This document shows, piece by piece, positions 1-55,862 of a DNA stretch of 55,862 nt (position 1 is the stretch's first letter; every line of letters starts with the position of its first letter). The stretch is taken from contig CAUYTW010000330.1 of NCBI GenBank assembly GCA_963575715.1, positions 1-55,862 of the forward strand, written 5' to 3'. The translations under genes and the position numbers were made by a program. Source of the stretch: Gammaproteobacteria bacterium. Lineage in GTDB: Bacteria; Pseudomonadota; Gammaproteobacteria; CAIRSR01. The notes below the pieces were generated by a model, which was not told the DNA's origin, made no database searches, and saw nothing but the letters and a program-made list of their open reading frames with translations.

Positions 1-118
1 TTTGATCTGGCATGCACTTATCTCTGGCTTCTGTGAGTTCCGCCTAGCATAAAGCAAATCATTTTTCAACCTCCTTTACTGTGAACACGCCCTAATAACA
101 TCGTTTTGAGAAAAAATA

Positions 119-1744
119 ATGAAAATTGGAACAAGGCTTATTCTGGGATTTGCTGTGTGCTTACTGTTTATCGTGATGATCGGCGCTGGTGGACTCTACG
201 AAATAAAAAAACTCGCTGACAAGAGCGACAAGATTGTAGAAGTTGACGCTAACATTGTTGAATATTCCCAACGTATGCGCGCTAACATCAACATGATGCG
301 GCGGTATGAAAAGGACGCCTTTATAGCAATCCCTGACTTAGCTAAAGTCGACGAATACGTCAAGAAATGGAATGAGGTCAGAAACTATTCAAACATGCTC
401 ATGGAATCCCTGGCAAAACTTGAGGATGATCAGAATGATCAAGAGCTTCTGGCATCCATTAAAAAAGATCTTTCATTTTATGAAATCGGATTCAATACGG
501 TCATAGAAAAGATCAAAAGCGGGGCTATCACGGATACTCGTGATGCCAACAAAGTCATTACCGAATATAAGAATGCGACCCACAAAGCTGAGTCCAGCAT
601 CGCTGAGTATGCCGCAGTTCAGGATAAGGTTATGGAAAGGGTCAAAAAAAAGGTCGATGATGATGCGAAAAAATCAATAACTATGGCCATCACAATCATC
701 ATCCTTTCCTTTATCGTTGTTCTGATTATGGTCAACATTATTATCCGTTCCATCAAGCGTCCCCTGACCAAGATCGAAGAACTGGTGAACGATATCGCCC
801 AAGGCGAAGGTGATCTAAGCAAACTCCTTACCTACAACGGGAAAGATGAACTTGGGTCGATCTGCGGTGGCTTTAATCTGTTCATAGAAAAACTTCGTAA
901 CATCATTAGCCAGATATCGAACACTTCCAGTCAGGTTTCATCTGCATCAATCCGATTAAACGCAACTGCTGAACAGATCGCTACCGGTGCCGAAGAGGTT
1001 GCAGCCCAGGCTGGTACCGTTGCAACTGCCGGAGAAGAGATGGCAGCCACCTCGGGTAACATTGCCAAGAACTGCCAAATGGTGGCCGAAGGTGCCCAGA
1101 GGGCATCCCATACGGCACAAAATGGCGTTAAGGTCGTTGAAAAAACTATAAAGGTAATGGGACAGATTGCTGAAAAAGTACAAGAATCGGCTAAGACGGT
1201 TGAAAGCCTTGGAGAACGCTCCGCTCAGATCGGTGCCATCATAGGCACTATTAAAGACATCGCCGATCAAACCAACCTATTGGCACTCAATGCAGCTATT
1301 GAGGCCGCACGCGCCGGTGAGCAGGGTCGTGGTTTTGCCGTTGTAGCCGACGAGGTTCGTGCCCTTGCGGAGCGTACCACCCGAGCTACCCGTGAAATCG
1401 GTGAGATGATAAAAGCCATACAGAACGAAACAAAGTGGGCAGTTGCTGCGATGGGACAAGGAGTCCTCCAGGTTGCCGCCGGTACCATGGAATCCGAAAA
1501 ATCAGGACAGGCGCTCCAAGAAATCCTTGCTCAAGTAAACGATGTTGCTATGCAGATTAACCAGATTGCCACTGCTGCGGAGCAACAGACCGCAACAACC
1601 GGAGAGATTTCAAACAACATGCACCAGATAACCAAAGTCGTGCAACAAACTTCCCATGGCGCACACGAATCTGCGACAGCTGCATCTCAGCTAAACGGAA
1701 ATGCCGAGGAACTTCAGCGCCTTGTCAATCAGTTCAAACTGTGA
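119..1744 (+). CDS. Methyl-accepting chemotaxis protein (transmembrane chemoreceptor)
   Basis: This 541-residue chemoreceptor passes ligand information to the CheA/CheW array at the inner membrane. A first membrane helix lies at about residues 7-27. A periplasmic region of about 160 residues looks like a four-helix bundle sensor. A second membrane helix lies at about 188-210 and is followed by a HAMP domain to about 265. The cytoplasmic hairpin tip carries the highly conserved core around [20 protein letters not shown] and [17 protein letters not shown]. There is no C-terminal pentapeptide for CheR tethering. The ATG has only a weak ribosome site. No che genes are adjacent, so it is an orphan receptor and its ligand cannot be inferred. 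A strong intrinsic terminator follows about 155 bases downstream. Confidence 0.95.
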
Positions 1745-1898
1745 CTATTCAACGCTATGCGCTGACGGCTGGTGGTATTGTGTTTGTTTCCGATACATGT
1801 TTGCTAACAAATGCTAACAAATGCACACTGAAGATAACTCTTCAGTGAGGGGGTATCTCCCAATGGTTGTGAAAAGTTACCTTTCCACAACCGCGTAT

Positions 1899-1947
1899 AA
1901 AATAAAGAGAATAGCTTGGTTATCGCTATGCAATCTCTTTATTTTTT
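1899..1947 (+). terminator. Intrinsic terminator downstream of the chemoreceptor
   Basis: A 12-bp perfect stem (AAAATAAAGAGA pairing with TCTCTTTATTTT) has an additional inner stem ATAGC/GCTAT and ends in a T-rich tract. The sequence is symmetric enough to act in both directions. A smaller hairpin (ACTGAAG...CTTCAGT) precedes it near 1826-1846. The rest of 1745-2100 shows no gene. Confidence 0.7.
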
Positions 1948-2101
1948 AGTACCTTAAAGGTTTTATTCTGCAAAGGATTGCTTGCAGAAACCACGTACCT
2001 TTCCGATAACAGCAAATGAATTATAGCTGTAAAATTTCAGTACTGTCAAACTGTTACTATTTTTGAACTATTACCTTAATTTAGACTTTATTAATAATTG
2101 T

Positions 2102-2201
2102 TAGGAGTTACGCAGTTGAATTTCCATGGAAAGTCATCAGATAGGTATCTGATGTAACTGACTGAAAATTTTGAACCTATTTTTCAACTGCGTAACTCCT
2201 A
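2102..2201. repeat. MITE of the TAGGAGTTACGCAGTTG family (copy 1)
   Basis: This 100-bp non-coding element has 17-bp terminal inverted repeats TAGGAGTTACGCAGTTG / CAACTGCGTAACTCCTA. They are identical to the ends of the insertion sequence at 2486-3536. It is flanked by a perfect 6-bp direct repeat AATTGT, the same target-duplication length as the full element. It carries no transposase, so it is probably mobilised in trans by the related full-length element. Confidence 0.85.
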
Positions 2202-2250
2202 AATTGTAAGTAATGATTAACAAATCAGATACTATGCGTGAACCTTCCAT

Positions 2251-2268
2251 TAGGTGGCAACTTGGGTT
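2251..2268. repeat. Solitary IS982-like terminal repeat
   Basis: TAGGTGGCAACTTGGGTT matches, in inverse orientation, the AACCCAAGTTGCCACCTA end seen at 25523, 40795 and 55809. No partner end is visible nearby. Just beyond it, 2268-2294 (TTTATATAGCTAGAGC and on) is complementary to 4243-4272. IS1 therefore appears to have landed inside a small palindromic repeat. Confidence 0.5.
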
Positions 2269-2485
2269 TATATAGCTAGAGCACCATAAAATGAACATAC
2301 CATACCACAGATCCTGCAGGTGGTTGCTATCTTCCGGATTCCAGCAGATATCCATTTGGTAGTGCTCTAATCTATAGGATCTTATGAGAAGTTATCCATT
2401 TTGATTGACAGGAAGCGCGGCATTATAGTGATGTATAAAATACCAAATTGCCCCAATATGATTGGCTAATTTTTTTGAAAATGAC

Positions 2486-3536
2486 TAGGAGTTACGCAGT
2501 TGCCGGTATTGGCAGAATATAAAGAGGAGCGGTTAAATAATCACGAACCGCATTTCGTACAATACGAGCTTTAGCTTCTATTTCACTAATCCCTGTACGA
2601 AAGAAAAATCGTTCCAAACGTATGAAAGCTCGAATTGAGAATCCAATATGATTCTTTTGAGCACGAGCGCCGCGAGCTTGGCAACGCTCAACGCCACAAG
2701 TCTGTTTTAGGTTGCGATGATAAACCTCAATCATCCAACCGCGTTCAGCTAGACTTTGGCGTGTCATATTCGACATAGAAAAGTTATTGGTTGCCCAGTA
2801 TTCCATGTCGCCGTTTGTTGCGACAATCTGAAACGCTCGAACCAAACCAACTCCTTTTAAGGATACGACTTGCCCTCCTGGCAAAAGATTCACCGTATTA
2901 ATCGCACGATTCCGCGTGCCATCCGGATTAATTAATCGGTTAGATTTTAACCGAGTGAGATAATCCCATCCTAAATCTTTAATTAACTTAAGATTTTCAA
3001 TACTACCGTACCAACTGTCAAATACTACGGCAGATGGTGTAAAATCGCGTTCCTGTGCGATGTTTAACATGGCTCGAAAATGATCGTTTTTGGTCAAATT
3101 ATCCGAGCTTTTATTGTAAATCCGATAATCACAGGGGATGTAACTATCGCCGTCCGTCCAAAGCAGGGTAATCAGATTAATTCCTTGAACAGTCGCGTGG
3201 TGTTTACCTGACCAATGATAATTGACCAGGTCTATTTGACGCGCATATGGTTTATCAAGGGTCGAATCATCAATTACCAAAATGCCCCCGGCTTTATTAA
3301 TAAGCGGTTCGACTTCCCGCCATAATTCATCTGAATTTGGCTCCTCGCGGTATAAAATCCGGGTAAACGCATCATGCGCGGGGGGTGCATCTATTATCGG
3401 AGATACCTTTGCGGCCTCCGAACAAGAATAAGAGCGCGGCGTCGCGATCAAAAACTGAATGTAATCCTCTGCGGTGCATTTAGGTAGGTTCATTGTTGTA
3501 TTTTAACACAATTTTCTTTCAACTGCGTAACTCCTA
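2486..3536 (-). mobile_element. 1051-bp DDE insertion sequence nested in IS1; parent of the MITE family
   Basis: Perfect 17-bp terminal inverted repeats TAGGAGTTACGCAGTTG lie at 2486-2502 and 3520-3536. The flanks are AATGAC on both sides (2480-2485 and 3537-3542). Removing the element and one copy of that hexamer restores the IS1 transposase frame exactly, which fixes both the boundaries and the 6-bp target duplication. It carries one transposase and no passenger. At least seven transposase-less elements in this window share its ends. Confidence 0.93.
2492..3493 (-). CDS. DDE transposase, IS4/IS701-like
   Basis: This 333-residue transposase is intact. Candidate catalytic residues are Asp75 or Asp76 (ILVIDDSTLDKPYA), Asp159 (VVFDSWYGS) and Glu256 (MIEVYHRNLKQ). 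The YHRNLK block resembles the Y-(2)-R-(3)-E/K signature region of IS4-superfamily enzymes. Its TAA stop codon lies inside the left terminal repeat, so the gene fills nearly the whole element. The IDD-ST-DKP motif recalls IS701-type proteins. The 6-bp target duplication differs from the 4 bp usual for IS701, so the exact family is left open. Confidence 0.88.
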   Translation of the reverse strand: MNLPKCTAEDYIQFLIATPRSYSCSEAAKVSPIIDAPPAHDAFTRILYREEPNSDELWREVEPLINKAGGILVIDDSTLDKPYARQIDLVNYHWSGKHHATVQGINLITLLWTDGDSYIPCDYRIYNKSSDNLTKNDHFRAMLNIAQERDFTPSAVVFDSWYGSIENLKLIKDLGWDYLTRLKSNRLINPDGTRNRAINTVNLLPGGQVVSLKGVGLVRAFQIVATNGDMEYWATNNFSMSNMTRQSLAERGWMIEVYHRNLKQTCGVERCQARGARAQKNHIGFSIRAFIRLERFFFRTGISEIEAKARIVRNAVRDYLTAPLYILPIPATA

Positions 3537-4271
3537 AATGACAATGCTTTTCTCACCAATCTCGAAATTCGTTGACGGAGGGTGAGATTAAATCTTTCAA
3601 TATGGTTGGTTTGACCGCTTTCCTTACCAATCGCGTGATGGCGTTTCGAGGGAAAAATTGCTGCGTAAGCGGCCCAAAAATCCGTGTAACTCACCGCGCA
3701 TTGACGATAGACGGGGGGCAAGGAATCCCATAAGGCGCGTGCGGATTGCTCGCTGCGATCGCCAATATAAATTCCAACAATTTCTCGGGTATCCCGATCG
3801 ATGGCAAGCCAAACCCATTGTTTCTTTTCCTTTTTTCCAACAAATGACCAAAGTTCATCGCACTCCATGGTGAGTCTTCCCTTTGATTTTCTCTTGACTT
3901 CCAGGGTACGCGGGGTTCGTGCGTATTTTTCATTGACATATTTTTGAAGCCAAGATTCGGAAACTCCTACTACTCGCGCAATCCCCGCCAAAGAAATTCG
4001 CTCCAGCAAAAGATGATCAATTAATTCTTTTTTCTCATCAGAAATTGGCCCCTTTTCCGGGATTAATACAAATTGTCGACCACATTCATTACACCGATAC
4101 ATCTGTTTACCAGTTGCATTAAAACCATTTTTTACAACCATTTCAGATTTGCAATTTGGGCAGCACATAGAAAACTCCTAAACTTTGTATAAAAATACCG
4201 AAATGGAACGTTAACTCATCCTATAGATTGGGGCACTACCATCCATTTTATGGTTGTTTAGCTCTATATAA

Positions 4272-4410
4272 ATTACCCCACGGCTAAAGCCTACTTTACC
4301 AGCCTGAGCCACAAAACATCGTGGCTACGTTGCAACCAAGAACAAGACTCACCTACGAATGCTTCCTCCTGCCTGTCGGCAGACAGGCAGTTCGTAGCTC
4401 TGAAAGCGGC
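4272..4410. repeat. Hairpin-rich intergenic repeat (ACGAATGCTTCCTC type)
   Basis: It contains the shared string CAAGACTCACCTACGAATGC, also found at 46838-46860, and a GAGCC..GGCTACGTTGCAACC stem related to 11165-11200. A strong hairpin CTGCCTGTC/GACAGGCAG lies at 4369-4390. Motifs such as CCACGGCTAAAGCC resemble the structured right ends of IS200/IS605-type elements, but no tnpA or tnpB is present. Confidence 0.55.
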
Positions 4411-4424
4411 AGGTGCAGACAACC

Positions 4425-4561
4425 TTAGAGGCTGTATAAAAACTAGCCGTTTGATTATTAAAGAACAATTACAAGATTAAGTCCTCGTTATCGTTTTTCA
4501 TCTGTATCCATGCGAATAGGATGCTGATTCGCAAGGTAGTAGTTTTTGTACTGTCTCTTTA
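4425..4561. repeat. MITE of the AGAGGCTGTACAAAAA family (copy 1)
   Basis: The ends are TTAGAGGCTGTATAAAAAC and GTTTTTGTACTGTCTCTTTA. The interior (AAGATTAAGTCCTCGTTATC, CGAATAGGATGCTGATTCGC) is the reverse complement of the interior of 19376-19511, so the two are inverted copies of one non-autonomous element. Neither copy encodes a protein. Confidence 0.75.
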
Positions 4562-4825
4562 GGAGTAGACGAAACGGTTTGTCGCAAGGTTCAAAATCTT
4601 GTCCTGCGCGAAGTCGCAGGAATCGAACTGAAGCTGCGTTGCAACTTTAGCGAGGGGAGCCACACCACAAAGTGTGCGTCACTTGGGCCGCGTAAGGGTT
4701 GACAGCCGGGAAAGACCGGCAACTTCACTTCAATTTCAACTGCAAGAACAAACAGGAGGCGGCGCTTCCTCTCCCATGGCTAAAGCCAGCGGTTTTAGCG
4801 CCGAATTTGGATGAAATAGTGGACA

Positions 4826-5293
4826 GTCAGGAACGCCACGCCTAAAGGCGGGGGTTTGAGAAGTCAAATTCACAAGTTCAGAACTTGACTAGCCTGAGTC
4901 CAAAGTATCGGACTACGTTTTTGGAGTCATGATACCTGCGGATGCGTGCCAGTCCGCAGCTCTGTCGCTCACCGTTAAATCTCTTAGAGGGTTATATTCC
5001 CCGCCGCTTGCGGCGTACGAAAATACAGTGTCTGATAAGGCACTGTAAAACGAAGGTGAGCCGCATAGCGTGCGAACCGTAGTGCAAAAATACCCCGCCG
5101 CTTGCGGCGGGGTTGTTTATCATCTTTAATGGGGTTAAGGAAGTGCGGTTAGCGGAACAGAGCTGCTGAAAACATTGGCGAGGCAAACATAACCGGCGCA
5201 AGCCGAGTTGCCCTTACAGGCTGACAGCCGGGAAAGACCGGCTCCTAATTCTGAAAACCGCCCGCTTTCCTCCCTGCCCGGCTAAAGCCGGGG
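4826..5293. repeat. Long structured repeat, copy A, carrying a 141-bp insert
   Basis: The segment is the reverse complement of 21424-21749 apart from a 141-bp insertion at 4979-5119. It contains nested palindromes such as CCACGCCTAAAGGCGGGGG, GAAGTCAAATTCACAAGTTC, AGTCCAAAGTATCGGACT and GCCGGGAAAGACCGGC. The terminal CGCCTAAAGGCG and GGCTAAAGCC hairpins resemble IS200/IS605-type right ends. No tnpB remains. Non-coding by inspection. Confidence 0.75.
4979..5119. mobile_element. 141-bp hairpin-ended mobile element (copy 1)
   Basis: It is identical over 141 bp to 23874-24014. It has an imperfect hairpin near the left end (CCGCCGCTTGCGGCG) and a perfect CCCCGCCGCTTGCGGCGGGG hairpin near the right end, plus an inner stem ACAGTG...CACTGT. 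The uninterrupted site survives at about 21590-21605 in the inverted copy B. No net target duplication is seen there. Hairpin ends without duplication suggest an IS200/IS605-type non-autonomous element (PATE-like). Confidence 0.75.
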
Positions 5294-5387
5294 TGGCTCT
5301 CTCGCCGGCATTTGGTGAGTGAATGATATACAATATACGCCTTGTTGCCATCCTCAATAACTTCAACTTTTTCAGGAATAGCTACTG

Positions 5388-5957
5388 ATGCATACCACTT
5401 TAATCAACACCGAAATCCAGCCTTTCAAGGCTACCGCTTATCAGAACGGTAAGTTTGAGTCGGTGACCGACGCCGACCTAAAAGGCAAATGGTCCGTAGT
5501 ATTTTTCTATCCTGCTGATTTTACTTTTGTTTGTCCGACCGAGCTGGGTGACTTGGCCAGCAGTTACGCTGAATTTAAGAAACTAGGCGTAGAAATCTAC
5601 GCAGTATCCACTGATACCCATTTTACCCACAAGGCCTGGCACGATACCTCGGAAACCATCGGCAAGATTCAGTTCCCGATGGTGGGCGATCCAACCGGAA
5701 CAATTACACGTAATTTCGGCGTGATGATTGAGACCGCTGGTTTGGCTGAACGCGGTACTTTCGTCATCGACCCGCAAGGAAAAATTCAAATCATCGAGAT
5801 TACAGCCGGTGGCATTGGCCGCGACGCCTCCGAATTGCTGCGCAAGGTCAAGGCTGCTCAGTACGTCGCGTCTCACCCCGGAGAAGTGTGCCCGGCCAAG
5901 TGGAAGGAAGGTGATGCTACCCTGACGCCATCGCTGGATTTAGTCGGCAAGATTTAA
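5388..5957 (+). CDS. ahpC: Alkyl hydroperoxide reductase subunit C (2-Cys peroxiredoxin)
   Basis: AhpC reduces hydrogen peroxide, organic peroxides and peroxynitrite in the cytoplasm and is recycled by AhpF. At 189 residues it has the family's typical length. The peroxidatic cysteine is Cys49 in DFTFVCPTE and the resolving cysteine is Cys168 in [10 protein letters not shown]. The [13 protein letters not shown] region is also typical of AhpC. The ATG at 5388 is preceded by AGGAAT. ahpF follows 80 bases downstream with a hairpin between the two genes. OxyR control is common for this pair, but I could not identify an operator in the short upstream region 5294-5387. Confidence 0.97.
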
Positions 5958-5973
5958 GGCATTACGATCCTTG

Positions 5974-6011
5974 GGCGTCGGTTGCTTCAGGCACCGACGC
6001 CTTTTTTATTT
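5974..6011 (+). terminator. Intrinsic terminator or attenuator between ahpC and ahpF
   Basis: A 9-bp stem GGCGTCGGT / ACCGACGCC with a short loop is followed directly by a run of T residues. Lying between ahpC and ahpF, it probably lowers ahpF expression relative to ahpC, which fits the excess of AhpC normally found in cells. Confidence 0.8.
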
Positions 6012-6037
6012 TTTATTCGCCATTTCAGGAAAACGCC

Positions 6038-7585
6038 ATGATCGACGCGAACCTTAAAATTCAATTAAAAACCTATCTCGAAAAGCTCGTGGTGCCCATC
6101 GAATTGGTTGCGTCACTCGATGACACGCCGAAATCGGGCGAAATGCGCGCCTTGCTGGAAGATATCGCCAGCCTGTCCAGCAAGGTGAGCTTGCTGGACA
6201 ACGGCAAGGATGCCCGCCGTCCGTCGTTTTCGATTAGCCGCGTCGGTGAATCGCCCCGCATTCGCTTTGCCGCCATTCCCATGGGACATGAATTCACTTC
6301 CTTGGTTCTGGCACTGCTTCAAGTCAGCGGCTATCCGCCCAGGATCGAGCCGGACGTAATTGAACAAATTCGTGCGCTGGCGGGCGAGTTTCATTTTGAG
6401 ACTTATATCTCGTTGTCCTGCCAAAACTGCCCGGAGGTAGTCCAGGCACTCAACATCATGGCGGTAATCAATCCCAATGTCAGCCATATCATGATTGATG
6501 GCTCCCTGTTCCTAGACGAAGTGAACAAGAAACAGATCATGGCCGTGCCCAGTGTCTACCTGAATGGCCAGACTTTTGCGCAAGGCCGACTTGGTATAGG
6601 AGAAATTCTCGCCAAGCTGGATAGCGGCATGGTGATGCGCGAGGCTGCCAAACTGGCGAGCAAGGAGCCATTTGATGTATTGGTAGTCGGGGGTGGACCA
6701 GCTGGAGCGGCGGCAGCGGTGTACGCCGCGCGCAAGGGCTTGCGCGTTGGAGTGGTGGCGGAACGTTTTGGTGGTCAGGTGCTCGATACCATGGCCATCG
6801 AAAACTTGATTTCGGTGACCCATACCGAAGGCCCGCGCCTGGCACGTGCGCTGGAAGAGCATGTGCGCCAATATGAGATTGATATCATGAACCTGCAACG
6901 CGCCGCCGCATTGGTACCAGGGGAAAAAGGCGGGCTGCATGAAATCAGGCTCGCCAATGGTGCGACACTGACAGCCAAGGCAGTCATCATCGCCACCGGC
7001 GCGCGCTGGCGTGAGATGAATGTCCCTGGCGAAAAAAAATATCTTGGCCGGGGCGTGGCGTACTGCCCGCATTGCGACGGGCCGTTATTCAAGGGCAAGC
7101 GGGTGGCCGTGGTTGGCGGCGGCAATTCCGCAATCGAAGCGGCGATAGATCTGGCCGGGATCGTGGCTCATGTCACTTTGTTATCGCGGAGCACTTTACG
7201 CGCCGATGCCGTGCTGCAAAAAAAATTTTTCAGTCTTCCCAATATCACCGCACTCAACAACGCTCCGATTACGGAAGTAACCGGCGACGACAACAAGGTC
7301 AATGGCTTGGTTTATACGGATCGAATTAGCGGTGAACGCCGAGCAATCGAACTGGAAGGCATTTTTGTTCAGATCGGTCTCTTGTCCAGCAGCGATTGGC
7401 TCAAGGGTACGCTGGATCTTTCCTACCAGGGCGAGATCGTGGTAGACGCACGGTGCCAAACCTCGTTGCCGGGGGTGTTCGCAGCTGGCGATTGCACCAC
7501 GGTACCCTATAAACAAATCATCATCGCCATGGGTGAGGGTGCAAAAGCCAGTTTGACCGCGTTTGATTACTTGATGTTGCGTTAA
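6038..7585 (+). CDS. ahpF: Alkyl hydroperoxide reductase subunit F (NADH-dependent flavoprotein)
   Basis: AhpF passes electrons from NADH through FAD and two disulfide centres to AhpC. At 515 residues it is close to the usual length of about 520. The N-terminal tandem thioredoxin-like domain carries CQNC near residue 128. An FAD-binding [17 protein letters not shown] lies near 214, the thioredoxin-reductase-type CPHCDG redox centre near 346, an NAD-binding [10 protein letters not shown] near 358, and a C-terminal AAGDCT motif. The start is supported by AGGA nine bases upstream. It forms an operon-like pair with ahpC. It converges with the next gene, and a GCTCGCC/GGCGAGC hairpin (7638-7657) lies between the two stops. 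Confidence 0.97.
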
Positions 7586-7637
7586 TTGCGATCAGGTTGG
7601 GTTCCGTCGCTTTGGAGTCCACCGCTAATGCTTGGTC

Positions 7638-7657
7638 GCTCGCCTGCCATGGCGAGC
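7638..7657. terminator. Hairpin between convergent genes
   Basis: A 7-bp stem GCTCGCC / GGCGAGC with a 6-base loop lies between the stop codons of ahpF and the convergent DUF2126 gene. It has no clear T-run on either strand, so terminator function is likely by position but not certain. Confidence 0.4.
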
Positions 7658-7665
7658 TTCCATGA

Positions 7666-10600
7666 TTAAACAGGTGGTATTCGGCGCAAATCAAGCGTGT
7701 GTGGATATTCCCCGGCGGGTTCTTCCGTCGGTGGTGGCATGGGACCAATCCGCGCATCGTCGCGCAAGAAACGCGACAAGGTTCTGACCCAGGGTTGCGG
7801 GGTAAAGCTGCCCGGACTATGCCCGATGCTCGAAAAACGACTGTGACGGCGTGCTTCCGCTTCGTTGACGTTGACCGGGAAGGTTTCATAATGGCGTCCT
7901 CCCGGATGCGTGACCTGGTAAACACAACCTGCAATCGCACGTCCATTCCAGAGATCAACCAGGTCGAAGGTCAACGGCGTGTGTGCCTTGATGGTCGGAT
8001 GGAGTGCGGAGGGCGGCTGCCATGCCCGATAGCGAACTCCGGCGACGTATTCGCCATGGGTGCCGGTATTGCGTAACGGAACACGGCGGCCATTGCACGC
8101 TAGGGCGTAGCGGCCATCGGTCAAATCGGTAAATTTGATCTGAAGACGCTCCATGGAAGAATCCACAAAACGCGCGGTACCCTGCCTGGTGGTTTCTTCG
8201 CCCAGAACTGGCCAGGGTTCGATGGCAGCGCGCAATTCCAGTTCAACATCCTTGAATCGCAAATTTCCCAAGATCGGAAAACGGAACTCCAGAAAAGGCG
8301 CGAACCATTCGATCTGAAAGGGATAACCAGCGGCGTTCAAATCTTCCAGCACTTCTTTCAGATCGCTCCAGAGATAATGGGGAAGCATCCAGCGATCATG
8401 CAGTTCGGTGCCCCAACGCACTAGAGAATGCGCGTAAGGGTGCGCCCAGCAACGTGCCACCACAGCGCGTAAAAGCAGAATTTGTGCCAGTGACATCCGG
8501 GCATGTGGCGGCATTTCAAAGGCGCGAAATTCGATGATCCCCTGTCGTCCCGAGGCACTGTCGGGAGAATATAATTTATCGATGCAAAATTCGGCACGAT
8601 GCGTATTTCCCGTCAGATCGGTGAGCAGATGGCGAAATAATCGATCCACAATCCAGGGTTGACCGGCATCACGGGGTGGAATTTGATCAAAGGCAATTTC
8701 CAATTCGTGCAGCAGTTCTGGCCGTGCCTCGTCAACACGCGGCGCCTGACTGGTAGGACCGACGAATAGCCCCGAAAAGAAATACGACAGGCCGGGGTGA
8801 TGTTGCCAATACGTAATCAGACTCCGCAGTAAATCCGGTCGGCGGAGAAAAGGACTGTCGGCGGGCGTGCTTCCGCCCAGGGTCACATGATTGCCACCAC
8901 CCGTTCCCGCGTGACGGCCATCAAGCATGAATTTTTCCGTGCCTAGCCGCGATTGTCGTGCTTCCTCGTACAAGGTTTCGGTATTGGCGACCAGTTCATC
9001 CCAGGTATGAGCGGGATGAATGTTGACCTCGATAACCCCTGGATCTGGGGTGACCAAGAGCTTTTCCAGGCGTCCATCATTGGGTGGCGCGTAGCCTTCC
9101 ACCACCACGGGCAGCGCAAGCATGGCGGCGGTCAGTTCCACGGCGGCGATTAATTCGAGCGCGGGTTCGAGACGCGGTAACGGCGGTAAAAAAACATGCA
9201 GGCAACCGCCTCGGACCTCGACACACAAAGCGGTGTGTGGTATTTCGTTGGGCTGAGGATCTGCCTCAGTCTTTCGTTCCGTAATTTTTCGTTCAAAATC
9301 ATAGGAACGAGCGGCGATTTCATCATGAAGATCAGTTAGCGGGATTAGCGGGGCAAAGGGGTCGATTTCCGTTTCCAGCTCGCGTTCCTCTTCGGCCACC
9401 CAGGGCAACGAAGCAATCGGAAGCCGCAGTCCCAACGGAGAATCCCCCGGCAACAGGTATAAACGACTACGACGAAATTCCCATTGCGCGGATTTCCAAT
9501 CCTGCGATGATTCTTCCCATATTAGTGGCAGGCAATATCCTCGTGGATTATCCAGGCCGCGCGACAGTTTTTCCGCAAGCGAGCGGCGATCCAGGGTATC
9601 GTTCAGACTAGCGATGTCAGGATCAAGATTAATTGGTTCCTCAGCCTCACGCAGTAAATAATACAAGCCATCCTCATAAGCGGGAATGACATAAGCACCA
9701 TCAATCCCCAAATGTCGTGCCAGGTGTTCGCTAAAACGCTGTGCATCGTCAATTCTGTGGCCATAATCACGCCGCGCCTCGGCCAGCCATTGTTCATCAC
9801 GCCAAACGGGCAAGCCGTCCTTACGCCAATAGAGTCCCAAGGCCCAACGGGGTAGTGGCTCGCCGGGATACCATTTCCCCTGCGAGTTGTGCAACAGGCC
9901 AAACGGTGCGAATTGCTTCTTTAGACGCCGGATTAACACTTCTGCACGTTCACGTTTATGTGCGCCCAGCGCGGTAGTAGTCCATTCATTAGCATCCATG
10001 TCGTCAATGGAAACAAAAGTGGGTTCGCCTCCCTGGGTGAGTCGTACATCCAGGCATGTCAATTGTTCATCCACCAATCGTCCGAGAGCCTGAATATGCA
10101 GCCATTGCTCATCGCTGTAGGGTTTGGTAACGCGCGGAGTTTCCTTGAAACGAGTCACCGTGTTGCTGTAACTGAAATCGACCCCGCAAGGGTCGGTATG
10201 GCCGTCGATGGGTGCGGCATCGGAAGGATGGGGCGTACACGCCAGGGGAATATGTCCTTCTCCGGCGAATAATCCCGAAGTTGGATCTAGACCAATCCAT
10301 CCCGCACCTGGAATATAGACTTCAGCCCAAGCATGTAGATCGGTGAAATCCTGATTGGGTCCCGAGGGGCCATCCAGCGATTTTTCATCGGCGGCAAGTT
10401 GTATCAGGTATCCAGAGACAAAACGCGCCGCCAGACCCAGTCGTCGCAAGATTTGGACTAATAACCAGCCGGTATCACGGCAGGAACCACTTGCCTTGGC
10501 CAAAGTTTCCTCACAACTCTGAACACCGGGTTCAAGGCGTATGGTGTAATTAATCCGCTGCTGTACCTGGCGGTTTATTTCCACCAGGAAGTCAACGGCG

Positions 10601-11019
10601 GTATTTTCGCTAGGTCTAATTTCTGTCAGGAATTCCCGCAACAACGGTCCGGCTGCGTCCAGTTCCAGATAAGGCGCAAGTTCCTTTTTCAGTGCCTGCG
10701 GATATTCAAAGGGATAATGATTCGCATATTCCTCGACAAAAAAATCAAAGGGATTGATTACTTGTAGGTCGGCAATAACTTCCACGTCTATTTTTAGTTC
10801 ACGGGTTTTTTCTGGAAATACCAGCCGCGCCAACCAGTTTCCGAATGGATCTTGTTGCCAGTTAATAAAATGCTGCTCTGGCGAAACGGTAAGACTGTAG
10901 GAAAGAATGGGGGTACGACCATGAACTGCCGGACGCAGCCGAATGACGTGAGGGCCAAGATTGACCAGACGATCAAAGCGATAACTAGTAAGATGGCGCA
11001 GGGCGACGTGAATAGACAT
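7666..11019 (-). CDS. Large transglutaminase-like / DUF2126 protein
   Basis: The 1117-residue cytoplasmic protein has two parts. The N-terminal third is a bacterial transglutaminase-like N domain plus a transglutaminase core with the expected catalytic set: Cys in SGSCRDTGWL (about residue 180), His in DLHAWAEVY and Asp in GLDPTSGL. The remainder is a DUF2126 domain, including the block GRHAGTGGGNHVTLGG. I chose the ATG at 11019 (MSIHVALRH) because the family's conserved sequence begins there; a further 24 in-frame residues upstream look non-homologous. Homologues often sit beside alpha-E and circularly permuted ATP-grasp genes thought to make or modify peptides. None is present here, so the substrate is unknown. 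Confidence 0.9.
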   Translation of the reverse strand: MSIHVALRHLTSYRFDRLVNLGPHVIRLRPAVHGRTPILSYSLTVSPEQHFINWQQDPFGNWLARLVFPEKTRELKIDVEVIADLQVINPFDFFVEEYANHYPFEYPQALKKELAPYLELDAAGPLLREFLTEIRPSENTAVDFLVEINRQVQQRINYTIRLEPGVQSCEETLAKASGSCRDTGWLLVQILRRLGLAARFVSGYLIQLAADEKSLDGPSGPNQDFTDLHAWAEVYIPGAGWIGLDPTSGLFAGEGHIPLACTPHPSDAAPIDGHTDPCGVDFSYSNTVTRFKETPRVTKPYSDEQWLHIQALGRLVDEQLTCLDVRLTQGGEPTFVSIDDMDANEWTTTALGAHKRERAEVLIRRLKKQFAPFGLLHNSQGKWYPGEPLPRWALGLYWRKDGLPVWRDEQWLAEARRDYGHRIDDAQRFSEHLARHLGIDGAYVIPAYEDGLYYLLREAEEPINLDPDIASLNDTLDRRSLAEKLSRGLDNPRGYCLPLIWEESSQDWKSAQWEFRRSRLYLLPGDSPLGLRLPIASLPWVAEEERELETEIDPFAPLIPLTDLHDEIAARSYDFERKITERKTEADPQPNEIPHTALCVEVRGGCLHVFLPPLPRLEPALELIAAVELTAAMLALPVVVEGYAPPNDGRLEKLLVTPDPGVIEVNIHPAHTWDELVANTETLYEEARQSRLGTEKFMLDGRHAGTGGGNHVTLGGSTPADSPFLRRPDLLRSLITYWQHHPGLSYFFSGLFVGPTSQAPRVDEARPELLHELEIAFDQIPPRDAGQPWIVDRLFRHLLTDLTGNTHRAEFCIDKLYSPDSASGRQGIIEFRAFEMPPHARMSLAQILLLRAVVARCWAHPYAHSLVRWGTELHDRWMLPHYLWSDLKEVLEDLNAAGYPFQIEWFAPFLEFRFPILGNLRFKDVELELRAAIEPWPVLGEETTRQGTARFVDSSMERLQIKFTDLTDGRYALACNGRRVPLRNTGTHGEYVAGVRYRAWQPPSALHPTIKAHTPLTFDLVDLWNGRAIAGCVYQVTHPGGRHYETFPVNVNEAEARRHSRFSSIGHSPGSFTPQPWVRTLSRFLRDDARIGPMPPPTEEPAGEYPHTLDLRRIPPV

Positions 11020-11159
11020 GGTTACCCAAAACTGTGACAGGTTGGATTTTTGAGTGAACGGAGACCTTAAACAGTTATCATCTCCCGCCAACCCTAGAAA
11101 TTCTATATTTTTTGCTGCATTGATGAAAAAACTGATAGCTTAATGCGGAACGTCTGAAA

Positions 11160-11250
11160 AATCATTTCGTTGCAACGTAGTCCGATTTCCCGGACTCAGG
11201 CTGGTAAACCAGGCTTTATTCCATTAAAGCCCCCGGCTTTAGCCGTGGGA
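11160..11250. repeat. Structured repeat overlapping the end of murE
   Basis: It contains CGTTGCAACGTAGTCCGATT followed by CCGGACTCAGGCTGG and CCCCCGGCTTTAGCCGTGG. These are the inverse of motifs at 4300-4340 and 46798-46830. The last hairpin overlaps the final codons and stop of murE (11239). The segment between 11020 and 11160 shows no gene. Confidence 0.55.
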
Positions 11251-12798
11251 TGATTTACGTCGATGAAAGTTTAACGCTTGCTGCACCTCAAAGTGATCGC
11301 TAAAAGGCAGCAAATCCGTTCCTATTTGCTGGTAGCCCTCGTGTCCCTTCCCCGCGACGAGGACAACATCTCCTGGCCTAGCGTATTCAACGGCGTGCTG
11401 GATAGCCAAGCGGCGGTCGGGGATCACGATGGCCTGGTTAGGATCATTCATGCCATTCAGGATGGTGCGGAAAATATCATCCTGGCTGTCACCACGCGGA
11501 TTGTCATTGGTGACAATAACTTTGTCTGCAATGCGCTCGGTTACCGCTCCCATTAATGGACGCTTTCCGGGGTCGCGCTCGCCACCGCAGCCAAAAACAC
11601 ACCATAACCGACAATCGACGGCGGTATGCTCGCGCAGGGTCAGCAAGACCTGCTCCAAGGCATCGGGGGTATGGGCGTAGTCAACTACCACTAGGGGCAT
11701 AGTAGGACCACCTCCTAACCGTTCCATCCGGCCAGCGACGGTACGTACCACCGAAAGCGCCAGCAATGCCTCGTCCAGCGGCATTCCCAGCACTCCCAAA
11801 GTTGCGAGCGCTGCCAGTAGATTCAATGCGTTGAATCGTCCTAACAATGAACTTTCCAGCATCCCGGTACCCCAGGGGGTCGCAACCTCCATGCTGAGTC
11901 CCGTGGTCAAAAGAGAAAGTTCTTTACCCTGAACGTATTGCTGGCATGATGTTACTGAAGGAGAAAGGCCATAACCTACGGCCTGGATTGACGGCGGTAA
12001 TCTCTCAAGCAGCACGCGGCCAAACGCATCATCTGTATTGATTACTGCGTATTCCAGGCCGGGAATTCGAAACAATCGTTGCTTGGCCAGACCATAGGCT
12101 TCCAGGTTACCATGGTAGTCGAGGTGATCACGGGTAAGATTGGTGAAGACCGCTACATTGAAAATAATCCCTTCCACCCGCCCCTGGTCTAGGGCATGAG
12201 AAGAGACCTCCATGACGAGTTGGCGTGCGCCTCGGGTGACCAGATCGGCAAGTATTCCTTGCAGAGTGACTGCATCGGGTGTGGTGTGGTTGGTGGGGGT
12301 GAATTGTCCATGGAGGCCAACGCCAAGGGTACCGATTACCGCGCAGGGGGCATCATCGCGATTCAGAATTTGGGCTAAAAGATGGGTAGTCGAAGTTTTA
12401 CCATTGGTTCCCGTGACTCCAATTATTGTCGTAAAACTGCGTGAAGGGTTACCATGAAAACAAGCGGAGATTCGACCCAGGTGAAAACTAAGATCGGTCA
12501 AACTTACGATGGGTACTCCCTGACGCCGGGAATAAAAAATCGTTTTTCCTTCGGTAACTACCGCTACCGCTCCGCGTGCAATAGCCTCATCGATGAAGTG
12601 TGAACCATGGGTATGACTACCGGAGCGGGCAAAGAATAAATCTCCCGTCAAGACCCGCCGACTGTCCAAGGCGAGTCCTGACACTCCCGGATTGCAATCC
12701 GCAGGAAGCAAGACGACGCCGTCGAGTAATTCATTCAACGAGATAATCAATGTTATGCTGCTTCCTAAAATGTGCGCATAAGTGTTTATACGCGCCAA
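11239..12798 (-). CDS. murE: UDP-MurNAc-L-Ala-D-Glu:meso-diaminopimelate ligase
   Basis: MurE adds the third peptide residue to the cytoplasmic peptidoglycan precursor using ATP. It is 519 residues long. Visible signatures are the LALDSRRV N-terminal UDP-binding block, the P-loop GVTGTNGKTST near residue 128, the MEVSSHALDQGR block, and the NDNPRGD motif that marks specificity for meso-diaminopimelate rather than lysine. The start is uncertain because the first 20 residues look unlike other MurE proteins. The final residues (FHRRKSSHG) and the stop are encoded by an intergenic repeat, so the native C-terminus has been slightly altered. No other mur or division genes flank it, although murE usually lies in a large cluster. 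Confidence 0.95.
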   Translation of the reverse strand: MARINTYAHILGSSITLIISLNELLDGVVLLPADCNPGVSGLALDSRRVLTGDLFFARSGSHTHGSHFIDEAIARGAVAVVTEGKTIFYSRRQGVPIVSLTDLSFHLGRISACFHGNPSRSFTTIIGVTGTNGKTSTTHLLAQILNRDDAPCAVIGTLGVGLHGQFTPTNHTTPDAVTLQGILADLVTRGARQLVMEVSSHALDQGRVEGIIFNVAVFTNLTRDHLDYHGNLEAYGLAKQRLFRIPGLEYAVINTDDAFGRVLLERLPPSIQAVGYGLSPSVTSCQQYVQGKELSLLTTGLSMEVATPWGTGMLESSLLGRFNALNLLAALATLGVLGMPLDEALLALSVVRTVAGRMERLGGGPTMPLVVVDYAHTPDALEQVLLTLREHTAVDCRLWCVFGCGGERDPGKRPLMGAVTERIADKVIVTNDNPRGDSQDDIFRTILNGMNDPNQAIVIPDRRLAIQHAVEYARPGDVVLVAGKGHEGYQQIGTDLLPFSDHFEVQQALNFHRRKSSHG

Positions 12799-13380
12799 TT
12801 AAAGATAATTTGCTTTCTGTTGATAGGCATTGCACCTGCAACTGAAGTCCTGGTTGGGCAGTACTCAACCGGAGGCCGGTCTGTACCGTCAACATTGTGT
12901 GTTGATTGAGCATTGAAAACCGGATTACCGTAAAAGCTATTCTGCTGCTCATCCTTGGACAGAACGACTTGGCGATCCAATGTGGTCGCACTTGAAGATA
13001 CGCAACAATTTATCGCGTCATGGATAAACTATACATAGATAATGATGATAGAATTCATACACAATGTCAAATCCAATACTGATCGTAGATATATCTTTCA
13101 ATACCTTCACCAATCTGGCCAGTTGGTGACCATGAAGAATCGCCAAATTGTAACCGTTTGACGCAGAGGCTGATGAATTAAAATTCGATCAGCGAATCCC
13201 GTACCCGATTTTTATCGACGCACTATCGGTATTGTCCACTCACTAGCGCACAAGAATTCCAGGATTGCTTCACAACATAGCTTTTTGGCCTTTAACTATA
13301 CTTATCATCAGCTTTTATCGAACTTAAAAAATTTCCCTGTCAGAAACCGATATCTCACTTTATCCTCGGGGATTAAGGTT
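12799..13380. other. Gap without a recognisable gene
   Basis: These bases separate divergent murE and the GH9 gene. I see no coding signal, no RNA gene and none of the repeat families found elsewhere. Both promoters should lie here, but no convincing -35/-10 pair stood out. Confidence 0.5.
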
Positions 13381-16300
13381 ATGAAAATCCAGCAAAACAT
13401 CGTTTCTCGCTCATGGTTAGCTGTCTTCTGCTTAGGCATCGTTTATCTGGTTTACCCGCCTCAATTGTTCGCCGCAGTTACCACGCCTATCGGTACGGCG
13501 GGCCTCGCGGGCTATTGGCCGTTGGAAAATGATTGGCATGACGCGATGGGCGGACATGATCTAATGCCGACGGCGGCAGGGGGTTTCTCGCCCGCTCCTT
13601 ATGTCGGCGGCACAACCGATCTGGGCTATGGACCGACGCATCTCGCCACCGGCAATGGTGCTCAAAGCGCGGACTTCACCAGTCTGGACCGCAGCCAAGG
13701 CGTCACTCTGGAAGGATGGTTCTTCGTGCCGGATAACACTTCGGCCGGGCGCTTAATCGGCTTCGGCAAGGAGTGGACCGATCCCAAGCTGGTCGCGACT
13801 ATCGCCTGGGGCTTCCTGTGGATCAACGTCGGCAAGATGAATGCCGGGGTCAATCTCCAATATCCGCGCTATGGCGATCTGTGCTGGCATCATCTGGCCG
13901 TGGTCTTGGCCCCGCCAGGACAACAGGACGCGCCGATCCGGGTTTATGTGGACGGTACCGAAGTCGTGCCCTTGCAAGTCGATGGCGATTTCAGTCCCGC
14001 TGCCATTGATGCCGCCCAGCTATTCGGCGCTCCGTTCCGTATCGGCGAATTCGAGAGTACCGACGGCACGTCCAGCGGTGGAAACATGCGGGTCGATGAG
14101 ATGCGGGTATGGACACGGGCGTTGGGTGCTGATGAAATCGCCCAACTCAGCCATGCCAGCGGCACGGGTGCCCGTTGCGAGGGGCCGCCACCGCCCGATT
14201 GGTCGCCCGTCCAGCAGCGGTGCACATTTCCACAACCCCGACCCAAGCCGGTATTGGATATGGGCGTCAGGGTATTGGACAACCGTAATGTGGTGGTGAT
14301 CGCTGATCCCAATCCTTGGCTGAAGAGCCGGGTGAACAGCGATTGCGGAGTATTTCTGACTGCCTTGGAAGCCCATCGCGCTGAACTCCCTGATTGGCTG
14401 TATTTCAACGAATACGATGCCGCTATCCGCGAAACCCTGCTCTACTACCGGCCTGCGGTGTTCGCCGCCTTGGATAATCCGGCGCATTACCGGGTAGGCC
14501 GGGTGGGCGCGCCGCTGCAAACCCCCGTTGACGCTGGCGTCTGGCCGCAGGCGGTGCGGGAATTCCATTTCCCCTCGCTGGCGGCGGGTGGGAGCGAACT
14601 CCACACCTATTCCGCCGAGGTGGTGTATTTCAGTTATCTGACCCTGGCGGAAGACCTGCAACCAGGGGAAACCTATCGGGTTCAGGATACCTGGGGCTAT
14701 AAACCATCCTTCCTATACGATCCTAATCGCACCCTATCCTGGGCCATCAAGACCAACCAACTCGGCTATTCGCCCGTTGCTGTGGAGAAATACGCCTATC
14801 TGGGCGGCTGGTTGGGTGCAGTGCGGGGCGCTTTGGATGTTCGGCGCTTCGAGGGTCAGCCGTTTGATGTGGTGCGCAATCAGGACAAAACAGTTGCTTT
14901 CACCGGCAAGCTGGACTTTCGTGCCGACGACCGGAGTGTGGATGGCTCCGGCGAATGGGTTTATCAGGCTGATTTCTCGCCACTGACTACACCCGGCAAT
15001 TATTTTATTCGCATTCCCGGCGTGGGCCGCTCGCGCACCTTCACTATCGGTAAGAATCCCCTGGGCGAGGCGTTCTATATCCATGCCCGTGGTCTTTATC
15101 ATCAGCGTTGCGGCACGGACTTGACCGCGCCCTATACTGCCTGGCAGCGTAGCGATAACCACACCGTGACTCGGCAAGCGGCGTTTCCGCCAGCTTCGGA
15201 AGATTACACCGACCACAGTGCGGAAGGATGGGGCTTCCTCGATGCCAACGGCCATTTCCCTGCCAAGAATTTTAGCGCCTTCGAGCTGATCGGCTATACC
15301 GCGACCGATACCGTGGTCCCCGGCGTAAAGGGCGGCTGGCACGATGCTGCCGATTACGACCGCGACGAAGGCCATATGAAAATTTCCCGCGATCTCGCCC
15401 ACGCCTATCTGATGTTCCCCAGGAATTTCCGCGACGGCCAACTGAACCTGCCAGAAAGCCAGAACGGCGTGCCGGATATTCTCGACGAGGCAGCTTGGGG
15501 GATAGAGGTGTGGCGTCTGGCCCAACAAGCCGATGGACGGGTGGCGACCCGCATCGAAGCAACCAGTCATCCCCATGAAAGCAATCCGGGCAAGGACACC
15601 CAACCCTATTACCTGAGTCTCGCGACTCATAATTCCAGCCTGTCCTATGCGGCCAGCGCCGCTCTGGTGGGGCGGGCCTTGGTCAAGGCCGGGGATGTGG
15701 CGCGGGGCCAAAGCTATATCAAGAGTGCCCGGAGGGCCTATGCCTATGGCGTGGGGAATGGACCTCGGGTGATGATGTCTTTCCAGGCCGACGATGGCGC
15801 GACCTATACCTGGCGCGAGGCGCCGACGGTCGATGCACGGCGGAAGTTCTATGCCACGGTGCAGCTCTGGCTGGCGACTGGCGACCCCGCCTACCGCAAG
15901 GTGGTGGGGAGTGCCGCGATGGTCCAGGCATTCCAGGGCGAATTGGCCGCGCTCTACTGGCGGACGAATTCCTACGATCTGGCCGATATCGTGCTGGCAC
16001 CGACGCGCTTCCCGTCCGGTTGGGCCATTCAAGCCACTCAAGCCGTGGTAAACAATGCCGCCGACTGGCTAGGCAGGCAAGCCAAAAGCCCCTATCGCAA
16101 ACTGTGGTACACGCCGGGCGAGGGCTATTTCCCGCTGATGGCGTGGGGTCAGAATGGCTTCACACCGATTTTGCATTTGGTCGCAGCTTGGCGCTACAGC
16201 GGTGAGGAACGCTTCCATACCGGGGCATTGCTGGCGGTGGACTGGATGCATGGTGGCAATCCCCAAAACCAGGTGGGGACGACCGGGCTGGGGCAGTACA

Positions 16301-16743
16301 ACATGGTTAGTCCCCTGCACCTGCCTTCCGATGTCGATGGCATTCTCGACCCCGTGCCGGGAATCACCTTGTATGCCTATACCGGTGGGATTCCCTTCGG
16401 CGCACGGCAAGCGGTGTATGGGCTGTTCGACGACCCGGACCCTGGCTTGCAATTCGCGGGGTCGGCACTCGCCCAACTGCCTTCGCCCTGGAACGATACC
16501 GGTCTGTCCCTGAACGCTATCGGCGACCTGCTTTATGGGAATATTCCGCTGTGGCGGCGCATGGTGGCGCTGGAAGCGACCAATGTCCCCCAGAGCGAGT
16601 TCACCGTCACTGAAACCATTGGCCCTGCGGCGGCGGTCACCGGTGCGCTCATGGGACCGGGCTGGCAACCCTCCACAGCGCTTAAGGCACGCGGTCCACG
16701 CAGCATTAAGCAGTGGCGGGAATCGCTGTGGTATTTGCCGTGA
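13381..16743 (+). CDS. Secreted glycoside hydrolase family 9 protein with LamG-like domain
   Basis: A signal peptide (MKIQQNIVSRSWLAVFCLGI and on, cleavage near LFAAV) supports the ATG at 13381, although the frame is open from 13285. The 1120-residue product has, in order: a concanavalin/LamG-like fold at about residues 35-260 (SLDRSQGVTLEGWFF, MRVDEMRVWTRAL); a middle region; a cellulase N-terminal immunoglobulin-like domain (IKTNQLGYSPVAVEKYAYL); and a GH9 (alpha/alpha)6 catalytic domain. The catalytic domain shows the hallmark GGWHDAADYDR, the aspartate pair of GH9, and NGVPDILDEA. A TVTET segment near the C-terminus may hold the acid Glu. It probably attacks a beta-glucan or related polysaccharide outside the cell. 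Its GC-rich sequence contrasts with the AT-rich flanks, so acquisition is possible. Confidence 0.88.
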   Translation: MKIQQNIVSRSWLAVFCLGIVYLVYPPQLFAAVTTPIGTAGLAGYWPLENDWHDAMGGHDLMPTAAGGFSPAPYVGGTTDLGYGPTHLATGNGAQSADFTSLDRSQGVTLEGWFFVPDNTSAGRLIGFGKEWTDPKLVATIAWGFLWINVGKMNAGVNLQYPRYGDLCWHHLAVVLAPPGQQDAPIRVYVDGTEVVPLQVDGDFSPAAIDAAQLFGAPFRIGEFESTDGTSSGGNMRVDEMRVWTRALGADEIAQLSHASGTGARCEGPPPPDWSPVQQRCTFPQPRPKPVLDMGVRVLDNRNVVVIADPNPWLKSRVNSDCGVFLTALEAHRAELPDWLYFNEYDAAIRETLLYYRPAVFAALDNPAHYRVGRVGAPLQTPVDAGVWPQAVREFHFPSLAAGGSELHTYSAEVVYFSYLTLAEDLQPGETYRVQDTWGYKPSFLYDPNRTLSWAIKTNQLGYSPVAVEKYAYLGGWLGAVRGALDVRRFEGQPFDVVRNQDKTVAFTGKLDFRADDRSVDGSGEWVYQADFSPLTTPGNYFIRIPGVGRSRTFTIGKNPLGEAFYIHARGLYHQRCGTDLTAPYTAWQRSDNHTVTRQAAFPPASEDYTDHSAEGWGFLDANGHFPAKNFSAFELIGYTATDTVVPGVKGGWHDAADYDRDEGHMKISRDLAHAYLMFPRNFRDGQLNLPESQNGVPDILDEAAWGIEVWRLAQQADGRVATRIEATSHPHESNPGKDTQPYYLSLATHNSSLSYAASAALVGRALVKAGDVARGQSYIKSARRAYAYGVGNGPRVMMSFQADDGATYTWREAPTVDARRKFYATVQLWLATGDPAYRKVVGSAAMVQAFQGELAALYWRTNSYDLADIVLAPTRFPSGWAIQATQAVVNNAADWLGRQAKSPYRKLWYTPGEGYFPLMAWGQNGFTPILHLVAAWRYSGEERFHTGALLAVDWMHGGNPQNQVGTTGLGQYNMVSPLHLPSDVDGILDPVPGITLYAYTGGIPFGARQAVYGLFDDPDPGLQFAGSALAQLPSPWNDTGLSLNAIGDLLYGNIPLWRRMVALEATNVPQSEFTVTETIGPAAAVTGALMGPGWQPSTALKARGPRSIKQWRESLWYLP

Positions 16744-16852
16744 GTATCAGCGTGGTGAGAATTGGTTGGCCGATGTGGCACAGCTTTACGTTTGGGGTTG
16801 ACCTAGGGACTGATGCGCCGGAAATTCGCCGGAGCAAGGGACCGATGGGCAT

Positions 16853-16888
16853 AAAAAATCCCCGTATCGGCGAAAAAACGAGGATTTT
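16853..16888 (-). terminator. Intrinsic terminator downstream of the tRNA fragment
   Basis: Reading on the minus strand, AAAATCCTCG pairs with CGGGGATTTT and is followed by a T-run (the A-run at 16853-16858 on the plus strand). It sits directly after the tRNA 3' half and was presumably its native terminator. Confidence 0.65.
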
Positions 16889-16903
16889 CAATTAGTTCTT
16901 TGT

Positions 16904-16944
16904 TGGCCCTGTAGGACTCAAACCTACGACCTAGGGATTATGAG
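16904..16944 (-). pseudogene. 3' half of a tRNA-Met (CAT anticodon); 5' half missing
   Basis: Reading on the minus strand, the piece contains the CAT anticodon with its 3' strand AATCCC, a variable loop TAGGTC, a perfect T-arm GTAGG-TTTGAGT-CCTAC and the 3' acceptor strand CAGGGCC plus A. The sequence upstream of the anticodon (beyond 16944) does not supply the 5' anticodon strand GGGA, the D-arm or the 5' acceptor GGCCCTG. A clean break inside the anticodon loop is what is left at the far end of an element that integrated into a tRNA gene, but no integrase is in the window. Confidence 0.75.
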
Positions 16945-17397
16945 GACAGAGAATGCCAAAAATTTTAGTACGGACAAGGAGTTATTATCGAGTGTGCCTG
17001 TCGGCGAACCGTCGTTGAGACCGGGGTCGCTCTTTCACAACTACAAGTTTTTCCAAGGCTTTTCCTGATAGAGCTACAAACCACTCGGCTTGTGGATGCG
17101 CCATGCGCTGGCAGAATATGGTTGTCAATGATAATGAGCGCTGTGCATGATATTAATCTGTGCATTGGTTAGGTAACACTCTTAAAATTGGAGACCCAGT
17201 CCACAGCCTATTACACAATTTTTTAGGTGTCACCTTACTTATGCACAGATTAATAGCATGATCGAGAGAACGTCCATCAAAATCTTTCATAGTTTTCATG
17301 ATGTAAAATCTCTTAATTTTATAAGTTATATATTAAAATCAATATATGTAATTATCATTAAGCCTCTTATCTCCTAACCTAACGCGCAGATTAGTAT
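16945..17397. other. Non-coding boundary zone with an inverted repeat
   Basis: No convincing gene is seen. Near 17145-17165 and 17241-17260 lies a 20-bp inverted repeat, GCATGATATTAATCTGTGCA against TGCACAGATTAATAGCATG, with about 75 bases between. A weaker GGTAACAC/GTGTCACC pair lies inside it. This could be a small mobile element, a protein-binding site or a structured RNA. The zone becomes strongly AT-rich just before the SPFH gene. Confidence 0.45.
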
Positions 17398-18420
17398 ATG
17401 CTTGGAATAAATTTTATAAAGTTCCAACCAAATATTTATGTCCTAAAATACCAACGGGGCAATATTGTTAGCGAAGGGTTAGGATTGTCATTTTTTTATT
17501 ACACGTTGACTACTTCCCTCGTCGCCATTCCGGTTAGTGGTATGGACGCATCTTTTATGTTCGAGGAAACTACCCGTGATTTTCAAGTCATCACGATTCA
17601 AGGGCAGGTGAATTTTCGTATCAGCGATGTCAAAAAATTATCAACTTTGTTGAACTATACCCTCAACCCTACTGGTAAAGGCTATATGTCCGACGATCCT
17701 GATAAATTGCCGCAACGTATCATTGATCTTGTGCGCGTACTGATTAAAAGAGAAATTGGTAGCCTTTCACTAAAACAAGCTTTGATCGCTGCCGATACTC
17801 TTACCAATAACATTAGCGAGGCAATTCGGACGCATCGGGAAATGGTGTCCTTGGGGGTTGAAATACTAGGTCTTTCGATTCTTGCTATTTTACCTACCAA
17901 AGAAACTGCAAGAGCTTTGGAAGCGGAGACTCGTGAACAGATATTGAAAGAGGCCGACGACGCGATTTATGCTCGTCGCAACGCTGCCGTTGAACAAGAG
18001 CGCACGATCAAGGAAAATGAATTAAATACCGAAATCGCAGTTGAGCGCAAAAAACGGCAGATACGCGAAACGCAAATGGAAGCCAAGCAAGCGGTGCAGG
18101 CCAAGCGCCATCAACTGGAAGAAAATCAAATGAATTTCAATATTAAACTGGAGGAACAAAAACAGACATTGACCCAGTTGGCGGTTGAGAATGCAAAAAT
18201 TGAAGCGGACGCGAAAGCCTATGCTGCTGCTAAGATGATGGACGTATTCAATACCGTGAATCCGAGCACATTACAATCATTAGTCTCAATCGGGATGGCA
18301 CCAGAAACTTTAATTGCATTAGCTTTCCAAGGCCTCGCCGAAAAAGCTGATAAAATTGGTGAATTAAATATTTCTCCCGATTTGTTGAAAAGTTTAATTA
18401 AACATCCGATATCACGTTAA
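17398..18420 (+). CDS. SPFH/Band 7 domain protein
   Basis: The 340-residue protein has an SPFH (stomatin/prohibitin/flotillin) fold over about residues 10-190. It includes the strand-rich block FQVITIQGQVNFRISDVKKL and a conserved ILPTKETARALEAETRE. A charged coiled coil follows from about 195 to 265 (VERKKRQIRETQMEAKQAVQ), then a helical tail. There is no clear N-terminal membrane helix, so membrane attachment would rely on the SPFH fold or a partner. Family members assemble into membrane-associated rings or cages. The next gene starts three bases after its stop, so the two are almost certainly co-expressed. The ATG lacks a good ribosome site. Confidence 0.85.
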   Translation: MLGINFIKFQPNIYVLKYQRGNIVSEGLGLSFFYYTLTTSLVAIPVSGMDASFMFEETTRDFQVITIQGQVNFRISDVKKLSTLLNYTLNPTGKGYMSDDPDKLPQRIIDLVRVLIKREIGSLSLKQALIAADTLTNNISEAIRTHREMVSLGVEILGLSILAILPTKETARALEAETREQILKEADDAIYARRNAAVEQERTIKENELNTEIAVERKKRQIRETQMEAKQAVQAKRHQLEENQMNFNIKLEEQKQTLTQLAVENAKIEADAKAYAAAKMMDVFNTVNPSTLQSLVSIGMAPETLIALAFQGLAEKADKIGELNISPDLLKSLIKHPISR

Positions 18421-18423
18421 ACG

Positions 18424-19362
18424 ATGGAGCGCCTATCCGAAAATAAGTTAGTATTGGTGACGCGCAAAACGCGGCTGGACGAATTGGTGGCGCGATTTAA
18501 TACGATCGCACAAACACGGTTTTATATCGAACATTTAGGGGCAGATTTCTCTGATTATGTCCACGAACATGAAACTTATCATCAAGCTTTGACCGAAGCT
18601 CGAACTACTCTGTCCTGCTTTGGTCGGGTGCAAGTATTGGATCGGGGATTACTTTCAAATTTTCTGTTCGGCCGTGATGATGTAGTCATCGCGGTGGGCC
18701 AGGACGGTTTGGTCGCGAACACTCTCAAATATCTTTCCCAGCAAGTATTGATCGGGGTGAATCCAGACCCGCGCCGCTGGGACGGAATTTTGCTTCCGTT
18801 CCAGGCCAAAGATTTGGGACTCGTGGTGGCCGAGGTATTCAAGCGGAAAAGGCCCGTCAAGGAAGTAACTCTCGCGCAAGTTACCTTGAATGACGGACAG
18901 AAGTTGCTCGCAGTGAATGATTTTTTCATTGGCCAGAAAACCCATGTTTCTGCCCGCTATACCTTACACGTCGATGCCCGAAAGGAACGACAATCCTCCA
19001 GCGGTATCATTATCTCTACAGGCCTAGGTTCCACGGGATGGATGAAAAGCGTTTTAGCTGGTGCCTCACGGCTTATTACGCAAGTTTCTGACGGAGGAAT
19101 CATCTATTCATCAACCGGAAAAATGCCGTGGAACGCGGATTACTTGGTGTTTTCCGTACGTGAACCGTTTCCTAGCAAAACATCTGCGGCCGATTTGGTC
19201 TTCGGGCAAATTACTGAGCAAAAACCTTTGTGGGTACTCTCGGAAATGGCCGAGAATGGCGTGATTTTCAGCGACGGAATTGAAAGTGATTATTTATCAT
19301 TTAATTCTGGTATTGAGGCTACCATTGTGCCGGCTGACCACAAGGGGCAGCTGATTGTGTAA
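18424..19362 (+). CDS. Divergent NAD kinase-like protein
   Basis: The 312-residue protein resembles the NAD(+)/diacylglycerol kinase superfamily but is not the housekeeping enzyme. The nucleotide motif normally written GGDGT appears as VGQDGLVANTLKYL near residue 92. The second signature, usually TPTGSTAY, appears as STGLGSTGWMKS near residue 198. The loss of the first glycine and of the threonine suggests altered substrate or reduced catalysis. It immediately follows the SPFH gene (three-base gap). A plausible reading is a membrane-scaffolded NAD(P)- or lipid-phosphorylating or sensing module; that is inference. The 3' end abuts a repeat beginning at 19376. Confidence 0.8.
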   Translation: MERLSENKLVLVTRKTRLDELVARFNTIAQTRFYIEHLGADFSDYVHEHETYHQALTEARTTLSCFGRVQVLDRGLLSNFLFGRDDVVIAVGQDGLVANTLKYLSQQVLIGVNPDPRRWDGILLPFQAKDLGLVVAEVFKRKRPVKEVTLAQVTLNDGQKLLAVNDFFIGQKTHVSARYTLHVDARKERQSSSGIIISTGLGSTGWMKSVLAGASRLITQVSDGGIIYSSTGKMPWNADYLVFSVREPFPSKTSAADLVFGQITEQKPLWVLSEMAENGVIFSDGIESDYLSFNSGIEATIVPADHKGQLIV

Positions 19363-19375
19363 ACTACCCCACGCC

Positions 19376-19511
19376 TAAGAGGCTGTACAAAAACTACCAC
19401 CTTGCGAATCAGCATCCTATTCGTATGGATATAGATGAGAAATGATAACGAGGACTTAATCTTATAATTGTATTTTAATAATCAACCGGCTAATTTTTGT
19501 ACAGCCTCTTA
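19376..19511. repeat. MITE of the AGAGGCTGTACAAAAA family (copy 2)
   Basis: Perfect ends TAAGAGGCTGTACAAAAA / TTTTTGTACAGCCTCTTA enclose a 136-bp non-coding interior that is the inverse of the copy at 4425-4561. Its last three bases (19509-19511) are the stop codon of epmA on the minus strand, so the element inserted exactly at the 3' end of that gene. Confidence 0.85.
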
Positions 19512-20483
19512 GGCACGGTCGATGGAAAATGCCATCACCTCGTCAATATGAGTAGCTCCCAATATAGCCATCAATAGACGTTCCACACCTAAAGCCACTC
19601 CCGCGCACGCCGGTAGCCCATGATTCAATGCTTCTAATAAACGCTCGTCGAGGGGAATCATGGGTAATCCTAGATGACGGCGCCGGGCACGGTCGGCTTC
19701 GAAGCGCCGTCGTTGCTCTTGAGAATCACTTAATTCATGGAAACCGTTAGCTAATTCCACTCCATTCAGGTAAACCTCGAAACGTTCTGCCACAGCAGGT
19801 TGCCCTGGTCTTATCCTGGCTAATGCCGCTTGCGATGCTGGATAATCATATACAAAGGTAGGACGATCTTTTTGACCTAAGCTCGACACCACACGGTGGG
19901 TCAGCAACAAATCAAGCCAATCATCACGATCCAGTGAATCTAAATCAGTAATCAGGTTAATTTTTAATGCAACGACACATTTCTGTAATTCCGCAATCGT
20001 TGCTTGATGGGGATCAATTGCGAGATTTTGAAGAAAAATTTCTCGATAGCTTAAACGAATTGCCGTTGGACAATCGAGAAGCTCCATGAGCAACGCATCC
20101 ATTTCATCCATCAGCGTATGATGGTCAAAATTCGGTTGATACCATTCCAATAAGGTAAATTCTGGATTGTGAAAACGCCCACGTTCTCCATTGCGGAATA
20201 CTTTACATAGCTGATAAATCGGTCCTGCCCCGGCGGCTAGGAGGCGCTTCATAGGAAATTCAGGAGAGGTATGAGAATAGAGCCTGCGACGCTGGTGGAC
20301 TCCTGTTTCCCGATAGCAGGTCACAAAACTTGCTAAGTGTGGATCTGTTGCGGTAGCCACGGAAAGCACCGGGGTATCTACTTCCAGGATTCCACGCCGC
20401 GCAAAAAAATGACGGATTTGGGCAAGAACCTTGGCTCGTTGGCGTAACGCCACGAATGAGGCATTCGGACGCCAGTCCGTCAT
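19509..20483 (-). CDS. epmA: Elongation factor P beta-lysine ligase EpmA (PoxA/GenX)
   Basis: EpmA is a lysyl-tRNA-synthetase-like enzyme that attaches (R)-beta-lysine to the conserved lysine of EF-P. It has 324 residues, the usual length, without the anticodon-binding domain of LysRS. Class II motifs are visible: motif 2 with CKVFRNGERGRFHNPEFTLLEWY and motif 3 ACAGVALGVERLLMAI. The C-terminus AFSIDRA matches the family's usual ending. The stop codon is contributed by the adjoining repeat. It lies downstream of efp on the same strand with a 111-base gap. EpmB, which makes beta-lysine, is not in the window. Confidence 0.96.
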   Translation of the reverse strand: MTDWRPNASFVALRQRAKVLAQIRHFFARRGILEVDTPVLSVATATDPHLASFVTCYRETGVHQRRRLYSHTSPEFPMKRLLAAGAGPIYQLCKVFRNGERGRFHNPEFTLLEWYQPNFDHHTLMDEMDALLMELLDCPTAIRLSYREIFLQNLAIDPHQATIAELQKCVVALKINLITDLDSLDRDDWLDLLLTHRVVSSLGQKDRPTFVYDYPASQAALARIRPGQPAVAERFEVYLNGVELANGFHELSDSQEQRRRFEADRARRRHLGLPMIPLDERLLEALNHGLPACAGVALGVERLLMAILGATHIDEVMAFSIDRA

Positions 20484-20594
20484 CAGTGTCTCCGATAAAG
20501 CTCACTTTTTAGGTTGGGGAGGAAAAAGTGCAGCCACAATTCTATTGTGGGCAGTGGTGGAAACATCGTAAGCACAGATAGGTGACAATTTGGA

Positions 20595-21164
20595 TTATTC
20601 TTTAATTCGTGAGATGTATTCGGCGGTGCGGGTATCGACTTTAATTAGATCGCCGATGCTAACAAAGAGCGGGACACGTACTACTGCTCCGGTCTCAGTG
20701 GTCGCAGGTTTGCTGCCGCCGCTTGAGGTATCACCACGTAGCCCTGGATCGGTTTCTTTTATACGCAATACCACCTGATTGGGAGGAGTTACACTTAACG
20801 GAGTGCCATTGTACAGGGTAACGTTACAGGTATCCTGTTCCTTTATCCATTTAGAGGAATCGCCCATGGCAGCTTCATCCGCCGCGTGTTGCTCGAAGGT
20901 TTCGGGGTCCATGAAATACCACAGGGATCCATCGTTATAAAGATATTGGAACTGCATATCGATGACATCCGCACCTTCCAGAACGTCCCCAGATTTATAG
21001 GTACGCTCGATAACCCGTTGGGTTTTAAGGTTGCGGATCTTGATACGATTGAATGCTTGTCCCTTGCCAGGTTTTACGTACTCATTTTCGAGGACGACGC
21101 ACGGGTCTCCATCTACCCTTACCTTAAAACCAGACTTGATTTCGTTAGTACTAAAATTTGCCAT
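20595..21164 (-). CDS. efp: Translation elongation factor P
   Basis: EF-P binds the ribosome between the P and E sites and relieves stalling at consecutive prolines. At 189 residues it shows the three beta-barrel domains expected. The modified residue is Lys34 in the loop KPGKGQ, which fits EpmA-type beta-lysylation, and the cognate ligase gene lies just downstream. The C-terminal domain contains the conserved [20 protein letters not shown] and a [16 protein letters not shown] block. The adjacency of efp and epmA argues for co-regulation of substrate and modifier. Confidence 0.98.
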
Positions 21165-21257
21165 AAGTGATCCCGATTAACCCGTACTTAATAAAATAAG
21201 TATCTGTATTTACAGAAAACGGCGAGAGAGTCGCTGATCAACCTCGGACTTGTTTTC

Positions 21258-21420
21258 ACAAGCCACGCCCTTTAGGGCGTGGGTGATTGACGCAATTTCC
21301 CATTCCATCAAAGTAATGGAAATACGAGATCGAGGAGCTGCGCGGAGATGCACGTAAAATAGCCCTTTCGCCGCACCAGGCAACGAAAGGGCAAGCTACT
21401 TCACCAAATGCCCGCGAGAA
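21258..21420. repeat. Structured repeat, possible IS200/IS605-type remnant
   Basis: It contains the hairpin CACGCCCTTTAGGGCGTGGG at 21264-21283, a CCCTTTCG...CGAAAGGG stem near 21363-21391, and a segment leading straight into the CCCCCGGCTTTAGCCGGG hairpin of copy B. The hairpins resemble the right-end structures of IS200/IS605 elements. No transposase can be recognised. Confidence 0.45.
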
Positions 21421-21423
21421 GCC

Positions 21424-21749
21424 CCCGGCTTTAGCCGGGCAGGGAGGAAAGCGGGCGGTTTTCAGAATTAGGAGCCGGTCTTTCCCGGCTGTCAGCCTGT
21501 AAGGGCAACTCGGCTTGCGCCGGTTATGTTTGCCTCGCCAATGTTTTCAACAGCTCTGTTCCGCTAACCGCACTTCCTTAACCCCATTAAAGATGTTTAA
21601 CGGTGAGCGACAGAGCTGCGGACTGGCACGCATCCGTAGGTGTCATGACTCCAAAAACGTAGTCCGATACTTTGGACTTAGGCTGGTCAAGTTCGAACTT
21701 GTGAATTTGACTTCACAAGCCCCCGCCTTTAGGCGTGGGGTTCCTGACA
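21424..21749. repeat. Long structured repeat, copy B (empty site)
   Basis: This is the reverse complement of 4826-5293 without the 141-bp insert. It begins with CCCGGCTTTAGCCGGGCAGG and ends with CCCCGCCTTTAGGCGTGGGG plus TTCCTGAC. The uninterrupted sequence ATTAAAGATGTTTAACGGTG shows the pre-insertion target. It differs from copy A by a few scattered substitutions, so the duplication is older than the insertion. Short reading frames across it look spurious. Confidence 0.75.
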
Positions 21750-21757
21750 CCTTAAAA

Positions 21758-22252
21758 TTAATCAGGAGGGTCAATACGATTAAACCAGTTACGCGAGCCA
21801 AGACGCGTCCAATCACGCCCCGGCTGCATTCCCATGCGCTGGATAACTACTTTTACCCGTTTTCGTGTTTCCTCACGCGGGAGAGCGCCACGAGTTAGTG
21901 CTTGATAAAAATCCACCGCCTGTTCAAAACGAACACGGGAGATTTTGCCCTTCCCTTTACCTTTAGCGGCAAGTCGGGCTTCCCTGGCACTTCGTGGTTC
22001 CGATAGAAAGGTGTGGAGATGTTTCTCCACCTCGCTTTCCAGAGAAACGCCATCCGCCCTGATGGTCTCGTGGAGCAGGGTGCCCGCCTCTTTCAGGCTT
22101 AACCCGAACTCGGTAAGACCAGCCTTGAGCAGTTCACGTTCATGCTCCAGAAAAACAATTTTTTGTGGCCTGACATGCAGGCGGACGTAGTCAGCATAAC
22201 GCTTGGCGACAACGCGGCGCGAGTAACGCTCGCGGGAGTATGTGTCTTCCAC
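21758..22252 (-). CDS. Uncharacterised basic protein
   Basis: I do not recognise this 164-residue protein. It is rich in Arg, Lys and Glu and has no membrane segment or signal peptide. A helical N-terminal half contains FLEHERELLKAGLTEFGLSL, which resembles helical regulatory or accessory proteins only in general character. A basic KGKGKGKISRVRF stretch follows, then a C-terminal RMGMQPGRDWTRLGSRNWFN. The 3' end is adjacent to the long repeat copy B. It is divergent from mltG. Length and even composition suggest a real gene. The start at 22252 is the only clear ATG. Confidence 0.6.
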   Translation of the reverse strand: MEDTYSRERYSRRVVAKRYADYVRLHVRPQKIVFLEHERELLKAGLTEFGLSLKEAGTLLHETIRADGVSLESEVEKHLHTFLSEPRSAREARLAAKGKGKGKISRVRFEQAVDFYQALTRGALPREETRKRVKVVIQRMGMQPGRDWTRLGSRNWFNRIDPPD

Positions 22253-22423
22253 GGATCTCTATCTCGCCGGTGCGGAAGAATGGATGGAAACTACCATTGA
22301 CACGGAGAGAAAGCAAGGCATCCCTAAAAATATTCGGGTTGACTCACATCTCCCAGGACAACGCGCTATTATTTACCGTGATTGTCTCACGGCTGATAAT
22401 TATTTTACGATACTTTTCTTCCT

Positions 22424-23416
22424 GTGCGCGCTTTCTTCTCTCTTTCAAGCATATTGATACTGATTGCCGCCTTCTTCCTTATCCTCGATGCACGAAAATT
22501 TCTCGTGGAGCCGCTTTACCTGGAAGAAAGTTGCCGCTACTACGTGCTAATGCCTGGGATTGGCCCGCTGGCATTGGCACGCGATCTAGCCCGGTACGGC
22601 ATCATCCACCGACCTGTCTACCTCGTGGCCAGAAGCTGGTGGCGTGGTGATTGGCGACGCTTTCAGGCTGGAGAATATCTGCTGCGTCCTGGAACGACTC
22701 CCGATGAATTTATGGATATGATGGTTAATGGGCGCGTCGCTCTTCATCATCTTACCTTAATTGAAGGATGGAGTTTTACTCAGGTAAAGGAAGCGGTTAG
22801 TCTCCATGATCGATTGCAACATCACCTGGATCAGGCCAGCGACGCCGAGGTAATGACGGCCATTCACGCACGCAGAACAACCCCAGAAGGTTTATTTTTT
22901 CCAGATACATACCAATTTCCAACAGGAACTACCGACATTGCCTTCCTGAATCGCGCACAACAGGCGATGCAGACTCATTTGGACCAGGAATGGACGCGAC
23001 GTGACCCTAATCTGCCCTATGTCAGTCCCTATGAAGCCTTAATCCTCGCTTCGTTGGTGGAAAAGGAGACCGCCGATCCAGATGAACGTCCACGCATCGC
23101 TGGGGTATTCATCCGACGATTGCGACGCAATATGCCTCTCCAAACTGATCCCACGGTGATCCACGGCTTGGGGAACGCTTACACCGGCAGGCTACGACGT
23201 TCCGATTTACAGGTGGACACACCTTACAACACTTACATTCATCATGGGTTACCGCCTACTCCAATTGCCTTGGCTAGTCTTGCTTCGCTACACGCAGCTT
23301 TGCATCCAACACCAGGAGATGAACTCTATTTTGTATCCCGAGGCGACAAAACGCATCAATTCTCAGTTACCTTAGAGAAACACAATGCTGCGGTGCGTCG
23401 CTATCAACTTCGATAG
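22424..23416 (+). CDS. mltG: Endolytic murein transglycosylase MltG
   Basis: MltG cuts nascent glycan strands at the inner membrane and may terminate peptidoglycan polymerisation. It has 330 residues with one N-terminal membrane helix (about 5-22), a LysM-like periplasmic domain and the YceG catalytic domain. The catalytic Glu lies in ILASLVEKETADPDERP, and the conserved TDPTVIHGLG and DTPYNTYIHHGLPPTPI blocks are present. The best start is GTG at 22424. It is not followed by tmk or holB as in many gammaproteobacteria; a repeat cluster follows instead. Confidence 0.96.
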   Translation: MRAFFSLSSILILIAAFFLILDARKFLVEPLYLEESCRYYVLMPGIGPLALARDLARYGIIHRPVYLVARSWWRGDWRRFQAGEYLLRPGTTPDEFMDMMVNGRVALHHLTLIEGWSFTQVKEAVSLHDRLQHHLDQASDAEVMTAIHARRTTPEGLFFPDTYQFPTGTTDIAFLNRAQQAMQTHLDQEWTRRDPNLPYVSPYEALILASLVEKETADPDERPRIAGVFIRRLRRNMPLQTDPTVIHGLGNAYTGRLRRSDLQVDTPYNTYIHHGLPPTPIALASLASLHAALHPTPGDELYFVSRGDKTHQFSVTLEKHNAAVRRYQLR

Positions 23417-23425
23417 TGCCCCTAA

Positions 23426-23618
23426 TCTTAGGAGCTATAAGTTACGTAGTTTAACTTTAACGTTTTGATTCTGCTAAAAAATTTAATGGATTATTTTTTA
23501 TAATCGATTGAAAATGTTAAACTTTAAGAGTTACGCAGTTGAAAAATAGGTAGTCATTCTGCGCGAAGCGAAGCGGAGTCGCAGAATGACTACCTATTTT
23601 TCAACTGCGTAACTCCTA
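23426..23618. repeat. Two adjoining MITE-like elements; the second nearly a perfect palindrome
   Basis: The first half starts TTAGGAGCTATAAGTTACGT and is a degenerate end of the TAGGAGTTACGCAGTTG family. The second (about 23524-23618) starts TTAAGAGTTACGCAGTTGAA and ends TTCAACTGCGTAACTCCTA. Its interior is also self-complementary (AATAGGTAGTCATTCTGCG against CGCAGAATGACTACCTATT), so the whole 95 bp can fold into one long hairpin. Confidence 0.75.
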
Positions 23619-23679
23619 CCTGTATAGAATTACAAATTCAACAGCGTAACTTTTATCTCCATTAACACACCGCAGATTT

Positions 23680-25398
23680 TTACATTCCCCAAACGGTAAA
23701 ATTCCGCCCGCGATAGACTTCCTCGCGCCGATAAATTTTTTCCTCCCAGGGACGCTCGGAACGGTCGAAAATAACCAGATGACCCGCGCTCTGTCCCATT
23801 CGATCCAGATATTCCCAGGTTTGTGCCAGGCCATCGGCAAGGGTTCGTTCCAGACTTTTACGCAATATTTTTAATCTCTTAGAGGGTTATATTCCCCGCC
23901 GCTTGCGGCGTACGAAAATACAGTGTCTGATAAGGCACTGTAAAACGAAGGTGAGCCGCATAGCGTGCGAACCGTAGTGCAAAAATACCCCGCCGCTTGC
24001 GGCGGGGTTGTTTATTTCGATGACAATTTTTTGTACGCCGCCGGGATATTTCCAGATAATCATCAAATCGGTGCGCCCCCTACCCAGGCCATATTCGCGT
24101 TCAATTTGTCCACCACCATTAACGATGCGTTGCAGAAATGCTTGTAACAATAATTGTGGCCCGGCTTCCTGATAATCAAAACGCCGCAGCCAATGTTCTG
24201 AATGCTCCCGAAAAAAATTCTGAAATCCAGCCAGTAAAGCATTGTCATCGAGTCTACCATCTCCTAAAAGATACCATGCGGGTTCCTGACTGATGGTTAG
24301 CGTGGTGCTATATGTCAATTGCCGAGGAATCACCTCTCGATAAATCGCGTTGGCAATGGCGAGTTGTCCATTAATTTTATCCACCAATCCAAGATCAAGA
24401 ACATAATCGACATCATCCGGCGGCAGCATTTCAGGATTAGCCTCGCCTGCAAGGATGGGTTCAATCACCCGCCGCACCTGTGCCTCTTGGAGTTTATCCG
24501 CCAGTTGATCGAGATGAGTTTCTCGACGAATGATCAACGTTTCTTTGGCTTCGTCCAATACTTCAGCAGTAATTGGGCGGCTACGATCCCGGCCACTTCT
24601 GGATTCAAAACAGGTTTCATATCCCAGCGCGTTGACCAGCCATGGCTGTCCGCGTGTCAATTCCCACGCCCGCGCCACCGCATTGTCCGTGAATTGTTGG
24701 CCGGTTTCCCTGGTATGTTCAGCGTATAATTCCTCCAATTCGTCTCTGGTAAAATTTCCTAAACGCAAGGATCGCGCCTTGATATTAAATGCACTCCCGC
24801 CCGTGATGATTTCTTTCGTGCTGCTGGAATGAATCCGGTAATCACGGACATCACGCACGCCGCAAAGTATAACCGTTTGCGGAAATTGACGGGGGCGCTT
24901 GTCGTAGCCACCACGTAATTGCCGTAATACAGTAATTAAAGTATCACCTACCAGGGCATCGATCTCATCCAGAAGCAGCACCAGCGGACGCTGATTATGT
25001 GCGCTCCATTCAGTCAGGAGTCCATTTAATGCTCCAAACGCGCCTACCTCGCGCAATAAAGCGGGCCAACGAGTTGCAGGCCAGTCATCATTTAGAATGC
25101 CCCGTGCTCGTTCAGCGATTTCGTTCAATAATGCGGGCATCGCTGCCGCTACATTTTCCCGCGCTGCCTGCCCCATCTCCAAATTGGCATAACAGCATCG
25201 ATAGTGGCCGATTCCATTTAAATATTTCACGAGCGCTAGCAGACAACTGGTTTTTCCGGTTTGGCGCGGCGCGTGCAGCACAAAATATTTCTCTTGTTCA
25301 ATTAATAATAATAAATTATCCAGGTCAATCCGTTTCAACGGATCAAGGAGGTAATGTTTTGACGCATTAACCGGTCCAGCAGTATTAAAAAATTTCAT
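23680..25398 (-). pseudogene. AAA ATPase with C-terminal PD-(D/E)XK nuclease domain, interrupted
   Basis: The 5' part (25398 to 24015) encodes an AAA-like ATPase with Walker A APRQTGKTS and Walker B LVLLLDEIDAL, then a helical linker. It ends with GRGRTDLMIIWKY and KIVIEI, the start of a nuclease core. A 141-bp element (23874-24014) then intervenes and introduces a stop at 23887. The remaining C-terminus (LRKSLERTLADGLAQTWEYL through NFTVWGM) is intact at 23680-23873. Removing the element gives 525 residues in frame and restores the catalytic Asp..Glu-X-Lys as VIEIK. The insertion therefore separates the catalytic Glu from its Lys. The intact family has members in multiple copies in many bacteria; its role is unknown. 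Confidence 0.9.
23874..24014. mobile_element. 141-bp hairpin-ended mobile element (copy 2), inside the ATPase/nuclease gene
   Basis: It is identical to 4979-5119. Both chromosomal junctions can be read, because the interrupted reading frame (VIEI / KILRKSLER) is known from the family. The insert is a multiple of three but carries an in-frame stop when read in the gene's direction. Perfect identity between copies 19 kb apart indicates recent movement. Confidence 0.85.
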
Positions 25399-25522
25399 AT
25401 ATTTATAATTTTATCAGTCTATTTTTATTGACAACCAAAAATCATCATTTCATGCTATTTAAATATTATGGGAAAACTCATTTCTGAATGATCAATTTCA
25501 TGTTAACATAATGAGGTTAATT

Positions 25523-25985
25523 TAACCCAAGTTGCCACCTATCCGTTCTTACGAAATTTTTGCCAATATACTCATAATATAAACACCACTGATGTTTTCT
25601 TTTTTCCATACTTCAGCCAACATTTCTGATATCTCAAGAAAAACAGGAGATAACCGATGGAGACGTCGATTCAATCGACTCCTGCTAATCTCGTTAATGT
25701 ACTTATGCTCGATAAGAAAACGTCGAGCCTTTTCGAAATTTCCACAAAACACTCTTGCCGCAACTATGGCAAGAGTGCAGACCGCAGCATCGACTACTCG
25801 ACACTGGGGATCATCACGATGTCCAGCAGCCTTCAATAAATCATTACAAATACAATATATTATGATAATCATTTCTTCCATCTTCATTCTCCAAGGGTAG
25901 TTAGTCGTTGGTGTGGATGAAATTATATAAAACTGCTACCTTGCAGCAATCTGATAACTATGGATAGGTAGCAACTTGAGTTAAA
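25523..25985. mobile_element. Internally deleted IS982-like element
   Basis: Terminal inverted repeats TAACCCAAGTTGCCACCTAT (left) and the reverse complement of ATAGGTAGCAACTTGAGTTA (right) enclose about 460 bp. The ACCC start is typical of the IS982 family. Inside is the N-terminal part of a transposase on the minus strand. The second half of the gene is missing, so the element cannot move by itself. Confidence 0.75.
25549..25887 (-). pseudogene. IS982-like transposase, N-terminal remnant
   Basis: The 112-residue frame begins with a helical domain, ICNDLLKAAGHRDDPQCRVV, and continues to NFEKARRFLIEHKYI and SRSRLNRRLHRL, which resemble the start of IS982-type transposases. It breaks off near VYIMSI, where the first catalytic aspartate would follow in family members. 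The remaining catalytic domain is deleted. The frame is preserved, so the deletion may be fairly recent. Confidence 0.8.
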
Positions 25986-26132
25986 CTAATATTATAAAAT
26001 TTTTATTGTTGTACAGCTTTTAATGATACGTTAATCCATGCCGGATAATCTCATCCACATCATTTGAAGATGTCATAGATTCCAAATCCATGTAGCAAGA
26101 AACGACGATCATTTGTCGCAATAATTTTCCTT

Positions 26133-28574
26133 ATGAGCACCAGATCTAGACCAATACTTACCAACCCAAAGCCTGCACCTACTATCGCCATGTTACCCGT
26201 GGCGATTAGTCGTTTCCGTGTCTTGCGCGAACTCGGCAAGGGTTCACAGGGTGTAGTATATCTTGCCCATGATCCGCAACTTCAGCGTAACGTTGCGATA
26301 AAAACCTTGCGTCTTCAGTTTAACCAGCTCAAAGAACAGCAGGAGATGTTGCTACAGGAAGCGCGCATTGTCAGTCGTTTAAGCCATCCCAATATTATTC
26401 CCATCTATGAAGCTGGAGAATTTTCGGGAAGTCCCTATTTAGTGTTTGAATTCGTGGACGGAATTTCTCTCAAGGAGTATTTAAGAAAAAATGGACCCCT
26501 TCCTATTTCGCGTAGTCTAGGTTTGATTGGTCAAATTTTGGAGGGAATCGCCAACGCACACGAAAATCATATATTACATGGAGACTTAAGTCCGCGTAAT
26601 ATTTTGGTTGATCGGAATGGAACACCGCGCATCATGGATTTTGGCATCGCACGATTTATTGGGTCACGCCAAAGTTCAACGTATGGGATGTGGGGTTCAT
26701 TGTCCTATATGTCTCCAGAGCATTTTAACAACAGCCCATTGTCTGAAAAATCAGATATTTTTGCACTTGGCTTGATTCTATTCGAGATGTTGATTAATCA
26801 GCCGGTGATTCAGGCCGACAATGAATTTGCCATCATCAACGCCATTGCCAATCACCCCATCGATCCCCCGTCAGTGCGGAATTCTGGACTTGACAAATCG
26901 CTTGATGACATTGTGATGCGGGCATTGGAAAAAGATCCGAATGCTCGTTACCCAGACGCGGAATCGATGCGTAAGGCAATCGACGAATATTTAACGCTCG
27001 AACAGCAAAATACCAATGGAAAGAACAGTGCCGGAAGCAGCAAGCAAAGTGTGCTCGATTTTCTTTTACGTCGGATGCGTTTCAAAATGGATTTTCCAGT
27101 GCTTTCTCATCACATCATGGAAATTAACAACAAAGTAGCGAAAGCCGATGAAACATCGGTAGCTGATCTCGCCAACACCATTTTGAAAGATTATGGCCTA
27201 ACGAGCAAATTACTCAAATTAGTTAATTCATCATATTATCGCCGATCTTCAACCAAAATTTCCACGATCTCGCGGGCAGTAGCGTTGCTCGGATTTGAAC
27301 AAGTGCGTACCGCCGCGTTGGGTTTAATGTTGATGGAGCATATTCGCAATGGAGAACAGCGAGATGAACTCAAAGATGGCGTCATCGCTAGTTTTCTGAA
27401 TGGAGTCATCGCCAAGGATATGGCGGAGAAAATAAAATTCAAGGAGCCAGAAGAAGCCTTCATCTGTGCCATGTTCCATAATTTAGGGCATTTGCTTACA
27501 ATTTATTATTTTCCAGAAGAGTACAATGAAATTAAGGAACTAATCGAAAAAAAAGGCATCAATGAAGAAACAGCCACTAAATCGGTGCTGGGATTAAGCT
27601 ATAAAGACATCGGTCAAGGAATCGCTCAAGCTTGGCAATTTCCCGATAAAATCACTAAAAGTATGGAATCTTTACCAGAAAAAAAATTAGCCAAGCCATC
27701 CACAGATACGGATATATTGCGACTCTTATCAAATTTTTCTAGTGAATTAAGCAACGCGGCAACCAGTTCCGACGAAAAACGGCCTGAGAGATTGCAAGAG
27801 GTTACAATTCGTTTTAGTGGAGCACTTCCGATAACCAGCAAAAATATTGATGAATTGCTTCGCACTGCGACTACTAATGTACGCAAGTATTCGGATGCTC
27901 TAAGTATTCAATTAGAAAGCAGCCCGTATTTCAAACGTTGGATGCGCGGCATTACGGGATTTTCTTCTGGCGTGCCGTCCACGAGCGCTACAATTGATGC
28001 GGCTGCTTTTAATGCCAATGATGTGACTAAAAACAATCTTGAAAACTCCTCTGAGGAGAACCCAGAAAAGATCATGTTGGACAGCATTCATGAGATATCT
28101 AACGCTTTGCTGGAAAATTATAATCTTAACGAAATATTAATCTCTGTCCTGGAAACCATCTATCGAGGATTTAATTTTTCCCATGTCCTATTTTGTGTGC
28201 TTGACAAAAACCGAGTAACGGTTAATGTCCGTTTCGGATTTGGTGACGAAATTGAAAAAATTATGCGTGGGATGCATATTTCATTGAAAAATAAGCCGGA
28301 TATTTTTAATATCTCCATTAACCAGGGGCGTGACATAATTATAACCGATATTGATGACAAAGTTTTTTCTGCTTTCATTCCAAATTGGTTTCGTCCATTA
28401 CTTCCGGCACGCAGTATTCTACTTTATCCAATTATGGTTAAGGGAATTCCGATTGGGCTTATCTATGCCGACCATGATCAAAAAGGCGCGCTAGGACCGA
28501 AAACTCCATTAAATTTACTGAAAACTTTGCGTAATCAGGCAGTCATGGCCATCAAACAAAAAGCATCTCGATGA
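26133..28574 (+). CDS. Serine/threonine protein kinase-HDOD-GAF fusion
   Basis: The 813-residue cytoplasmic protein combines three modules. Residues about 28-285 form a Hanks-type kinase with the P-loop GKGSQGVVYLAHD, lysine in VAIKTL, catalytic loop HGDLSPRNIL (HGD in place of HRD), DFG and an SPEHF activation-end motif. Residues about 305-500 form an HDOD domain (MRFKMDFPVLSHHIMEINNK and ISRAVALLGFEQVRTAALGL). Residues about 645-805 form a GAF domain with a typical C-terminal SILLYPIMVKGIPIGLIYAD. HDOD proteins often act in signalling and the GAF domain binds small ligands, so a ligand-tuned kinase is likely. There is no membrane segment. It stands alone, flanked by repeats. Confidence 0.93.
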   Translation: MSTRSRPILTNPKPAPTIAMLPVAISRFRVLRELGKGSQGVVYLAHDPQLQRNVAIKTLRLQFNQLKEQQEMLLQEARIVSRLSHPNIIPIYEAGEFSGSPYLVFEFVDGISLKEYLRKNGPLPISRSLGLIGQILEGIANAHENHILHGDLSPRNILVDRNGTPRIMDFGIARFIGSRQSSTYGMWGSLSYMSPEHFNNSPLSEKSDIFALGLILFEMLINQPVIQADNEFAIINAIANHPIDPPSVRNSGLDKSLDDIVMRALEKDPNARYPDAESMRKAIDEYLTLEQQNTNGKNSAGSSKQSVLDFLLRRMRFKMDFPVLSHHIMEINNKVAKADETSVADLANTILKDYGLTSKLLKLVNSSYYRRSSTKISTISRAVALLGFEQVRTAALGLMLMEHIRNGEQRDELKDGVIASFLNGVIAKDMAEKIKFKEPEEAFICAMFHNLGHLLTIYYFPEEYNEIKELIEKKGINEETATKSVLGLSYKDIGQGIAQAWQFPDKITKSMESLPEKKLAKPSTDTDILRLLSNFSSELSNAATSSDEKRPERLQEVTIRFSGALPITSKNIDELLRTATTNVRKYSDALSIQLESSPYFKRWMRGITGFSSGVPSTSATIDAAAFNANDVTKNNLENSSEENPEKIMLDSIHEISNALLENYNLNEILISVLETIYRGFNFSHVLFCVLDKNRVTVNVRFGFGDEIEKIMRGMHISLKNKPDIFNISINQGRDIIITDIDDKVFSAFIPNWFRPLLPARSILLYPIMVKGIPIGLIYADHDQKGALGPKTPLNLLKTLRNQAVMAIKQKASR

Positions 28575-28695
28575 TTCCAGAATAAATCAACGGTGCTTAG
28601 TTTTTTCATGAAAAAATACTTATTTTCAACAGAGCATGCCAGGTGTTAAGATTGAATCATCAGAAGTTACACAAATTTTTTTGTGTAATTATTAA

Positions 28696-28812
28696 TTAGG
28701 AGTTACGTAGTTAAAATTTAACCGTTTGATTTCGCTAACAAGTCACTAAAAGGTTATCTTTTGCAACTGATTGAAAATGTTGTATTTAAATTTTTAAACA
28801 GCGTAACTCCTA
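28696..28812. repeat. MITE of the TAGGAGTTACGCAGTTG family (copy)
   Basis: The ends are TTAGGAGTTACGTAGTTAAA and AAACAGCGTAACTCCTA. The interior shares TTTAACCGTTTGATTTCGCT, ATCTTTTGCAACTGATTGAA and GAAAATGTTG with the copy at 34660-34776. It lies directly upstream of ampE. Confidence 0.8.
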
Positions 28813-28885
28813 GTCAAAATCAATCCACACCAAACTGTGTCATCCCGAATGCATGGTTTACCTTACAGATAAATTAACAGTGGCC

Positions 28886-29722
28886 ATGGACTTACTTTCT
28901 CTTCTTGTTGCCTTAGCATTCGACCGAATCGACCAAAGTCGGACCAGCGTGCGTCTTTTATCCACCTTAATTGCTTCATTATGCGGCGGATGGGGAATCC
29001 CAGGAGTGATTGCGCTGGTTTCGGCGACATTTTTAACTCATGGTTTACTTCTAAGTTTATCATCGCTGTTGGGAGGTATCTTTGGCGCGGCGGTATTAAT
29101 CGTTTGCCTGGGGCTGGGTGAGCTGATAAATGGCGTGAGTGAATATTTGACTCAACGCCTCCGTGGTGATGAGCAGAATGCCTGCCGTCTAGCATCCGCT
29201 CTGATCGGACGGCAGGCTTGCGATGGCGGGGTACGTCTGGCGCGGGAAATGCTGGCAGGCGTATTGGTGGAAGGTCATGCACGCGGTGTTGGATTACTTT
29301 TTTGGTATATTTTTTTGGGACCCGCAGGCGCGTTATTAGCGGTTCTGATGCGTCGTGTCGCCCTGCCAAATTGCATGGCTGGGAACACCTCGCCCCTGGC
29401 GGGGACTCTTTATTGGATAATTGATTGGCTCCCGGCGCGGCTCTCGGCGCTTTCATATGGGTTGGCCGGCAGCCTTACTCATGCCCTTGGGAACTGGCGC
29501 GCCCGGGCATGGAATTGGGATTCTCCCAATACGGTGGTGCTCGTCGCTAGTGGTACTGGAGCACTACTGTTGGAGACCGAGACCTCGGGTGATTCTCTTT
29601 CCACGGCTAGCTCCGAGGAACAAGACACGGCGGTGAAAAACGCCTTGGCCCTGGTCACACGCGCCCTTGTGGTTTGGGTAACCGCAGTAGGTCTAGTTAC
29701 CCTGGGTGGATGGTTAAAATAA
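28886..29722 (+). CDS. ampE: AmpE-like inner-membrane protein
   Basis: The protein belongs to the AmpE/CobD-CbiB-like family of integral membrane proteins. The AmpE branch is linked with AmpD in beta-lactamase and cell-wall recycling signalling. The conserved FWYIFLGPAGALLAVLMRR and WIIDWLPARLSALSYGLAGS blocks are visible, along with at least four membrane helices. I prefer the ATG at 28886 (MDLLSLLVALAFDRI), which aligns with the family's usual start, to an in-frame ATG at 28853. An ampD gene is not adjacent. Mobile repeats flank it on both sides. Confidence 0.85.
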   Translation: MDLLSLLVALAFDRIDQSRTSVRLLSTLIASLCGGWGIPGVIALVSATFLTHGLLLSLSSLLGGIFGAAVLIVCLGLGELINGVSEYLTQRLRGDEQNACRLASALIGRQACDGGVRLAREMLAGVLVEGHARGVGLLFWYIFLGPAGALLAVLMRRVALPNCMAGNTSPLAGTLYWIIDWLPARLSALSYGLAGSLTHALGNWRARAWNWDSPNTVVLVASGTGALLLETETSGDSLSTASSEEQDTAVKNALALVTRALVVWVTAVGLVTLGGWLK

Positions 29723-29723
29723 T

Positions 29724-29839
29724 TTAGGAGTTACGCAGTTGAAAAAATAGATTCAATATTTTCTATCGATTCAATAGATAATCTTATTAGTTATTTTCTA
29801 TTTGAATCAAATAATTAAAGTTAAACTGCGTAACTCCTA
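29724..29839. repeat. MITE of the TAGGAGTTACGCAGTTG family (copy)
   Basis: TTAGGAGTTACGCAGTTGAA and TTAAACTGCGTAACTCCTA bound 116 bp, starting only two bases after the ampE stop codon. A clear target duplication is not visible. Confidence 0.85.
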
Positions 29840-29888
29840 CCTAAATTTATCACAATTTTGAATTGCTGATTTTTAGCTTCCGACCGTT

Positions 29889-30713
29889 GTGGCCTACATC
29901 ATGTCTGTAACATTAATTGGTATTCCCGCCATTTTGCTGTACCTCATCGCTGGCTGTCTGTTAGCACAGCGGCTGCTGCATCGACCAGAAAAAAAATTTT
30001 TCAACAAGGGATACATCATTGCTATTGCCCTGGTGGGAATCATGTTACACGCCATGGTTCTCGCTCGGGGTATTTTGACCGGAACCGGCTTGAACCTCGC
30101 CTTTTTTCACGCCGGATCATTGGTCACTTGGGTAATGGCGTTGCTATTCATACTCGCCACCCTAGCGCGGCCGCTAGAGAATCTCGGGGTTGCAATTTTA
30201 CCTATTGCGGCGCTCGGCCTGTTCCTAGATTTACTGTTCCACACTCATCATGTAGTAGTCGAAAACCGCGCCCTGGGGCTTGACCTCCATATCATTTTTT
30301 CGATCCTCGCCTACGCTTTGCTTTCCATCGCTGCGGTCCAGGCGATCTTACTGGCCATTCAGGAATCTCATCTACGCCATAAGCATCCCGGGGGATTCAT
30401 TCGTCTCCTGCCGCCCTTGGAAACCATGGAGACTCTGTTATTCCAAATGATTAGCCTGGGTTTTATCATGCTTACCTTGGCTCTTATCAAGGGTTTCGCC
30501 TTTTTACAGGATATATTCGCCCAGCATTTGGTCCATAAAACCGTCCTATCAATGGCTGCCTGGCTAATGTTCGCTATTTTGCTCTGGGGACGCCAGCGGT
30601 TCGGCTGGCGGGGACGAATCGCGATTCGCTGGACGCTGGTAGGCTTCTTGGTTTTGCTCCTCGGATACTTCGGCAGCAAATTTGTCCTGGAACTGATTCT
30701 TAACCGACGTTGA
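29889..30713 (+). CDS. CcsA-like cytochrome c assembly family membrane protein (YpjD type)
   Basis: This 274-residue polytopic protein has about eight hydrophobic helices and the family's conserved region (AFFHAGSLVTWVMALLFILA, then LDLHIIFSILAYALLSIAAVQAI). His residues in the fifth helix region (LLFHTHHVVVENRALGLDLH) may be haem ligands as in CcsA/CcmC relatives. The YpjD branch is encoded beside the CorB-like gene in many gammaproteobacteria, as here (28-base gap), and does not replace the Ccm system. Its exact role is unproven. Confidence 0.85.
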   Translation: MAYIMSVTLIGIPAILLYLIAGCLLAQRLLHRPEKKFFNKGYIIAIALVGIMLHAMVLARGILTGTGLNLAFFHAGSLVTWVMALLFILATLARPLENLGVAILPIAALGLFLDLLFHTHHVVVENRALGLDLHIIFSILAYALLSIAAVQAILLAIQESHLRHKHPGGFIRLLPPLETMETLLFQMISLGFIMLTLALIKGFAFLQDIFAQHLVHKTVLSMAAWLMFAILLWGRQRFGWRGRIAIRWTLVGFLVLLLGYFGSKFVLELILNRR

Positions 30714-30741
30714 ATCACCATTCAGGTATTTTTACGCCACG

Positions 30742-32013
30742 ATGCACAATATCCCCTTGAGTTTACTCATCGTTGCGCTTGTGTCATGCGTGGCGCTGGC
30801 GGCTTTTTGCGCGGTGGCTGAAACTGGATTGATGGCGCTTAATCGTCATCGATTACGTCACCTCACCGCACGCGGCCAGCATCGCGCCGCCGTGGCTGCA
30901 CGCCTGCTGGAACATCCCGAGCGCTTAATAGGACTGTTGTTGCTGGGTAATACTTTTTTTAAGGTCTGTGCCGCTGGATTGGCAGCTTTATTGGGTTGGC
31001 GCCTGGATGGAGACCTTGGAGCCGTGCTGGCGGCCGTGTTGTTGAGCCTGGTTGTGCTGGTGGTATCTGATCTCGCACCAAAAACGGCTGCTGCCTTGCA
31101 TCCAGAAAGAATCGGACTGGCCCTTGCACCTGTGCTGTTTCCCTTGGTGTGGCTATTTACTCCAGTCGTATGGATGCTCAATGCCTTAACCCGGAGTGTC
31201 TTGTGGTTGGGACGATTGATTCCAGCTCGTGATGGAGTGAGCGAAGCTATCTCGCGGGAAGAATTACGCTCGGCGGTCAATGAAGTGACCGAAATCGTCC
31301 CGCGTCGTCACCTGCGCGTGCTGATCGGCTTACTGGAACTGGAAAACATCATGGTGGAAGATGTGATGGTGCCGCGGTCAGGAATTATCGGACTGGATTT
31401 GACCGAACCCTGGCCGAAACTCCTCGCCGACCTGACCATGACCAGCCATACCCACCTACCGGTCTATCATGAGAATCTCGATCAGGTGATCGGTGTTCTA
31501 CATGTACGCGATGCTCTACCCCTGTTGATTCAGCCCAATTTTGACCCGGCGAGTTTGCGGCGTGTGTTGCGGGAAACTTATTTCATTCCTGTGGGCACCT
31601 CACTGCATACCCAGCTTTTGCATTTTCAACGTCATCGCCAGGGATTGGGGCTGGTGGTGAATGAATATGGCGATATCCGTGGTCTCCTGACCTTGGAAGA
31701 TATCTTGGAAGAAGTGGTTGATGAGCTTGCGACGGAACCATCCGGCGGGTTGCACGACATTTACCCAGAACCCGATGGTAATTATCTGGTGGATGGTGGA
31801 GTGAGCGTGCGTGAGTTGAATCGTCAAATGGGCTGGAAACTGCCCATAAAAGGGCCTAAAACTCTGAATGGTCTCATTTTAGAGCATATGGAAGCAATTC
31901 CAGAGGTGGGCACTCAATTTTTGATGGCGGGTTACCCGATGGAGGTGATACAAATCGGCGGGAATGTTGTGAAAACCGTGCGCGTCAAACTCAAATCTGA
32001 TCACGGTGCTTGA
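30742..32013 (+). CDS. CNNM/CorB-type transporter with CBS and transporter-associated domains
   Basis: The 423-residue protein belongs to the HlyC/CorC (CNNM) family connected with magnesium and cobalt export. It has an N-terminal DUF21 region with three to four membrane helices (residues about 1-150, AFCAVAETGLMALNRHRLR), a CBS pair in the middle (VEDVMVPRSGIIGLDL, HLPVYHENLDQVIGVLH, VNEYGDIRGLLTLEDILEEV), and a C-terminal CorC_HlyC domain (LVDGGVSVRELNRQMGW). It follows the YpjD-type gene in an apparent operon. Confidence 0.93.
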   Translation: MHNIPLSLLIVALVSCVALAAFCAVAETGLMALNRHRLRHLTARGQHRAAVAARLLEHPERLIGLLLLGNTFFKVCAAGLAALLGWRLDGDLGAVLAAVLLSLVVLVVSDLAPKTAAALHPERIGLALAPVLFPLVWLFTPVVWMLNALTRSVLWLGRLIPARDGVSEAISREELRSAVNEVTEIVPRRHLRVLIGLLELENIMVEDVMVPRSGIIGLDLTEPWPKLLADLTMTSHTHLPVYHENLDQVIGVLHVRDALPLLIQPNFDPASLRRVLRETYFIPVGTSLHTQLLHFQRHRQGLGLVVNEYGDIRGLLTLEDILEEVVDELATEPSGGLHDIYPEPDGNYLVDGGVSVRELNRQMGWKLPIKGPKTLNGLILEHMEAIPEVGTQFLMAGYPMEVIQIGGNVVKTVRVKLKSDHGA

Positions 32014-32116
32014 CTGGCAGCAACAGGACGCGACCTGGTAATATCATTTTGGTTCTAAAGCATGTGAACCACCACGATGGTATATATCAATCAACTATTT
32101 TTTATTCGAGGTTATC

Positions 32117-32383
32117 ATGGGTTTATCCGGTATTGGCTTTAGCGAGTTATTATTGTTATTCGTGATCGTCGTGCTATTGTTCGGCACTAAAAAACTTTCC
32201 ACGTTAGGATCAGACTTGGGCACCGCAATTCGTGGCTTTCGTCAAGCCATGAGTGAGGGAAATCAACCTCCAGGAAATTCAACTCATTCGCCATCGAATT
32301 TATCCAATTCATCTGTCGTGCCTCCTGCCCCTCATGTGAATGAGGCTACAGTTGAAAAATCCCAGCCTGCACCCCGCGCCTAA
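32117..32383 (+). CDS. tatA: Sec-independent translocase subunit TatA
   Basis: At 88 residues, it has the N-terminal membrane helix (FSELLLLFVIVVLLFG), the FGTKKL hinge with the conserved phenylalanine-glycine pair, and an amphipathic helix (LGSDLGTAIRGFRQAMSE). A low-complexity Pro/Ser tail follows. TatA forms the protein-conducting pore for folded substrates. No tatB or tatC accompanies it, so those must be elsewhere. Start ATG 32117. Confidence 0.88.
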   Translation: MGLSGIGFSELLLLFVIVVLLFGTKKLSTLGSDLGTAIRGFRQAMSEGNQPPGNSTHSPSNLSNSSVVPPAPHVNEATVEKSQPAPRA

Positions 32384-32465
32384 AAGTATTCTATTCAATT
32401 AATCGTTTTTACGTGTGACGTGGGAACTAAGCCATTTTATTAATTAAGCAGTCCGTGGAGTTTCC

Positions 32466-33287
32466 GTGGATCTAACGAACTATCTAAACGCGATTCTCCT
32501 CGGCATGGTGGAGGGGGTCACTGAATTTTTACCCATTTCAAGCACTGGCCACCTGATTATCTCGGGTAATCTACTGCGATTTACCGGGCCGCGCGCCGAC
32601 ACCTTTGAAATTTTTATCCAACTTGGAGCAATTCTGGCGGTGCTGTGGAACTACCGCGAGCGATTCATCATGATTCCCGGTACATCAAAAGGAGAGCGTG
32701 GCACTGTGAATTTTTTGATGAATCTGATGGTGGCTTTTCTACCGGCGGCAATAGCAGGCTTTTTATTCCACAAATTGATTAAGTCTTACCTATTTTCACC
32801 CGTCAGCGTGGCTGCGGCATTGGTAGTGGGCGGAGTAGCTATTCTATGGATTGAACGGCGCCATCACTCCGTCAGCAGGGCATCGGTCGATGAGATGACG
32901 TGGCGTGATTCCCTAAAAGTGGGATTCGCTCAATGTCTTGCCCTCTTTCCTGGAGTCTCCCGAGCCGGAGCGACCATTATCGGTGGCATGGTTTTTGGAT
33001 TATCACGCCGCACTGCCACCGAATTTTCTTTTTTCCTTGCGATCCCGACGATGTTTGCCGCCACGTTTTATGACCTTTACAAAAGCCGCGCAGCTCTCTC
33101 GCTGGCGGATATTCCGTTGTTCGCCTTAGGATTTGTGGTCGCATTTTTTAGCGCCTTGGTGGTGGTGCGCGCCCTGCTGATCTACATCAGCAAAAATAAT
33201 TTTACGGTCTTCGCCTGGTACCGGATTATTTTTGGAGGCATCATTTTATTTTATGCTTGGTACCAACCTGGGGCCTTCGTCGCTTAA
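32466..33287 (+). CDS. uppP: Undecaprenyl-diphosphate phosphatase UppP (BacA)
   Basis: UppP recycles the lipid carrier for peptidoglycan and O-antigen by removing a phosphate from undecaprenyl diphosphate at the outer face of the inner membrane. The 273-residue polytopic protein carries both signatures: [17 protein letters not shown] near the N-terminus and the [11 protein letters not shown] motif, containing the conserved Arg, near residue 165. It starts at GTG 32466 with GGAG upstream. Confidence 0.97.
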
Positions 33288-33396
33288 ATGCTGGACAACT
33301 TCTAAAAAGTATTGTTGATAAGTATTGCCAGCTTATTCAGCGAATTGATGGTTATGCCTATACTTAAAACTACAACTACAAAAGGCAGCGTTTCCT

Positions 33397-33422
33397 CCCC
33401 TCGACCCTACGGGATCGAGGGG
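33397..33422 (+). promoter_or_regulatory. Hairpin in the leader of gspL
   Basis: An 8-bp GC-rich stem CCCCTCGA / TCGAGGGG lies about 20 bases upstream of the gspL start. It is not followed by a T-run. It could modulate initiation or end the uppP transcript; there is no direct support for either. Confidence 0.4.
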
Positions 33423-33440
33423 TTTCCACCCTGAGGCTCT

Positions 33441-34655
33441 ATGAAAGGTACTTTTTACCTGCGTCTTGATCATCCAGTACCGGGAAAGGTCTCCTGGCAC
33501 GCCAGCGACGGGGCTAACGGCAACGGAACATTGGCAGAGGTAGCGACGCTTACCACTGGGCGACGTATCGTAGTTTTTGTCGCAGGCGCTGAAGTGCTGT
33601 TGTTGGAAGCCATGCTTCCTACCCGCAAACGCGACCGTTTGCTTCAAGCGGTGCCTTATGCCCTGGAAGAGCACTTGGCGGGAGATGTCGAGACCTTTCA
33701 CTTCGCGCTTGGTCAGTCATCTTCAACCCCGTTGGATACGACTTTAACCAATATTCCGGTGGTGGCGGTAGCGCGCGCGCGTATGGACGCATGGCTGGCA
33801 GCCCTGGGCGAGGTAGGAATCAATCCTCATGCTTTGGTACCAGATATCCTGGCGATGCCACTTGTTCCCGGCACTTGGACCTTACTACGCGAACCAGGAA
33901 TCACCTTGTTGCGTACTGGTCCCCAGGCCGGAGTCGCCTTGGAACCGGAATGGCTGACGATTGCTTTGGAACAGGCAGGTGAACCACCTACCGCGTTACG
34001 GGTAGCAAGTTATGGCTGGTCATCGTCGCCTCCGACCTTACCGCCGCTGCCAGTAGCCATTGAGGAGCTTCCTTGTCCGGCAGGGTCACTGGCGTTGTTG
34101 GTAGCAGGTTATCGTCCCAATGAAACAATTAACCTTCTGCAGCGATCCTATAGTCGCCATGAACAGTTGAGTCGCTTATGGCGACCATGGCGTGCTGCTG
34201 CTGTCCTGCTGCTGGCGTTGGGAGCATTACAATTCATCGGGTTGATCATGGAAAAGCAGCGATTGAGCGCCGAAGATGTAAAGCTGCGTGCCCGCATGAC
34301 GGACATCTATCAACGCGCTTTTCCAGAGGCGCGTCGGATCGTAAATCCTCGCGTTCAGATGGAGCAACGGCTAAATGCCTTACGTACTCAACCTGAAGGA
34401 GGAACGGATAGTCTGCTTGGCTTATTGGCGCGGGTGGCGCCAGTGATGGGAGCCACTGAAGGATTGGAATTGCGCACCCTGCGTTATAAGGATGGCGGCG
34501 TGGAATTGGATCTCTCCCTGAAAAACTTGCAACTTCTCGATCAGCTTAAACAACGTCTCGCTGACAAGGGCCTTGAAGTGGAAATTCGCTCGGCGCGCGC
34601 TCAGGGAGAAAACGTCGATGGCCATCTCCTAATTAAGGGCAAGGCGGCACGTTAA
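33441..34655 (+). CDS. gspL: Type II secretion system protein GspL
   Basis: GspL is the inner-membrane linker that couples the GspE ATPase to the GspM/pseudopilus platform. Its 404 residues show a cytoplasmic actin-like region (LLEAMLPTRKRDRLLQAVPY, ALEEHLAGDVETFHFALG), a single membrane helix at about 246-265 and a small ferredoxin-like periplasmic domain (GVELDLSLKNLQLLDQLKQ). Usually gspM follows at once. Here the next sequence is a MITE, and no gspM or other gsp gene is present, so the secretion cluster is elsewhere or broken. Confidence 0.9.
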   Translation: MKGTFYLRLDHPVPGKVSWHASDGANGNGTLAEVATLTTGRRIVVFVAGAEVLLLEAMLPTRKRDRLLQAVPYALEEHLAGDVETFHFALGQSSSTPLDTTLTNIPVVAVARARMDAWLAALGEVGINPHALVPDILAMPLVPGTWTLLREPGITLLRTGPQAGVALEPEWLTIALEQAGEPPTALRVASYGWSSSPPTLPPLPVAIEELPCPAGSLALLVAGYRPNETINLLQRSYSRHEQLSRLWRPWRAAAVLLLALGALQFIGLIMEKQRLSAEDVKLRARMTDIYQRAFPEARRIVNPRVQMEQRLNALRTQPEGGTDSLLGLLARVAPVMGATEGLELRTLRYKDGGVELDLSLKNLQLLDQLKQRLADKGLEVEIRSARAQGENVDGHLLIKGKAAR

Positions 34656-34659
34656 GTTA

Positions 34660-34776
34660 TTAGGAGTTACGCAGTTTAATTTTAACTGTTTGATTTCGCT
34701 AGAAAACAAATAAAGGATCATCTTTTGCTACTGATTGAAAATGTTGAACCTATTTTTTCAACTGTGTAACTCCTAA
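34660..34776. repeat. MITE of the TAGGAGTTACGCAGTTG family (copy)
   Basis: It begins TTAGGAGTTACGCAGTTTAA and ends TTCAACTGTGTAACTCCTAA. The flanks AGTTAT and AGTTTT form a target duplication with one mismatch. It begins five bases after the gspL stop codon. Confidence 0.85.
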
Positions 34777-34797
34777 GTTTTGTAAGTTCTGTTCAAG

Positions 34798-36105
34798 TTG
34801 CGACGTTACCAATCCCGAAAAACCGTGAAACTTTTAAACTGGATAATATCCTGCCTGCATTTCGTGGGAAGTTTTTTTTCTTTTCTATGGAACCGCTTTT
34901 TTGAGGACCGCAGTCTGGAGGTGGCCTCAGAACTTTCTTACATGACCTTGATTTCCCTTGTCCCTTTGATGACCGTAGCGGTATCGGTTGCGGGTGCTTT
35001 TCCGGTGTTCGCTACCATTCAGCGCCTGATCGAAGATTTTATTTTCACTAATTTTGTACCGACCTTCGGCGCTGTGGTTCAGCAATACCTGCAACAATTT
35101 ACCTACAACGCATCACGCCTGACGGCGTTGGGAATTTTGTCCCTGGTAGTCACATCGTTGCTCACCATGTCCACCATTGATACCAGTTTCAACCGTATTT
35201 GGCGGATACGGGTGAAACGTCGAGGACTGGCGAATTTTACCGTCTATTGGGCGGTACTGACCTTGGGGCCGATGCTGATCGGCGCCAGTCTATTACTGAC
35301 ATCGCGGATCTTTTCCACGCCTGAATTCGCGGCGGCTACCGAATCCTTGAGAATACGCGGAGTATTGTTAAGCATTACCCCTTTTCTCGCTACCACCCTT
35401 GCTGCGTTTTTACTCTATGTAGTGGTACCCAACCGGGCGGTATCTTTTTTTCACGCCTTGATAGGCGCTCTGGTGGCGGCCTTGTTATTCGAGGCCGCCA
35501 AACGTGGATTTACCTTTTACCTCACCACGGTCCATACCTATGAAACCATATTCGGGGCGATGGCTGTAGTTCCGGTGTTTTTAATCTGGATTTATACCTC
35601 GTGGCTGGTGGCTTTATTGGGAGCAGAAATTGCCCATGCCTTTTCAGCCTTTCCCGCCTGGTTGCGAGTGGGGAGTTCTTTGGGTGCGGAGCTGGTATGG
35701 GCTTTTCGGGTAGTTGGTCACCTATGGGAGGCACAGAGAACTGGAAATTCCGTTACCACGCGCGCGTTACTGGCCTATGAGCCGGGTCTATCGGAAGATA
35801 TGCTGCTCGACCTCATCACAACTTTTTCCGCTGCGCGGCTAATCCAGCGTACTGCCGAAGGTGCCTGGATTCTAGCCAAGGACATGAGTGAAGTAACTTT
35901 GTTGGATCTCTATCGACTGTTGCCCAATTCCGTACAGGAGGTTAATCCCCGCACTGGTGATTCCTGGAATGATGCCCTGGCTAGGGTAATCATAGCGGTC
36001 TACGGCGAGATACGCCGAGTCATGGATATTCCTCTTAAAAATCTTTATCTGGATGGACAGCGCGAGATACGACCGGATCGAGTAAAAAATTCTGAAATTT
36101 TTTGA
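34798..36105 (+). CDS. YihY/BrkB-family inner membrane protein
   Basis: The 435-residue protein has a hydrophobic N-terminal two thirds with about six membrane helices, including the conserved LSYMTLISLVPLMTVAVSVA, a central TMSTIDTSFNRIWRI and a late FLIWIYTSWLVALLGAEIAHAFS. The cytoplasmic C-terminal third has a winged-helix-like look (LLAYEPGLSEDMLLDLITTF). The family was once annotated as RNase BN, which is not supported; its function is unclear. The start is uncertain: the first codon would be TTG at 34798, or GTG at 34825, both without a clear ribosome site. Confidence 0.88.
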   Translation: MRRYQSRKTVKLLNWIISCLHFVGSFFSFLWNRFFEDRSLEVASELSYMTLISLVPLMTVAVSVAGAFPVFATIQRLIEDFIFTNFVPTFGAVVQQYLQQFTYNASRLTALGILSLVVTSLLTMSTIDTSFNRIWRIRVKRRGLANFTVYWAVLTLGPMLIGASLLLTSRIFSTPEFAAATESLRIRGVLLSITPFLATTLAAFLLYVVVPNRAVSFFHALIGALVAALLFEAAKRGFTFYLTTVHTYETIFGAMAVVPVFLIWIYTSWLVALLGAEIAHAFSAFPAWLRVGSSLGAELVWAFRVVGHLWEAQRTGNSVTTRALLAYEPGLSEDMLLDLITTFSAARLIQRTAEGAWILAKDMSEVTLLDLYRLLPNSVQEVNPRTGDSWNDALARVIIAVYGEIRRVMDIPLKNLYLDGQREIRPDRVKNSEIF

Positions 36106-36107
36106 AG

Positions 36108-36851
36108 TCAGTGCGCACGGAAATTTCGCAACAATTTATATTTTCTGTACGTCGTGATTGCGTTCATCCGTGCAATATCCCAGCCGGTGCGTCCATCCAG
36201 AATACCCAGGCGTAGAAAATAAGTTCTAAAAAATGCCCAGAAAGCACGTAATGGCGCATCCAAGAGCACGGCTTTTTTTCCTTTTTCGAGCATCTGCTGT
36301 GCCGCAGCGAGTGAATATTGCTCAATTTTACGTGTTACATCGATTTTGTTTCGATAGCTGTAATGCAACAAGGGAAATGATAATTTCGCAGTTGTCCCGT
36401 GCAAAATTAAACTTTCATGCACCAGGCTATCCGAAAAACGCCCTTTTTCGCGCTTGAACAAGCGTAAGACATAATCAGGATACCAGCCGCAATGACGCAC
36501 GAAATTACCGCAAAATTGCGATTTTCTTGGAATAAAAAAACCATCCGCTTGATGTTCCCTAATCGCTTGTAAAATTTCAATTCGCAGTTCTGGAGTTACT
36601 CTCTCGTCGGCGTCCAGGGAGAGAACCCAATCCATGCTGGCATAATCTAGGGCACGATTTTTCTGCGCGCCAAATCCCGGCCAATCATGAAGATAAACAT
36701 GCCTGGTAAATTTACGTGCGATACTTGTCGTGGCATCCTCGCTACCAGAATCGACGATGATAATCTCATCTGCCCAGGATACGGATTCGAGAGTTTCATA
36801 TAGATTAGCTTCTTCATTCTTAACGATTAGTACAACAGATATCGTAACCAA
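36108..36851 (-). CDS. Family 2 glycosyltransferase (WaaE/KdtX-like)
   Basis: The 247-residue enzyme has a GT-A fold with ISVVLIVKNEEANLYETLES at the nucleotide-binding start and a DxD-like LSLDADERV near residue 80. A conserved RKSQFCGNFVRHCGWYPDY and HESLILHG follow. This pattern matches LPS core glycosyltransferases of the WaaE group. The probable TTG start at 36851 has GGAG seven bases upstream on the minus strand. It is divergent from the corrinoid activator gene, and the two start codons share a base. Confidence 0.88.
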   Translation of the reverse strand: MVTISVVLIVKNEEANLYETLESVSWADEIIIVDSGSEDATTSIARKFTRHVYLHDWPGFGAQKNRALDYASMDWVLSLDADERVTPELRIEILQAIREHQADGFFIPRKSQFCGNFVRHCGWYPDYVLRLFKREKGRFSDSLVHESLILHGTTAKLSFPLLHYSYRNKIDVTRKIEQYSLAAAQQMLEKGKKAVLLDAPLRAFWAFFRTYFLRLGILDGRTGWDIARMNAITTYRKYKLLRNFRAH

Positions 36852-38458
36852 TGGTCTACTCCAAGGTCCCGGCAGTCGCGCAGCATCCCATATTTGTCAC
36901 GCCATTGCTTGGTCATTCGGTATGGGAAAGCCTGGAGGCGCGGGGGATTCCGATTCGTACCGGCTGTCGCGGGGGCGGGAGTTGCGGCCTGTGTCGGGTG
37001 CGGGTGTTGGATGGTGCGGTCCATTCGCACACTGCCCTGGAACAGCGTCGCCTGTCGGAACGTGATCTGGCCGAGGGTGTGCGTCTAGCTTGTCAGCTGC
37101 GACCACCTGGTGGGATCACGGTCGAACCGTTGCTGCGGATGCCGCGTCACGAATGGCGTCCATTGCCCACCGAGGACGAGATTCGATCCACCCTCGCCAC
37201 GTCCACCTTGACGTGCGCCGAGACCGCCCCTAATCACAGTTTTGGTCTCGCGGTTGATCTGGGCACCACCCAGATTCGCATCGCCCTTTGGAACCTGACT
37301 AACCACGAGCTGGTGACGACTCGTCATGGACTCAATCCACAGGCCCGTTTCGGTACCGATCTCCTGACCCGCCTGGCGGCGGCTACGTCCGGGCACGCCG
37401 AGGAACTTGCGCGACTCGTAACTGAATCCATTAGTGAGGCACTCAACGACATGCTCGCCGTGCGGGCGCTCACGGGTAAGGTCCGACGAGTGGCGGTAGT
37501 CGGCAATACCGCCATGCTTGCCTTATTGACCGGGAAAGGTACAGACGACTTACTCCATCCCGACGGTTGGACTCGTCACATTGAATGTCAACCGACGACG
37601 ACAGAATCTTGGCGACAGGCGTGGAATCTCGCCGATGATGCCCGGATTGGCGTAATCCAACCCTTAGCGGGTTTCGTCGGCTCGGACTTGCTGGCTGGAT
37701 TGATTGCCACGCGGCTGACGGAAGGGCGGCGAGCTTCGTTGTTCATTGACTTCGGCACCAATACCGAGATTGCGCTTTGGGATGGTCAAGTTCTATACGT
37801 CACTTCCGCCGCCGGTGGTCCAGCTTTCGAGGGCAGCGGCATCCGCGACGGGATGCCTGCCGAAGCAGGAGCAATATCTCAAGTTGATCTCGGCCTCGAC
37901 CACACGCCGATCTTGCGGGTCATTGGCAATGGCGAGCCACTTGGCCTCTGTGGCTCGGGCCTAGTTGACGCGGTGGCGGTCCTGCGGCAAGCGCGTCTCC
38001 TGTCACGCGCTGGGCGTTTCGCCGCTGAAGTTGATCCACACGGCTTCGCGCTGTCGCGGTCGCCTCGGGAGATTCTCCTGACCAAGCGCGATATCGACCT
38101 TTTTCAGCGCGCCAAGGCGGCGGTCGGTGCGGGAATTTCCTGCTTGCTGGAACAGGCCGGCCTGAAAACTCGTACCCTCCAGCGTTTGTGCATCGGTGGG
38201 GCATTTGGTCGCTATCTCAGGTTGAGTAGTGCGCGAGAAATCGGGTTACTTCCCGCCATGCCTTCGGAGCATATCGAAATATTGTCGGAATCCGCCCTGG
38301 TGGGTTGCAGTCGATTATTGCAAGAACCCGATCCGGATAAAATACGCGCTGAAATCCTGGATACGGCGTATTTCATTAATTTGGCCCACCATCCTCGTTT
38401 TGAGGACCATTTTATTCAGCACCTCAGCCTCGACGCGCGCCTTTTAGAATTAGAATAA
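36851..38458 (+). CDS. RACE-type reductive activator of corrinoid proteins (2Fe-2S / ASKHA)
   Basis: Such proteins re-reduce inactive Co(II) corrinoid to Co(I) with ATP hydrolysis. The 535-residue product has an N-terminal plant-type 2Fe-2S ferredoxin (cysteines 39, 45, 48 and 81 in TGCRGGGSCGLC and RLACQL), a linker, and an actin-like ATPase domain. That domain has phosphate loop 1 AVDLGTTQIRIALW, VVGNTAMLALL, phosphate loop 2 FIDFGTNTEIALW, LCGSGLVDAVA and CIGGAFGRYL. It heads a run of four codirectional genes with its probable target corrinoid protein 36 bases downstream. The start at 36851 overlaps the start of the divergent glycosyltransferase. Confidence 0.92.
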   Translation: MVYSKVPAVAQHPIFVTPLLGHSVWESLEARGIPIRTGCRGGGSCGLCRVRVLDGAVHSHTALEQRRLSERDLAEGVRLACQLRPPGGITVEPLLRMPRHEWRPLPTEDEIRSTLATSTLTCAETAPNHSFGLAVDLGTTQIRIALWNLTNHELVTTRHGLNPQARFGTDLLTRLAAATSGHAEELARLVTESISEALNDMLAVRALTGKVRRVAVVGNTAMLALLTGKGTDDLLHPDGWTRHIECQPTTTESWRQAWNLADDARIGVIQPLAGFVGSDLLAGLIATRLTEGRRASLFIDFGTNTEIALWDGQVLYVTSAAGGPAFEGSGIRDGMPAEAGAISQVDLGLDHTPILRVIGNGEPLGLCGSGLVDAVAVLRQARLLSRAGRFAAEVDPHGFALSRSPREILLTKRDIDLFQRAKAAVGAGISCLLEQAGLKTRTLQRLCIGGAFGRYLRLSSAREIGLLPAMPSEHIEILSESALVGCSRLLQEPDPDKIRAEILDTAYFINLAHHPRFEDHFIQHLSLDARLLELE

Positions 38459-38494
38459 CAAGCGTCCTGCCCCAATTCCCAAGGAAATCCCTCC

Positions 38495-39160
38495 ATGTTG
38501 GCGCAAGTGATTAGCACTTATAATGAAGCACTCTTTGACACCGATCGCGATCAGGCGCTTTTGGTAGTGCATGAAGCGGTTAAAAATGGCATGCTCCCAG
38601 AAGATATCGTTTTCAAGGTGGTCATTCCGGGCATCGAAACGATGATGAAGGCCATCAGCGAGGATATCGACGCTAATCTCGCCCAGCATTTCATGACCGC
38701 CCAAATCGCGCTCCAGGTGACCGAGGAAATGTTACCGCACTTCCTTCATCCGCCGGTGAGCATTGGTCGTGTCGTGCTGGGCACCGCCAAGGGTGACCTG
38801 CATTCGCTGGGTAAACGCATTCTCACGGGCTGCCTACGCTCGTTGATGATTGAGGTGATCGACTTAGGCGTCAATGTCGATCCCACACGTTTTGTTGATC
38901 AGGCGGTGACCCACGGAGCAGATGTTATCGGCATCTCCGCGATGATGATGCATACCGCCGATGGTGAGGAAGGTTGCCGCCGGGTGCGCCGAATTCTCCA
39001 GGAGCGTGGCCTGGAAAACCGCGTTCGCGTCGTGGTTGGTGGCGCACCGTTTCGATGCGACCCCGATCTGTGGCAACGAGTTGGGGCTGATGGCTGGGCA
39101 CCCGATGGAATTAGCGCGGGGCGAGTGATTACCAATCTGATTCACGAGATCCATGCATGA
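38495..39160 (+). CDS. Corrinoid (cobalamin-binding) methyltransferase protein, MtbC/MtaC-like
   Basis: The 221-residue protein is the methyl carrier of a three-component methyltransferase. A helical cap occupies residues about 1-85. The Rossmann-like B12-binding domain follows, with the base-off ligand motif D-x-H-x-x-G as Asp101, His103 and Gly106 (GDLHSLGKRIL). A GISAMM loop and VVGGAPF also contact the cofactor in relatives. AAGGAAAT precedes the ATG. The stop overlaps the start of the next gene (ATGA), which suggests translational coupling. Confidence 0.94.
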   Translation: MLAQVISTYNEALFDTDRDQALLVVHEAVKNGMLPEDIVFKVVIPGIETMMKAISEDIDANLAQHFMTAQIALQVTEEMLPHFLHPPVSIGRVVLGTAKGDLHSLGKRILTGCLRSLMIEVIDLGVNVDPTRFVDQAVTHGADVIGISAMMMHTADGEEGCRRVRRILQERGLENRVRVVVGGAPFRCDPDLWQRVGADGWAPDGISAGRVITNLIHEIHA

Positions 39161-40203
39161 TAACGCCCTCGGAACGACTGCTTGCGACGGTGAATGGTCA
39201 ACCCACGGATCGCATTCCGATTTTTTGCAACCTGCTCGACCAGGGCGCACGCGAACTGGGCGTGGCGTTGCGTGATTATTATCGTGACGGTACGTTGGTC
39301 GCCGAGGCGCAGCTGCGCATGAGGGAAAAGTACGGCCATGACAATGTCTGGTGTCTCTCTTACGTTGGCAAGGAGGCGGAACTGCTCGGCTGTCGCGAAA
39401 TTCTTTTCGCTGAGGACGGCCCGCCCAACGTCGCCGATTTCGTCATCCAGGAACCTGCGGACATTCATAAACTGCATGTACCCGACGACCTCACTACTCA
39501 TCCTGCCTTTCGCGCCACGCTTGACTGCTTAAAGGTGCTACGAGCCGAAATTGGGGGCAAGGTGCCGATCTGCGCCTATCTCACTGCGTCAACGACCTTG
39601 CCTGCGATGTTAATGGGAATGGACAAATGGTTGGAACTGCTCCTGTTCGGTCCAACTGAATTACGTGACTTGCTGTTGGCCAAGTGTTGCGATTTTTTCC
39701 ACAAGCAGTACCACGCCTACCGCGCGGCAGGAGCGGATTTACTTTGTTATTCCAGCCCGTTCACCTCGACCGACTTTTTGCCGCGCCGCCTTATTCGGGA
39801 ATTCACCTTACCGTGGATGGAGCGTGACTTGCTCCCATGCGGATTCGAGGGTGTAGTTTACTTTTGCGCGCAAGCGCGGGTCGTGCCGTCCCTCGATTTA
39901 GTATTGGAACGTCTTCCCCCGCCCACAACCGTTTACCTTGGCCCGGACGAGGATAGCGCCGCCGCCAAGCGAATCGTCACGGACCGCGCCCTGACCTGTG
40001 GCATCATCAACGATATCAAGCTGTGCCGCTGGAGCGAGCAGGAGGTGCGAGTCGAGGTCAAACGCTTGATCGAGATGGGCAAGCCGGGCGGTCGCTTTTT
40101 TATCGGCACCTCGGTGATGCCTCTCGCGATCCCCGAGCGCAATATCCATGCTTACATCGAGGCCGCGTCCGAATACGGATGCTGGAACGAAGGTAATAAT
40201 TGA
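39157..40203 (+). CDS. UroD-fold corrinoid methyltransferase
   Basis: The 348-residue protein belongs to the uroporphyrinogen decarboxylase/methyltransferase superfamily (ITPSERLLATVNGQPTDRIP start). Haem-pathway HemE is excluded by context and by poor agreement at its substrate residues. In thiol methyltransferases of this fold (MtaA, MtbA) zinc is held by His-X-Cys and a later Cys. Here the equivalent of HxC reads YFC (VVYFCAQARVV) and the later Cys is replaced (FIGTSVMPL). A zinc-thiol acceptor role is therefore unlikely. It may instead be the substrate methyltransferase (MT-I). The ATG overlaps the stop of the corrinoid-protein gene. Confidence 0.88.
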   Translation: MITPSERLLATVNGQPTDRIPIFCNLLDQGARELGVALRDYYRDGTLVAEAQLRMREKYGHDNVWCLSYVGKEAELLGCREILFAEDGPPNVADFVIQEPADIHKLHVPDDLTTHPAFRATLDCLKVLRAEIGGKVPICAYLTASTTLPAMLMGMDKWLELLLFGPTELRDLLLAKCCDFFHKQYHAYRAAGADLLCYSSPFTSTDFLPRRLIREFTLPWMERDLLPCGFEGVVYFCAQARVVPSLDLVLERLPPPTTVYLGPDEDSAAAKRIVTDRALTCGIINDIKLCRWSEQEVRVEVKRLIEMGKPGGRFFIGTSVMPLAIPERNIHAYIEAASEYGCWNEGNN

Positions 40204-40204
40204 T

Positions 40205-40786
40205 ATGTCATTGCCCCCTCTGCTACTCGGCTGCGGTATTTTTGCCAAAGAAATTGGCCATCTCATCGCAAAAAATGGTTGGGAAGTAGAAACGGTATTC
40301 CTTGATTCGGCGTTGCATAATTATCTCCAGCGTTTGGAAAAGGGCCTCACCGGTAGCCTCGCCAAGCGCCATGGCCGTGATATCGTGGTGTTTTATGGTT
40401 GCTGCCATCCACTGATTGACCGTTGGATTAGCAGTGCGGGCGCAACGCGGGTGGTGGGTCAGAATTGCGTCGAGATTTTACTTGGCAAGGAACGTTTTGA
40501 CCGTGAATTGGAAAACGGCGCGTTTTTTCTACTAGAGGAGTGGGCGCTACGCTGGGATCGAATTACTCGGGAGCTTTATGGTGCTAATCCCGAGGTTATT
40601 CGAGAAATCTTTCGAGGTGAATTGAGCAGAATGCTCGCTATCCGTACTCCATGTTCTGCTAATTTCAGCGCGCTAGCCGAAGCTGCGGCGGAAAAAGTTG
40701 GATTACCGCTGGAATGGACCGATGTTGGATTGGAGCATCTGGAACAAGTATTGGAAACAGCCCTGCGAAATAAACTTCATGAGTAG
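40205..40786 (+). CDS. DUF1638 family protein
   Basis: The 193-residue product starts at ATG 40205, one base after the previous stop, in preference to an upstream in-frame ATG inside the preceding gene. It has the family's short N-terminal LLLGCGIFAKEI, a cysteine-containing VVFYGCCHP, then GATRVVGQNCVEILLG and a Tyr/Trp-rich FFLLEEWALRWDRI. DUF1638 genes are known as companions of corrinoid methyltransferases, including here. The biochemical role is unknown; the paired cysteines near residue 63 and Cys near 85 could bind a metal. Confidence 0.85.
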   Translation: MSLPPLLLGCGIFAKEIGHLIAKNGWEVETVFLDSALHNYLQRLEKGLTGSLAKRHGRDIVVFYGCCHPLIDRWISSAGATRVVGQNCVEILLGKERFDRELENGAFFLLEEWALRWDRITRELYGANPEVIREIFRGELSRMLAIRTPCSANFSALAEAAAEKVGLPLEWTDVGLEHLEQVLETALRNKLHE

Positions 40787-40794
40787 CAATATTT

Positions 40795-40887
40795 AACCCA
40801 AGTTGCCACCTATCCGTGGTTGCAAGGTTTCCGCCACAACGCGCACAGTGGAATGCGGCTTCAGGGGTATAGGTAGCAACTTGGGTT
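40795..40887. repeat. MITE with IS982-like ends
   Basis: AACCCAAGTTGCCACCTATC and ATAGGTAGCAACTTGGGTT form the ends of a 93-bp element. They match the ends of the deleted IS982-like element at 25523-25985. It begins eight bases after the stop of the DUF1638 gene. Confidence 0.85.
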
Positions 40888-41049
40888 ATTTAGTTAAATT
40901 TTTAACGCAAAAATAATTGACATCCTCTGGTCAAAATAATTGAATCTATGCAGGCAGACAAATTAAATAAAAATCATCAGTATTAGAAATTTTTCGGTTA
41001 ATTTAATGCCATTGATAACCAAAAAATTTTACCCATTTTGGTAATTCTC

Positions 41050-41868
41050 ATGCAACGAACCATATTTTTTGTTTCGGATCGTACCGGTATTACCGCCGAA
41101 ACCCTAGGACATAGTTTACTAACACAATTTGATGATATTCAATTCAAAAGTGTTAATTTGCCATTCATCGATAGTATGGATAAGGCAAAACAGGCCGTTG
41201 AACAAATTAATGTAGTATCTCGTCGTTCACACGATCGTCCGATTATTTTTAGCACTCTCGTTAATCAAGAATTGCGTGAGATTGTCGCCAGGGCAAATGC
41301 TGCATTTTTTGATTTTTTTGGAGCGTTCATCGGCCCCTTAGAACAAGAATTTAACACTAAATCTTCTTATGCCATTGGCCGTAGTCATGGACTTGTCGAT
41401 AATACCGTTTATGGTGTAAGGATGGACGCGGTAAATTTCGCGTTGGCCAACGATGACGGAACAACTACGAGGAATTATTCCAAGGCCGATATTATTATTA
41501 TCGGCGTATCTCGCTCGGGAAAAACACCAAGTTGTCTATACTTAGCTCTACAATTTGGAATTTATGCCGCCAATTATCCATTGACCGAGGAAGACCTGGA
41601 AGGCATACAGCTTCCGGCCATCATCCGGCCCTATCGAGAAAAACTTTATGGATTGACCATTGAGCCAGAACGATTGCAAAAAATTCGTCATGAACGGCGC
41701 CCAGACAGTCCCTATTCTTCGTTACGTCAATGTCAATATGAAACTCGTCAAGCCGAGGCCATTTTTCGTGCCGAACGAATTCATTATCTTTCGACCACCA
41801 CCTTGTCGGTCGAGGAAATTGCTACTACCCTTTTAGCGAGTACAGGCATTGAGCGACGCCTGTTTTGA
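41050..41868 (+). CDS. ppsR: PEP synthase regulatory protein PpsR (DUF299 kinase/pyrophosphorylase)
   Basis: PpsR inactivates phosphoenolpyruvate synthase by ADP-dependent phosphorylation and reactivates it by phosphate-dependent dephosphorylation. The 272-residue protein begins with the conserved FFVSDRTGITAETLGHSLL and carries the P-loop GVSRSGKTPSCLYLA near residue 153 and the YREKLYGLTIEPERL block. I chose the ATG at 41050 because an in-frame TTG at 41038 has no support. The phosphoenolpyruvate synthase gene ppsA, often divergent from ppsR, is not nearby. Confidence 0.95.
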   Translation: MQRTIFFVSDRTGITAETLGHSLLTQFDDIQFKSVNLPFIDSMDKAKQAVEQINVVSRRSHDRPIIFSTLVNQELREIVARANAAFFDFFGAFIGPLEQEFNTKSSYAIGRSHGLVDNTVYGVRMDAVNFALANDDGTTTRNYSKADIIIIGVSRSGKTPSCLYLALQFGIYAANYPLTEEDLEGIQLPAIIRPYREKLYGLTIEPERLQKIRHERRPDSPYSSLRQCQYETRQAEAIFRAERIHYLSTTTLSVEEIATTLLASTGIERRLF

Positions 41869-41895
41869 AGGCAACGCGTTTTCACCATGCTAAAG

Positions 41896-44067
41896 TCACA
41901 TGGTGCGTTGGGAAAGATTTTCCATTCCGAAGGAAATGTCCAGGGCCATTTCGTCTAAAAGCTGCATCATATCGGGATCAAAATAATTGGCATCGTGGGC
42001 ATAGGCCAACAAGACATGAGTGGTATGTCCGAACTCATGTAAGGGGAACATAGCAAAAGAATGAATATCATAACGATGGAAAAGGTCACTCCACGGAGAC
42101 AATAATGAGTGTGTCAGGATATCGGGGAAAACATGATGATTCCCTGCCAAAACTTCGGCCATGATATGACTCGGAATTGCATCGAAGTCGCGCAACTCTG
42201 GTTGTTGCAGCAAATCCTCAGCGGGTCCGTAATGGGCATAAGTAACCAAGTTTGGTGATTGGCCCCGCTGACCGATAATACAGGCGAGACGAAAACCGCC
42301 ATGGGTTACCGCTATTTGACAAACTGCATCGAAAAGCCCATCCCTAGTTTTGACCCGAATAATGGCTTGGTTAGTCTCGGTCAATGTTTGGTAAATACGG
42401 GTCAAACGAGTGACACGTTCTTCTGCCGCCTTGCGAGCCGATATGTCTTCAATGACGGTAATAAAATAATCAGCTCGCCCAGCGGCATCGCGCACCAAAG
42501 AAGCGGTAATCGCGATCCAGGTATCACTGCCATCCTGACGCCGGCAACGTTGTTCCCAATGGTCATGCGGAACCGTGCCGACCAAAAGCCGATTCATTGC
42601 CGCGACATCTGCGGTGGTGTCACCAGGCGGGGTAAGATCACGGAAAGTTTGCTCCATCAGATCCATGCGACTGTAACCCACAATTTCGCATAGGCGTTGG
42701 TTGAAGCGCATCCAGTGGCCGTCGGGAGTCAAATGGGCAATACCCACCGCTACCTGTTCGAAAGTAGCGCGAAACCGCCGTTCTGCTGTCTCTAATGCAC
42801 GTACCTGGGCCAGTTCATTGAGGGCAATGCGTAAACGCTGTTGCTGCCAGAGCATTCCAATGAAGGCTGCGGCCACAACTAGCGCCGCCATGGTCAATCC
42901 CCCCGCTACCCAGGCTAGATTACGAATACCCGCCACTGCCTCTTCCTCGTCCATTTTGGCAATCAGCGTCCAGTTGGTGTCGGGCACTTGTAAGGCGACT
43001 GCTAGAACTCGTGTCTGACGGTAATCCTGACCGCTAATCAGTCCCTCTTGGGCGTGAAGCGCCTGTACAGCCATTGAATCGGCGACATTCACCGATTGAC
43101 GCAGGGTAAGGGCAGTTCCCTGACGATGACGCAGCTCATTGAGATAAACAATTTCATCGCCCTCGCGGCGGATGAGTAATGTCTCACCGCTTGCACCCGG
43201 CAATGGCCAGGACTGAATAAAAGGATATAGATAAGCATTGGGTCGCATCTCAAGAAAAACTACTGCGGGCATTCGTCCACCCCCGGAAGCGGCCACCGGT
43301 GCGACGTAACCCATCTGGATGGCGTTGTCCGTTGAGCGACGGTGGAGATCAACCAGGGTTAGCGTCCCGGTGCGCATTGCCTCGACGGCTGCGGCGCTAA
43401 TGCGTTCTGACACGACCAGCCCCGGTCCAACCCCCAGCAGCAGATGTCCCGTGGCATCGAGAACTGCGACATTGGTGTAATTAGAACTGCCACGTACTCC
43501 TTCTAGGAGGGCGAGGATCTGATCTCGATCTGCGTTATCGGCATACTTGAACCAGCCTCCCAGGGCGATGCGTAGCGTGGGGCCACGCGCGAGCGCATCG
43601 ACATCGGCGCGGCGTTCCTCAAGCCAGGCGGAAAGGGTTGTAACCTTGAGGCGAGCAATCGCTCCTAGCGCGTCGAATTCATGGACGCGCAAAGCGTTGG
43701 AAAGACTGTGAAAAGCGATTGCGCCGACGATGGCAATCGTGAGGGTGAGTACCAATAATACGGAAAGCAATGGCCATGGACGGCCCTGCACTTCAGGGTT
43801 GGTCATCGAGGTTGTGGCGACGGGAATGGCGCGCAACGCTAGGAGAAGCAGCATTGCGGTCACAGCAACGAAAGCCAATTCGTTCATGCGACTAAGCCAT
43901 GCCGCAGCCGTGACATCCGCGAGACCGGAGAGCATCTGGCCAGACCAGAAAAACCACAGCACGGCAAAAATTATGTAACTCAAAACAACTTTCAGGATGA
44001 AGCGATTACGGGAAGATTCCCAGCTTTTTCGTGCATGTCTCTTCCAGTTTTCAATCATGGTTGCCAT
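41896..44067 (-). CDS. Membrane sensor with extracytoplasmic Cache, PAS and GAF domains, no output domain
   Basis: The 723-residue sensor has two N-terminal membrane helices (about 25-47 and 64-81), then another at about 103-122, an extracytoplasmic Cache-like domain (about 125-375), a helix at about 388-412, a PAS domain (RRFRATFEQVAVGIAHLTPD) with PAC, and a GAF domain. The sequence stops shortly after LDEMALDISFGMENLSQRTM, where relatives continue into a GGDEF, EAL or histidine-kinase module. No continuation is found in the following 27 bases before the ppsR stop. The protein is probably truncated at the C-terminus or signals by partner binding. Confidence 0.85.
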   Translation of the reverse strand: MATMIENWKRHARKSWESSRNRFILKVVLSYIIFAVLWFFWSGQMLSGLADVTAAAWLSRMNELAFVAVTAMLLLLALRAIPVATTSMTNPEVQGRPWPLLSVLLVLTLTIAIVGAIAFHSLSNALRVHEFDALGAIARLKVTTLSAWLEERRADVDALARGPTLRIALGGWFKYADNADRDQILALLEGVRGSSNYTNVAVLDATGHLLLGVGPGLVVSERISAAAVEAMRTGTLTLVDLHRRSTDNAIQMGYVAPVAASGGGRMPAVVFLEMRPNAYLYPFIQSWPLPGASGETLLIRREGDEIVYLNELRHRQGTALTLRQSVNVADSMAVQALHAQEGLISGQDYRQTRVLAVALQVPDTNWTLIAKMDEEEAVAGIRNLAWVAGGLTMAALVVAAAFIGMLWQQQRLRIALNELAQVRALETAERRFRATFEQVAVGIAHLTPDGHWMRFNQRLCEIVGYSRMDLMEQTFRDLTPPGDTTADVAAMNRLLVGTVPHDHWEQRCRRQDGSDTWIAITASLVRDAAGRADYFITVIEDISARKAAEERVTRLTRIYQTLTETNQAIIRVKTRDGLFDAVCQIAVTHGGFRLACIIGQRGQSPNLVTYAHYGPAEDLLQQPELRDFDAIPSHIMAEVLAGNHHVFPDILTHSLLSPWSDLFHRYDIHSFAMFPLHEFGHTTHVLLAYAHDANYFDPDMMQLLDEMALDISFGMENLSQRTM

Positions 44068-44100
44068 CGAAATTCAACCGCAGGTATCAGGCTAACTAAA

Positions 44101-45966
44101 TTAATCAGGAAGAATATGATTGTCGGAAATAATTTGGCCGTCCTTGATTCGTGTCCATACTCCCTGACGCACCACCCGGCGCTTGCCATCCAGGGCGAGA
44201 CTACCGGTGACTCCTAAAAATCGGGCGCTAGCATCACTCTCCAGGCGCGTCAGCTCTCCCATCAGTTGAAAAGCGTCCACTCCCAGGGCATAGATTCGAC
44301 GATAGGTAACATAATCTTTCGGCCATAGACGTTCCAGATCGGCGCGCAACCGCGCAGCCATTGCATCAGGAGAAATAATCCAAGGTATGTCAATAATTCG
44401 TGCATCGGGAAGTTTACGATCCTGTTCCGTGCCGGCGAGAACATGAGAGGTAGCGTATACCGGAAGTCTGGCCTGGCGTAATACAGGAGAGAGACGCAAC
44501 GCCGATTCTGCCGGGGCAGCTAGAAATACGAAATCACCGCCCTTAGATGGTGGGTTCGCTCCCGAGGCTAAAGACTCACTGCGCGCTTTCAATAAAGTAG
44601 CGAGCAGGTCTTCGGGTTTAGTTTCAGCAGCTATCAGACGCACCACGGTTCCGCCAATCCCCTCCCAGCGGATACGAAAGGCTTGTCGTACCCGATCTCC
44701 CCAGTCATTGCCTGAAGTCACGACAAAAGCCCGAGTATAACCATCGAGCCATGCCTGTTGAGCAGCCTGCCGAGCCTCATCAGCCGGGGCGAGACCAAAT
44801 TGATACAGACGCGCTGGAACTGCTGCGTTTTCGGATAGATAGTTCATGGCAAGGGTCGGACAGGGCAAATCATCTTTGCCTTGAATCAGGGTCTGGACCT
44901 CCTCCTTGGTGAGTGGCCCGATAATCAACCCAGCTCCCGCCGCGACGGCCGATTGATACGCCGCTTTAACCGCGCCGCCGCTAAACGGATGAAATGTCAC
45001 GGTTGGCCGATCTCGTGGATACACCGCATACCAGGCAGCGAGAAAGCCATCGCGCACCGCAGCAGCCGCGCGTGCTGCCGGACCATCGGAGGGCAGCACC
45101 AACGCTACATGAGACACCAACATCTTTAACGTCGGCGGCACAACTGATGGTGATGAGGAGAAGGAACGGGGAGGACGGGATAATAACTCATTGATCAATT
45201 CTTCGGTAATCGGATGTGTTTTATGACGTAAACGCCACGCCTGTACCGCTGCGGTTAAATCATTCGGGTTTTTTCCTTGGGAAGCGCGTTGAATTTGTGC
45301 CAATTCAGCCCATGGTCCAAGAATCGGATCACCAGAGGCGGAGAGGGCGGCTAGATCAGCATCCACCACAGTCCGCAATGCCTCCCATAACGCCTTGCGA
45401 TTCGCCCGCACTTTCTCTGGTTCCACCAGCAATGGCGCGATTTCCGACAATACCCGCGCTGCCCCTACTCCTTGATTTCTGGTAAGGAGTGCCCAAGCGC
45501 GTAGTTCGGCTATCTGAATACGCAACGCAGTAGCTGTCGTGGGTTGCGGTAGACCTTCCAGGGCCGTCAGTACCTTGGCAGGATGATTACGTACTCGTGC
45601 CAACTGCGCCATCAGTAGGCGGGTCTCGATAATCGACGAAAAATCAGGTGAGGCAAACGTAGCCGCGTTCAAGGCCTGTTCCGCCGCATCAGGGCGACCA
45701 GCTCGCAACCAATTTTCGGCGGCAGATAGGAGATAACCGCTTTTTGTTTTTCCCGATGCAGTTTTTGCCAGGCGTGAATATTCCTCTGCTTTCTGTGCGT
45801 AATTTTCAGCGGAACGTGAACTACTTGGAACGTAACCAGTAGAAGTACAGGCAACAAGCAAGGTAACAAGGCAAACACCAGCAAGATGAAAAAGCATCGC
45901 CGCAGCGATTTTGCCACGATGCTCGAAAATGGAATATTTTCTTTTCACAATGATGAAAAAATCCAT
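44101..45966 (-). CDS. lpoA: LpoA-type penicillin-binding protein activator (LppC lipoprotein)
   Basis: LpoA is an outer-membrane lipoprotein that stimulates PBP1a. The 621-residue product has a lipobox (VTLLVACTS) about 40 residues in, a TPR-like N-domain (LLMAQLARVRNHPAKVLTAL and similar helices) and a C-terminal periplasmic-binding-like domain (VALVLPSDGPAARAAAAVRD, LIIGPLTKEEVQTLIQ, AFVVTSGNDWGDRVRQAF). The start is uncertain: ATG at 45966 gives a long n-region, while ATG at 45897 gives a conventional signal peptide starting MLFHLAG. The usual downstream genes yraN and diaA are not present. Confidence 0.9.
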   Translation of the reverse strand: MDFFIIVKRKYSIFEHRGKIAAAMLFHLAGVCLVTLLVACTSTGYVPSSSRSAENYAQKAEEYSRLAKTASGKTKSGYLLSAAENWLRAGRPDAAEQALNAATFASPDFSSIIETRLLMAQLARVRNHPAKVLTALEGLPQPTTATALRIQIAELRAWALLTRNQGVGAARVLSEIAPLLVEPEKVRANRKALWEALRTVVDADLAALSASGDPILGPWAELAQIQRASQGKNPNDLTAAVQAWRLRHKTHPITEELINELLSRPPRSFSSSPSVVPPTLKMLVSHVALVLPSDGPAARAAAAVRDGFLAAWYAVYPRDRPTVTFHPFSGGAVKAAYQSAVAAGAGLIIGPLTKEEVQTLIQGKDDLPCPTLAMNYLSENAAVPARLYQFGLAPADEARQAAQQAWLDGYTRAFVVTSGNDWGDRVRQAFRIRWEGIGGTVVRLIAAETKPEDLLATLLKARSESLASGANPPSKGGDFVFLAAPAESALRLSPVLRQARLPVYATSHVLAGTEQDRKLPDARIIDIPWIISPDAMAARLRADLERLWPKDYVTYRRIYALGVDAFQLMGELTRLESDASARFLGVTGSLALDGKRRVVRQGVWTRIKDGQIISDNHILPD

Positions 45967-45973
45967 ATATTCT

Positions 45974-46105
45974 ATAGAATTACGCAGTTGAACTTGTAAC
46001 CTTATAAATGATTGAGTTTTTTATTTGCTGTCATTCTGCACGGAGGGCGCGTTAGCATCCGTAGTCGTAGAATAACTTAAGTTATTTTTCAATTACGTAA
46101 CTCCT
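45974..46105. repeat. Degenerate MITE of the TAGGAGTTACGCAGTTG family
   Basis: TAGAATTACGCAGTTGAACT and CAATTACGTAACTCCT bound a 132-bp segment. Its interior includes CATTCTGCACGGAGGGCGCG and GTTAGCATCCG, shared with 50294-50462. It lies just upstream of the lpoA start. Confidence 0.6.
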
Positions 46106-46163
46106 CATTTTTATGAGTGTTGGGCTGAAAAAATTAAGTGGATGGATAAATTTAGATTACCTG

Positions 46164-46328
46164 CTATTGATCCAGGAGAACGAAGATACCTGCAACAGTG
46201 ACAAGGATCATCATAAACGTGTCAAGCCCACGGAAGCTGAAATGCAGCAACGGGATTAATCCATTCAAAATTAACCAGACGCCCAGTAGCCGCATCCCAA
46301 AATTTCTATTAAGTTTAATAGTTATCAT
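46164..46328 (-). CDS. Small membrane protein
   Basis: The likely product is 54 residues (MITIKLNRNFGMRLLGVWLI and on) with two short hydrophobic helices separated by HFSFRGLD. A longer reading from 46427 adds 33 residues that look non-coding. I recognise no family. The charged N-terminus and hydrophobic body fit an inner-membrane small protein. Its position between two repeats leaves the assignment uncertain. Confidence 0.45.
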   Translation of the reverse strand: MITIKLNRNFGMRLLGVWLILNGLIPLLHFSFRGLDTFMMILVTVAGIFVLLDQ

Positions 46329-46526
46329 CGTCTTCGAGAAACCTTTCGTATTTTTAATCTCAAAATCTGGCACTACTAGAAATTTAGCACAAGTATTGCA
46401 GTGCAGGAAATTTTTCAACATGAACACGCCATCATATTTTTGACATATTTGATCACATCATAGACATAGATTTGCAATATCCTTGCCACTGATAAGGAGT
46501 TTACTAGACACTTAAATTCTTGAAAT

Positions 46527-46643
46527 TTAGGAATTACGCGATTAAAAGCAGGTTCAACATTATTCAACCACTTTATAGAAAAAACGATTATATGGTTACT
46601 TTTCAACTAAATCAAACAGTTGAGATTAAATTGAGTAATTCTG
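46527..46643. repeat. Degenerate MITE of the TAGGAGTTACGCAGTTG family
   Basis: TTAGGAATTACGCGATTAAA and the imperfectly complementary TTGAGATTAAATTGAGTAAT suggest an old copy of the same element. TTTTTGCTGTCATTCTGCGC follows it and recurs in other copies. Confidence 0.45.
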
Positions 46644-46744
46644 TCAATCATCTCTCGACCCATCGCATTCTGCAAAGGATTGAATTTTTTTGCTGTCATT
46701 CTGCGCGCAGTTGCAGAACGCAGAATTTCTATTAAATAAAGGAA

Positions 46745-46890
46745 AATCACCCCACTGCTAAAGCCGCAGGTTTTTATTGAATAAGGCCTGATTTACCAGC
46801 CTAAGTCCAAAACATCGGACTACGTTGCAACGAAGCACAAGACTCACCTACGAATGCTTCCTCATGGCTAAAGCCGGGGTATTTCGGAGA
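46745..46890. repeat. Structured repeat (GGCTAAAGCCGGGG type)
   Basis: It includes ACCAGCCTAAGTCC, ACATCGGACTACGTTGCAAC, CAAGACTCACCTACGAATGC and GGCTAAAGCCGGGG, all of which recur at 4272-4410 or 11160-11250. Palindromic pairs such as AGTCC/GGACT imply an RNA or single-strand hairpin. Confidence 0.55.
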
Positions 46891-46892
46891 CA

Positions 46893-47168
46893 ATGATGAT
46901 GAAAACTGCCAATCAAGAACAAATATCGATGCAATGCAGTAGATTTTATCCTCGTGGCCTTTTCGGGGAAATTTTATTGGGTGTCTTGGTCAGCATGGTC
47001 ATCGGCGTCTGTTTCAGCATTTTAGCTGCGATTTTCATATTGATCTTAGCTAGTGGCGGGCGAATGGAGTCTATCCCTTCAGATGCTTTATCCATTATGT
47101 CCGTTCCTTTGACTAACCCGGTTCAATCTGCGCCACATCTGGCGCTTATGGCAAAAACCTCCCACTGA
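46893..47168 (+). CDS. Hypothetical small membrane protein
   Basis: The 91-residue frame has a central hydrophobic stretch of about 30 residues (EILLGVLVSMVIGVCFSILA and on) that could form one or two helices, and a soluble C-terminus. I recognise no family. It directly follows a repeat and precedes an apparently non-coding zone. A real gene is possible but not secure. Confidence 0.35.
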   Translation: MMMKTANQEQISMQCSRFYPRGLFGEILLGVLVSMVIGVCFSILAAIFILILASGGRMESIPSDALSIMSVPLTNPVQSAPHLALMAKTSH

Positions 47169-47189
47169 AATAACATCGAAGGACTCCAA

Positions 47190-47540
47190 GGATGGAGGAC
47201 GACCCCGCAGCCCGGTTGCGTAGTGAAACGGAGCAGAGGGCGCCACGGCAGTGTGATCGGTGGTTTCGCCGTTGAATTCGCGATAGTCTGAGGTCATGGC
47301 TAGGGTAGGGGTTGTGTTAAGAAGACCCGGAAGATCACGTAAAACCCGCCGGGCGGTTGTCAACGTAAAGTTGCTACGGGCGGTAGGCCCGGACGTTATG
47401 CGCGTGGAGCGGTACAAGCCACCGAGGCTCGATTTAGCACAAGCTAGTCGATGACCGAGGACCGCTGTGAATCGCGAATTCTCTGGACTGATGAACCGAA
47501 GATGGACCGAGGTAAAATCAGTCACGGCGAAACTCCAACC
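47190..47540 (+). ncRNA. Possible orphan HEARO-like (IscB omega RNA-type) structured RNA
   Basis: The 350 bases contain no credible gene on either strand but are dense in GC-rich complementary stretches. The string GACCGAGGACCGCTGTGAAT, followed by CGCGAATTCTCTGGACTGAT and GAACCGAAGATGGACC, recalls the 3' region of HEARO RNAs, which lie directly upstream of IscB nucleases. A long stretch such as GTTATGCGCGTGGAGCGG precedes it. No IscB or IsrB follows; the next gene is an MCE protein. This is pattern recognition from memory, without a covariance search. Confidence 0.4.
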
Positions 47541-47551
47541 AACACAACAAT

Positions 47552-48472
47552 ATGCAAAATCGAATAGGCTATGCGGTGGTTGGATTATTCGTGCTGCTAC
47601 TGGGATTAGCCGCAGTGGCGGTAGCGTTATGGCTTGCGGTGGGAACTACGGACAAGGTCCACGATATCTATCGCGCCTATATGTCCGAGTCAGTTTCTGG
47701 TCTTAATCCAGAGGCACCGGTAAAGTACCGTGGGGTAGATGTAGGACGGGTGGCAAGCATCACTTTGGTACCCGACAATCCTGAATTAGTGGAACTAGAC
47801 CTCTCTCTTAAACGGGGAACCCCCATCCGCCGCGATACTGTGGCAGTCTTGAAGACACAAGGTCTGACCGGTATTGCCTATGTAGAACTGACTGGAGGGA
47901 GTCGTAACGCCGAACCTTTATTATCTCAAAATGGCAATCCAGCGATAATCCCCACAGCTCCTTCATTGTTGGAGCGTCTGGATAACGCCATCACCACCGT
48001 CCTGGAAAAATTTGAAGTCCTCTCTGAAAACCTTGCCAAGGTTCTGGCTCCTGAAAACCAGAACGCCATCACCAAGAGTTTAGTCAACCTGGAAAGCATT
48101 ACCAGTGCCGTGGCGCATCATACTGGCACCATTGACCAGATGTTCGCCAATGTTGGCACCACACTTGATAATACCGCCAAGGCCAGCAATACTTTGGTGC
48201 CACTCCTAGATTCACTGCGTCGTGGTACCGGTGCCATTGAACTGGCTGCACGAAATTTAGCCAAGGCCGGAGATCAAGCAAACCTAGCAGTGCGCGATGG
48301 TCACCGCAGCCTGACTCGTTTCAGCCAGGAAACCCTCCCAGAAGCAACGGCCCTGGCAACTGAATTGCGTGAGTTAATTTCGACCTTGAAACGGTTCACC
48401 GAGCAACTACAACGCAATCCTAATTCGCTAATTTTCGGACGCCGGGATCGGCCACCTGGCCCCGGCGAATAA
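47552..48472 (+). CDS. MlaD-family (MCE) lipid transport protein
   Basis: The 306-residue protein has an N-terminal membrane anchor (about residues 7-30), one MCE domain (SVSGLNPEAPVKYRGVDVGR, VLKTQGLTGIAYVELTGG) and a helical periplasmic tail. MCE proteins bind phospholipid in the periplasm and usually operate with an MlaE permease, an MlaF ATPase and often an auxiliary lipoprotein. None of these is beside this gene, so it is an orphan in the window. The candidate RNA element directly upstream may have separated it from its partners. Confidence 0.9.
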   Translation: MQNRIGYAVVGLFVLLLGLAAVAVALWLAVGTTDKVHDIYRAYMSESVSGLNPEAPVKYRGVDVGRVASITLVPDNPELVELDLSLKRGTPIRRDTVAVLKTQGLTGIAYVELTGGSRNAEPLLSQNGNPAIIPTAPSLLERLDNAITTVLEKFEVLSENLAKVLAPENQNAITKSLVNLESITSAVAHHTGTIDQMFANVGTTLDNTAKASNTLVPLLDSLRRGTGAIELAARNLAKAGDQANLAVRDGHRSLTRFSQETLPEATALATELRELISTLKRFTEQLQRNPNSLIFGRRDRPPGPGE

Positions 48473-48573
48473 GTTTTAATCCACGTCACCGTGTTAGCCG
48501 ATCCGCATTAATTGCGGAAACGGCTATAGTCACTGGTTACATTCTGCACAAATTTGGCGCAATAGGAAAATTT

Positions 48574-50085
48574 TTAATTGGTCGTTATGGATCGCAGACG
48601 ATCCAGAAGATATTGAACAAGTAACGATACAGGGCGTCCCGTTGCACCTTTTTTATCACCGCCAATCCAGGCAGTTCCTGCAATGTCTATATGCGCCCAA
48701 TGAAATTTCTTCGTATACCGTGCAAGAAAACATGCAGCAGTAATTGCTCCACCTTCGCGGCCACCGACGTTGGCCATGTCGGCAAAATTACTTTTTAGCT
48801 GATCTTGATACTCTTCCCAAATTGGCAGCTCCCAAACCCGATCTCCACTAGCATATCCCGCATTCATTAAATCACGCGCCAGTTGATTATCGTTGGAAAA
48901 CAGTCCCGAAGGGTGTTTTCCCAAAGCCACTATGCAAGCTCCAGTCAGGGTAGCGATATCGATAATGACCATGGGTTGAAAACGTTCAGCATAGGTCAAG
49001 GCATCGCACAAAATAAGCCGTCCTTCTGCATCGGTATTGAGAATTTCGATGGTTTGACCCGAAAGGCTGGTAACAATGTCTCCAGGTTTGACAGCATTGC
49101 CATCGGGCAAATTTTCAGTGGCGGGAATAATCGCTACCAAATTGACAGGAAGGGCGAGAGTAGCAACCGCTTTCATTGTTCCAAGAACCGCAGCAGCACC
49201 TGACATGTCAAATTTCATTTCGTCCATTTTTTCGCCGGGCTTAATGGAAATTCCACCCGAGTCGAAAGTAATCCCTTTACCAACTAACGCAATTGTATTA
49301 TCCCTTTCATTGCCGCCATGGTATTGCAAAATAATTAATTTTGGTGATTGGCGGCTACCCTGAGCCACGGCCAGTAATGCTCCCATTTTCAAACGTTCCA
49401 TGTCTTCTCGTTCCAATATTTCTAGGCTCAGGTGTCGATCTGGATGCAATTCAACCAATTCTTTTGCTTGTTGTGCTAAATAGGTAGGAGTGCAAAAATT
49501 GCTGGGAAGATTGGCCAAATCTTTGGCAAGACGTATTCCGGAAGAAATGGCGATAGCTTCCTGCAAAGCGCGCTCCCCGACTATTTGGTCATCTTGACTG
49601 GATAAATTCCACGATACACGATGCAATGCCCGAGGAGGAAAATTTTGTTTGCTTTTAAGCAAATCAAAGCGGTAGATTGCGCCTTCCACTGCTTCGGTAG
49701 CCATTCGTACTCGTCCGTGCAGATCACGTCCACGGACAGGCAATTCGGTTAAAGCACTTACGGCTTCCGCGCTTCCGGTACGACTCAACGCATTGACCAT
49801 GTTGGTAATGGCATCACGATATTGAATATCGCCCAGTTCACATGCCTTGCCCGCACCTACCAATAATACCCGATCCGCGAGAATGCCAGAAACTTGATGC
49901 AGAAGCAGGGTTTCGCCGGCCCGTCCTTCCAAATCTCCCTGATTCAGTAACCTCGACAGAACCCCGCCACTCGCTACGTCAAGACGTTTCGCAGTAGGGG
50001 TGAGTTCCCGAGATTCAACCACTCCCACGACTAGACAGTCAGTTTTTAATTTTTCAGGATGATTGTTATTGATTTTATATTCCAT
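48574..50085 (-). CDS. pepA: Leucyl aminopeptidase (cytosol aminopeptidase, M17)
   Basis: PepA removes N-terminal residues from peptides in the cytoplasm, and in some bacteria also binds DNA in site-specific recombination. The 503-residue enzyme carries the M17 metal and catalytic blocks: VGKGITFDSGGISIKPGEKM, DMSGAAAVLGTM and the signature NTDAEGRLILCDALTYAE, which holds the two-zinc ligands and catalytic Arg. The start is ATG at 50085 (MEYKINNNH). Confidence 0.97.
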   Translation of the reverse strand: MEYKINNNHPEKLKTDCLVVGVVESRELTPTAKRLDVASGGVLSRLLNQGDLEGRAGETLLLHQVSGILADRVLLVGAGKACELGDIQYRDAITNMVNALSRTGSAEAVSALTELPVRGRDLHGRVRMATEAVEGAIYRFDLLKSKQNFPPRALHRVSWNLSSQDDQIVGERALQEAIAISSGIRLAKDLANLPSNFCTPTYLAQQAKELVELHPDRHLSLEILEREDMERLKMGALLAVAQGSRQSPKLIILQYHGGNERDNTIALVGKGITFDSGGISIKPGEKMDEMKFDMSGAAAVLGTMKAVATLALPVNLVAIIPATENLPDGNAVKPGDIVTSLSGQTIEILNTDAEGRLILCDALTYAERFQPMVIIDIATLTGACIVALGKHPSGLFSNDNQLARDLMNAGYASGDRVWELPIWEEYQDQLKSNFADMANVGGREGGAITAACFLARYTKKFHWAHIDIAGTAWIGGDKKGATGRPVSLLVQYLLDRLRSITTN

Positions 50086-50293
50086 AGCTTAAAATTTTGT
50101 ATATGATAAATGAAAACTGCACAACCGCCAGTGGAAAAGCAGGCGAATCTGGATGTCGGACTTAAAATTCGGATATAGATCAGCTAAATTACCTAACGGT
50201 ATCGGTTAATGACGCTGCTATTCTCCCGATGACAAGCAAGATCAATGATATAACAGAAATAGAATAACATCAAATAAAAATTTTCGATATTCA

Positions 50294-50462
50294 CTAGGAG
50301 TTACGCAGTTGAATTTGTAACTCTACAGGATTGAGTTTTTTTGTCATTCTACGCGGAGGTCGCGTTAGCGACCGGAGTCGCAGAATCTATGTAGTTGGAT
50401 TCTACGACTCCGCTTCGCTTCGCGCAGAATAACTTCCTATTTTTTAACTGCGTAACTCCTAA
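50294..50462. repeat. MITE of the TAGGAGTTACGCAGTTG family (long copy)
   Basis: CTAGGAGTTACGCAGTTGAA and TTAACTGCGTAACTCCTAA bound about 169 bp. The interior carries CATTCTACGCGGAGGTCGCG and its partial complement (CGACTCCGCTTCGCTTCGCG), so the interior folds on itself. It lies between divergent pepA and the BatB/BatC-like gene. Confidence 0.8.
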
Positions 50463-50545
50463 CATGATTCATAAATTCAAATTGACGATTTGTTTTTAGG
50501 GCACACTGTAACTCGTAAATAATTCATTTTATTAATCACTATGAT

Positions 50546-52513
50546 ATGAATAGCCAATTGCTGAATGATATTGAAAATAATTTACATTTCCTCCGGCCTT
50601 TTTGGTTTTTGGCTTTGTTACCTCTTGGAGTCCTGCTCTGGCTCCTGTGGCGGCGGCGTCTTGTTGCCGGTAGCTGGCGGACAGTGGTAGATCCGCGTCT
50701 GTTGCCGTACCTGTTGTTAGATGCAGAGCCACGGCGACGTTCATGGCCATTGCTCGCGGTGGGATGCGCCGGACTGCTGGCGATTCTGGCCTTGGCTGGA
50801 CCCGTGTGGCGGAAGCTGGAGCAGCCAGTGTTTCGTCAACCATCCTCGTTGGTGGTATTGCTTGATTTATCGCGTTCGATGGATACTGCCGATCTCAAGC
50901 CAAGCCGCCTGGAGCGGGCGCGCCTCAAACTTCAAGATATTTTACGCCGACGCCGTGAGGGTCAGACCGCCCTGGTGGTGTTCGCTGCCCAACCGTTCGT
51001 GGTCAGTCCCCTCACCAGTGATAGCCGTACCATCGCTAGTCAAGTACCGAGTTTGACCACCGATCTGATACCAGAACAAGGCTCACGCCTGGATCGCGCC
51101 ATTGATCGGGCGCATCAATTGCTCAAGCAATCCGGGGTGATGGCGGGCACGGTATTGGTGATAGGGGATGACGTAGCAGGCACTCCGGCGCACGAACTGG
51201 AAGTCGCACTCGAACGTCTAGTGGCAGATGGTCATCGGATTGCCTTGCTCGGGGTGGGAACTGCCGCAGGTGCGCCCATTCCGATGACGGATGGTGGTTT
51301 CTTGAAAGACACACACGGCGCTATCGTGCTGCCGCGACTGGACGAGGCAGCCCTAGCGGAGGTGATGCGTCGTGCTCACGGACTCTACCGTTCGCTCACC
51401 CCTGATGACAGCGACCTGGATGCTTTGCTTGCCTTGATTGAAACTCGACGGGCCGACGCCGTGGCCGAGAACATGAAAAGTGACCAGTGGCACGAGGAAG
51501 GACCATGGTTGTTGCTACCGCTATTGGTCTTGGGCGCTCTTGCTTTTCGGCGCGGCTATTTGGTGGTGTTGCTGCTCCCGCTGCTGTCGATGCCACGTCC
51601 GGCCCAATCCCTGGATTGGTGGGCACCATGGCAACGTCCCGATCAGCGGGCGCAACAGGCCATGGACGCAGGTGACCCGGCTCGGGCCGCAGAATTGTTC
51701 CAGGATCCAAAATGGCGCGCAGCAGCCAACTATCGCGCTGGCAACTACCAAGCGGCCCTCGATGCCCTGAAGGGATATAAAGATTCAGAGTCCCTCTATA
51801 ACTGCGGCAATGCCTTAACCCGACTCGGACGTTTGCCCGAGGCCATGGCGGCTTATGATGAAGCAATCAAGCGGGATCCCGACCATCAGGACGCAATCCA
51901 CAATCGTGATCTTGTCAAGCAATGGCTGGATAAACAAAAAAAAGACGCAGCGCAATCGCCGGAGGGTGATAATCAAAAGGACGATCAAGGCAAAAACAAA
52001 AAGAACGATCAAACTAAGAACAAAAAGGACGATCAAAGCAAGAACCAAACGGACGAACAAGATCAACAACAAAAGGACGAGCAAGGCAATAACCAAAAGG
52101 AGCAAGGAAACCAACAAAAAAAACAACAAGAGAGCACTCAACAGAATCAGGAAAAACAACGAGAAGATTCTGACAGCAAGGAGTCTGATAATTTCGGTGA
52201 TTCGCAACAAGGTTCATCGGGTGAAAAAAATGATTCGCGTGATGCTCCGTCAAATAATTCCGCGCAATCCTCCCGGCAGGATGATCACCAATCAGCATCG
52301 TCGCCGACTGAAAAATCCGAGTCGGTTACGTCCCGACCAGTGGACACCAAGGATTCGGACACAGTAGATATCAAGCAGCGTGAACGAATCCTGGCAGATG
52401 AACAATGGTTACGTCGTGTCCCAGATGATCCCGGTGGCCTGTGGCGACGTAAATTTCTCTATCAATACCGTAGCCAGCATCCCGCACGGGAGAATGAAAA
52501 CACATCGTGGTAA
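50546..52513 (+). CDS. VWA-TPR membrane protein (BatB/BatC-like fusion)
   Basis: The 655-residue protein combines in one chain features usually found in BatA/B and BatC. Two N-terminal membrane helices (about 18-36 and 66-85) precede a VWA domain with an intact metal-binding DLSRSMDT near residue 107. A further pair of helices spans about 325-360. Two or three TPR repeats (AAELFQDPKWRAAANYRAGN, LYNCGNALTRLGRLPEAMAA) follow. Then comes a long low-complexity stretch rich in Asn, Lys, Gln and Asp with a repeated KNKKDDQ-type motif, and a short basic C-terminal domain (LRRVPDDPGGLWRRKFLYQY). The Bat operon's MoxR and DUF58 genes are not in the window. Confidence 0.88.
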   Translation: MNSQLLNDIENNLHFLRPFWFLALLPLGVLLWLLWRRRLVAGSWRTVVDPRLLPYLLLDAEPRRRSWPLLAVGCAGLLAILALAGPVWRKLEQPVFRQPSSLVVLLDLSRSMDTADLKPSRLERARLKLQDILRRRREGQTALVVFAAQPFVVSPLTSDSRTIASQVPSLTTDLIPEQGSRLDRAIDRAHQLLKQSGVMAGTVLVIGDDVAGTPAHELEVALERLVADGHRIALLGVGTAAGAPIPMTDGGFLKDTHGAIVLPRLDEAALAEVMRRAHGLYRSLTPDDSDLDALLALIETRRADAVAENMKSDQWHEEGPWLLLPLLVLGALAFRRGYLVVLLLPLLSMPRPAQSLDWWAPWQRPDQRAQQAMDAGDPARAAELFQDPKWRAAANYRAGNYQAALDALKGYKDSESLYNCGNALTRLGRLPEAMAAYDEAIKRDPDHQDAIHNRDLVKQWLDKQKKDAAQSPEGDNQKDDQGKNKKNDQTKNKKDDQSKNQTDEQDQQQKDEQGNNQKEQGNQQKKQQESTQQNQEKQREDSDSKESDNFGDSQQGSSGEKNDSRDAPSNNSAQSSRQDDHQSASSPTEKSESVTSRPVDTKDSDTVDIKQRERILADEQWLRRVPDDPGGLWRRKFLYQYRSQHPARENENTSW

Positions 52514-52539
52514 AGAAAATTACCATCCAAAAAATTACC

Positions 52540-53436
52540 TTAGCTAGTGGCCTGGTTGATAATAAAAACCATGATGTCTGCGCATTCGTAACAGCGGCGC
52601 AACATTCCTGCCATTACCTGTACTGGAACCTTGTTTCCATCGTAAGTAAGAATGGTGCTGGGAACATTTCTAATTTCTTCTTGTTTTGCAAGAGATTCCA
52701 TAACTTTTCCTATGCCTTCGTCCTTACTTTTTCCATCATCGGTGAAAAAATCGGTTATTTTATTGAGCGTCACCAATTTTTTAGGATACTGAATTAATTG
52801 GTACGCTGCCTGATTGCAGCTAATGATTGTTCCATGAAAATTGCAAATAAAAATAGCCAAAGGCATCATATTGAGCAGATCCATGAGAAACCATTGCTCA
52901 TCGCGTACCGTATGTTGCAGGGTTACTTGTCGGTGCTGAATGTTTTGGTCACGCTCCCAACTATTGCAGGCATTACGTGCCAGTTGAATAATTTCATCCC
53001 CAGAGAGCGGTTTGTTAGCTAAAACGACATCATGCTGAAGAGCCATCTGGATTTCGTCAATACTATGATCACTATAAGCGGTAACAATAATAATATAGAT
53101 GCGATCATCGATTTCTCGAATTAGCTGTGAAGTTTCCAGACCATCAATTCCTGGCGGCATACGGATATCAATAAATGCCACCGCAAAAGGAGTATCATTA
53201 TCAAAAAATTGACGTGCAAGTTGCACGCCTGCCTCTCCTTGGGAGGCTATATGAACCTCAAACCGATCACCAGTGCTAATATCCATATCAGTAAGATATT
53301 TTTTATCTACATCGGCGAAAGCCATAAGGCCGGTTTTCTTTTTTTCATTTGAACCGGAACTACTGAAAATCATTTTATATGTTTTTAATAACTCTTGATC
53401 ATCATCGATGACTAGGACTCTTTTATTGATAGACAT
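52540..53436 (-). CDS. Response regulator with receiver and PAS domains
   Basis: The 298-residue protein has an N-terminal receiver (VLVIDDDQELLKTYK, phosphoacceptor Asp90 in AFIDIRMP, IIVTAY, KPL). It is enlarged by an insertion of about 30 residues between the first strand and the second (residues about 27-58). A linker and PAS domain (DLLNMMPLAIFICNFHGTII) follow, with no DNA-binding or enzymatic output. It is encoded four bases after the partner histidine kinase gene and presumably relays or integrates phosphorylation. Confidence 0.93.
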   Translation of the reverse strand: MSINKRVLVIDDDQELLKTYKMIFSSSGSNEKKKTGLMAFADVDKKYLTDMDISTGDRFEVHIASQGEAGVQLARQFFDNDTPFAVAFIDIRMPPGIDGLETSQLIREIDDRIYIIIVTAYSDHSIDEIQMALQHDVVLANKPLSGDEIIQLARNACNSWERDQNIQHRQVTLQHTVRDEQWFLMDLLNMMPLAIFICNFHGTIISCNQAAYQLIQYPKKLVTLNKITDFFTDDGKSKDEGIGKVMESLAKQEEIRNVPSTILTYDGNKVPVQVMAGMLRRCYECADIMVFIINQATS

Positions 53437-53440
53437 TTGA

Positions 53441-55741
53441 TTATAAACCTCTTTTGAAAGCCGTTGGAATTTTTATAACAAACATAGCGCCTTTTCCTAA
53501 TCCGGCGCTATGCGCTTCAATATCACCACACAACAATTTAATGAAAATCGCTGCCGAGTGAAGACCAAACCCTGTACCCCCAACCTTGGTGGTCATTCCG
53601 TAATTAAAAATGTTTTTGATATTTTCTTCTTTTATACCGTAACCATTGTCTACAATAGTAATTTTCACGCCATCCAGATCAATTCTTTCCGCCGTGATAG
53701 TGATCAAGCCATCGAGATTTTTATTTTCCATGATTGATTCTCGGGCATTTTTGATCAGGTTAATCATAATTTGCAATATTTGCGTGCGCGGAAGAAAAAC
53801 AAATCCCAGTGATGATGGAATCTGAATGTCTATCTTGATAGCATATTTTTTTAATAATTCCTCTTGAATCATGATGGAATCCTCGACCATTTGTGAAAGA
53901 TTGAATTCTTTCCTTTCAATGACGGGACGAGCAGAATCATTATGGATTTTAACGATGCTCGCAATATGCTCGACTCCTTTTTTTATCTTATTGGCGTTTT
54001 CCAGTAAATCTTCCTTAGCAATCTTCAAGAATTCATGACCGGTATCTTCCATCGCCGCGATTAATGCCGCCAAAACTTGTTTTTCGGTTTGACCGCGCTG
54101 CATCTGTTTATGCGTGAGCGCACCAATTTTAGTAAGAATTTCTCCGGTTTCTACTAAATAATGGCTCCTGTTTTCCAACAACTCCGAACGATGGGAAATG
54201 CTCATGACGGCATTTCCAATATTGTGCAGCAGAGTGGCGCTCATTTCCGCAACCCCAGATTGAAAGGCAAGATACATCTCTTTTTCTTGTGCCCGCTTTC
54301 GCTGCGTAATGTCATGAAAGACAACCACCGAACCGATAGTTTCATTATTAATATTGATCGGAAAGCAGGAGTATTCTACGGGAAAGGATGAGCCATCGCG
54401 TCGCCAGAAAACTTCATTCTCCATCCAAATTCCATATCCTTTTTTTTGCGCGGCATGAATTGGACAGTCAGTGTCAGGGAATGGAGAACCATCGGCTCGG
54501 GTATGATGGATAATCGAATGGATCTTTTCTCCAATAAAAATATTATCATTGTCATATCCGAGGATTTCTAAGCCAGCTCGATTGACAAAGGTGCAGAGGT
54601 TCGCGTTATCCATGCCATAAATTCCCTCGCCGGTGGAAGAAAGAATTATTTGAGAGAAATCACGCTCCTGACGCAGAATCTGTTCAATTTTCTCGCGCTC
54701 GCACACTTCCTCGACCAGTTTATTTTTAGAAACAACGGCATTACGAAGTCTTCCTTCCACCAATTTTATCTGGCGGTAAAACAGTAATCCCAAAAACAAG
54801 ATTAACCCAAGGGACACACCCAATAAAATATAATTATTGGCTAACACCAACTCTTCATATTTTGAAAAATCATAAATACCAATGATCCGACAGATAATTC
54901 GATGCCCAGTATCGTGTATTGGAATGGAAAATAAAGCTGTGCTATTTGCTGTTCTGGAGATGCTCGACATGGCATCGTCAGCCAGAAACTTGTTGTCCGC
55001 TAAATATTGTCGAAGACTATCTGGATATTGGGTATTTTTATTACCGATGAAAATCATGCGATGAAAGCTGTCCCAATCGACCATGGTGTTGAAAGTGCGG
55101 GAAGGATTTTTATAAGCTGATTTATCAAAATATTCTTTGTGCAGGAAAGTGTATAAGCGAGTACCTAAAATTTGTTGCACTTCTTCCACAAAGTGTTCCA
55201 TTTCCTTGCCTAGCTCCAGATAACCAATGAGCTGTTTTCCATTCCACCACGGTAATACGGTCCTCAAGGTTAGTCCGCCGCTCATGCCGACTTCCAATCC
55301 AGAAACAAAGGTACCAGACTGTTCCGATTTTAGCAGAATAGGACGATTAACCAGATCTCCGTAAGTATCTGGATTATGCACGCGAAGGAAATTAACCCGG
55401 TTAGCGTTATGAAAATAAAAATGCGTGATATAATTTTCTCCGAAAGATTCCATGATTGGTTTGCTCTCTTGCAAAAGAGCCTCTCGATTTCCAGAAATAA
55501 AATAGTCACGCAAACTGCTATATCTGGAGAGAATAACCATTTCGCTCTTTAAAAATTGGGATTGTTCCTCCATGGATTTATACAGCTCATTGAAAATATG
55601 GTTAATTTCATGATTCAGGAGATTATCGATAATGATATTCTCCAGCCAATAGGTGGAAAAGGCAAAGCCGACAAATATCGCGATCAAAATGCTGAAGATA
55701 GGCATTAGGATAAGACGTCGAACAGGAAAAGAATCTCTCAT
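53441..55741 (-). CDS. Membrane sensor histidine kinase with PAS domain
   Basis: The 766-residue kinase has a helix at about 12-32, an extracytoplasmic Cache-like domain with Tyr- and His-containing segments, a second helix at about 300-322, a PAS domain (ILSSTGEGIYGMDNANLCTF), a HisKA-like helix with the probable phosphoacceptor His in LLHNIGNAVMS, and a C-terminal ATPase (N box LINLIKNARES, G1 VDNGYGIKEE, G2 GGTGFGLHSA). The response regulator follows at once. The start at 55741 is preceded by a conserved leader, CGGAGACACTG, shared with epmA. Confidence 0.94.
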   Translation of the reverse strand: MRDSFPVRRLILMPIFSILIAIFVGFAFSTYWLENIIIDNLLNHEINHIFNELYKSMEEQSQFLKSEMVILSRYSSLRDYFISGNREALLQESKPIMESFGENYITHFYFHNANRVNFLRVHNPDTYGDLVNRPILLKSEQSGTFVSGLEVGMSGGLTLRTVLPWWNGKQLIGYLELGKEMEHFVEEVQQILGTRLYTFLHKEYFDKSAYKNPSRTFNTMVDWDSFHRMIFIGNKNTQYPDSLRQYLADNKFLADDAMSSISRTANSTALFSIPIHDTGHRIICRIIGIYDFSKYEELVLANNYILLGVSLGLILFLGLLFYRQIKLVEGRLRNAVVSKNKLVEEVCEREKIEQILRQERDFSQIILSSTGEGIYGMDNANLCTFVNRAGLEILGYDNDNIFIGEKIHSIIHHTRADGSPFPDTDCPIHAAQKKGYGIWMENEVFWRRDGSSFPVEYSCFPININNETIGSVVVFHDITQRKRAQEKEMYLAFQSGVAEMSATLLHNIGNAVMSISHRSELLENRSHYLVETGEILTKIGALTHKQMQRGQTEKQVLAALIAAMEDTGHEFLKIAKEDLLENANKIKKGVEHIASIVKIHNDSARPVIERKEFNLSQMVEDSIMIQEELLKKYAIKIDIQIPSSLGFVFLPRTQILQIMINLIKNARESIMENKNLDGLITITAERIDLDGVKITIVDNGYGIKEENIKNIFNYGMTTKVGGTGFGLHSAAIFIKLLCGDIEAHSAGLGKGAMFVIKIPTAFKRGL

Positions 55742-55780
55742 CAGTGTCTCCGAGAAACCCCCAGTTTACTTTTTGGGGGA
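55740..55780 (-). promoter_or_regulatory. Leader of the histidine kinase gene with shared ribosome-site motif and hairpin
   Basis: On the minus strand CGGAGACACTGATGA spans the start codon, and the same string precedes the epmA start at about 20481-20495. A hairpin, CCCCCA...TGGGGG-like, lies just upstream (about 55757-55779) and could control access to the ribosome site. Confidence 0.45.
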
Positions 55781-55808
55781 TGTACGCCAATGGATTATTT
55801 CAGTATTT

Positions 55809-55829
55809 TAACCCAAGTTGCTACCTATT
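55809..55829. repeat. IS982-like terminal repeat at the window edge
   Basis: TAACCCAAGTTGCTACCTAT matches the ends at 25523 and 40795. The rest of the element, if any, lies outside the window. Confidence 0.6.
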
Positions 55830-55862
55830 ATGGTGGATAACCAAATAGCCCCTCTCCCTTTG

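Follow-up and report, generated by a model that had tools for sequence, protein, structure and literature searches.

A four-gene operon in a 55,862-nucleotide stretch of gammaproteobacterial DNA (hereafter the window) probably serves as the chemical front end of a two-component/c-di-GMP signalling pathway, the input of which would be a corrinoid methyl-transfer module. Methyl utilisation is the function routinely assigned to gene sets for corrinoid methyltransferases. We favour a sensory role here because the protein that most often accompanies this module is a histidine kinase carrying a private GAF domain rather than a methyl acceptor. What was observed directly is the gene content, its conservation, the linkage and co-occurrence with the kinase, the domains of the kinase, the loss of zinc ligands, and the lack of a linked methyl acceptor. 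The operon consists of the following genes.

36851-38458, + strand: RACE, ATP-dependent reductive activator of corrinoid proteins (2Fe-2S and ASKHA domain); Pfam Fer2, Raco_middle, and RACo_C_ter above the cut-off.
38495-39160, + strand: COR, corrinoid-binding protein; Pfam B12-binding above the cut-off; intact D-x-H-x-x-G / S / GG cobalamin motif.
39157-40203, + strand: UROD, UroD-fold methyltransferase homologue of the kinase-linked clade; Pfam URO-D, 151 bits.
40205-40786, + strand: DUF1638 protein; Pfam DUF1638, 97.7 bits.

All four genes are intact and codirectional (36851-40786). RACE and COR are separated by 36 bases, COR and UROD share an ATGA overlap, and a one-base gap lies between the stop of UROD and the start of the DUF1638 gene. 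The preliminary description had presented these as four tightly coupled, codirectional genes, which the coordinates, the overlap, and the one-base gap bear out; the names it gave them agree with Pfam matches above the cut-off for all four, and its remark that only one methyltransferase is present was also correct. RACE orthologues were 39-46% identical in clusters of the same gene order. Since such clusters were found in many phyla, the operon arrangement is not due to chance. An Rfam scan around the operon found no riboswitch and no other family, and a scan of the operon for promoters and terminators gave signals at or below chance. Just 3′ of the operon, at 40795-40887, lies a copy of a dispersed palindromic element with arms AACCCAAGTTGCYACCTAT, which has further matches at 2250, 20578, 25524, 25964, and 55810. 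The arm matches the window at 7 places, where 0.01 matches would be expected, and folding of the copy at 40795-40887 gives z = -6; this looks like a small repeat element of the MITE/REP type.

In ten further genomes of the phylum, UROD homologues at 53-59% identity were all located in RACE-COR-UROD-DUF1638 clusters, and in every case a GAF/PAS/kinase-like gene came next. Scanning public genomes yielded 80 named loci from Pseudomonadota, Nitrospirota, Chloroflexota, Bacteroidota, Thermodesulfobacteriota, Hydrogenedentota, and others. COR and UROD were present in 80/80 of these loci, a coiled-coil-GAF protein in 75/80, DUF1638 in 69/80, and RACE in 52/80; as UROD was used to find the loci, the counts describe linkage, not frequency. 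The coiled-coil-GAF gene mostly lies 6-130 bases 3′ of the DUF1638 gene or UROD in the named loci. Five loci lack it: L103, L114, and L135 stop close to the cluster, and L109 and L110 carry other large genes downstream. HisKA and HATPase domains were found in 54 of the 62 coiled-coil-GAF proteins scanned, and REC in 31 of the 62. The N-terminal ~175 residues of the protein are conserved, with no Pfam match beyond weak ones to GAF_2, and the predicted structure of this region, a helix and a GAF domain, matches GAF domains.

The genes flanking the clusters mostly encode response regulators or PAS, GGDEF, or EAL proteins. REC was found in 20/35 of the same-strand neighbours 3′ of the kinase and GGDEF with EAL in 14/35, and REC in 27/52 of the upstream neighbours. 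The main and serious rival to the sensory reading is that the operon encodes a demethylase for catabolism or salvage, acting by O-, N-, or halo-demethylation, and that the adjacent, dedicated two-component kinase senses its substrate and controls the operon; we consider this unlikely, although it deserves weight. It predicts the same linkage, since a metabolic operon would likewise be linked to, and inherited with, its cognate regulator, but the neighbours argue against it: their 25 commonest Pfam families include REC, GGDEF, EAL, and PAS and no DNA-binding regulator domain. Two coiled-coil-GAF proteins per genome or locus occurred in G601, L073, L081, L082, and L086, within the same cluster in the four L loci, suggesting a duplication of the kinase output. 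In Mariprofundus (L048), the cluster is flanked by a gene with a CxxCH (haem-type) motif and a substrate-binding-protein-like gene (5075-6606 and 12459-13466), which are possible further sensor inputs.

Class-wide, the coiled-coil-GAF domain was present in 3 of 369 genomes, and UROD of the window's clade (W-type, see below) was present in the identical three. Phylum-wide, both were found in the identical 11 of 398 genomes, the window's genome included. The chance of identical genome sets, phylogeny ignored, is about 1e-7 for the 369 genomes and 1e-21 for the 398; the eleven genomes represent five genera, and the independent evidence is smaller yet still strong. The telling case is the window's genome, in which the kinase is present although unlinked. 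This orphan (G000:C222:41328-43409, 693 aa, HisKA-HATPase-REC) is embedded in another contig of 73.5 kb, unlinked to the operon, and is 40% identical to the linked kinases over nearly its full length. The lack of linkage in the window's own genome counts against the sensory reading. On the whole, a histidine kinase with HisKA/HATPase domains was either linked to the set or co-inherited with it, as in a two-component signalling module. A PAS/GAF protein at 41899-44067 was considered as the missing partner and rejected: it gave no coiled-coil-GAF match, and the true orthologue is on another contig. This protein (- strand), which weakly matches dCache, lacks a recognised output domain, and is convergent with a PpsR-like gene at 41038, is possibly a truncated sensor.

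The best curated family for UROD was MtaA/CmuA (TIGR01463), at 79.4 bits and thus below the cut-off of 235, and a profile search of the PDB with UROD gave MtaA (4ay7) and CdmB (9rui) as the only relatives. In a tree of 37 rows including MtaA, two other UroD-family proteins, and HemE, UROD fell in a clade, W, with support of 100/100. Clade W was joined to a sister clade, S, at 98/94, both apart from MtaA, the two other UroD-family proteins, and HemE; this join involves long branches and is less certain than the clades W and S themselves. The preliminary description had proposed such a tree as a check, and UROD did not cluster with HemE (100/100 split) and was in a clade separate from MtaA. We rejected the identification of UROD as HemE on this split and on the presence of a separate HemE in the window's genome (G000:C318).

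Alignment to 4ay7 indicated that the zinc ligands of MtaA (His-x-Cys...Cys) are not kept in clade W: 58/58 proteins have Tyr/Phe at the His position, and 58/58 lack the third Cys. UROD of clade S retains the His, and its first Cys is replaced by Ala. In this superfamily, His-Cys-Cys is the mark of S-methyltransferases, while in O-type enzymes either one Cys or both are replaced (PMC10418091). The loss of the zinc site speaks against the demethylase. It is also in line with redox or oxygen sensing through corrinoid Co(I)/Co(II), in which UROD would be a structural or ligand-binding partner without methyl transfer. We regard such redox sensing as improbable, to about the same degree as the demethylase; it is, however, a version of the sensory reading, and the likelihoods given to the explanations are accordingly not exclusive. 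Sister systems without RACE and the known sensory B12-binding proteins (CarH, AerR; PMC4557120, PMC9144470) also favour it. Against it, UROD is strongly conserved, with C24, Y198, D224, and D286 invariant in 58/58 proteins, and this pattern of residues suggests a ligand. In two Mariprofundus genomes (L024, L025; G102, G110), the UROD matches include one TGA; the UROD ORFs of L024/L025 are 343 aa, and the TGA there is probably the terminal stop.

No MeTr-like gene was found in the 80 named loci, where the MetH-derived matches listed were COR genes. A genome-wide search for a MeTr/MtvA-type partner, the other check proposed earlier, found none in the window's genome: PF00809 matched only a DHPS-like and a MetH-like ORF. 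In contrast, L070, whose UROD is distant (23%), has an adjoining MeTr-like gene, as expected of a metabolic cluster. Among the marks of a corrinoid demethylase operon, a cobalamin-binding COR and RACE are present, and a MeTr-type MT-II acceptor was found neither in the operon nor in the genome. RACE, a corrinoid protein, and a UroD-fold enzyme are the usual kit of demethylase systems (PMC10418091), and many holders of the set are methanotrophs, both of which fit a demethylase; the methyl acceptor, however, is missing in 80/80 loci and, beyond the MetH-like ORF, in the window's genome. The suggestion that the set represents a new methyl-utilisation route is not supported, as its conserved partner is a histidine kinase, not a methyl acceptor. 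Nor is it unusual for the class, since the set is widespread in aerobes, microaerophiles, and anaerobes.

Clusters of the S type, which also occur in the window's own genus (G001, L066), consist of COR, UROD, and a gene in which a DUF1638-like N-terminal domain is fused to a histidine kinase (HisKA-HATPase). Pfam DUF1638 scored 29.3 bits in the fusion of L066 and was not recognised in that of L062. The sister clade mostly lacks RACE, and no RACE was found anywhere in four near-complete S genomes (G001, G071, G107, and G128). Both the fusion and the RACE-free sister systems argue against the demethylase. The linker domain of the S-type fusion had no significant similarity to the coiled-coil-GAF domain, which counts against the sensory reading. 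On a plasmid of Candidatus Thiodictyon, the gene order is COR-UROD-RACE-diguanylate cyclase. On plasmid pAZKH of Azoarcus KH32C (L161), a sister-type COR-UROD pair is followed by ATP-binding (kinase-type) genes within a methanol/C1 island, between fhc/fae genes and a cluster for a PQQ methanol-type dehydrogenase. This context hints at a C1 ligand in that lineage, and the position of the cluster in an island with PQQ dehydrogenase, fae, and fhc would also suit a demethylase. Methanol/C1 sensing was considered as a general role and rejected, because the window's genome and most of the holders tested have no Fae; the same absence disfavours the demethylase.

In COR, D101, H103, G106, S148, G182, and G183 are invariant, and the cobalamin motif is present in both clades W and S. 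CobS is absent from the window's genome, so the cobamide is probably imported by the host. The DUF1638 protein has four conserved cysteines, C10, C67, and C88 in 53/53 proteins and C150 in 48/53. Its AF2 model has a pLDDT of 93.6, and a fold search of the PDB gave no match at E<=0.001. The role of DUF1638 is unexplained (PMC5764234), but DUF1638 and RACE-like genes serve metabolism, namely methionine synthase, in Phaeobacter (PMC5764234), which counts against the sensory reading. Methionine synthesis in Phaeobacter needs RamA-like and DUF1638 proteins, and the operon could accordingly be imagined as an accessory or alternative, split MetH-like methionine synthase. We rejected this reading as very improbable, because Pfam found no homocysteine- or folate-binding module in the four genes, the MtaA-type His-Cys-Cys thiol site is lost, and the genome already has a MetH-like ORF.

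For the sensory reading, we counted the kinase linkage, the exact co-occurrence, the REC/GGDEF/EAL neighbours, the DUF1638-kinase fusion, the RACE-free sister genomes, the Thiodictyon cluster, and the lack of MeTr; against it, in addition to the points above, RACE implies corrinoid turnover. We infer that COR and UROD are the input of the kinase, in which direction information flows, and that the signal is of a methyl or redox kind. In the proposed mechanism, RACE would bring COR to Co(I) with ATP and an electron donor, and UROD would offer COR a methyl donor or some other small ligand. The state that COR then takes (Co(I), Co(II), or CH3-Co) would be relayed, perhaps with DUF1638 taking part in the reading, to the GAF domain of the dedicated hybrid histidine kinase. 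The kinase would then pass phosphate to response regulators, often REC-GGDEF-EAL proteins, and RACE, perhaps with DUF1638 and its conserved cysteines, would reset the COR/UROD reader. More tentatively, and with somewhat less than even confidence, we propose a class of sensors spread over many phyla in which a full corrinoid methyl-transfer cycle (UROD, COR, RACE, and DUF1638) forms the part of a histidine kinase that reads the stimulus: a methylated compound would be demethylated onto cobalamin, and the cobalt-methyl state would be read by GAF.

No prior description of a kinase-linked corrinoid set was found in the literature searched, which covered subscription papers thinly. Each part comes from a known family, and sensors among B12 proteins are already known; if the proposal is true, enzymatic methyl transfer as the stimulus would be a new kind, and enzymatic demethylation would be a new feed into the two-component/c-di-GMP pathway. 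If the clade is a sensor, many methyl-utilisation annotations in methanotrophs, iron oxidisers, magnetotactic bacteria, and relatives of Geobacter are wrong. DUF1638, with its conserved cysteines, gains a testable setting, and Methylotuvimicrobium buryatense is a tractable holder, so the idea is directly testable.

Comparison with known systems places the set beside several families. It shares the UroD fold and the partnership with a corrinoid protein with MtaA/CmuA-type enzymes (MtaA 4ay7; CdmB 9rui), but its UROD scores 79 bits against the cut-off of 235, lacks the His-Cys-Cys zinc ligands, and forms a separate clade. Type 1 mlp clusters (Kountz & Balskus, PMC10418091) likewise combine a UroD-family protein, a corrinoid protein, and RACE; they contain three Mlps with His-Cys-Cys sites, and Se/S-methyl salvage is the role assigned to them (PMC10418091), whereas this set has one UROD instead of several Mlps, a lost zinc site, and a linked kinase. 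In the split methionine synthase/MtgC of roseobacters (PMC5764234, PMC12478193), RamA-like and DUF1638 proteins maintain the corrinoid; the set described here is without a homocysteine or folate module, and its partner is a histidine kinase. CarH and AerR (PMC4557120, PMC9144470) are B12-binding proteins in regulation, as we propose for this set. They bind or modulate DNA-binding regulators, whereas the set adds a methyltransferase homologue and an activase and has a histidine kinase as its partner.
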